NCBI GenBank assembly: GCA_003171065.1
Contig: PMXQ01000105.1
Coordinates: 1 to 32,945 of the forward strand
DNA length: 32,945 bases
From: Chloroflexota bacterium
GTDB taxonomy: Bacteria > Chloroflexota > Limnocylindria > Limnocylindrales > CSP1-4
Reading direction: 5' to 3'
Shown here: piece after piece, positions 1 to 32,945 of the stretch
Layout: each line of letters opens with the position of its first letter
Numbering within the stretch: the first letter of the stretch is position 1
The notes under the pieces: generated by a model
Told to the model about the DNA's origin: nothing
The model's database searches: none
What the model saw: only the letters and a program-made list of their open reading frames with translations
Made by a program: the position numbers and the translations under genes

Positions 1-517
1 CCGTGCCTCTCGCCGGCCGTGCCCAACGTCACCACGGGTGACGCTAAGCGTCGCCGGATGCCCATTTCGTCGCTGAAGCCCCGTATTGGTGTTTCTCAGG
101 CGGGATTCCACGCTCGGGCAATGCGCCGCCGGTGGCAACCGAGGTCTCGTTGGCGCGTCGTGTCACCCGGGGTGGCGATGAGCAGGAGAATCTGCCGCGG
201 CGAGGGCTATGGTCACCTCCGGTGACGATGAGCAGGAAGGTGTCGGCCAGCCTCGTCCCTCGTCTCTGGGCCCAATCCTGGGGCCGGCCGAGGGCCGCCC
301 CAACCCACAGCGCGGGCCTGCCCGGCAAGCGACTAGTGCCCCGTGCCGAAACGTTCGGGTGCTAATTGCCGTTGCCAGCACGTCGCGGCCACGGCGACAA
401 TTCCCCACCCAAGGTTATGAATCGGGGCACTAGCCCGGTTCACGCCAGATGGGCCAAACTAACGGCAACGGCGGCGGCGAGCCCGTCGTCAGGAAGGCCT
501 CGCAGGAGGAGCGCTAC
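1..517. other. Intergenic stretch upstream of the E2 gene
   Basis: No convincing gene is seen. Short open frames exist on both strands, but none has a ribosome site, a recognisable domain or the codon pattern of the neighbours. The stretch holds three copies of a palindromic repeat (27-238). Near 370-400 there are loose promoter-like hexamers (TTGCCA, then GACAAT 18 nt later), which could serve the E2 gene but are weak. The left edge may also be the far end of a gene outside the window; none is recognisable. Confidence 0.6.
27..238. repeat. Three copies of a dispersed palindromic repeat
   Basis: Copies lie at about 27-50, 160-187 and 210-238. The core is an inverted repeat GTCACC-nnn-GGTGAC, perfect in copies 1 and 3 and imperfect in copy 2, followed on the right by GATGAGCAGGA in copies 2 and 3. 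All copies have the same orientation. Two more copies occur at 4153-4229, so the family flanks the E2-lipA-HTH gene block. Function unknown: a protein-binding site, a REP-like element or remnants of a small mobile element are all possible. Confidence 0.65.
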
Positions 518-2044
518 ATGGCCAAGGTGACGATGCCCCAGCTCGGCGAGAGCGTGGCCGAGGGGACGATCGGGAAGTGGCTCAAGCACCCCGGCGACAG
601 CGTCGCCAGAGACGAGCCGCTGCTGGAGGTCATCACCGACAAGGTCAACGCCGAGGTCCCGTCGCCATTCGAGGGAGTGCTGCGCAAGATCCTCGTCGAA
701 GAGGGAAAGACGGTCCCGTACAACGCCGAGATCGCGGAGATCGAGGAAGTGGCAGGGGCAGAAGCCGCTTCACGGGGAGCGGGTACGGCCGCTCCCGGGG
801 CGGCGGCTCCCGGAACCTTTGCCGGGGCCACGACCGCGGCCGCCGCGAAGGCGGCGGCTCCCGGAACCTTTGCCGTGGCCACGACCGCGGCCGCTCCCGG
901 GGCGGCGCCGCGGCCCGCGCCACTCCCCGTTTCCCCGGCCCCTCCCCCGGGTCTCGTGCCAGTGATGCAGGTCGAGGCCGGCGGCCCGATCGGCGACCCG
1001 AACGCGCGAATGACCCCGGCCGTCCGCCGCATGCTTCGAGACCACGGCCTGACTCCCGCCCAGATCGCCGGGACGGGCCAGGCCGGCCGGATCACCCGCG
1101 ACGACGTGATGACGTTCCTGGCTCGAAGAGGGGCCGGCTCTGCCTCGGGTCTCGGCGCCTCGGGTCTCGGCGCCTCGGGGCTTGGAACTCCCACTGCGGC
1201 CGCCCAGGCCGCCGTTTCACCGTCCGTCTATCGAGCACCCGGGGTAGGCGTCCCGAGTCATGCGCCGGGCCTGGCACCGTCCGCCCTTTCGACCCCGTCG
1301 AGTTCGTCGGCGCCGGCTGTGACCTGGGAGCCAGGCCAGGACGAGATGGTCGTTCCGCACAACCAGATGCGTCGCGGCATCGCCGCGCAGATGACCCGAG
1401 CCGCCGCGGTGCCGGTCGCCCACAGCACGTTCGAAGCCGACATGACGGCCGTGGTTGGCCTGCGCGCCTCGCTCGGCGCGGCATACAAGGCGCGCGAGGG
1501 TGTCGGGCTCAGTTTCCTGCCGTTCGTGGTCAAAGCCGTCGTCGAGGGGTTGATGGCCAATCCCGATCTGAACGCTCACTACACCGAGGGCGGCCTGCTG
1601 CGAAAGCGCCGCATCAACGTCGGCATCGCCATCGCCGTGGACAGCGGTCTCATCGTCCCCGTCATCCACGACGCCGACCAGCTCTCGATCAACGGCATCA
1701 ACCGGGCCATCCAGGACCTCGCGGCCCGAGCCCGAACGAACAGGCTGCGCCTCGAAGACCTGCAGGGCGGCACCTTCACGATCGACAACACCGGCTGGTT
1801 CGGCTCGATCCTGACCGTGCCGATCATCAACATCCCGGAGGTCTGCATCCTCACGACCGAAGCTGTCGTGAAGCGGCCGGTCGTCCGCGAGACACCCGAA
1901 GGCGACGTCATCGCCATCCGCTCGATGATGAATCTCGTTGCCGGGTACGACCACCGGGCCACCGACGGCGCGCAGGTCGGCCGGTTCGTGCGCGACGTGA
2001 TCTGCAGGCTCGAGGCGATCGGCCCCGACACGCCGATCTACTAG
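518..2044 (+). CDS. 2-oxoacid dehydrogenase dihydrolipoamide acyltransferase (E2)
   Basis: Core subunit of a pyruvate or branched-chain 2-oxoacid dehydrogenase complex; it moves the acyl group from the E1 active site to CoA on a lipoyl arm. Domains in order (508 aa): lipoyl domain about 2-77 with the lipoylated Lys42 in the ITDKVNAEV motif; Ala/Pro linker with two 17-residue repeats (APGTFA…ATTAAA); peripheral-subunit-binding domain 165-203; a second linker with GLGAS repeats; catalytic acyltransferase domain about 275-505 ending in DHRATDG, with His479 and Asp483 as catalytic residues. The start at 518 is chosen because a strong AGGAGG lies 8 nt upstream and the lipoyl domain begins right there; an in-frame ATG at 449 would add a disordered leader. 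lipA follows 10 nt after the stop, so the cofactor-making enzyme sits beside its substrate. The substrate (pyruvate or branched-chain) cannot be decided without E1, which is not in the window. Confidence 0.95.
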   Translation: MAKVTMPQLGESVAEGTIGKWLKHPGDSVARDEPLLEVITDKVNAEVPSPFEGVLRKILVEEGKTVPYNAEIAEIEEVAGAEAASRGAGTAAPGAAAPGTFAGATTAAAAKAAAPGTFAVATTAAAPGAAPRPAPLPVSPAPPPGLVPVMQVEAGGPIGDPNARMTPAVRRMLRDHGLTPAQIAGTGQAGRITRDDVMTFLARRGAGSASGLGASGLGASGLGTPTAAAQAAVSPSVYRAPGVGVPSHAPGLAPSALSTPSSSSAPAVTWEPGQDEMVVPHNQMRRGIAAQMTRAAAVPVAHSTFEADMTAVVGLRASLGAAYKAREGVGLSFLPFVVKAVVEGLMANPDLNAHYTEGGLLRKRRINVGIAIAVDSGLIVPVIHDADQLSINGINRAIQDLAARARTNRLRLEDLQGGTFTIDNTGWFGSILTVPIINIPEVCILTTEAVVKRPVVRETPEGDVIAIRSMMNLVAGYDHRATDGAQVGRFVRDVICRLEAIGPDTPIY

Positions 2045-2054
2045 GCTCGAACCC

Positions 2055-3275
2055 ATGGAGAACCGGCACCCGCCCTCGCGCATCCTCCCGCCGACGATCG
2101 CCATGGGCGGCGGAACGTTCGAGACGGCAGTCGACGGATCTGCGGCCTTGCGCCGGCATCCCGACTGGATCAAGGCGCGGATCCCTTCCGGCGAGACGTA
2201 CCACGAGGTCCGTCGGCTGCTCAACGGGCTATCGCTGCACACCGTTTGCGCGGAGGCTCAGTGCCCGAACGTGGGCGAGTGCTGGGACCAGCGAACGGCC
2301 ACGGTCATGATCCTCGGCGACACCTGCACCCGCGCCTGCGGGTTCTGCGCGGTCAAGACGGACCGGCCCACCGTCTACGACCTGGACGAGCCGCGCCGCG
2401 TGGCCGAGGCCATCCGCGGCCTGGGCCTCGATCACGTCGTGATCACAAGCGTGGCCCGCGACGATCTGGCCGACGGCGGCGCGAGCGTCTTCGCCGACAC
2501 GATCCGGCGCCTGCGCGACGCGTGCCCCGGCATGGGCGTCGAGGTCCTGATCCCCGACTTCAACGGAGAGGAGGCGCCGCTCCGGACGGTGATGGCGGCA
2601 GGGCCGGACATCCTCAACCACAACGTCGAGACGGTCGCGCGGCTGCAGAAGCCGGTCCGGAAGCGAGCTCGATACGACCGATCGCTCGGCGTTCTCGAGC
2701 GGGCGAAGGCGTACGCGCGCGAATTCGGCGGGGCGGCCGGAGCCGCCGCGGTCCACACCAAGTCGTCGATCATGGTCGGGCTGGGAGAGACGCGGCCGGA
2801 GCTGCGCCAGACGTTCGTGGACCTGCGCGCGGTCGATTGCGACATCCTCACGCTTGGCCAGTACCTGCGGCCGTCGGTGCAGCACCTCCCGGTCGAGCGC
2901 TACTACCACCCCGACGAGTTCGCCGAGATGCGCGAGGAGGCGCTGGCGCTGGGGTTCCGCCACGTGGAGTCGGGACCGCTTGTTCGGTCGAGCTACCACG
3001 CCCGCGACCAGGTGCCGGGCGCGGAGGCCCGGCGGGTCGAAAGGGCGGCGCGGGCGGAGCTGGCGGCGTGGGACGATGTGGCGGCGCGGGACGATGTGGC
3101 GGCGCGGGCGGAGCGGGACGATGTGGCGGCGCGGGACGATGTGGCGGCGCGGGACGATGTGGCGGCGCGGGACGATGTGGCGGCGCGGGTCGAAAGGGCG
3201 GCGCGGGCGGAGCCGGCGGCGCGCCGCTCGCCCACGATCGACGCCGAGGGCCGCGTCATCTACCGGCCCGACTGA
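2055..3275 (+). CDS. lipA: Lipoyl synthase with a repetitive C-terminal tail
   Basis: Radical-SAM enzyme that inserts two sulfurs into octanoyl-lysine on E2 and related proteins. Seen: the auxiliary-cluster motif Cys65-x4-Cys70-x5-Cys76, the radical-SAM motif Cys91-x3-Cys95-x2-Cys98, and the RSSY motif (311-314) whose serine ligates the auxiliary cluster in known LipA. The normal enzyme ends shortly after RSSY. Here about 85 further residues follow, dominated by six DDVAAR units flanked by a duplicated VERAARAE.AA block, then a short end PTIDAEGRVIYRPD. Total 406 aa against roughly 290-330 for typical LipA. The start at 2055 has no clear Shine-Dalgarno site, but TAGGCT (2042-2047, overlapping the E2 stop codon) lies 7 nt upstream, resembling the leaderless promoters seen elsewhere in the window; ATG at 2103 is the alternative. 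It probably also reads through from the E2 gene. Confidence 0.95.
   Translation: MENRHPPSRILPPTIAMGGGTFETAVDGSAALRRHPDWIKARIPSGETYHEVRRLLNGLSLHTVCAEAQCPNVGECWDQRTATVMILGDTCTRACGFCAVKTDRPTVYDLDEPRRVAEAIRGLGLDHVVITSVARDDLADGGASVFADTIRRLRDACPGMGVEVLIPDFNGEEAPLRTVMAAGPDILNHNVETVARLQKPVRKRARYDRSLGVLERAKAYAREFGGAAGAAAVHTKSSIMVGLGETRPELRQTFVDLRAVDCDILTLGQYLRPSVQHLPVERYYHPDEFAEMREEALALGFRHVESGPLVRSSYHARDQVPGAEARRVERAARAELAAWDDVAARDDVAARAERDDVAARDDVAARDDVAARDDVAARVERAARAEPAARRSPTIDAEGRVIYRPD
3032..3221 (+). repeat. Nested tandem repeat inside lipA 3' end
   Basis: Six copies of an 18-nt unit (GACGATGTGGCGGCGCGG) start at 3072, 3090, 3117, 3135, 3153 and 3171; a 9-nt insert (3108-3116) separates the second and third. 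The array is bracketed by two copies of a 37-nt block (3032-3068 and 3185-3221) that differ at one base. All units are multiples of 3, so copy number can change without breaking the frame. Copies are almost identical at the DNA level, which points to recent expansion. Confidence 0.95.
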
Positions 3276-3335
3276 CTCGGGCCTTGGCTCAGCCGCGGTC
3301 CGATAAGCGGCAGGTAAGCCGGCGGGCTCATCCTC

Positions 3336-4193
3336 TTGGGCGTGGATGACGTCCAGGTCGGTTCTGCCATTCGAGCGGTCCGCATCAGGCGCGGCCTGAC
3401 CCAGGCTCAGGTCGCGGCCGCGGCCGGGGTCAGTCGGCCGATGGTGTCGCTTGTCGAAAGCGGCGGCCTGGAGCGAACGTCGCTCGGTGCCGTCCGGCGG
3501 ATTGCGGCAGCAGTCGGCATGTCGCTTCAGGTCGTGCCTCGGTGGCGTGGCGCGGACCTGGCCAAGCTCCTGGACGAGGACCACGCCGGCCTGGTCAACG
3601 AGGTCGTTCGGCGTCTGACCTCACTGGGTTGGGAGACCATCCCCGAGCACAGCTTCAACGTTTGGGGCGAGCAAGGGTCGATCGACGTGATGGGCTGGTA
3701 TCCGCCAGCCCGCGCCCTCCTGATCGTTGAGGTCAAGACGAAGCTCGTCGACCTGCAGGATCTGCTGTCGAAGATGGATCGCAAGCGGCGGCTGTGTCCG
3801 ACGCTGGCGCGGGAGCTCGGTTGGAGGCCTCTGGTCGTTGGCAGCGTGCTCGTACTGCCCGAGCAAACCTGGGCCCGCAGCGCTGTCGATCGATTCGGTC
3901 CAGTCTTCGCCGCGGCGCTGCCGGCTCGCACATCGAACGTTCGACGCTGGCTCCGGCATCCCGACCGCGACTTGCGTGCCATCTGGTTTCTGCTCAATGA
4001 CACCCCAGGTGACGGAAAGCGGCATTCGAGGTGCGTGATGCGCGTTCGCCCGCGTCGACTACGAGCGGATGGGCCGATTCCACGCTCAATCGCGCCATCC
4101 TCACCGCGCCATGGCCTGCCGGAGGGCCCCGCCGCGGAGGTTCGGCCGCGTAGCGCCACCCCGGGTGACGTCGAGCAGAGGAATGACCCGTAG
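3336..4193 (+). CDS. HTH (XRE-type) protein with PD-(D/E)XK nuclease-like domain
   Basis: Residues about 8-66 form an XRE/Cro-type helix-turn-helix (GLTQAQVAAAAGVSRPMVS), which binds DNA. Residues about 80-200 carry a PD-(D/E)XK-like core: a helix with Glu89, then SIDVMGW (Asp117), a strand with VEVKTK (Glu132, Lys134) and LQDLL (Gln141), the layout of restriction-endonuclease-fold proteins. Whether it cuts DNA is unknown. The last 60 residues or so (after WFLLND, about 224) are Arg/Pro-rich and run through copies of the palindromic repeat, so the ancestral end may lie near 4010-4020. The start is uncertain: TTG at 3336 or GTG at 3342; a CATCCT hexamer 7 nt before the GTG would fit a leaderless start there. 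The gene stands alone, 60 nt after lipA. It could be a regulator, a solitary restriction-type protein or a domesticated element gene. Confidence 0.8.
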   Translation: MGVDDVQVGSAIRAVRIRRGLTQAQVAAAAGVSRPMVSLVESGGLERTSLGAVRRIAAAVGMSLQVVPRWRGADLAKLLDEDHAGLVNEVVRRLTSLGWETIPEHSFNVWGEQGSIDVMGWYPPARALLIVEVKTKLVDLQDLLSKMDRKRRLCPTLARELGWRPLVVGSVLVLPEQTWARSAVDRFGPVFAAALPARTSNVRRWLRHPDRDLRAIWFLLNDTPGDGKRHSRCVMRVRPRRLRADGPIPRSIAPSSPRHGLPEGPAAEVRPRSATPGDVEQRNDP

Positions 4194-4229
4194 TGGGTCG
4201 TAGCGTCGCCCCGGGTGACGATGGGCAAT
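4153..4229. repeat. Two more copies of the dispersed palindromic repeat
   Basis: Copies at about 4153-4183 and 4203-4229 share tagcG.C.CCCCGGGTGACG followed by a GA.G.GCA-like tail, the same core and orientation as the copies at 27-238. The first overlaps the 3' end of the HTH gene; the second lies in the following spacer. A weaker match sits inside the coding region at about 4000-4020 (CACCCCAGGTGACGGAAAGC). Spacing between the two strong copies is 50 nt. Confidence 0.65.
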
Positions 4230-4320
4230 TCGTGCGGACCGCACATCGCGGGGCACAGATAGACTGAGGCGCCCGACGAAGTCGCCGATCGCCTCGAGTG
4301 GCTGCCGAACGTCCGCGACC

Positions 4321-5151
4321 CTACAGGATCTTCGAGAGGAATGCCTTCGTGCGGTCCTGCGTGGGCGAGCTGAACATCTGGTCCGGCGTGCCCTCTTCGA
4401 CCACGATGCCGTCGTCCATCATGACGACCCGTTTGGCCACTTCCCGGGCGAAGCCCATCTCGTGGCTGACCACGATCATCGTCATGCCTTCGCGGGCCAG
4501 CTCCTTCATGACCTCCAGCACCTCGCCGATCATCTCGGGATCGAGGGCGGAGGTCGGCTCATCGAAGAGCATCAGCGCGGGCTTCATCGCCAGGGCGCGG
4601 GCAATGGCGATGCGCTGCTGTTGGCCGCCTGAAAGCTGATTTGGGTACACCTTCTCCTTGGCCGCAAGGCCGACGCGCTCGAGCAGCGCCCGACCCATGA
4701 CCATGGCCTCGTCGTGCGACATTCCCCGCACGTGGATCGGCGCCTCGATGATGTTCTCGAGGGCCGTCATGTGCGGGAACAGGTTGAAGCGCTGGAAGAC
4801 CATCCCGATCTCCTGGCGCTGCAACGCGATGTTCTTCTCCTTGTCCTCGACCAGCTTCTTGCCGCCGCCGGCCTCCCGATAGCCGATGAGGTGGCCGTTG
4901 ACGAAGATGCGGCCGTTCTGGATCTTCTCGAGGTGGTTGACGCAGCGGATGAAGGTAGTTTTGCCGGACCCTGACGGACCGATGATGACGACCGTCTCCT
5001 GACGCTTGACCTGGAGGCAGATGTCCCTCAGCACGTGCAGTCGGCCGAACCACTTGTTGACGTCACGAGCGTCGACGACCACGTCCACGTCGGGTCGGGG
5101 CACGCCGCCGATGGCGCCGAGGAGGCTGCTGCTGACGCTTGGAGTTGTCAT
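4321..5151 (-). CDS. Polar amino-acid ABC transporter, ATP-binding protein
   Basis: Cytoplasmic ATPase of a GlnQ/HisP-type amino-acid importer (276 aa). Seen: Walker [10 protein letters not shown] (58-66), Q-loop [12 protein letters not shown], signature LSGGQQQR (173-180), Walker [13 protein letters not shown] with Glu198, and the H-loop VVSHEM with His230. It has about 30 extra N-terminal residues and a charged insert (about 90-113, [18 protein letters not shown]) compared with the usual 240-residue GlnQ. It is the last gene of the minus-strand set: its ATG shares one base with the TGA of the permease (TGATG), so the two are translationally coupled. The exact amino acid is not readable from the sequence. 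Confidence 0.95.
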
Positions 5152-6056
5152 CAGTGGCCTCCCAGCACGCCCATCTCAGCGCCCGGCTTGGATCGGCCGC
5201 CGAGGAGCCGCGTGTGCCAACCGACCCCTGGAGCCGCCGACGACCCTGTGGCGGTGCCCCGGGCAAACCGAAGTTCGATCCGGGCCTGAATGAAACCCCA
5301 GATCGTAGTCATCAGGAGGAACCACAAGGCGCAGGCTGCGTAAGCTTCGAAGGGTCGGTAGTTGAGCCCCTGAATGATGACGTAGTGTTCGTACGTTTCG
5401 ACTACGCCCAGCATAGAGATCAGGCTGGTGGTCTTGAGCATGTTGTTGAACTCGTTGCCCAGCGGCGGAATGATCACTCGCGCCGCTTGCGGCAGGACGA
5501 TCCTGGTCATCGTCAGGCGATACGTCATGCCCAGGGACTTCGCGGCCTCAGTCTGACCGGGATCCACGGCCATGATTCCGGCGCGAATGATCTCGGCCAT
5601 ATAGGCACCCTCGTTGAAGCCGAGGATGACCATCGCCGCCTGGACGGCACCGGGGATGAAGAACCCGAAGACTGTTATGTCGCTCCAATCCCACACGTGG
5701 GCAGCTCCGAACCCGAAGAAGAAGAACGCGAGCTGAACGAGAAGCGGCGTCCCGCGGAAGAACCAGATGTAGAGGTTGGCAACAACCCGGAGCGGCACGA
5801 TTCGAGACATCTTGCCCAGTGCCGCGAGCACTCCGAGCACGACGCCGAGGACCTGAGCGACGACCGACACGACGATGGTCACGTACAGCACGCCGAGCAC
5901 GCCGGGCGAGGTCGGGTTCAGGTCTTGAAGGAAGATGTTCGGATCGAACTGGAAGCCTTGTTTGCTGCTCGAGCAGCCGGCTACCACGAGGGCAAGGAGA
6001 AAGAGGCATCCGACCAGCAGCGCCGGTCGGATGCCTCGATTGCGCAGCCCACTCAT
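5151..6056 (-). CDS. Polar amino-acid ABC transporter, permease
   Basis: Membrane channel of the importer (301 aa), HisM/GlnP-like. Seen: RGTPLLVQ (101-108), several hydrophobic segments, and the EAA loop (EAAKSLGM, 170-177, followed by [18 protein letters not shown]) that contacts the ATPase. Odd feature: residues 1-28 read as a lipoprotein signal (hydrophobic run then LVVAGC-SSS, Cys28), which permeases normally lack. The mature protein could be lipid-anchored, or the segment could simply be an extra transmembrane helix, possibly captured from a binding-protein gene. The start is 21 nt after the binding protein's stop; the stop overlaps the ATPase start by one base. Confidence 0.93.
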
Positions 6057-6077
6057 CGTGTCGCGCGGGCGTCTGAA

Positions 6078-7049
6078 CTAGGAGTTGGTGGAGGTGACGG
6101 CGTCCGCCTGGACACCGTACTTCGTGAGGATCTTGAGATATGTTCCGTCGTCGATCATCGACTGGAGGGCCGCCTTCACGGACGCCTCCAGCGCCGTATT
6201 GGCCTTGCCGACGCTGATGCCTTCGTTGACGTCGTCAAGGATGAGGCCGGGGACGACCTGGAACAGGTCGGGTTGCTGAACGGTGTAGTAGCCGGCGACG
6301 GGCGAGTCGGTGAAGTAGGCAGCGACCTTGCCGGACTGCAGGGCGAGGAGCGCGTCGCTGTCCTTGGTGAAGGGCTGAACGTTGATCTTGGCCTTGCCGG
6401 CCGCCACGCACTGCGCGCTCAACCCATCGGCAGGCTTGTAGTCGCCCGTGCCGTTGAGGTGGTCGGCCTCGGTCGTGCCGTTCTCGACACCGACCGACTT
6501 GCCGCACAGATCCATGGCGGTCGCGATACCGGTCGGGTTGCCCTTGCCGACCACGAACGACTGGCCGGCGTGGAAGTACGGGATCATGTCAACTGCCTTG
6601 AGCCGGTCCGCCGTGATGTTCTGGGCCGAGATGATGATGTCGCACTTGTTGCCGTCGAGGGCGGCGATGATCGTGTCGAATACGGTGTTCTGGACGGCAA
6701 CCTTGAGGCCCAGACGGGCGGCGATCTCAGCGCCGATGTCGATGTCGGAGCCGGTCGGGTTGCCGTTGGCGTCGAAGAACTCCTGCGGCGGATACGGAAT
6801 GTCGGAGCAGATGGTCAGGTGCCCCGGGACGACGAGCTGATCGGGCGGCACGGTCCCGACGATCACCTGCGTCGGTGCCGGGGTCGGAGTCGGGGCCGGA
6901 GTACCGACCGGCCCGAGGACGACCGCGGTCGGTGTCGGGGCCGGGGTCGGGGCCGCGGTCGGCGAAGGGGTGGCAGCAGCCGTGCAGGCGCCGACGACGA
7001 TTGCCGCCGCGGCGAGGACACCGGCGATGCGGAATCGAGATGAGATCAC
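6078..7049 (-). CDS. Amino-acid ABC transporter substrate-binding lipoprotein (copy 1)
   Basis: Family 3 extracellular solute-binding protein (323 aa). The lipobox VVGAC places the lipidated Cys at 22; residues 23-63 form a Thr/Pro-rich spacer; about 68-315 is the binding domain (SDIPYPPQEF…GSDIDIGAEIAARLGL…CDIIISAQNIT). The start codon is GTG at 7047-7049, supported by GGAGGA (7056-7061) 6 nt upstream. It heads the operon with the permease and ATPase and has its own promoter at 7131-7159. It is clearly paralogous to the next gene over its whole length, including the last twenty or so residues. Confidence 0.95.
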   Translation of the reverse strand: MISSRFRIAGVLAAAAIVVGACTAAATPSPTAAPTPAPTPTAVVLGPVGTPAPTPTPAPTQVIVGTVPPDQLVVPGHLTICSDIPYPPQEFFDANGNPTGSDIDIGAEIAARLGLKVAVQNTVFDTIIAALDGNKCDIIISAQNITADRLKAVDMIPYFHAGQSFVVGKGNPTGIATAMDLCGKSVGVENGTTEADHLNGTGDYKPADGLSAQCVAAGKAKINVQPFTKDSDALLALQSGKVAAYFTDSPVAGYYTVQQPDLFQVVPGLILDDVNEGISVGKANTALEASVKAALQSMIDDGTYLKILTKYGVQADAVTSTNS

Positions 7050-7130
7050 GAGTGTTCCTCCAATCCTCCTGGGAGTCCCAATGCAGCCTGCCGTCCACCC
7101 CGTCGACCTGCTTATGGGATCTGTGGGCGC

Positions 7131-7159
7131 AGCGTAGCCTCAGGCGCGACAGCGCGCAA
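7131..7159 (-). promoter_or_regulatory. Promoter of binding-protein copy 1 / importer operon
   Basis: Read on the minus strand: TTGCGC (7154-7159), 17 nt spacer, TACGCT (7131-7136). It predicts a start near 7124 and a 75-nt leader. The arrangement is repeated almost identically before copy 2. Confidence 0.75.
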
Positions 7160-7285
7160 GACGCGCACGACATCCACCGTTGCGGACAGGTTGCGGATTG
7201 CGCCAGCCGCGCCCAGGGCGCGCTGGTACGCGTGCCCGGCCAGGAGTTCCGCCGGCGTCGGGAGGGCGCGAAAGTTCCCTCAGGC

Positions 7286-8251
7286 CTACGAGATGGTCGA
7301 TGCGACGGCGCCAGCCTCGACGCCGTACTTGGTCAGGATCTTGAGATATGTGCCGTCATCGATCATCGACTGGAGGGCAAGCCGGACGGCCGCGTACAAG
7401 TCGTTCTTGTTCTTGGTCAGGCTGATGCCTTCGGTGGCGCTGTCGAGGACGAGGCCGGGAACCAGATCGAGCTGGTCGGGCTGCGAGACGACGTCGTAGC
7501 CGGCGATGGGCGAGCCTGTGAAGAAGGCCACGACCTTGCCGGCCGTCAGCGCGGCAAGCGCGTCGCTGTCTTTGGAGTAGGTCCTGACCGTGATCGGATT
7601 GAGGTGCGCTCCCTGGCAATTGGCATTCAGCCCCCGGGCCGGGGTATACGGGCTGACGCCGTTGAGGTGATTGGCTTCGGGGCTGCCCTTCGTGACGCCG
7701 ACGGCCTTCTTGCAGAGGTCATACGTCGTCTTGATGCCGGTCGGGTTGCCCTTGGCGACGACGAAGGTCTGACCGGCCTGTAAGTACGGGATCATGTCGA
7801 CCTTCGCGAGTTCGGCCGGCGTGATGATCTGGGCCGAGATGCCGATGTCGCACTGCCCGGCGGCCAGGGCAGCGAGGATCTTGTCCGAGGTCGTGTTCTG
7901 GACCGATAGCTTGAGGCCGAGCCGCGTGGCGATCCCCGCGGCGAGGTCCATGTCCGAACCGGTCGGGTTGCCCGAAGAGTCCAGGAACTCCTGAGGCGTG
8001 TTCGTAACGTCGGAGCAGACGGTCAGCGTCCCTGCTGCGACGAGCTGGTCGGCCGGCAGCGACGCGACGAACAACTGAGTCGGCGCAGGCGTCGGAGTCG
8101 CAGTCGGAGCCGGGCTCGGCGTGGGCGTCACGACTGGGGTTGGATTCGGAGTGTGGGTCGGCGGCGGCGTGACGGTCGTGTTGCCACAAGCCCCGACCGC
8201 GATTGCGGCCGCGGCCAGCAGGCCCGCGATCCGGAGCTTGGGCGAGGTCAT
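7286..8251 (-). CDS. Amino-acid ABC transporter substrate-binding lipoprotein (copy 2)
   Basis: Paralogue of the 6078-7049 protein (321 aa): lipobox AVGAC with Cys22, Thr/Pro spacer to about residue 58, then a family 3 binding domain (SDVTNTPQEF…GSDMDLAAGIATRLGL…CDIGISAQIIT). The ends are nearly the same in both copies (LQSMIDDGTYLKILTKYGV). Differences in pocket segments (IPYPPQEF versus VTNTPQEF, GENGTTEAD-like versus TKGSPEAN) suggest different ligand preference for one shared membrane channel, which is an inference. It starts with ATG at 8251 without a strong ribosome site, has its own promoter (8330-8358), and is separated from copy 1 by 236 nt. Confidence 0.94.
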   Translation of the reverse strand: MTSPKLRIAGLLAAAAIAVGACGNTTVTPPPTHTPNPTPVVTPTPSPAPTATPTPAPTQLFVASLPADQLVAAGTLTVCSDVTNTPQEFLDSSGNPTGSDMDLAAGIATRLGLKLSVQNTTSDKILAALAAGQCDIGISAQIITPAELAKVDMIPYLQAGQTFVVAKGNPTGIKTTYDLCKKAVGVTKGSPEANHLNGVSPYTPARGLNANCQGAHLNPITVRTYSKDSDALAALTAGKVVAFFTGSPIAGYDVVSQPDQLDLVPGLVLDSATEGISLTKNKNDLYAAVRLALQSMIDDGTYLKILTKYGVEAGAVASTIS

Positions 8252-8329
8252 AGCCGCCCCATCCTCTCTGGGTCTGCCGATGTTGCTTGCCGTCGACCCA
8301 CGACGGGCATCTCGGTGTCAGGTTGCCGC

Positions 8330-8358
8330 AGCGTAGCCGTGGGAGCGTTCCCGTGCAA
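8330..8358 (-). promoter_or_regulatory. Promoter of binding-protein copy 2
   Basis: Minus strand: TTGCAC (8353-8358), 17 nt, TACGCT (8330-8335). It matches the copy 1 promoter in both hexamers except one base and in spacer length, and the sequence between promoter and start is also alignable, so the duplication included the control region. Confidence 0.75.
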
Positions 8359-8422
8359 GGCGGGCACGACGGTCCGGCGGGGCCAGCCGGTTTGCATCGC
8401 TGGCGGTCCGCGTCCGAAGGAA

Positions 8423-8428
8423 TATGCT
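8423..8428 (+). promoter_or_regulatory. -10 element for a leaderless adenosine-deaminase-like gene
   Basis: TATGCT lies 7 nt before ATG 8436, so the transcript would begin at or next to the start codon. No good -35 is seen. The promoter is divergent from that of binding-protein copy 2. Confidence 0.5.
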
Positions 8429-8435
8429 CTGCGCA

Positions 8436-9491
8436 ATGACCCGCCAGCTGCCCCGCCGGACGCCGCTCGCCGAATTGCACTGCCACCTCGGCAGCGCCGT
8501 GACGCCCGCCGTCATGTGGGGCATCGCCCACGACCAGGGGATCAAGCTCCCGACCAAGGACTACTGGCAGTTCCGGAACATGATCACCGCCTCACCGACC
8601 CGTGGCCACTCCTTCGACGGCTACCTGCATCTGTTCCACTGGACCGAGCTGATCCAGTCTTCGCCGCTGGCCATGGAGCGCTCCGTTTATGAGGTCGTAG
8701 GCGGCGCATACCGCAAGAACAACGTCACGACCACCGAGCTGCGCTTCAATCCGATGAAGCGGAACAGGGGCGGCGAGCAGGACCTGGACCACATCCTCGC
8801 GGCCGCGCTGCGAGGCATGGACCGGGCCATGCTGGAGTATCCGATCAGGCCGGGGCTCATCCTCTGCCTCGACCGCGCCTTCCCGTACGCGCTGAACGAG
8901 ATCATCGTGGAGAAGGCCATCGCGTGGCACGGCCGCGGTATCGTCGGGATCGACATCGCCGGCCCCGAGTCCGCGGGATTCCGGGCAGCCGACTACAGAT
9001 CGCTGTTCAAGCGCGCTCGCCATTTCGGGCTGGGGATCACGGTCCATGTCGGTGAATCGGGGCCCGTCGAGGAGATCGCGGAGGTGATCAAACAGCTCGA
9101 GCCCGACCGAATCGGGCACGGCGTGAAGTCGGCGTACGACCCGGGAACGATGGCTATGCTGCGCGAGCGCGGGATCGTTCTCGAGATCTGCCCCACCTCG
9201 AACCTGCAGACGGAGGTCGTGTCGAGCTGGGAGGAGTTCCGCTGGATCTTCGACCAGTTCCGCCGCAATGACGTTCGCTACGCCATCAGCACCGACGGCC
9301 CCGAGATGCTGCGAACCTACATTCGCGACGAGCTGGCCACGCTGGGGCGGCTGGGGATCCTGTCCTACGAGGAGCAGGTCCGCGCGGCCGAGACCTCGCT
9401 GGCGGCTTCGTTCGTGCCGCGCATCTCCGCCGTTCCGGCGCCGATCATCGAACCGGCGACGCGCCAGGAAGTCGAGCGAGAAGAGGCCTAG
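8436..9491 (+). CDS. Adenosine deaminase-like amidohydrolase
   Basis: Metal-dependent TIM-barrel deaminase of the adenosine/AMP deaminase family (351 aa). Seen: ELHCHLG with metal ligands His15 and His17, HVGE (His204, catalytic Glu207), RIGHGV (His228), CPTSN, and STDGPEM (Asp287). The family normally has two adjacent aspartates (TDDP); here the second, which in mouse ADA contacts the purine N7, is Gly288. Substrate could therefore be something other than adenosine. The start is set at ATG 8436 because TATGCT ends 7 nt before it; an in-frame ATG at 8424 overlaps that -10 and is less likely. Single gene, convergent with the SufR-like gene. Confidence 0.88.
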   Translation: MTRQLPRRTPLAELHCHLGSAVTPAVMWGIAHDQGIKLPTKDYWQFRNMITASPTRGHSFDGYLHLFHWTELIQSSPLAMERSVYEVVGGAYRKNNVTTTELRFNPMKRNRGGEQDLDHILAAALRGMDRAMLEYPIRPGLILCLDRAFPYALNEIIVEKAIAWHGRGIVGIDIAGPESAGFRAADYRSLFKRARHFGLGITVHVGESGPVEEIAEVIKQLEPDRIGHGVKSAYDPGTMAMLRERGIVLEICPTSNLQTEVVSSWEEFRWIFDQFRRNDVRYAISTDGPEMLRTYIRDELATLGRLGILSYEEQVRAAETSLAASFVPRISAVPAPIIEPATRQEVEREEA

Positions 9492-9533
9492 CCGACCGAA
9501 CGGCCGCGGCGTGAGTGCGCGGCCCGACGACCG

Positions 9534-10412
9534 CTACTCGTCGGCCGGTTCGATCAGGTAGGTGCAGCTGCGACCGCCCGTGGCGATGTGGCACTCGCGC
9601 GTGACCTTCGCGCCAAGCACCTCGCCAAAGAGCTGCAGCTCGGCGGCGCAGGCGATCTGGTAGGTGCCCGCGACGCCGTAGATCGCGCAGTTGTGCTCGC
9701 ACAGGCGGATCGTTCCGTCGGCGTCTCGGGTGGCCCTGCCCAGGTATCCGGTCTCGTCCTCGTAGGTCGCCACCTCTTTGACCTTGTCCCAGAGCGATGC
9801 GTTGGGTGGCAGCCGTTCCTCGATGCGGCGCCCGATTCTCGCCCGAAGGATCTCGCGCCGAGCCTCGAAGACCTCCGCGATCAGCTTGTCGCCGCCGACC
9901 GTTCGAATCGCCGTCAGCACCGACTGCGTCAGCGCCCCGTAGTTGGCGGGGAAGAGCTCCTGCGCGGCCGCCGTGAGGTCGTACACGTGGCGCGGCCGGC
10001 CGACTCCGTGGCGGCTCAAGCTGCGCGTGACCAGGCCGCCGGTCTCCAGCGTCCGAAGCTGCTGCAGGACGCCGGTTCGGCTCGCCCCGACGCGGTCGGC
10101 GACCTCATCGGGAGATGCGGGTCCGCCCGTCCGCAGGGCGTAGAGGATATCGCGCCGCAGGGTCGACGAGGCGCCGGGTCCAGGAGATGGCGTGACGAGC
10201 GGGTTCGCCGTCCGGACGCGACGCTCGATCATCTCGGCATCGGTGCCGTGCTCGAACTGGGCGCCACGGAAGGCGGCGCCGACGGCGGCGGAGGAAGGTA
10301 TTGGAGGCGCCGGCCTCACGGGCGACGCAGCCGTCACGGCGGCCGGGTCGCGCTTCGGGGCGGCGGTGTCCTTGGCCGGCAACTCCGCATGCACGGCCCG
10401 ATCATGATGCAT
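9534..10412 (-). CDS. SufR-like / ArsR-type winged-helix regulator with Cys cluster
   Basis: Predicted transcription factor (292 aa). Residues about 82-148 are a winged helix (STLRRDILYALRTGGPAS…TGVLQQLRTLETGGLV). The C-terminal half has the SufR-type cysteine layout: LCEHNCAIYGVA (Cys238, Cys242), Cys255 and HIATGGRSC (Cys283), with a further Cys274; in SufR such residues bind an Fe-S cluster that senses iron/sulfur status. The first 80 residues are Pro/Ala-rich and look disordered. The ATG at 10412 is chosen because TGCTACTTT (extended -10) ends 6 nt before it; upstream in-frame codons to 10535 run through that promoter. No suf genes are in the window, so the target is unknown; auto-regulation or control of the divergent DUF1015 gene is possible. 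Confidence 0.85.
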   Translation of the reverse strand: MHHDRAVHAELPAKDTAAPKRDPAAVTAASPVRPAPPIPSSAAVGAAFRGAQFEHGTDAEMIERRVRTANPLVTPSPGPGASSTLRRDILYALRTGGPASPDEVADRVGASRTGVLQQLRTLETGGLVTRSLSRHGVGRPRHVYDLTAAAQELFPANYGALTQSVLTAIRTVGGDKLIAEVFEARREILRARIGRRIEERLPPNASLWDKVKEVATYEDETGYLGRATRDADGTIRLCEHNCAIYGVAGTYQIACAAELQLFGEVLGAKVTRECHIATGGRSCTYLIEPADE

Positions 10413-10418
10413 GTCTGA

Positions 10419-10427
10419 AAAGTAGCA
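10419..10427 (-). promoter_or_regulatory. Extended -10 promoter, leaderless SufR-like gene
   Basis: Minus strand TGCTACTTT: an extended TG motif and -10 hexamer ending 6 nt before the ATG at 10412. Confidence 0.55.
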
Positions 10428-10550
10428 GCGAATGCCAAAACCTGCATCGCCGTCCGATGAGTTGTGCGACAGGGGCGTTCCGGCCCGGTCTGCCGTCCGT
10501 CGGGGTGACGAATCGGGCAGGCCGGAGTGGCCCAAAGCGCTCGGTTACCT

Positions 10551-10556
10551 TACGAT
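10551..10556 (+). promoter_or_regulatory. Possible -10 of the DUF1015 gene
   Basis: TACGAT about 100 nt before the GTG start at 10654; no clear -35. The same hexamer precedes the serpin gene on the other strand (18761-18766). Confidence 0.35.
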
Positions 10557-10653
10557 CCGTGTTGTTCCCGTCGGTATCGCCGGCTCGACAAACCGCGCGG
10601 CCGCCGACCAGCAGCCGCCGCCCGGGCCAGACGGGCTTCCTGAGGAGCAACGG

Positions 10654-11976
10654 GTGCCTGAGATCCGACCATTTCGCGCCCTTCGGTTCGATCCCAAGGT
10701 CGCGGGCGACCTGAATTCCGTCATCTGCCCGCCCTATGACGTCATCGGGCCGGAGCTGCACGAGCAGCTGCTGCGCCGCAGCTTGCGCAACGCCGTCCGC
10801 ATTGATCTGCCCGAAGCTCAGCCCCGTGACGAACCGGAGGATCGCTACAGGCGAGCCGGCAAGCTCCTGACGGAATGGCGTGCCGACGGCACGCTCCACA
10901 AGGACCGTTACCCGGGCATCTACGTCTACGAACAGATGTACGCGGTGCCGGGAACCAGGAGGCACCGGGCCCAGCTGGGCTTCTTCGGCCGCCTCAAGCT
11001 CGAAACCTTTGGGCCAGGCGCCGGCGTCTTGCCGCATGAGCGGACTCTTTCGGCCCCCAAAGAGGATCGCTACAGGCTGATGAAGGCGACCAGCGTCAAC
11101 ACCAGCCCGGTGGTGGGGCTGTATGTGGATCCACGCGGGGCATCGGTCAGGGCGATGAAGGCAGTCGCCGCAACGCCCGCGGACATCGACGTGACCGACG
11201 ACGACGGCGTTCGCCACCGCCTCTGGGCCGCAACCGAGAACGGTCCCTTCGCCCAGGAGATCCGCGACATTCTGGCCGCTGCCGGACGCGAGCCAATCAC
11301 CATCGCCGACGGCCACCACCGCTACGAGACGGCGATCCGCTACCGCGACGAGCGGCGCGCCAACCGGACCGGCGAGGCGGACCCGGCCTCGGACTACGTC
11401 CTGATGCTCTTCCTGGAGACGACCCGCCAGAAGCTGACGGTCCTGCCGACCCACCGCATCGTGCGTGATCTCGGCGACGCCGGCGTGGCGACCTTCCTAT
11501 CGCGTGCCCCGGAGCTGTTCGACGTGGAGCCCGTGGACGGGCGCGCTCGGCTCGAGACCGCCTTCGCCTCGGTGGACAAATCTCCGGGCGGCGAGGGCCG
11601 GTTCGGGCTCTGGGCGCGCCAGGGTGGCGCCGTCTTGCGAGCCCGACGCGATGCGTTCGCAAGGTTCCTGCCGCCCGGTGGACCGGCTCTGCGCCGGCTT
11701 GACGTGACCCTCCTGCAGACGGCCCTGGACAGGTTGTCCAGGATCGATCGGGAGGCCATCGCCGCGGGCCGGCTGGCGTACACGAAATCGGTGCGTGAGG
11801 CTCTCGACTGGGTGGACGAGGCTCACGAAGGCGCCGACATGGCGTTTCTGCTCGACCCGACTCCCGTGGCGGAGATCGCGGCCGTCGCGGCCGACGGCGA
11901 CGTCATGCCCCAGAAATCGACCTACTTCTACCCAAAGGCCCTCACCGGGCTCATCATCAACCCTCACGAATGGTGA
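10654..11976 (+). CDS. DUF1015 family protein
   Basis: 440 aa, recognisable over its full length as DUF1015 (PEIRPFRALRFDP at the N-terminus, ICPPYDVI, ADGHHRYETA in the middle, MPQKSTYFYPKALTGLIINP near the end). The family is widespread and often sits near serine or nucleotide metabolism genes; its biochemical role is not firmly established. The conserved HHRYETA motif suggests a catalytic or phosphate-binding centre, which is inference. GTG at 10654 is chosen because AGGAG (10643-10647) is 6 nt upstream and the conserved family start follows immediately. It faces away from the SufR-like gene and is followed 48 nt later by the hydrolase-fold gene, possibly co-transcribed. Confidence 0.93.
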   Translation: MPEIRPFRALRFDPKVAGDLNSVICPPYDVIGPELHEQLLRRSLRNAVRIDLPEAQPRDEPEDRYRRAGKLLTEWRADGTLHKDRYPGIYVYEQMYAVPGTRRHRAQLGFFGRLKLETFGPGAGVLPHERTLSAPKEDRYRLMKATSVNTSPVVGLYVDPRGASVRAMKAVAATPADIDVTDDDGVRHRLWAATENGPFAQEIRDILAAAGREPITIADGHHRYETAIRYRDERRANRTGEADPASDYVLMLFLETTRQKLTVLPTHRIVRDLGDAGVATFLSRAPELFDVEPVDGRARLETAFASVDKSPGGEGRFGLWARQGGAVLRARRDAFARFLPPGGPALRRLDVTLLQTALDRLSRIDREAIAAGRLAYTKSVREALDWVDEAHEGADMAFLLDPTPVAEIAAVAADGDVMPQKSTYFYPKALTGLIINPHEW

Positions 11977-12024
11977 ATCGGGGCGGGTGGGCGCCCGGAC
12001 GCGGAATCTAGGAACCCGAGGTAC

Positions 12025-12906
12025 ATGAGCGACAACACCCCCGATGGCCTGCGCGTTGCCCGGCCGCATTCCGTCGGCTTGAACGGCCGGCCGATCCGCA
12101 AGGATGAGATCGAGGTCACCGATCGCGGGCTATATGTCGAGTCGTGGATGCCGGAGCGGCGTTCGCGACGGCGGCCCCTGCTCTTCGTCCACGGCGAGCT
12201 GACCGGCTCCTGGGTCTGGGAGCGGTATCTCTCCTACTTCGCCAGCCGGGGCTGGGAGGGCCATGCGCTCAACCTCCGGAACCACTACTGGTCGCAGAAC
12301 GCCGACATGGCCGCCACCGACTTCGAAACGTACGTCGGGGACGTCGTGTCGGTCATGGAGAAGATCGGACCCCACACCGTGTCAATCGGGCACGGCATGG
12401 GTGGCCTGCTCATTCTCAAGGCCGCGGAACGTCATCCGGTGGGGGCGATCGTCCTGCTCGACAGCGAGCTCCCGCGCGACCTGCGGCCGCCCGTTCGACC
12501 GCACGAGCTGCGTGAGATTCCGGACGTCTACGGCCGGGACCACATCGGCTGGGAGACCCTGCCCGAGAAGCTCCAGCGCGAGAACCGCGACCTGACGATT
12601 GATGACGTGATCAGGCTGCAGCACCTGTTCGGGCAGAAGCCGCATGAGTCGGGTCTGGCCAAGCGCGAGATCCTCGAGGGGATCCCCATCGATCGAGCCC
12701 GGCTGGCCAGCGTGCCCATCCTGGTCGTGGGCGCGGGCCTGGACGGGACCTCGGCCGCCACCGGCGCCAGCCGGCTGGCCGACTGGCTGGGCGGCACATA
12801 CGAGCCGTTCGGGGCTCACTCGCACTACGGGCTCGTCATCGGCGAGCAGAGCTTCCAGCAGGTCGCCGACGGCGTTCGGGCGTTCCTGGAGACGCACCGC
12901 CTGTAA
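12025..12906 (+). CDS. Alpha/beta-hydrolase-fold protein lacking the nucleophile serine
   Basis: 293 aa with a clear alpha/beta-hydrolase fold: LLFVHGELTGSW (oxyanion-hole HG), nucleophile-elbow IGHGMGG (121-127), VVGAGLD (Asp240) and HSHYG (His265/267). The elbow normally reads G-x-S-x-G; position 124 is Gly (codon GGC at 12394-12396), one base from the Ser codon AGC. Without it normal ester or amide hydrolysis is not expected, so the protein may be a non-catalytic binding protein or use other chemistry; a sequencing error in that single base would also explain it. The fold is otherwise intact with no frameshift. GAGG lies just before ATG 12025. It precedes tRNA-Glu. Confidence 0.85.
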   Translation: MSDNTPDGLRVARPHSVGLNGRPIRKDEIEVTDRGLYVESWMPERRSRRRPLLFVHGELTGSWVWERYLSYFASRGWEGHALNLRNHYWSQNADMAATDFETYVGDVVSVMEKIGPHTVSIGHGMGGLLILKAAERHPVGAIVLLDSELPRDLRPPVRPHELREIPDVYGRDHIGWETLPEKLQRENRDLTIDDVIRLQHLFGQKPHESGLAKREILEGIPIDRARLASVPILVVGAGLDGTSAATGASRLADWLGGTYEPFGAHSHYGLVIGEQSFQQVADGVRAFLETHRL

Positions 12907-12943
12907 AGATCCCCGCGCGCCCGCGATCACCGACGGCGCCCGC

Positions 12944-12999
12944 TGGCGCACACCCGATGGCGCACACGTGATGGCGCGCACCCGATGGCGCGCACTCGC
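12944..12999 (+). repeat. Four tandem copies of a 14-nt unit upstream of tRNA-Glu
   Basis: Four successive 14-nt units of the type TGGCGCACACCCGA (variants at positions 7 and 11-14). The array lies between the hydrolase-fold gene and tRNA-Glu and ends 6 nt before its extended -10, so it covers the usual -35 region. Confidence 0.9.
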
Positions 13000-13005
13000 G
13001 GGGCC

Positions 13006-13014
13006 TGCTATCAT
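13006..13014 (+). promoter_or_regulatory. Extended -10 promoter of tRNA-Glu
   Basis: TGCTATCAT, an extended -10, 36 nt before the mature tRNA 5' end. No -35 consensus; that region is occupied by the tandem 14-mers. Confidence 0.5.
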
Positions 13015-13050
13015 CCCGCCCGGCCCGCCGAAATGGCGGCCGAACGCGAT

Positions 13051-13127
13051 GCCGCATTCGTCTAGAGGCCCAGGACACCGCCCTCTCAAGGCGGAGACCA
13101 TCGGTTCGAATCCGATATGCGGTACCA
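13051..13127 (+). tRNA. tRNA-Glu (anticodon CTC)
   Basis: Full cloverleaf: acceptor GCCGCAT pairs with ATGCGGT (one G-T pair at the end), anticodon stem CCGCC/GGCGG with loop CTCTCAA and anticodon CTC at 13085-13087, T arm with GGTTCGAATCC, discriminator A and an encoded CCA (13125-13127). Reads GAG codons. Confidence 0.97.
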
Positions 13128-13141
13128 ACTCGAAACTGCCC

Positions 13142-13180
13142 AACGCCCCCGGACCGCGCCCCGGGGGCGTTCTTCTGTTT
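13142..13180 (+). terminator. Rho-independent terminator of tRNA-Glu
   Basis: An 11-bp perfect stem, AACGCCCCCGG (13142-13152) with CCGGGGGCGTT (13161-13171), 8-nt loop, followed by CTTCTGTTT. Confidence 0.9.
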
Positions 13181-13210
13181 CGGTCCGTTGGGCGCACGGA
13201 GGTTCGGATC

Positions 13211-13233
13211 GGGGCATTTGCCCCTGATAGCAT
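13211..13233 (+). promoter_or_regulatory. Palindrome overlapping a possible promoter of the RDD gene
   Basis: A perfect 14-bp palindrome GGGGCATTTGCCCC (13211-13224) sits just before a -10-like TAGCAT (13228-13233), about 70 nt upstream of the RDD gene start. The position fits an operator; no regulator is identified. Confidence 0.35.
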
Positions 13234-13300
13234 TGGGGTACAGGGCCTTGTCAGAAGCGAGGCAGGGCGGTTTCGCGGCCCGCGACAGCGAGGAGAGGCA

Positions 13301-13990
13301 ATGACCGGCGATCAGCAGGGCTCGCCTCCGGGGCCGACACCGGCGCCCGACGCAGGTTCGACGCCACCGCCGCCCGACTGGTCGGGCGCGCCTGTCGGCT
13401 GGTCTGCGCCTCTGCCCCAGCCCGGTCCCGGCTCATGGCCGGGACAGCCGGGGGACTATCAGCCTCAGCAGCAGAGCGATCCGGGTGCGTATCCGCCCCT
13501 TCCCGGCTATCCGCCCCAGCCCGGCTATCCGCCCCAGCCCGACTATCCGCCCCCCGGCTACGGCCAGCCGATGGGCTACGCGCCGGTCGACTACGGCGCC
13601 ATGCCGCAGTACGCCGGGTTCTGGATCAGGTTTGTGGCTTGCTTCATCGATTCCATCATTTGGGGGGTGGCCCTGTTCGTCGCCGTATTGAGCATCCTGA
13701 TCCTTGTAGGCTTGGTGCTCTTGCCGGTGGTCGGCTTCGGGTACTGGTGGTATTTCTGGTGGAAGGGCGGCGCCACGCCCGGCATGAAGGTCGTCGGGCT
13801 GAGAGTCGTGCGGGCCATCGACGGCGGACCGATCGATGGAGGCATGGCCGTCATCCGTGAGCTGGTCTTCTACGTCGAGTTGTTCTTCAGCCCGGTCGGT
13901 CTGCTCGGGTTTGTCTGGGCGGCCTTCGAGCCGCGCAAGCGGGCCTGGCACGACATGGCGGCCGGCACCGTGGTGATCCACTCCAACTAG
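13301..13990 (+). CDS. RDD-family membrane protein with Pro-rich N-terminus
   Basis: 229 aa. Residues 1-100 are Pro/Gly/Tyr/Gln-rich and repetitive (GYPPQPGYPPQPDYPP), likely disordered. Residues about 103-226 are an RDD domain: FWIRFVACFIDSIIW, a second long hydrophobic helix, GGATPGMKVVGLRVV, and an end with RKRAWHDMAAGTVVI. RDD proteins are integral membrane proteins of poorly defined role, in some cases linked to ion transport. The ATG at 13301 is supported by AGGAG (13291-13295); longer in-frame ORF parts run through the tRNA gene and are not coding. A second RDD protein at 19029 carries its Pro-rich region at the opposite end. Confidence 0.9.
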   Translation: MTGDQQGSPPGPTPAPDAGSTPPPPDWSGAPVGWSAPLPQPGPGSWPGQPGDYQPQQQSDPGAYPPLPGYPPQPGYPPQPDYPPPGYGQPMGYAPVDYGAMPQYAGFWIRFVACFIDSIIWGVALFVAVLSILILVGLVLLPVVGFGYWWYFWWKGGATPGMKVVGLRVVRAIDGGPIDGGMAVIRELVFYVELFFSPVGLLGFVWAAFEPRKRAWHDMAAGTVVIHSN

Positions 13991-14340
13991 AGGTTCGAGC
14001 TCGCGTTTGCGCGGGGGTCGGCGGGGGTCGTGCTCGCCGCGCGCCGGCGCCTGAGCGCACGGCGAGACACTTCTCGCGGGCGATCGCGGCGCTGATTCGG
14101 CGTCGAATCGAGCCCCTGCCGCCTCCATTCGAGCCGGTCGAACAAACGGTCAGCGAACGGACGTTCTGTGCAGAAGTTGGTGGACCACTTGGTGGAGAAA
14201 CCCCTTTTTTGGCACCGGGCGTCCCCCTAGCATGCGTACAGCCTGACGCGGAGGAGAGACGCGCGGGTGGACCGAAGCCAGCCACGACCGTCGGTGGGCG
14301 CGGTATTCGGTCGCAATGGATAGAGGAGCGAGTGCATCGA
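13991..14340. other. Gene-free spacer with SOS-box-like and promoter-like signals
   Basis: No gene is seen. The stretch contains two GAAC…G.TC boxes (14139-14167), a direct repeat TTGGTGGA at 14177 and 14189, a -10-like TAGCAT (14229-14234), and AGAGGAG (14322-14328) before the next gene. Confidence 0.5.
14139..14167 (+). promoter_or_regulatory. Tandem LexA/DinR-type box candidates
   Basis: CGAACGGACGTTCT (14154-14167) matches the Gram-positive DinR/LexA consensus CGAAC-RNRY-GTTYC at all but the last base. A weaker CGAACAAACGGTCA lies just before it (14139-14152). They are about 175 nt upstream of the small gene at 14341, so control of that gene is only a suggestion. Confidence 0.45.
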
Positions 14341-14706
14341 ATGGATTCGCGCAGGCGCCCGGAAGATCGCGCTGCCACTGACGCGGCCCTCGATTTCGTC
14401 AGGTTCTGCCGCCGTCGCAGGCGCGTCGGCTGGCCCGAGCTCTACGACGAGATGTGTGCAGTCGCCAGCCGGGGCCTGTACCACGGCTGGGGCTTTGGGG
14501 AGCTCGCGGAACATGGCATCGCCTTCGGACTCGCAGAAATGCCGCGCCTGGCCGGGTTCGTCAGCCAGGTTGCGCGTGAGGAGGTCGAGCGGCGCGGTCG
14601 CCTGTTCGTCGGTGTAGTAGCCCCCATGACAATGCGATCGGACGCGCCGGAGGAGGCGCCCGATGAGGCAAGGCAGGCCCGCGTGCTCATAGGTACGGCG
14701 ACCTGA
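14341..14706 (+). CDS. Small protein of unknown function
   Basis: 121 aa, not recognised. The central part (about 15-80) looks globular and coding: ALDFVRFCRRRRR, then VGWPELYDEMCAVASRGLY, GWGFGELAEHGIAF and a helix EMPRLAGFVSQVAREEVERR, with strong third-position GC as in neighbouring genes. The rest is charged and less ordered. No transmembrane segment or signal peptide. ATG at 14341 is used; AGGAG is 12 nt upstream, longer than ideal, and GTG 14332 is an alternative that sits too close to it. A strong terminator follows at 14771. Upstream SOS-box-like sites hint at DNA-damage control, unproven. Confidence 0.6.
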   Translation: MDSRRRPEDRAATDAALDFVRFCRRRRRVGWPELYDEMCAVASRGLYHGWGFGELAEHGIAFGLAEMPRLAGFVSQVAREEVERRGRLFVGVVAPMTMRSDAPEEAPDEARQARVLIGTAT

Positions 14707-14770
14707 ACCCGGCCACGCCGCACCCCAGGTTGGACGCCGGCGGCACTGACCGCAGCCCCATCGATCGAGC

Positions 14771-14800
14771 AAGGCCCTCCCGTCTGGGAGGGCCTTTTCT
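14771..14800 (+). terminator. Rho-independent terminator
   Basis: A perfect 11-bp stem AAGGCCCTCCC (14771-14781) / GGGAGGGCCTT (14786-14796) with GTCT loop and a following T-run. The A-rich left foot would also let it act weakly on the minus strand for the gene ending at 14859. Confidence 0.92.
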
Positions 14801-14858
14801 CGTGGCGGTTGTGGACGAGCCGGAGCCCGGGGCCTGCGGCGCCGGTGGTCACGCCCGA

Positions 14859-15086
14859 TCAGACGCGGAGCTGCCGCCGGCCCATTTCGGCCTCGATCTG
14901 GCGCTCGGCCTCCGTGTACGAGTCAATCCGCTGGCGCAGCTCGTTGGCCGCCGGCGTGTACAGGTGGACCTGCTGCTGGAGGATGTAGCTCAGCCGGCGG
15001 CTGGTCATCCGGACGTGGTCCAGGTTCTTCATGAGGATCAGCGGGTCCATCGCCGCCAGGTCGCGCTCGTCGTACATCGGCTTCAT
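14859..15086 (-). CDS. Small helical protein of unknown function
   Basis: 75 aa, MKPMYDERDLAAMDPLILMK at the start; the rest is predicted mostly helical with a charged heptad-like end (ELRQRIDSYTEAERQIEAEM), possibly a short coiled coil. No domain recognised. The start at 15086 is supported by a consensus-like TACAAT ending 6 nt upstream, making the mRNA leaderless. It lies downstream of the methyltransferase on the same strand (116 nt away) but appears to have its own promoter. A much longer in-frame reading upstream is an antisense-like artefact through the methyltransferase gene. Confidence 0.7.
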   Translation of the reverse strand: MKPMYDERDLAAMDPLILMKNLDHVRMTSRRLSYILQQQVHLYTPAANELRQRIDSYTEAERQIEAEMGRRQLRV

Positions 15087-15092
15087 GGCGTG

Positions 15093-15098
15093 ATTGTA
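15093..15098 (-). promoter_or_regulatory. -10 element, leaderless small gene
   Basis: Minus strand TACAAT, 6 nt before the ATG at 15086; no obvious -35. Confidence 0.55.
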
Positions 15099-15202
15099 TG
15101 AGGCTGGGTCGCGGCCCGTCGGCGGTGGGTCGCGTCGGCGGCGGGCGAGCGTTTGACGGGTTCGCGCGAGAGGACGGCCTTTGGGCGACGCAGGGGGCCC
15201 GC

Positions 15203-16705
15203 CTACAGCGCGCGCGGGGCGCGCGGCGGCCAGGACCAGTCGATCGGGAGCGAGGCCCCGTAGAGGGCACGACGCCGGCCGGCTTCGCTCGTGGACAGAA
15301 CCAGGATCCGATCCAGCTTCGTGGCCTGGCCCGCCTCGTCGCCCCAGAGCTTGGTCATCTTGCGGCCCGCCACCACGTCGTCCAGGGCGATGCCCGCAAG
15401 TCGATAACCCTCCGGCGCGGCGGCCAGTTCCCAGACCGCCTCCGCCAGCCCGATGCCACCGTTGGCGGGCCGGCCGCGATCCAGTTCCACGTCGCCTATG
15501 ACCAGGGCCAAGACGGCATCGTCCGCGAGCGCGGATCGGAGGCCGCGCAGAACCTCGCGCATGAAGACGAGATAGGCGTCGCGGTGGTGGGCGTCGTCGA
15601 GCAGCTCGTCGATGGCCGAGGCGTCGTAGCCCAGGAGCCACAGCCGCAGCCAGTTGTAGTAGCCATACTTCACCACGCGCAAGTAGGGCGGCGAAGTGAC
15701 CACGAGGCGCGCTCGCTCCGGCAGGCCACGTGCCCGGAGCGCCTCGCGAAACCGGACGCCCGAATCGCGCGCGTCGCCGAGCAGGGCGATCCCCCGCGCG
15801 GCGGGCACGGGCTGGCGGTACAGCCGGCGAACCTTGTCTTCGAGCAGGCCGAAGGTGTCGCGCTCGGGCGAGTGGAAGCTGGTCCGGGCCACGAAGTCGC
15901 GGACGTAGCGCGGGGCCATGCTGAATGTGTTCGGCATCACGGCGGAGAGGTAACTGGCGCTTTTGCCGTGAAGGATGCCAGTCAGTGTCGCCAGGATGAA
16001 TCGATCCGTTCGATCGTCCGGATCCAGGCCGGCGCGCAGGTAGAGCAGCTGGGCCAGGGTTCGAGGATGGAATGAGAGCGCGACCTCGGCCGGGACAACC
16101 GCGTCGGGACGAGCCGGCATCGACCCACCAATCGGACGGCTGCCGGGGCCGGGCGCCAGGATCTCCGTAGAGCCGGGGTCGGAGGCCACGCGATCGGCAA
16201 TCTCGTTCCACTCGCCGGCGGTGGCCGCCCAGGCCAGGCGAAGAGCGGCCAGGCGCGTCCTGACGGCAGCCTTAGTCGGCGGATCGATCTTGGCGGCGGT
16301 CAGGATGTGGGCGAATGGGTTGAGGTCGTTGCCCACCCCGATCCGGCCCTCGGCGCAGGCCTGCAGCGGCGTCGTGCCGCGGCCACTGAATGGGTCCAGG
16401 ACCACATCTCCGGGGCGGGTGTAGCGGGCGATGAACGCATGCACGAGGCCGGCGGGGAAGCTGGCCAGGTACGAGCACATGGGGTGGAAGCTGTGGCCCC
16501 AAAGCCGCTGCTGGTCCTTCCATTCGGGCGCGATGAACAGGTGGGGCAGCTCGCTGGGAAGCTGGAGGGCAAGCTGACCGCTGGTCGCGGTGAGGGGAGA
16601 GCCGGTTCGAGGTGCAACCGGTAGGGCTTCCGATCGTACGTCCGACAGCAGGTCCGCAGCCGACGGCATGGCCGTCAGCTCGGACTCGAGCGGAAGCGAC
16701 GACAC
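15203..16705 (-). CDS. DNA (or RNA) methyltransferase, TSPPY type, orphan
   Basis: 500 aa with the two signature motifs of amino-methyltransferases: AdoMet-binding DPFSGRGTT (104-112) and catalytic TSPPYL (337-342), the SPPY form seen in N4-cytosine and some N6-adenine DNA methylases. Motif I precedes motif IV, with about 220 residues between that may hold the target-recognition part; beta-class enzymes with this motif I sequence usually have the reverse order. Other conserved parts: WGHSFHPMCSYL before motif I and ALVIGDVE near the C-terminus. No restriction partner is adjacent, so it is an orphan; an RNA substrate cannot be excluded. GTG at 16705 is chosen because GGAGG (16714-16718) is 8 nt upstream; the frame stays open to 16771. 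An extended -10 (16762-16770) gives a leader of about 50 nt. Confidence 0.87.
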   Translation of the reverse strand: MSSLPLESELTAMPSAADLLSDVRSEALPVAPRTGSPLTATSGQLALQLPSELPHLFIAPEWKDQQRLWGHSFHPMCSYLASFPAGLVHAFIARYTRPGDVVLDPFSGRGTTPLQACAEGRIGVGNDLNPFAHILTAAKIDPPTKAAVRTRLAALRLAWAATAGEWNEIADRVASDPGSTEILAPGPGSRPIGGSMPARPDAVVPAEVALSFHPRTLAQLLYLRAGLDPDDRTDRFILATLTGILHGKSASYLSAVMPNTFSMAPRYVRDFVARTSFHSPERDTFGLLEDKVRRLYRQPVPAARGIALLGDARDSGVRFREALRARGLPERARLVVTSPPYLRVVKYGYYNWLRLWLLGYDASAIDELLDDAHHRDAYLVFMREVLRGLRSALADDAVLALVIGDVELDRGRPANGGIGLAEAVWELAAAPEGYRLAGIALDDVVAGRKMTKLWGDEAGQATKLDRILVLSTSEAGRRRALYGASLPIDWSWPPRAPRAL

Positions 16706-16761
16706 CGATACGACCTCCCAGGGCGCAGCAGGCGCGTACGTGGTGAACGCGAAGGATACGG

Positions 16762-16770
16762 AGTCTAGCA
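16762..16770 (-). promoter_or_regulatory. Extended -10 promoter of the methyltransferase gene
   Basis: Minus strand TGCTAGACT, with the TG extension seen at other promoters here; start predicted near 16756. The -35 is not recognisable. Confidence 0.45.
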
Positions 16771-16913
16771 CCGGCCCGACCGAGAGCCATGGGCTAAAGG
16801 ACGATTTCGTGGTTGGGTCCGAACGAGCAGGCGCGGCAGGCCGTCGCCGGCCCGAGTGTCGCTCCCCGCATTCTGTTGGGCTGCCCGGGCTGGCCCCGCC
16901 GGGCGGCGCGGGT

Positions 16914-16919
16914 TACTCT
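16914..16919 (+). promoter_or_regulatory. Possible -10 of tRNA-Arg
   Basis: TACTCT 25 nt before the tRNA 5' end, no -35 found. Confidence 0.35.
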
Positions 16920-16944
16920 ACGCGCGGCGTCCGAGCCGTTCGGT

Positions 16945-17020
16945 GTCCCCGTAGCTCAGTGGATAGAGCGGCCGCCTTCTAAGCGGCGGGTCGTGGGTTC
17001 GAATCCCGCCGGGGACGCCA
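16945..17020 (+). tRNA. tRNA-Arg (anticodon TCT)
   Basis: 76-nt cloverleaf: acceptor GTCCCCG/CGGGGAC, D arm GCTC…GAGC, anticodon stem GCCGC/GCGGC with loop CTTCTAA and anticodon TCT at 16978-16980, T arm with GGTTCGAATCCC, discriminator G and encoded CCA. Reads AGA. Its last 25 nt recur imperfectly at 18826-18850, beyond the serpin gene. Confidence 0.98.
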
Positions 17021-17043
17021 CTCTCGAAGTCTTGTGACAGACC

Positions 17044-17076
17044 GACCGGGCCGCGGGAGCGAGCCCGGGCCCGGTC
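17044..17076. terminator. Strong hairpin between convergent tRNA-Arg and serpin genes
   Basis: Arms GACCGGGCC (17044-17052) and GGCCCGGTC (17068-17076), continued after a one-base bulge by CGGG/CCCG around a 6-nt loop. No T-run, so termination would not be of the classic type; its place between convergent genes suggests a two-way terminator. Confidence 0.55.
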
Positions 17077-17101
17077 GAGGCTACAGGGAGCGCCGCGACT
17101 G

Positions 17102-18721
17102 TCAGCTGGTCGCGGACGGATCGTCGATCCTGCCTGCGAATAGGACCGCGCCCGTCGCCTTGTCGTGGATGAGGAAGAGGAACGGCTGGTTGACGTGGAA
17201 CGTCACCGACGGGATCGGATCCGGCTCACCGATCATGCCTTTCCCGACGACCACGGTTGCGGCCGCGGCGGTCGTGCCCGTTTCGTCGACGTCGATGTTC
17301 GCCTGGTGGATAACCTTCCCGATATAGATGGACCGATCGCCTGTGATCCCGGAGAAGTCCGCGGTGTTCGGGTCGAACGCTGTCGGCATCCCCATCGCGG
17401 CGAGATGGCTTGCGAGGTCGAAATGGGAGTCTGCCTTGAAGCGCGGCAGGGTCAACGTGACGTCGTATTTCTTCTCGGACTTCCATATCGTGGCCAGTGA
17501 GGCGGCATTGAGGCCGGCGACGAACGACGCCATGTCGTCGGGGACGATGATCGTCATCGACATCGTGTACCCGGCATAAGGCAGGTCGACGGCGCGCCAG
17601 CCCTTACCCGAGGCATAACCCCAGTCGTCTTCCGAAGCCATCGTCGGGACCGAAACCCTAGATCCGTCGCTGCGGGTGAACGGAAGCGACTTCGTGGACG
17701 CTGGATCGAACTCCTTCGCCCAATGGGCCTGAAGGTACATCGCGTTGACCAGGGCGATCAGGGTACTGGGGTCGACATCACCGGGGCTCAGGATCTGCGG
17801 GATCCGGCCCTGAGTGTGGTCGTAGACCCAGTCGTTGATGACCTTGCGTGCCGCTTCAGCGTCCTTCTGATAGTCGACGAGGTACATGCCCGACGAGAAA
17901 CGGGAGCTCAGTGCGTCCAGAAAGGCCTGCTCGACGGGTAGGCGCTGCTGGGTGAAGGTGGCGTTGGCAAGGTCCAGCCGAGCTTTCTGGACCTGTACAT
18001 CGTTCCCGTTCTCGTCCTCGCCTTCCTCTGTGTAGTTGTCGGCCTTGAGCGCCGCCAGCAGCGCCACGATCTCACTGGCCTGGCCATCTGAGCCGAACGA
18101 CCGCAGGACCTTGTCCATCTCGGTCGCGGTCTGGCCTTCGGCGCCGGCCCGGGTCATCGCCAGCGCGAGCGCGATGCTGGTGGGCGACACGCACAAGTTG
18201 CCCGCAGGGTCCAGCCGGCGCAGGAGATCGAACCCGAAATCGTTGATCTCCGCGGCGGCCTTGTCACCGCCATCCGCGGCCGGGGCCAGTGGGCCGGCCT
18301 TGCCCATTGCCACCTCGATCTTGTCCGACTTGGGCTTGAACGGCAGAGTCGGCGCCGTAGTCGGTTCCGGCACTTCCGTGGGCGAGGGCGTATCCGTCGG
18401 CCCGGGCGTGATGGTCGGCCAGGGCGTTTCCGTCGACGCGGGTGTGAGGGTCGGCCACGGCGTGTCCGTTGGCCAAGGCGTCTCCGCTGACCACGGCGAC
18501 AAGGTCGGCCACTGGGACGTCAGTGGGCTTGCGGTCTGGTTAGGCGACGCGGACGAAGAGTTCGATGGCGTCGAAACGCTTGAACCCGTGCAGGCCCCGG
18601 CAATGGCGGCCACCAAGAGCATCGCGGCCGCTCCAGGGGCCCCTCTTCGTCTCCACGCGGCCATTTGCGGGCCGGGTCTGCCCGACCCCCGGCACGACAT
18701 CGACGACAAGCTGGCGAACAT
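17102..18721 (-). CDS. Serpin (serine-protease inhibitor), predicted lipoprotein
   Basis: 539 aa. N-terminus: a long n-region, hydrophobic run and lipobox AIAGAC (Cys44), so an exported lipid-anchored protein. Residues about 45-130 are a Ser/Thr/Pro/Trp-rich spacer with repeats of the TPWPT type. About 150-535 is a complete serpin domain (INDFGFDLLRRL, NLCVSPTSIALALAMTRAGA, then VNAMYLQAHW). The reactive-centre loop hinge is ideal for an inhibitor: Glu480 at P17, Gly at P15, Thr at P14, then Ala-Ala-Ala-Ala-Thr. Counting 17 residues gives Met496-Ile497 as P1-P1', suggesting subtilisin-, elastase- or chymotrypsin-like targets (inference). The start at 18721 is supported by GGAGG 6 nt upstream. 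The gene lies between tRNA-Arg and a copy of the tRNA 3' end. Confidence 0.95.
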   Translation of the reverse strand: MFASLSSMSCRGSGRPGPQMAAWRRRGAPGAAAMLLVAAIAGACTGSSVSTPSNSSSASPNQTASPLTSQWPTLSPWSAETPWPTDTPWPTLTPASTETPWPTITPGPTDTPSPTEVPEPTTAPTLPFKPKSDKIEVAMGKAGPLAPAADGGDKAAAEINDFGFDLLRRLDPAGNLCVSPTSIALALAMTRAGAEGQTATEMDKVLRSFGSDGQASEIVALLAALKADNYTEEGEDENGNDVQVQKARLDLANATFTQQRLPVEQAFLDALSSRFSSGMYLVDYQKDAEAARKVINDWVYDHTQGRIPQILSPGDVDPSTLIALVNAMYLQAHWAKEFDPASTKSLPFTRSDGSRVSVPTMASEDDWGYASGKGWRAVDLPYAGYTMSMTIIVPDDMASFVAGLNAASLATIWKSEKKYDVTLTLPRFKADSHFDLASHLAAMGMPTAFDPNTADFSGITGDRSIYIGKVIHQANIDVDETGTTAAAATVVVGKGMIGEPDPIPSVTFHVNQPFLFLIHDKATGAVLFAGRIDDPSATS

Positions 18722-18760
18722 GTCTCACCTCCCTGGCGGCTCCCCTTGAGCCGCGCAACG

Positions 18761-18766
18761 ATCGTA
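18761..18766 (-). promoter_or_regulatory. Possible -10 of the serpin gene
   Basis: Minus strand TACGAT, 39 nt before the start codon at 18721; no clear -35. Confidence 0.35.
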
Positions 18767-18825
18767 GGACGCGACACCGCGGGCAGTCGTGGCGCTGCGG
18801 GTTGGTCGGCGCTCCCTCACGACAC

Positions 18826-18850
18826 GGTTCGAATGCTGCCCGGGACGCCA
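18826..18850 (+). repeat. Imperfect copy of the tRNA-Arg 3' end (att-like)
   Basis: 25 nt matching 16996-17020 of tRNA-Arg at 22 positions, from GGTTCGAAT through GGGACGCCA, same orientation. No 5' tRNA half precedes it and its would-be T and acceptor stems do not pair, so it is not a tRNA gene. The pair encloses only the serpin gene and resembles the two ends of an integrated element, but no integrase is present. Confidence 0.55.
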
Positions 18851-18949
18851 CAACTTGGGCTGGACAGGAGTTGGGCGACGCGCCGCTCGGTCGAGAGGCT
18901 TCGTGGCCTGACTCGGGGGTGAGTGCGCCGGCGACGTCGACGCGGCCCC

Positions 18950-18976
18950 TTGCTCTGCCGGCGGCCAGCGTATGCT
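18950..18976 (+). promoter_or_regulatory. Promoter candidate of the second RDD gene
   Basis: TTGCTC (18950-18955), 15 nt, TATGCT (18971-18976); the spacer is short. It would give a leader of about 45 nt containing GGAGG. Confidence 0.45.
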
Positions 18977-19028
18977 CGGGTTCGACCGATGGGGTTTGCG
19001 ACATGCGAGAGTGGCTGGAGGTGCACGC

Positions 19029-20117
19029 GTGAGCGGTTGGGTTGTGCCCGCGAATCAGGCGCCTTACGTGTATCTGCCGCCCGGAGTCCAGGTGGCCGGC
19101 ATGGGCCGGCGCGTCGGCGCGTGGATCCTGGACGGGTTTGTGGGTGGCCTGGTGTCAGGCATCGCCGTCATCCTGGCCATCGTCACCGGCGCCGTTTCTC
19201 TCAATTCGCAGGCGCTTGACCAGATCAAGCAGATCGATCAGGAGGCATACCGGCCGTTCGCCACCGTCACGGCTCCACTGCTCAATGTCAACACCGGCCT
19301 TCTCATCGTGGCGGCCGCGGTATACGTCGCACTCAGTGCCGTCTACTACGCCGGATGCTGGGCGAAGTACGGCGGCACACCGTGCCAGCAGGGTTTGCAT
19401 CTGCGGGTGGCGGACGTTGCCAGCGGCAACAAATTGTCGCTCGGCCAAGCCCTGCTTCGCTGGCTCCTGCTCGAAGGCCTTTCCGTCGGCGTCGGTGCCG
19501 TCTTTCTCGTGCTGATGTGCGATGCGATCTCGACGACGCCAACGAACGAATGGCTGGGGTCGAACGCGTACGGGACGCTCGGCCTCACGTCATTCGGGAG
19601 CCTCACTCTCGTCTCCGATCTCGTGTCGTGGGGGAGCCTCATCTGGCTCATCGTTCTGATCGTGTCGGCGGGTACGAATCCACTCCGCCGCGGGCTTCAC
19701 GACAGGCTCGCCGGATCGATCGTCGTCGGTCCGGCGCAGGCCGTCGCGGGCTGGCCAGGCTACCCATACCCGCCGCAGGGCGCGCCCGGCTACTCGTATC
19801 CCCCGCAGGCGTGGCCGGGCTATCCGCCGCAGGGCCCGGCATACCCGCCGCAGGCGTGGCCGGGCTACCCGCCGCAGGGCCCGGTATACCCGCCGCAGGC
19901 CTGGCCCGGCTATCCGCCGCAGGGCGGGCCCGGGTACCCACCGCCGCCCGCGCCGCCCCCGCAGGCGTGGCCCGCTTATCCGCCGCAGGGCGCCGCATAT
20001 CCGCCACAGGCCTGGCCCGGCTATCCGCCGCCGCCCACGCAGCCCGCGCCGCCAACGTCACCCGCGCCTGGCGACCGGCCCACCGGCGATGAGAATCAGG
20101 CGCCCGGCGGCCAGTAG
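19029..20117 (+). CDS. RDD-family membrane protein with Pro/Tyr/Trp-rich C-terminal repeats
   Basis: 362 aa. After a short N-terminus the RDD domain begins (GMGRRVGAWILDGFVGGLV) with three to five hydrophobic helices up to about residue 225, including YGGTPCQQGLHLRV and NPLRRGLHDRLAGSIVV. The C-terminal third is a low-complexity tail of about 15-residue units (YPPQAWPGYPPQGP). Start GTG 19029 is chosen because GGAGG (19017-19021) is 7 nt upstream; the frame is open to 18972 without support. Function unknown; the tail is probably cytoplasmic or cell-wall-facing and could mediate binding or assembly. It is the mirror arrangement of the RDD protein at 13301. Confidence 0.9.
   Translation: MSGWVVPANQAPYVYLPPGVQVAGMGRRVGAWILDGFVGGLVSGIAVILAIVTGAVSLNSQALDQIKQIDQEAYRPFATVTAPLLNVNTGLLIVAAAVYVALSAVYYAGCWAKYGGTPCQQGLHLRVADVASGNKLSLGQALLRWLLLEGLSVGVGAVFLVLMCDAISTTPTNEWLGSNAYGTLGLTSFGSLTLVSDLVSWGSLIWLIVLIVSAGTNPLRRGLHDRLAGSIVVGPAQAVAGWPGYPYPPQGAPGYSYPPQAWPGYPPQGPAYPPQAWPGYPPQGPVYPPQAWPGYPPQGGPGYPPPPAPPPQAWPAYPPQGAAYPPQAWPGYPPPPTQPAPPTSPAPGDRPTGDENQAPGGQ
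19797..19931 (+). repeat. 45-nt tandem repeat in the RDD gene tail
   Basis: Three good copies start at 19797, 19842 and 19887, each encoding YPPQAWPGYPPQG plus two residues; degenerate units continue to about 20039. The frame is kept. Confidence 0.85.
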
Positions 20118-20204
20118 CCGGGGACGGGCGCGCACGCCGGAAGGGCATGGCCGATGGGACGGGCGTCTCCAGCCCGGCGAAGGTATCGGACGCCGACCCT
20201 CGAC

Positions 20205-21089
20205 ATGACCGCCGCGCTCGTTCTCGACGCACACGCGGAACTCGCCGAAGGGCCGCTGTGGGGCGACAAACGGCACGTTCTCTGGTGGGTCGACATCAAC
20301 GCCGGCCGCGTGCACCGCTTCGATCCGGCGACAGGATCGGATCGCACCGTCGAGGTCGGTGCGCCGGTTGGTTGCGTCGCGCTCCGCGAGGATGGCGCGC
20401 TCGTCGTCGCCGCGGCGGATTCCCTGCGGGTTCTGGATCCCGAGACGGGCGCCCTCGATGTCCTGGCCAGATTCGAGCCTGAACCCCTTGCGCGCCGCTG
20501 CAACGACGGGAAATGCGACGCAGAGGGCCGGTTCTGGATCGGCCGCCTGGCGCTCGATCGCGCCGCCGGCACCGGCTCGCTGGTTCGCCACGGCGGGTCC
20601 GGATTCGACGACGTCCTGAGTGGGCTGACGATTCCCAACGGCCTCGACTGGTCGGCCGACGGCAGGCGGATGTACTTCGTGGATTCGGCGTGCCCGGAGG
20701 TCGCCGTGTTCGACTTCGACGCCGCGACCGGCACGATCGGGCAATACCGTCCTTTCGTCCGCCTGGATGCGTCCCTGGCCCTGCCCGCACCTGCAGTGCC
20801 AGACGGCCTCGCCGTCGACGAGGAGGATTGCGTGTGGGTGGCCGCGTGGCGCGGCGGGTGCGTGCTCCGGTTCTCGCCCGACGGGGCACTCCTCGGTCGC
20901 ATCGACATCCCGGTCGCGCGGGTGTCGAGCCGTGCCTTCGGCGGCGACGACCTGACCGAGCTTTTCATCACGACGGCGTGGGAAGATGCCACGCCGGACG
21001 AGCTTGCCGCCGAGCCGGCCGCTGGCGGCCTCTTTCGAGCGCGGCCCGGAGTGCGGGGACGACCGGCCCGCTATCTGCGAGGCTACTGA
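20205..21089 (+). CDS. SMP-30/gluconolactonase/regucalcin-like protein
   Basis: Six-bladed beta-propeller lactonase family (294 aa). Metal and substrate residues of regucalcin are all present: Glu15 (AELAEGPLW), Arg98 and Asn100 in RRCNDGKCD, Asn145 (IPNGLDW), Asp200 (VPDGLAVD). Such enzymes open sugar lactones, for example in aldonate catabolism. No sugar dehydrogenase is adjacent, so the substrate is open. ATG 20205 fits the family start; an upstream in-frame start at 20154 would add 17 Arg-rich residues. No clear ribosome site. Convergent with the LLM oxidoreductase gene. Confidence 0.92.
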   Translation: MTAALVLDAHAELAEGPLWGDKRHVLWWVDINAGRVHRFDPATGSDRTVEVGAPVGCVALREDGALVVAAADSLRVLDPETGALDVLARFEPEPLARRCNDGKCDAEGRFWIGRLALDRAAGTGSLVRHGGSGFDDVLSGLTIPNGLDWSADGRRMYFVDSACPEVAVFDFDAATGTIGQYRPFVRLDASLALPAPAVPDGLAVDEEDCVWVAAWRGGCVLRFSPDGALLGRIDIPVARVSSRAFGGDDLTELFITTAWEDATPDELAAEPAAGGLFRARPGVRGRPARYLRGY

Positions 21090-21123
21090 GCGCCGCGAAC
21101 CCCGGCCTGCGCGGCCGTGCGCC

Positions 21124-22143
21124 TCAATTGCCGCCGCTGCAGCGTGCGCCCAGATTGAGCGCAGCCTCGATCGCGTCGCGCTGGCGGTCCGCCGGCATCC
21201 CGTACCATGGCACGCCCAGGACGACGCGCTCGGCCACGCCCTCCCACGCCCGAAGTCGATCGAAGGCCTCGTCCGGGCGACCTGCGATCGCGATCGCGTC
21301 GAGCAGCTCGTCGTCGATGAGGTCCGCCATTCGGTCGGTGTCGCCGTTGACGAAGGCGCGCCGCAGATCCCTGGGGAGCGCAGCGCGGTCGTGCAGCGCG
21401 AGGATCGGCTTGTACGAGGGCGTAGTCGCGTAGAACGCTATCTGGAGCCGGGCCGCCCGTCGTGCGGCGACCTCGTCGTCGCCGATCGAGACCATCGGCA
21501 TAGCCGTGATCGGGCAGGCGCCCCCCGGCCGGCCCGAGCGCTCCAACCCTACGGCGATGGCGGGCGCCACGGCCTCGCGTAGGTACCGGGGCGATGCCAG
21601 CGGGTGCCCGAGGAGTCCATCGGCGACCTCGCCGCAGACGCGCGACAGAACCGGGCCGACGGCCGCGAGCAGGATCGGTGTGTCGCGCCGCTCCGGCCTC
21701 GGCTGGCCATGAAAGGTCGGCATTGTGATCTTGTACGTCTCGCCTTCGTGCACGACTGAATCGCCGCGGTTGGCTGCCCAGATCGTTCGAACCGCCTGGA
21801 CGTACTCGCGCATCTGGGGCGCGGGCTTCTCGACCCGAACCGAGAAGCGGGCCTCCATGATGCGCTTGACCTGCGGGCCCAGGCCGAGCATGAAGCGGTC
21901 GCCGGACATCTCGTCGAGGTCCCAGGCGGTCATCGCCGTGATCGTCGGGGAGCGCGGGAACGCCAGGGCGACGGCGGTCCCGACGCCGATCCGCGAGGTT
22001 GCGCAGATCGCGGCGGCAGCCTGGACGAAGGCCGAATGGTCGAGCTCGGCCAGCCAGACGGATTCGAGCCCGGCCGCCTCGGCCCGACCAGCCAGGGCCG
22101 CGACCTCCCGCAGACTCCCGCCGATGGCGAGGCCGACTCTCAT
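21124..22143 (-). CDS. LLM-class flavin/F420-dependent oxidoreductase
   Basis: Luciferase-like monooxygenase family TIM barrel (339 aa): MRVGLAIGGS at the N-terminus, GLESVWLAE, RIGVGTAVALAFPRSP, GDRFMLGLGPQVKRIMEARF and AAVGPVLSRVCGEVADGLLGHPL are typical of the F420-dependent or FMN-dependent branch; which cofactor is used is not decidable here. The start at 22143 is supported by TACAGT ending 6 nt upstream (leaderless); the frame stays open far upstream through the antisense of the ada gene, which is a reading artefact. Divergent from ada with 90 nt between. Confidence 0.93.
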   Translation of the reverse strand: MRVGLAIGGSLREVAALAGRAEAAGLESVWLAELDHSAFVQAAAAICATSRIGVGTAVALAFPRSPTITAMTAWDLDEMSGDRFMLGLGPQVKRIMEARFSVRVEKPAPQMREYVQAVRTIWAANRGDSVVHEGETYKITMPTFHGQPRPERRDTPILLAAVGPVLSRVCGEVADGLLGHPLASPRYLREAVAPAIAVGLERSGRPGGACPITAMPMVSIGDDEVAARRAARLQIAFYATTPSYKPILALHDRAALPRDLRRAFVNGDTDRMADLIDDELLDAIAIAGRPDEAFDRLRAWEGVAERVVLGVPWYGMPADRQRDAIEAALNLGARCSGGN

Positions 22144-22149
22144 GGTTCG

Positions 22150-22155
22150 ACTGTA
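22150..22155 (-). promoter_or_regulatory. -10 element, leaderless LLM oxidoreductase gene
   Basis: Minus strand TACAGT, 6 nt before ATG 22143; no clear -35. Confidence 0.5.
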
Positions 22156-22221
22156 GCGCCCCGCGGGTGGATCTCGCTCGGCCGAAACCGTCGACCGGAA
22201 GCCCGGCGAGCGCCGCGGGTC

Positions 22222-22227
22222 TAGGAT
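22222..22227 (+). promoter_or_regulatory. -10 element, leaderless ada gene
   Basis: TAGGAT, 6 nt before ATG 22234; no clear -35. It faces away from the LLM gene promoter. Confidence 0.5.
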
Positions 22228-22233
22228 CGGCGC

Positions 22234-23400
22234 ATGAACCGGAGACAGAGACTCGGCCAGATCGGCGCTGCGCCCACCGACGAGCAGTGGGCGGCGATCT
22301 CGGAACGGCGCCACGAGCCGGGGACGACATGGCTGCTCGTCGTAACTAGCACCGGGATCGGGTGCCTGCCAGGATGCGCGGCCCGGACGCCTGGACGCGA
22401 CCGGGTCAGAATCGTGGCCAATCTCGACGAGGCGCTCGCGGCCGGGGCGAGGCCCTGCCTGCGTTGCCACCCGGAGCGTGACGCCAGCGTCCGGGGCGGC
22501 GTCGTCGCGACCTCGACCGAGCGGGACGCCGTCGAGGCGACCGTGGCCCGGCTGGCCGCGGCGTTCGCGTCGGCTGATGACGTCCCCGGGGACCGCGAGC
22601 TCGCAGCCGCGGCCGGGCTCTCCGAGCGCCGGCTCCGCGAGATCTTCCGCGAGCGGCTGGGAGTGACGCCGCGCGGCTGGGTCGCCGCAAGACGGGCGGA
22701 GCGGCTGCGCGCCCACCTCGCCGGCGGGCGGGACGTGCTGGGCGCGCTCCTCGACGCCGGGTACGGCTCGTCGAGCGCCGCCTACGAGGCCGCGGGCGGC
22801 GAGCTGGGCATGGCGCCGGGACGGTATCGAACCGGCGGGGCGGGGGAGCGGATCCGCTGGACCGCCACGCCGATCCCCGACGGAGTGGCGCTGGTCGCGG
22901 CCACGGAACGCGGCCTCTGCGCCGTGCGTCTCGGCCGGGAGCAGGCGGCCCTGGAGTCGGAGCTGCGGGCCGAGTTCCCGCGTGCCACGGTCACGCGCGA
23001 CGACCCGGGCATGGCCGACATGGCGTCCCTCGTCTCCGACCTGGCGGCCGGCCGGCCCCGGCCGGAGGTGAGCGGCTTGCCGCTGGACGTGCAGACCACG
23101 GCGTTCCGGCGACGGGTCTGGGAGGCGCTGCGGCGCATCCCTGCCGGCGAGACTCGCTCCTACGGCCAGGTGGCTGCGGCGATCGGCGCCCCAAAGGCGG
23201 CGCGGGCCGTCGGCGGCGCCTGCGCCGCGAACCCCGTTGCGGTCGTGGTGCCATGCCATCGAGTCGTGGCGTCGGACGGCTCGCTCCATGGCTACGCCTA
23301 CGGCCTGGCCCGCAAGCGCCAGCTCCTCGATGCCGAGCGCGCAGCCGCCGTGGCCGCCGGCTTCGCCGACGACCCCGAGCAACCGCGCCCGATCCGCTGA
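22234..23400 (+). CDS. ada: Ada-type DNA alkylation repair protein / O6-methylguanine methyltransferase
   Basis: 388 aa with three parts. Residues about 14-80: Ada zinc domain with four Cys ligands, TGIGCLPGC (Cys44, Cys48) and RPCLRC (Cys75, Cys78); in E. coli Ada the first Cys accepts methyl groups from phosphotriesters and switches the protein to an activator. About 95-200: AraC-type HTH (ELAAAAGLSERRLREIFRER). About 215-372: AdaB/Ogt domain with FRRRVWEALRRIPAGETRSYG and the active-site PCHRV (Cys341), which removes methyl from O6-methylguanine in a single-use reaction. The start at 22234 follows TAGGAT by 6 nt. No alkA or alkB neighbour is present. Autoregulation is likely by analogy. 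Confidence 0.95.
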   Translation: MNRRQRLGQIGAAPTDEQWAAISERRHEPGTTWLLVVTSTGIGCLPGCAARTPGRDRVRIVANLDEALAAGARPCLRCHPERDASVRGGVVATSTERDAVEATVARLAAAFASADDVPGDRELAAAAGLSERRLREIFRERLGVTPRGWVAARRAERLRAHLAGGRDVLGALLDAGYGSSSAAYEAAGGELGMAPGRYRTGGAGERIRWTATPIPDGVALVAATERGLCAVRLGREQAALESELRAEFPRATVTRDDPGMADMASLVSDLAAGRPRPEVSGLPLDVQTTAFRRRVWEALRRIPAGETRSYGQVAAAIGAPKAARAVGGACAANPVAVVVPCHRVVASDGSLHGYAYGLARKRQLLDAERAAAVAAGFADDPEQPRPIR

Positions 23401-23412
23401 CCGCCGCCCGAA

Positions 23413-24858
23413 CTAGCTCGGTGACGCCAGGACCATGATTCGGATCTCGGTCATGTCTCCGATGGCGTAGCGGATCCCCTCGCGGCCCTGGCCGGAATCC
23501 TTGGAGCCGCCGTAGGGCATGTGGTCGATGCGGTAGGTGGGCACGTCGTTGACGATGACGCCCCCGACCTCGAGCTCTTCGAAGGCCGACCAGGCGTGCG
23601 CCAGGTCGTTCGTGAAGAGGCCCGCCTGCAGGCCGTAGAGGCTGTCGTCCACCGCCCGGACGGCGGCATCGAAATCGACGAACGGTGAGGCCACCACGAG
23701 CGGCGCGAAGGCCTCGCGCCGGCAGACCTGGGCCGATGCCGGCACGTCGATGAGGATGGTCGGTGGGAAGTAGGAGCCATCGGCCGTGCCGCCCGCGAGG
23801 ACTCGACCGCCGAGCGATCGGGCTTCGTCTACCCAGGCCTGCGTTCGGGCGACCGCCCTCGAATCGACCATCGGGCCGACGTCGGTCTGCGGGTCGAGCG
23901 GATCGCCGACCCGCAGCTTCCGGGCGCCTTCGACGAACCGGCCCATGAAGTCGTCCCAGATCGCCTCGTGGACGAACATGCGCTGGACGCTGATGCAGAC
24001 CTGGCCGGCGTAGCTGAAGGCGCCGACGAGGATGCGCCGAACCGCCCAGTCGAGGTTGGCCGAACGGTCGACGATCACGCCGGCATTGCCGCCGAGCTCG
24101 AGCACGACCCGCTTCTTGCCAGCCCGTTCCTTCATCTTCCACCCGACCGCCGGGCTGCCGGTGAAGGTCAACAGCTTGAAGCGCTCGTCCGAGACCATCC
24201 GATCGCCCAGCTCACGCGTCATCGGCAGGATGCTGACCGCGCCTTCCGGCAGGCCCGCCTCGGCCACAATCTCCGCCACCGTCAGCATCGTGAGCGGGTC
24301 CTTGGACGGCGGCTTGAGCACGATCGGGTTGCCCGAGGCAATGGCCGGGGCGAGCTTGTGCGCGGCCAGGTTCAGCGGGAAGTTGAAGGGGCTGATGGCC
24401 GCGATGGGGCCGATGGGGAAGCGGCGCGTGATCCCGGTCCGGCCGCGGGAGGCGGCGTTGAGGTCCAACGGGATGAGCTCGCCGCCGATGCGCTCGGCCT
24501 CCTCGGCGCCGATGCGGAAGGTCAGGATGCCCCGGTCGACTTCGGTCAGCGCGTCCCGGATGGGCTTGCCCGACTCCAGGGCGATGAGCCGGCCGATCTC
24601 ATCGCGTCGCCCCTGGATACCTGCGCTGATCTTGCGCAGGGCCGCGCTCCGCTCGAACGCGGGCATCCTGCGGGTCCGCTCGAAGGCCGCCACGGCGGCC
24701 GTGACCGCTTCCTCGTACTGCTCCGGAGTGGCGTTGTACGTGGCGCCGACCGGCGTGCCGGCGCGTGCCGGGTTGTCCACGACCAGCCTATCTGGCGATT
24801 CGACCCAGCGGCCGGCGAGGTAGATCGGATGGGGCTCGGGTCGGTCGGCTGCGGTCAT
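23413..24858 (-). CDS. NAD(P)-dependent aldehyde dehydrogenase
   Basis: ALDH superfamily (481 aa). Seen: SPFNFPLN with Asn159, KPPSKDP (Lys182, cofactor binding), FTGSPAVGW, general base Glu254 in LELGGN, catalytic Cys288 in YAGQVCISVQR, and the C-terminal PYGGSKDSGQGREGIRYA. The AGQVCISVQR form resembles lactaldehyde, glyceraldehyde-3-phosphate or phosphonoacetaldehyde dehydrogenases; substrate not decided. It lies 15 nt after the zinc-ribbon gene on the same strand and is convergent with ada (12 nt apart). Confidence 0.94.
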   Translation of the reverse strand: MTAADRPEPHPIYLAGRWVESPDRLVVDNPARAGTPVGATYNATPEQYEEAVTAAVAAFERTRRMPAFERSAALRKISAGIQGRRDEIGRLIALESGKPIRDALTEVDRGILTFRIGAEEAERIGGELIPLDLNAASRGRTGITRRFPIGPIAAISPFNFPLNLAAHKLAPAIASGNPIVLKPPSKDPLTMLTVAEIVAEAGLPEGAVSILPMTRELGDRMVSDERFKLLTFTGSPAVGWKMKERAGKKRVVLELGGNAGVIVDRSANLDWAVRRILVGAFSYAGQVCISVQRMFVHEAIWDDFMGRFVEGARKLRVGDPLDPQTDVGPMVDSRAVARTQAWVDEARSLGGRVLAGGTADGSYFPPTILIDVPASAQVCRREAFAPLVVASPFVDFDAAVRAVDDSLYGLQAGLFTNDLAHAWSAFEELEVGGVIVNDVPTYRIDHMPYGGSKDSGQGREGIRYAIGDMTEIRIMVLASPS

Positions 24859-24873
24859 GGCGTGCCGGGCGTC

Positions 24874-25098
24874 TCAGAGTGTGGCGCCGCACTTGGGACA
24901 GTAGAGGCTGGTCATGCTGCAGTCGAGGCCGCAGTCCCCTCCGCCGCGACAGACATCGCATCTCGGGTTCTCGTGGGTCGAGTCTGCCAGGCCGCCGCAC
25001 CGGCAATACCAGGTACCCCTGCCAATCTTGCGCAGCCGGTTCGAGTCCTCCTCGACCAGACGGAACGACCCCCGGAACTCAACAATAGTGCTCACCAT
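24874..25098 (-). CDS. Small zinc-ribbon protein
   Basis: 74 aa, unknown function, with metal-binding Cys pairs YCRC, CDVC, CGLDC and a final YCPKCGATL. Likely a structural zinc protein. The start is ATG 25098 or GTG 25095: a TATCGT -10 lies 4 nt before the ATG and 7 nt before the GTG, so a leaderless GTG start is slightly favoured. It probably forms a two-gene unit with the aldehyde dehydrogenase. Confidence 0.75.
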   Translation of the reverse strand: MVSTIVEFRGSFRLVEEDSNRLRKIGRGTWYCRCGGLADSTHENPRCDVCRGGGDCGLDCSMTSLYCPKCGATL

Positions 25099-25102
25099 GC
25101 CA

Positions 25103-25108
25103 ACGATA
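25103..25108 (-). promoter_or_regulatory. -10 element of the zinc-ribbon gene
   Basis: Minus strand TATCGT, 7 nt before GTG 25095. Confidence 0.4.
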
Positions 25109-25300
25109 CCGGACTGGCCCGGCGAGCGGGAGATCGTTGCGCGGCGAACGGCCAGCGGAAGCGCGCGGCCGGAGGTCGAGGCGACAGCCGCCAGGAACGT
25201 GCCGAGAGGGTTCCTCGTACATTCCGGCGCCCTCCTGGCGGTGCAGGGTGCCCTCCTGGCGCCCTCAGGACGCCGCTGCCGCCGCCGAAACCTTGGGAGG

Positions 25301-25309
25301 TGCTACCTT
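25301..25309 (+). promoter_or_regulatory. Extended -10 promoter of the signal-peptidase gene
   Basis: TGCTACCTT, extended -10 form; the predicted start (about 25316) falls at the first base of the octamer repeats. Confidence 0.4.
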
Positions 25310-25314
25310 CTTGT

Positions 25315-25360
25315 CCACTCGACCACTCGACCACTCGACCACTCGACCACTCGACCACTC
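25315..25360 (+). repeat. Tandem GACCACTC octamer array in the lepB leader
   Basis: A partial unit (CCACTC) followed by five perfect copies of the 8-nt unit GACCACTC. It lies 42 nt before the signal-peptidase start codon and just after the predicted transcription start, so copy-number change would alter leader length. Confidence 0.95.
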
Positions 25361-25401
25361 GTCGCGGGTATGCGCCCGCATGCAGCAGAGGGCGAACCCG
25401 G

Positions 25402-25995
25402 ATGAACTCGAACTGGCGCGGCTGCCTTCTCGAGATCCTCGAGACGATCGTTCTGACGCTGGTCATCTTCTTCGTAGTCCAGACCTTCGTCGCCCAGCCG
25501 TACCAGATCATCGGGGTTTCGATGGAGTCTACTCTTGAGAACGGGCAGTACGTGCTCGTCGACAAGATCTCGCCCCATTTCAGCGACTACAAGCGCGGCG
25601 ACGTCATCGTCCTCCAGCCGCCCGCGGGCGTCGACGAGAACAACGGCAGCAACGTGCCGTTCATCAAGCGCGTGGTGGGCGTGGGCGGCGACACGGTCGA
25701 GGTCAAGGACGGCGCCGTATGGGTCAACGGCGCGAAGCTCACGGAGCCCTACGTCTACGAGGGGCAGGAGACGATCCCCCTCACCAGCCAGTCGTTCTGG
25801 CAGGTTCCCGCAGGCTATCTCTTCGTCTTGGGGGATCACCGCGAGGAGTCGGAGGACTCGCGGCTGTTCGGGCCGATCCCCGAGTCGACCGTCATCGGCC
25901 GGGCCTGGCTGCGGTACTGGGGCGGGCCCTTTGGTTTCGTCCAGCCCGCCACGTATAGCAACGTTCCGGACGCGCCGCCTTCGGCGGCGCCCTAG
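25402..25995 (+). CDS. lepB: Type I signal peptidase
   Basis: Membrane-bound serine protease that removes signal peptides outside the cytoplasmic membrane (197 aa). One N-terminal transmembrane helix (about 10-30), nucleophile Ser40 in GVSMESTLENG, general base Lys89 in FIKRVVGVGGD, and GDHREESEDSR near the end. The usual Ser-Met-x-Pro has Ser in place of Pro. The start at 25402 is the only one giving a normal N-terminus; the frame is open far upstream as antisense to the aldehyde dehydrogenase. The next gene follows 18 nt later and is probably co-transcribed. Confidence 0.94.
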   Translation: MNSNWRGCLLEILETIVLTLVIFFVVQTFVAQPYQIIGVSMESTLENGQYVLVDKISPHFSDYKRGDVIVLQPPAGVDENNGSNVPFIKRVVGVGGDTVEVKDGAVWVNGAKLTEPYVYEGQETIPLTSQSFWQVPAGYLFVLGDHREESEDSRLFGPIPESTVIGRAWLRYWGGPFGFVQPATYSNVPDAPPSAAP

Positions 25996-26013
25996 GACCA
26001 TGCCGGTGTCGCG

Positions 26014-27237
26014 GTGAGGGACCGGTACGACGTCGCCATCATCGGCGGTGGCATAGTCGGTCTGGCCACCGCGTTCCGCCTGCTGGAGCGCCGGCCGAAG
26101 CTTCGCCTGGTGGTCCTGGAGAAGGAGCGCGAGCTCCTGCTCCACCAATCGACTCACAACAGCGGCGTGGTTCACGCCGGCCTCTACTACGCCGCCGGCT
26201 CGCGCAAGGCCAGGTTGTGCCGCGAGGGCAAGGCGGAGCTCGAGCGGTTCGCGGCCGAGCACGCCATTCCGATCGAGCGCTGCGGCACGCTGGTGGTGGC
26301 CGTCGATCGGGCAGAGGTGCCCGGCCTGGAGGCGCTGGCGAGACGAGCGACCGCCAACGGCGTACCCGGACTCGAGTCGGTGGGACCTGGGCGGATGGCC
26401 GAGATCGAGCCGCACGCCGCGGGCGTGGCGGGCCTGTACTCGCCCACGACGGCCATCGTCGACTTCGGGGTCGTAGGCCGCGCGTACGCGGACGAGGTCC
26501 GAGCGCATGGCGGCGATGTGTTGCTGGCCTGCCGTGTCGATGCGATCGAGCGGTACGCCGCGGACGCGGGCGAGGAGTTCCTGGTGCGATGGGCCGACGG
26601 CGAGGTGCGCGCCGGGGCCGTCATCAGCTGCGCGGGTTTGTGGTCCGATCGTGTCGCGGCCATGACCGGCCACGCCGGCCACGAGAGAGTGGTTCCGTTC
26701 CGTGGCGACTACTTCCGTCTGCGCCCCCAGGCCCGCCACCTGGTCCGGGCCCTGATCTACCCTGTCAACGACCCGCGCTTCCCGTTCCTGGGCATCCATC
26801 TCACCCGCCGCATTGACGGCGACGTGTGGGCCGGGCCCAACGCGGCGCTCGCCTTCGCGCGCGAGGGCTACCGCCGGACCGACATGGCGCCGCGTGAGCT
26901 GGCCGAGACGCTCGCCGATCGCGGTTTCCTGCGGATGGCCTTCCGGTTCTGGCGAGCCGGCGCGGCCGAGATGCTGCGGGACGTCTGGAAGCCAGCCTTC
27001 GCCGCGCACGTGCGCCGCTACCTTCCGGAGTTGCGCGATGAGGACCTGGAGCCCGGTCCGTCCGGAGTCAGGGCGCAGTCGGTGCGGCTGAACGGCGAGC
27101 TGGTCGACGACTTCTCGATCGGAGGCACCGGCCGGGTCCTCCACGTCCGAAACGCGCCCTCGCCGGCGGCGACGGCTTCTCTGGCGATCGGGCGCGAGCT
27201 CGCGGAGCTGGCGGACCGTCGGTTCGACCTGGGTTGA
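26014..27237 (+). CDS. lhgO: L-2-hydroxyglutarate dehydrogenase/oxidase-like FAD protein
   Basis: FAD-dependent oxidoreductase of the DAO family (407 aa), matching the LhgO/L2HGDH pattern: FAD-binding IIGGGIVGLATAFRL at the N-terminus, EKE(R)ELLLHQSTHNSGVVHAG, LYYAAGSRKARLC, and a C-terminal segment VRNAPSPAATASLAIGR. It oxidises L-2-hydroxyglutarate to 2-oxoglutarate, a repair and catabolic step. GTG start at 26014 without a clear ribosome site, consistent with coupling to the signal-peptidase gene 18 nt upstream. Confidence 0.93.
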   Translation: MRDRYDVAIIGGGIVGLATAFRLLERRPKLRLVVLEKERELLLHQSTHNSGVVHAGLYYAAGSRKARLCREGKAELERFAAEHAIPIERCGTLVVAVDRAEVPGLEALARRATANGVPGLESVGPGRMAEIEPHAAGVAGLYSPTTAIVDFGVVGRAYADEVRAHGGDVLLACRVDAIERYAADAGEEFLVRWADGEVRAGAVISCAGLWSDRVAAMTGHAGHERVVPFRGDYFRLRPQARHLVRALIYPVNDPRFPFLGIHLTRRIDGDVWAGPNAALAFAREGYRRTDMAPRELAETLADRGFLRMAFRFWRAGAAEMLRDVWKPAFAAHVRRYLPELRDEDLEPGPSGVRAQSVRLNGELVDDFSIGGTGRVLHVRNAPSPAATASLAIGRELAELADRRFDLG

Positions 27238-27253
27238 GGGTGGGCGGCGCCGC

Positions 27254-28201
27254 TCAGAGCGCTGCCACGGCGCGGGCGACGAAACGATCGAGCCGCCCCA
27301 GCTCGGCCGCCGACCAACCGTCCGACGGCACGTCCGGCAGGAAGTCGACGGCCACACGAAGATCCCAGTAGGGATCGTGCCGGTACGAGGCCCCGACGAC
27401 GGCCCTGTAGGCCTCGAGGAAGGCGTCCGCCGTCTCTACCGCGAAGGCCATTGCGGGGTTGGCGCGCATGTGAGCAACGTCGACTCCGCGCGACCCCCAC
27501 GAGGCAGTCGTCCAATCCACGATCGCGCTGAGCCTGCCTGAAGCCCAGAGCGTGTTGCCCTGGTGGTAGTCCCGGTGGATGAAGGCGGCGGGCTCGGCCA
27601 GCTCGGGACCGGCCGCGAGTGCGATCGCACGATCCCACGCGGCAGGCATCCGAGTCCAGTCGGGGCGAGAGAGTCGCTCGTGCTCGTAGTAGGGCCGATA
27701 CGGGGGCACGGTTGCCCGCGCCCGAGCCGGATCGATGCCATGGACGAGCGGCAGGGCTTGCGCGAGCTGCGCCAGGAAGGAGCGCATGTCGGGTGGTCTG
27801 GTCAGCCGTGCGCCCGGGGCGCGTGTGATCAGGATCGCGGGGACGTCGCACTCGCCGCCCGCCACGTCGGCGGCGATGAGGCGCGGCGCCGGCACCGACG
27901 ACGACGACAGGAGGTCGTAGGTGGCGACCTCCTGCGTCGGCGAGAACTCCGGGTCGCCATCCTGCCAGTCGGCCCGCACCCAGCGCCGCAGCACCACCTC
28001 GCGAACAGATCCACCGGCCTCGATGCGAATCGCGTGGTTGGCATGCGATCGACCTCCCCGCAGCGGGACCACGGACGACACGCGGCCGGAGGGCTCGACG
28101 TTTCGTAGCGCCCATTCAACCGACTCGCGAGGCGGCCTCCGCCGAAGGAGGCTGGAGACACGCTCGGCGGTAGAAGTCGGTTCGACGGTTGAGGGGACCA
28201 T
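27254..28201 (-). CDS. APH-fold phosphotransferase
   Basis: Aminoglycoside phosphotransferase / choline kinase family protein (315 aa). Catalytic loop FIHRDYHQGNTLW with Asp211 and Asn216, metal-binding Asp229 in IVDWTTAS, and the following GVDVAHMRAN are clear. Natural substrates in this family range from antibiotics to small metabolites such as homoserine or sugars; nothing here shows antibiotic resistance. It starts 10 nt after the methyltransferase stop on the same strand, so the two are likely an operon. Convergent with lhgO. Confidence 0.9.
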   Translation of the reverse strand: MVPSTVEPTSTAERVSSLLRRRPPRESVEWALRNVEPSGRVSSVVPLRGGRSHANHAIRIEAGGSVREVVLRRWVRADWQDGDPEFSPTQEVATYDLLSSSSVPAPRLIAADVAGGECDVPAILITRAPGARLTRPPDMRSFLAQLAQALPLVHGIDPARARATVPPYRPYYEHERLSRPDWTRMPAAWDRAIALAAGPELAEPAAFIHRDYHQGNTLWASGRLSAIVDWTTASWGSRGVDVAHMRANPAMAFAVETADAFLEAYRAVVGASYRHDPYWDLRVAVDFLPDVPSDGWSAAELGRLDRFVARAVAAL

Positions 28202-28211
28202 GCTCGGCAGC

Positions 28212-28844
28212 TCAGACCGCCTCGGCGAATTCTTCGTTGTCGGGTTTGAGGGCGACGAGCCGCTCCACGATGCCGAACCAGCTGCGCTCCAGCGTCAGCA
28301 CCTCGAGACCCTCAGCCAGGACATGGTCGAGCGGCTCACGCAGCAGGTGGTCGCCCATGCGCCTCAGCTCGATCGGCTCGAGCAGGCGCTCGATCGTCCG
28401 GACGATGCGGTTGGGGCTGCGAACGTGCTCGATCAGCAGCAGCGAACCACCCGGGCGCAGGACGCGCACGGCTTCGCAAACCGCGGTACGGTCGTCGGGG
28501 ATGGTGCACAGGGCATAGCAGAAGACGACGGTGTCGAAATGCTCGTCGGGGTAGGGGAGCGCCGCGGCGTCGCCCTGGCGGAGCGTCACGTCGAGGCCCA
28601 GCTCACGGGCGTGCCGTTCGGCGAGGTCCACGGCCACGCCGCTCAAGTCGATCCCGGTCAGACGTATGCTGCGAGGATAGAACGCCAGGGTTCGTCCCCG
28701 TCCGATGCCGATCTCCAGGGTTTCGCCGTCGGCCTTCGAGCACAGCCACTCGCAGCCCGCGTCGCGGCCGTTCGAGCGCGCGGAGGCGGATCGCCGGTCG
28801 TAGATCCGTCGAATTCTCTCCGTTTCGGTGTCGCTCGCGGGCAT
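28212..28844 (-). CDS. Class I SAM-dependent methyltransferase (UbiE-like)
   Basis: 210 aa. AdoMet-binding motif LEIGIGRGRT (43-52), acidic residue Asp66 in TGIDLSG, GDAAALPYPDEHFDTVVFCYAL and RVLRPGGSLLLIEHVRS are the classic Methyltransf_11/UbiE pattern. Substrate unknown. ATG 28844 lies 6 nt after a TACCGT -10 with TTTTCA 17 nt further up, so the mRNA is probably leaderless. Confidence 0.9.
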   Translation of the reverse strand: MPASDTETERIRRIYDRRSASARSNGRDAGCEWLCSKADGETLEIGIGRGRTLAFYPRSIRLTGIDLSGVAVDLAERHARELGLDVTLRQGDAAALPYPDEHFDTVVFCYALCTIPDDRTAVCEAVRVLRPGGSLLLIEHVRSPNRIVRTIERLLEPIELRRMGDHLLREPLDHVLAEGLEVLTLERSWFGIVERLVALKPDNEEFAEAV

Positions 28845-28850
28845 GGCGCA

Positions 28851-28879
28851 ACGGTAGGGCGCAGAACGGGCCCTGAAAA
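28851..28879 (-). promoter_or_regulatory. Promoter of the UbiE-like/APH operon
   Basis: Minus strand TTTTCA (28874-28879), 17 nt, TACCGT (28851-28856), then 6 nt to the ATG: a leaderless transcript. Confidence 0.6.
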
Positions 28880-28954
28880 GGGGCTCCCGCGAGCGGTTCG
28901 AGGAGCGCGGACCCGCGTGGCCCCGGGGGCCGGCTTCGAGCGTGGCCCAGGGGC

Positions 28955-29152
28955 ATTTCGGTCAGATGCAAACCGGGGTAGCACGAGACCAGATTGGGCC
29001 CTGGTCGGGGCCTGACTTTGGTCCGACAGGCCGGCCTCGATGCCGAGATTGAGCGTGAACAGAAAATCGATCGAGCGTCCCGGGCTCCAGGCGTGCCGTC
29101 CGCGACTTCTGCGAATTGGACTGGTGCTACCCGGGTTTGCACATGTCCAAAT
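28955..29152. repeat. Inverted-repeat pair, MITE-like
   Basis: Left arm 28955-28995 and right arm 29113-29152 are imperfect reverse complements. The core TGCAAACCGGGGTAGCAC (28967-28984) matches GTGCTACCCGGGTTTGCA (29124-29141) at 17 of 18 positions. The enclosed 117 nt are non-coding. It could be a miniature transposable element, a large hairpin or an RNA gene; no target-site duplication was identified. Confidence 0.6.
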
Positions 29153-29352
29153 CGCGTCGGCCGGCCAGCGCGGCGGGCTGCGGCGTGGGGGCAAGCGTCG
29201 GGCGCAAGCGATCGTATGGCGCGCGGATGTCCGTGGCGGCCGCCACGCAGGCCGAAGCGGAGTGGGCCGAGCCCTCGCCGCGGGGGGTGTCCGACGGGGG
29301 AGCGCGGGTGCGTCTGTAAAGGCGCGAGCCGCATATTGCACACTAGAGGGGT

Positions 29353-29874
29353 GTGGAAGCCGTCATTGATGGGGAAATGATCGACCTGGAGGGGTTCGAC
29401 TCGCAGTATGGGGAGCTGTTCGGCGACCTCGCTGCGCTGGCGCGCGCCCTGGGCGCCGGCCCCGATGCCGAGGACGTGGCGCAGGAGGCGCTCCTCCACG
29501 CCCGCCGCCACCTCAACCAGCTGCGCGACCCGGACAAGCTGCGGGCCTGGGTCCGGCGGATGGCGGTCCGTGGCGCCTGCCGCGCTCGCGGCCGGCACGT
29601 CGCCGACCTCGACACCGAGCACATAGAGCGCCTGCCCGCGGCGGACTTCCCGGATGTCGACGTGGCCGCCGCCATCGCCGGGCTGCCGGAGCGGGAGCGC
29701 CTGGCGGTGACGCTGGTCTATGGCCTCGGTTACCGCCAGGACGAGGCCGCCGAGCTGATGGGCGTTGCCAGCGGAACGGTTTATTCGAGCATCTGGCGGG
29801 CCCGACGCAAGCTGGCTCGCCTGCTCGCGGCGGACGAGCCAATCGCGGGGCAGATTGGGAGGAATCCGCGATGA
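29353..29874 (+). CDS. ECF-type RNA polymerase sigma factor
   Basis: 173 aa. Region 2 is seen in GPDAEDVAQEALLHARRHLNQLRDP-like sequence (about 35-60) followed by LRAWVRRMAVR; region 4 (about 107-155) has LPERERLAVTLVYGLGYRQ, the HTH DEAAELMGVASGTVYSSI and WRARRKLARLL. Directs polymerase to its own promoter set. GTG 29353 is used; ATG 29377 is an alternative. Its stop overlaps the next gene's start by four bases (ATGA), so sigma and the partner protein are made together. Confidence 0.9.
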   Translation: MEAVIDGEMIDLEGFDSQYGELFGDLAALARALGAGPDAEDVAQEALLHARRHLNQLRDPDKLRAWVRRMAVRGACRARGRHVADLDTEHIERLPAADFPDVDVAAAIAGLPERERLAVTLVYGLGYRQDEAAELMGVASGTVYSSIWRARRKLARLLAADEPIAGQIGRNPR

Positions 29875-32291
29875 ACAGCGTGATCACCGGACTGAGGGGA
29901 CGGCTGACGGCGATCTTGGGACGAGGGCACGTTGCCGAAACCCGACTCAACGCGATCGCCGAGGCCGGTGCGGTTGCCAGCTCCGCCGAGATGGCTCATC
30001 TGCAGGTTTGCCGACGCTGCCGGCGCCTGCTCGTTGGCTTCGGGCGGACCGCCGGTGTCCTGGGCGGCGCCTGGGCCGACCGGGCGCTCAACCGGGGCGT
30101 CGAGATACCCGCGGGGACCGCTCACGTCCGGCTCGGCCTGGCCGGCGGGTTCGGTCGACCGGCCGGCCGCGGCGTGCACCGGCGGGCGGCCGTCCCGGCG
30201 GGTTTGGTCGCGATCCTGGTCGCGCTCGTGGCGACGGCCGGGCTGCTGGCCCTGCGCGGCGGCGGCCTTGCGCCTGCGGCGAGCGGCCCGCGGGGTTCGA
30301 CAGCAGGAGCAACGCCGTACGGAACGCCTCAGATTACGGGTCTCGTCGCGCGGCTGCCGCTCGGCGGGCAAGTCTCCTGGGCTCCGGACAGCAAGCACCT
30401 GCTCGTCTCCTCGGAGACTGGCAGCGTCGTCTACGACCGATTTGGCAACCTCGTCTCCTCCTTCGGGCAGTTCGAAGGCTGGCTGGACGCGACCCACCTC
30501 ATCTCCGGCGACGGCCACGTGGCCGGCATCGACGAGCCGTATACGGGCGGGCCGACGGACAACTCGTGGGTCGTCGCCAGCGGTCACGGCTCGGCGGCGA
30601 TCATCGTGGCCATGCCCGGGTGCGTAGGCGATCCCCTGATCGATTGGTATGAGAACGGTCAGTACGTGAAAGCGGGCGAGAAAGCCACCCCCTACGGCTG
30701 GTCGCCCGACGGCAAGCTGGTCCTGCTCGGCCATCTCGACTGTTCGGACATGGACGCCGAGCTGCATGGCTGGAAGGGTTCGGTCGACGTGGTCGACTTC
30801 GCCTCGGGCCGCGTCCTGGCAACTGCCCCGAACGTCCGCGGTGAGATGGCTTTCAACCCGTCGGCGACTCGTCTCGCCGCCCAATCGGACGCGGATCTTG
30901 AGATCGTGGACATCGCCGGCGGCTCGGTCCAGACGATCCCAGGGGCGCGCTTCCTGGGCTGGTTCGATGACGACCATCTCTACTATCGGGCCGGCGCGAC
31001 ATTGGAGATGTTCAACCTGCGCTCGGGCGCCTCGGCCAGCGCCGTCGTTGGCAGTGGCGAATGGCAGGTTCCGTCGCCGGCCGGCCCGTGGCTCGTCGTC
31101 GATGCTACGGGTGCAGTCCGACGCATCGTCGCCGCAGACTGGACCACCACACTGCTGGACCTCAGGTCGGCGAGCCTCCTTGTCGACGCCAACCAGGCGT
31201 CCGATCAGATGGTCTCGGAGCTGCAGCAGCGGTGGTGGTCGCCCGACGGTCGATTGCTGGCGCTCAAATCCTCGGACGGCACCTCGCTGGCGCTCTTCTC
31301 GGTCACCGACTTGCCCGGCTCGATCGCCGGCGCCCTGCCGACGCCGATCGCCTCGCCCCAGGCCATCGGCGAGCTCGACCGCACGGCCCTGCCCGGGCCC
31401 GTCGGCCAGCTCGTTTCGGACCCGGCGCGCGACGTCTTCTGGTTCCTCGGCGGCGAGTCGGGCGGGCCGATCGACCTGTACCGCTACGACGTCGGTACGG
31501 CGAAGCTGTCCAGCAGCCCCGTCGCGGGCACGACCTACGATCGGACGAAGGATCGACTCGCCATCGCGCCGGACGGCAAGCTCTGGATCGGCGCGGGGTT
31601 GGATCTGATCGTCTGCGACCCCGATACCGCCGACCAGACCAGCCTGACGCTTCCGGCTTCGGGACCGGATATCGAGACCGATCCCAAGCTTGGCAAGCCC
31701 GATCCATGGATCGCCGGCATCGCCTTCGACGGCAGCGGCAATGCTCTGATCGCCCGCAACTGGGTGAGATCGCTGACCCAGGTGGATGCCTCGCTGAAGG
31801 TGACCGGCAGCATCGACGTCTCGGACGGCTTCCCGATAACCGGCGGCCTGGTCGTCGCCGGAGGTCGGGCCTTCGTGGTGGCGGATCCGGCGACCGGATT
31901 CGGCTTTGGAGTCGACGCCAGCGGGAGCCAGGCCCTATCGAGCATGAAGTTCCAGGCGTCGGGGCTGGTGGCGGTCGGGGACAGAGTTCTGACGGCCGGG
32001 ACGCCGCCGGGCTGGATCGATTCGAACGGCGGAGAGCCGATGATCGAGCCCGTCATGGCCTCGGCCGACCTGGTCGCGGCCGGCCCCGACGGCACTGCCG
32101 TGCTCTACAGCAGCGCGACCGGCGAGATGCAATGGCGCGACAAGGGCGGTGAGGTGTCGGCCCAGGGGCTCTTCAAGGCCGGCGCGGCGCCGCAGATCGT
32201 CGCCCTCGGCTTCGACGCCCAGGGGCGGCAATGGGCCGTCGAGTCGGCCGGCGGCGCCACCTCGTTGGTCCGCCTGAGCCTCGGCGCGTAG
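29871..32291 (+). CDS. Predicted anti-sigma factor with transmembrane helix and extracytoplasmic beta-propeller
   Basis: 806 aa. The cytoplasmic N-terminus carries H43-x3-C47-x2-C50 (HLQVCRRC), the core of the zinc anti-sigma (ZAS) motif. A single transmembrane helix lies at about 107-128. The remaining 650 residues or more, predicted outside, consist of repeated four-stranded blades with WSPDGKL, WWSPDGRL and APDGKL motifs of WD40/TolB/SMP-30-type propellers. Two full propellers are possible. By family logic the N-terminus holds the sigma factor and the propeller senses an outside ligand or protein; that is inference. Start ATG 29871 overlaps the sigma stop. Convergent with gltD, separated by a repeat array. 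Confidence 0.85.
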   Translation: MNSVITGLRGRLTAILGRGHVAETRLNAIAEAGAVASSAEMAHLQVCRRCRRLLVGFGRTAGVLGGAWADRALNRGVEIPAGTAHVRLGLAGGFGRPAGRGVHRRAAVPAGLVAILVALVATAGLLALRGGGLAPAASGPRGSTAGATPYGTPQITGLVARLPLGGQVSWAPDSKHLLVSSETGSVVYDRFGNLVSSFGQFEGWLDATHLISGDGHVAGIDEPYTGGPTDNSWVVASGHGSAAIIVAMPGCVGDPLIDWYENGQYVKAGEKATPYGWSPDGKLVLLGHLDCSDMDAELHGWKGSVDVVDFASGRVLATAPNVRGEMAFNPSATRLAAQSDADLEIVDIAGGSVQTIPGARFLGWFDDDHLYYRAGATLEMFNLRSGASASAVVGSGEWQVPSPAGPWLVVDATGAVRRIVAADWTTTLLDLRSASLLVDANQASDQMVSELQQRWWSPDGRLLALKSSDGTSLALFSVTDLPGSIAGALPTPIASPQAIGELDRTALPGPVGQLVSDPARDVFWFLGGESGGPIDLYRYDVGTAKLSSSPVAGTTYDRTKDRLAIAPDGKLWIGAGLDLIVCDPDTADQTSLTLPASGPDIETDPKLGKPDPWIAGIAFDGSGNALIARNWVRSLTQVDASLKVTGSIDVSDGFPITGGLVVAGGRAFVVADPATGFGFGVDASGSQALSSMKFQASGLVAVGDRVLTAGTPPGWIDSNGGEPMIEPVMASADLVAAGPDGTAVLYSSATGEMQWRDKGGEVSAQGLFKAGAAPQIVALGFDAQGRQWAVESAGGATSLVRLSLGA

Positions 32292-32296
32292 ATAGC

Positions 32297-32383
32297 CGCT
32301 CGAGCCGGCTTGGCGCCGAGCCCGCGGCGCCCCGCTCGAGCCGGCTTGGCGCCGAGCCCGCGGCGCCCCGCGCGAGCCGGCTT
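32297..32383. repeat. 36-bp direct repeats with internal hairpin, between convergent genes
   Basis: Two identical 36-nt units (32297-32332, 32333-32368) and a third partial one to 32383. Each full unit contains GGCTTGGCGCCGAGCC, a near-perfect 16-nt hairpin (one G-U pair). The array fills the gap between the anti-sigma and gltD stops and may act as a two-way terminator. Confidence 0.85.
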
Positions 32384-32384
32384 C

Positions 32385-32945
32385 TCAGCCGGGCAGGACC
32401 GTCTCACCGAACATCAGGAACCGATCGACGCCGCGGGCGGCAAGGCGGCCCTCGTGGATCGCCCACACGACCAGCGATTGGCCGCGCGAGCAGTCCCCGG
32501 CGGCAAAGACGCCCGGGGCCGTGGTCATCATGTCGTCGTCGTGGACGATGTTGCCGCGGTGGTCCAGCTTGCAGCCGAACGCGGCCGGCAGCTCGGGCGC
32601 CGGGCCGAGGAAGCCCATGGCGATCAGGACCAGGTCGGCCTCGAGGACCTTCTCGGTGCCTTCGCGCTCGCACATCTCCGGCCGGCCGCTCGAACCGTGC
32701 ACCCATTCGATCTCGACCGTCTCGATGGCGCTAACCCGGCCGGTGTCGTCGCCGATCAGGCGGCGCGTGTTGATGAGATAACGGCGCGGGTCGGCGCCCC
32801 ACAGAGCCGCGGCCTCTTCCTGGCCGTAGTCCATCTTGTAGACCTTGGGCCATTGCGGCCACGGGTTGTCGGCGGCGCGCGTCTCCGGCGGGCGGGGCAG
32901 GATCTCGAGCTGCGTGACGCTCTTCGCGCCCTGGCGGATGGCCGT
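32385..32945 (-). CDS. gltD: Glutamate synthase small subunit, C-terminal part (cut by window edge)
   Basis: The visible 186 codons are the C-terminal part of GltD, open to the right edge, so the 5' end is missing. Seen: AIRQGAKSVTQLEILPRPP, the typical WPQWPKVYKMDYGQEEA, YLINTRRLIGDD, LVLIAMGFLGPAPEL and the final FAD-binding VFAAGDCSRGQSLVVWAI. The subunit passes electrons from NADPH via FAD and Fe-S clusters to the large subunit that makes glutamate from glutamine and 2-oxoglutarate. gltB would be expected upstream, to the right of the window. Confidence 0.95.
   Translation of the reverse strand, partial: TAIRQGAKSVTQLEILPRPPETRAADNPWPQWPKVYKMDYGQEEAAALWGADPRRYLINTRRLIGDDTGRVSAIETVEIEWVHGSSGRPEMCEREGTEKVLEADLVLIAMGFLGPAPELPAAFGCKLDHRGNIVHDDDMMTTAPGVFAAGDCSRGQSLVVWAIHEGRLAARGVDRFLMFGETVLPG

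Follow-up and report, generated by a model that had tools for sequence, protein, structure and literature searches.

An ECF sigma factor/ZAS anti-sigma factor gene pair with predicted outside propellers and exchangeable sensor domains in a Chloroflexota genome

Analysis of a Chloroflexota DNA stretch of 32,945 nucleotides (the window) revealed an ECF sigma factor gene overlapping the gene of a membrane-held ZAS anti-sigma factor with a very large outside part. The best explanation of the data, with a probability of roughly 0.78, is a two-gene ECF/ZAS unit with outside propeller sensors, which is transcribed by its own sigma factor and belongs to a family with exchangeable sensors. In this reading, the ECF sigma factor would be held at the membrane by the cytoplasmic ZAS end of its partner, and the two outside propellers would report an extracellular or envelope signal. 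Upon the signal, the sigma factor would be released, probably through intramembrane proteolysis, and would transcribe its own operon from the sequence TGTAAAGGC-N15-CACACTA, with a transcript that presumably starts at or beside the GTG start codon. A homologue of the M50 site-2 protease was detected in the genome (143.6 bits); since M50 matches were also obtained in 14/14 control genomes, this gene only permits the proteolysis step.

The sigma gene and its genomic setting

The window lies on contig C103 of a Chloroflexota MAG (3.02 Mb, 151 contigs, 88.39% complete), and 10 of the 12 loci recovered by the protein search originated from “fen” isolates. The sigma gene (29353..29874, forward strand) has a GTG start and encodes 173 amino acids. 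Both Pfam sigma regions were matched above the cut-offs, namely region 2 (Sigma70_r2, residues 28–79, 32.2 bits, cut-off 24) and region 4_2 (Sigma70_r4_2, residues 104–154, 50.9 bits, cut-off 25.7), as was the NCBIfam sigma70-ECF superfamily model (51.1 bits, cut-off 42.9). The best NCBIfam subfamily was TIGR02983 (SigE-fam_strep), with a score of 77.2 bits under a cut-off of 141.55. The definition given in PMC8103513 describes ECF sigma factors as having regions 2 and 4 only, with a short linker of <50 residues. In the window sigma factor, the two regions are separated by a gap of 24, and an anti-sigma factor, a further ECF criterion, is co-encoded with an ATGA overlap. The reading frames lie exactly at 29353–29874 (GTG) and 29871–32291 (ATG); the ECF assignment and the ATGA overlap proposed in the initial annotation were both borne out.

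The gene pair is flanked upstream by a divergent methyltransferase gene and downstream by a convergent gltD-like reading frame, the name gltD being our own reading of a Pyr_redox_2 match. At positions 28800–32500, no sigma-70 consensus promoter (0 sites; mean of 0.1 in shuffled sequences) and no terminator-like site were found.

The membrane anti-sigma factor and its two outside domains

The anti-sigma gene (29871..32291, forward strand) starts with ATG and encodes a protein of 806 amino acids. The putative zinc-binding ZAS end carries the sequence HLQVCRRC at residues 43–50 (29997..30020, forward strand), which is an exact Hx3Cx2C motif; its residues H43, C47, and C50 were invariant in 9/9 full-length orthologues. 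Hx3Cx2C is placed across helices 2 and 3 by the class I anti-sigma definition as stated in PMC7406223. In the structure model of the window protein, H43, C47, and C50 are likewise predicted to span two neighbouring helices, 38–46 and 48–65, at middling confidence (pLDDT ~60–70), which fits class I and not a burial of the motif in an unrelated domain. Sigma binding by this end is putative as well. The protein has a single hydrophobic stretch, a membrane helix at approximately residues 110–128 (30198..30254, forward strand), where the top 19-residue hydropathy window begins at residue 110. Basic residues lie directly ahead of the helix; the ZAS end would face the cytoplasm, and the remainder of the protein would lie outside. 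Both the exact zinc motif and the single membrane helix had been noted from the DNA alone and were confirmed.

Searches with the anti-sigma factor returned nothing over the cut-off in Pfam (best 19.1 bits) and no match in NCBIfam, and a family name based on these databases was therefore dropped. The protein was also unmatched by the Pfam model Vgb_lyase at E 1, and the search of PDB sequences gave two matches only, with E of 0.51 and 0.66, to a hydrolase. The open reading frame is nevertheless not a chance one, because eight orthologues with 52–81% identity keep the frame and third codon positions varied most in 7/7 comparisons made.

The whole protein was modelled with AlphaFold2 from 14 aligned sequences (mean pLDDT 66.7, pTM 0.42). 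The cytoplasmic end was predicted as helices 23–31, 38–46, and 48–65. No confident structure was obtained for residues 62–152, including the membrane helix, after which two beta domains follow: P1 at approximately residues 152–490 (30324..31340, forward strand) and P2 at approximately residues 503–806 (31377..32288, forward strand). P2 is the better modelled of the two (pLDDT mostly 70–90), whereas the P1 model is middling. When P1 was modelled alone on 13 sequences, pLDDT was 68.0 and pTM 0.69, with a weak region at about residues 201–252. The junction of the domains at about residues 485–506 had pLDDT <50, and the reading as one giant propeller was rejected. The initial annotation had described one huge outside propeller with more than 650 residues of propeller-like repeats; the propeller type was upheld by the models, and the single domain was replaced by two that look unrelated to each other.

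The models were compared with solved structures by VIA-align. For P1, the best Z was 14.2 (rmsd 4.9, 270 aligned), and the top rows were all of WD40 type; 5yzv, a bacterial WD40 protein domain, had Foldseek rank 2, and a stand-alone P1 homologue passed the Pfam cut-offs of WD40 and PD40. P2 aligned with the virginiamycin B lyase 2z2o with a Z of 22.9 (rmsd 3.6, 270 aligned) and with YncE with a Z of 22.8. The top rows for P1 and P2 were tied within Z 1, those for P2 including virginiamycin B lyase, YncE, and several WD40 proteins, and no single closest structure is claimed. P2 is thus predicted to have a virginiamycin B lyase-like fold, tied with YncE and WD40 chains, and the likeness is one of fold only. 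As the anti-sigma factor has no Pfam match over the cut-off and no NCBIfam match, the basis for calling the domains propellers is the fold comparison together with AlphaFold2 models of middling confidence. A disulphide between C251 and C291 in P1 is not claimed: C251 was kept in 13/13 P1 rows and C291 was lost in 2/13.

P1 was more conserved than the ZAS end in 7/7 comparisons and P2 in 6/7, which argues that the outside part has a conserved function. Taken together, the data support a membrane-held zinc anti-sigma factor with a large outside part of propeller type.

Exchange of outside domains within the sigma family

The search for the 806-aa anti-sigma factor among 201 relatives yielded 19 matches, and the full double-propeller form, with identities of 52–82%, was present in nine genomes, including that of the window. 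The sigma family was collected with an alignment of 27 sigmas, searched against 177 genomes of the class and 400 genomes of the phylum. This resulted in 27 matches above 200 bits and one copy interrupted by undetermined bases (in G005), with the next match at 108 bits; part of the first-look candidates was scored, and the family therefore has at least 28 members, with weaker ones possibly missed in addition. The 28 found are distributed over 18/21 genomes of the genus, with one each in three further genomes (G034, G046, and G088) representing three other genera of the same taxonomic family. In 28/28, a ZAS partner with Hx3Cx2C overlaps the sigma gene at offset −1 (ATGA or GTGA); in two loci (L002 and L077), the partner gene runs off the contig. 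Three sigmas of 35–37% identity (L092–L094) are without a ZAS partner and were placed outside the family.

The outside parts of the partners differ widely. P1–P2 was found in 9/28, two LysM domains in 2/28 (L073, Pfam 70.7 bits; L088, which is the L024 gene, 76.6 bits), and Kelch (L081, 885 aa, 192.9 bits), PD40 (L091, 89.1 bits), and LDL-receptor class B repeats (Ldl_recept_b; L089, 51.2 bits) in one partner each, all by Pfam. Eight of the 28 are partners of ~530 aa with a Pro/Ser-rich linker, three of which were scanned (L075 directly, L085 and L086 via the other copies L025 and L033) with no Pfam match over the cut-off. The same was true for two scanned representatives of the three ~500-aa partners, and, where tested, for the two ~268-aa partners and for one 993-aa partner with an internal duplication. 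The search for the same fusion in related genomes, which the initial annotation had proposed, thus recovered the double propeller and a range of other sensors on the same sigma family.

On the tree of 27 sigmas, those with P1–P2 (8), LysM (2), and Kelch (1) partners formed one clade (support 100/100), whose members are 71–94% identical to the window sigma factor. The LysM sigmas constituted a clade nested within it (100/96), although the order around them was weakly supported. The exchange is also evident at the locus itself. In the full forms L063–L070, signal peptidase and gltD neighbours were present in 8/8 and the methyltransferase in 7/8; in this slot, LysM replaces the propellers in L024/L088 and in L073. 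The slot in other genomes (L071, L072, L022, and L074) contains a membrane- or lipid-anchored P1 alone, without the sigma factor. The N-terminus of the stand-alone P1 homologue L074 is similar to what we take to be a lipobox, which points to export of this protein. A position of the Kelch member at the same slot was unsupported, as only the sigma and ZAS parts were matched in its 3.4 kb (L030), and the slot in the genome with this member is occupied by a stand-alone P1 (L022).

In L073, the order is sigma, ZAS-TM-LysM-LysM, and then a separate P1 gene 84 bases on; because P1 is a gene of its own after the LysM anti-sigma factor, the two halves of the fused window protein are neighbours there. 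The membrane helices of the P1-alone and LysM anti-sigma proteins were about equally similar to that of the fused protein (71.5 and 71.8 in L073). On the P1 tree (15 rows), 5/6 stand-alone copies were placed outside the fused set and L072 inside it, with no branch starred; either fusion or splitting may have come first in the history of ZAS-P1. Judged from the sequences, the unit is a constant sigma/ZAS chassis joined to exchangeable outside parts, the presumed sensors. LysM binds GlcNAc-containing glycans, and a wall- or glycan-linked signal is therefore our best guess, no more. The polymer, protein or cell-wall ligand suggested in the initial annotation thereby gains some backing, indirect and limited to the two LysM versions.

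A promoter-like block ahead of the sigma gene

A conserved block was found immediately ahead of the sigma gene. It consists of a −35-like element, TGTAAAGGC (29315..29323, forward strand), at −38 to −30 from the start codon and a −10-like element, CACACTA (29339..29345, forward strand), at −14 to −8. The motif TGTAAAGGC-N15-CACACTA thus spans −38 to −8, and the spacing of 15 was constant among the orthologues listed. Of the columns at −41 to −1, 18/41 were kept in 11 or more of the 12 orthologues, versus 0/49 at −90 to −42; nine kept columns in a row correspond to TGTAAAGGC, and CACTA, which is also kept, ends at −8. The classical ECF elements, AAC at −35 and CGT at −10, are absent from TGTAAAGGC and CACACTA. 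According to the account in PMC8103513, these elements were a trait of the early ECF definition and were later dropped; the same source gives ~55% of ECFs as predicted to be autoregulated. As the blocks sit at the −35 and −10 places for a transcript starting at the start codon, the arrangement points to a transcript with no leader or almost none, and the confinement of the exact core motif to this sigma gene, described below, points to autoregulation. The transcript may start slightly upstream of the start codon, and a conserved GG just ahead of it could be a ribosome site rather than a sign of a leaderless start.

The motif was then sought across the genus. The own-genome site had 0 mismatches. 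Exact TGTAAAGG-N15-18-CACTA occurred at 11 sites in the 21 genus genomes, each before a window-type sigma gene (control 3), and at 0 sites in the nine genomes where no orthologue was found. TGTAAA-N17-20-CACTA gave 12 sites in 21 genomes, the same 11 and one at G012:C167 with a different spacing (control 10). At up to one mismatch and fixed spacing, the 12 orthologue genomes contained their own promoters only (11 exact, G008 with one mismatch); two more one-mismatch sites were in G007 and G018, both of which are without the sigma factor. When the scans were loosened, the motif did not exceed the reversed-pattern control, either at up to two mismatches (71 sites versus 547) or with the longer motif at up to three mismatches in the own genome (5 versus 25); this control is itself imperfect, the reversed pattern being far more frequent in these genomes. 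Further targets are either absent or too degenerate to be picked up by such scans, which, moreover, covered incomplete MAGs whose gaps limit the results. The regulated genes had been called unknown and a search for a shared promoter motif had been proposed; a strict promoter-like motif was indeed found before the pair, but the 21 genus genomes (MAGs) yielded no further convincing copy.

In the paralogous sigmas, blocks lie at the same positions with other letters. The second ECF pair of the own genome (C80) is preceded by GGTAAAC..CTACTA, which among the 21 genomes was found only at the place of the C80 pair, in G000 and G015 (control 9).

Alternative readings

Known ECFs mostly control other genes in addition to their own, and a larger regulon, in which the promoters are too degenerate for the scans and the own promoter is merely the strongest site, is a serious contender, at somewhat less than even odds. 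The incompleteness of the genomes, including the 88.39% of the window's own, and eight candidate sites at up to two mismatches in that genome would agree with it. On the other hand, every fixed-spacing site at up to one mismatch in the 12 orthologue genomes was an own promoter, and TGTAAA-N17-20-CACTA had one other site in the genus, at a different spacing. The opposite extreme, a closed circuit in which the only promoter of the sigma factor is that of its own operon and the switch sets the dose of its own surface protein, is a tentative and rather unlikely idea. If it were true, the supposed sensor (double propeller, LysM or Kelch) would also be the product, the ZAS end would be a feedback device by which an outside binding module sets its own dose, and evolution would replace the module and leave the circuit unchanged.

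Two further readings are improbable, and to a similar degree. The zinc site might itself be the sensor, with cytoplasmic thiol oxidation freeing the sigma factor as in RsrA and RshA, and the propellers serving, e.g., as a surface scaffold. The full Hx3Cx2C motif is compatible with this, and soluble ZAS proteins that sense redox are described in PMC8999054; however, the window protein has a membrane helix, its propellers are mostly better conserved than the ZAS end, and the exchange of outside parts would be superfluous for a sensor of redox state alone. Alternatively, the conserved block could be an operator or a translation signal, with expression driven by another sigma factor, in line with its approach to within eight bases of the start codon. 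Against this stand the location of the two blocks where −35 and −10 elements would be placed if transcription began at the start codon, the lack of a sigma-70 consensus at 28800–32500, and the paralogous blocks of different sequence at identical positions. The self-transcribed unit with outside sensors is accordingly preferred.

Comparison with known systems

The individual parts are known: ZAS anti-sigma factors, the exchangeable sensors of RsgI, double propellers, and the WD40-like repeats of ECF57. The combination of ECF/ZAS with a double propeller, the exchange between orthologues, and a motif restricted to the own operon were not met among the papers listed by searches of the CC-licensed PMC literature, although they may well be in print. 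For most ECF/anti-sigma pairs, a single sensor type is known. The close relatives described here represent a natural domain-swap series, with one sigma/ZAS chassis, one slot, and a sharply defined putative promoter. Two questions thereby become testable, namely the way in which sigma release is coupled to an outside domain and the possibility that an ECF sigma factor is its own sole target. The chassis could also scaffold sensors with chosen outside domains.

Membrane-bound class I ZAS anti-sigma factors share with the window protein the overlapping ECF gene, Hx3Cx2C over helices 2–3, and one membrane helix, but differ in the outside part, which is very large and exchangeable here, with two propellers in the window and LysM or Kelch in relatives. 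About 65% of class I anti-sigma factors are given as membrane-bound in PMC7406223, which names Chloroflexi as rich in them.

In the SigI/RsgI systems of Clostridium thermocellum, as described in PMC12203970, the anti-sigma end and the membrane helix are constant and the outside sensors diverge among paralogues; a constant end with differing outside sensors is thus common to RsgI and the window family. Large, domain-rich anti-sigma sensors such as those of RsgI are known; therefore, sensor size alone is not novel. To our knowledge, SigI is not an ECF sigma factor, nor has RsgI been described as a ZAS protein. No RsgI model was among the Pfam/NCBIfam matches of the anti-sigma factor, and its partner matches ECF models. 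In addition, RsgI sensors are of CBM, GH, and PA14 type, whereas the window anti-sigma factor has predicted propellers; the exchange here also occurs between orthologues at one slot; and, in contrast to SigI/RsgI, no regulon of polysaccharide enzymes was found here. The window unit would thus work like RsgI without being one.

WD40-like C-terminal extensions are reported for ECF57 sigmas in PMC8999054. Such repeats tied to ECF control are a shared feature, but in ECF57 they are fused to the sigma factor itself, without a separate anti-sigma factor. The Bacteroidetes hybrid two-component systems presented in PMC3243724 have an outside part of ~700–900 aa with two propellers. They resemble the window protein in carrying two propellers outside on a membrane regulator and differ in their histidine-kinase output and Reg_prop/YYY domains, without a sigma factor. 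In the Foldseek comparison of the whole model, two Bacteroides double-propeller sensors, 3v9f and 3ott, ranked 47th and 48th.

Sensor domains and gene content in this and related genomes

Propeller-like partners of ECF sigma factors were also found outside the family of zinc anti-sigma (ZAS) proteins. At locus L031, the sigma gene overlaps that of a 436-aa membrane partner without the Hx3Cx2C motif; the outside part of this protein is propeller-like, with a weak match to Vgb_lyase (21.4 bits, Pfam). Locus L094 contains an ECF gene and an overlapping gene for a 444-aa membrane partner, also without Hx3Cx2C, whose DGG..W motifs are repeated and whose outside part is propeller-like. In Chloroflexota, ECF partners that bear propellers may be commoner than the ZAS family alone would indicate. 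Within that family, the members from L079 and L087 (about 268 aa) have a short outside domain that fits no known family and may represent the simplest sensor of the ZAS set.

The WD40-like propeller P1 is encoded as a stand-alone protein at L074:5827-7035. Its N-terminus contains the lipobox-like sequence ILAVVAAC, and P1 can accordingly occur as a lipoprotein.

The window's own genome, G000 (3.0 Mb, incomplete), yielded 30 sigma-like matches at 30 places (E <= 0.001), a large number of ECF genes relative to genome size.

Among the loci compared, only L073 has a tandem pair of signal peptidase genes (3410-4642). In the window, 5.9 perfect copies of CCACTCGA (25315-25361) stand before the signal peptidase gene; this repeat could be variable or an artefact of assembly. 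Directly behind the anti-sigma gene lies a G+C-rich repeat (32296-32383) whose 36-base unit is present in 2.4 copies, 98% alike.
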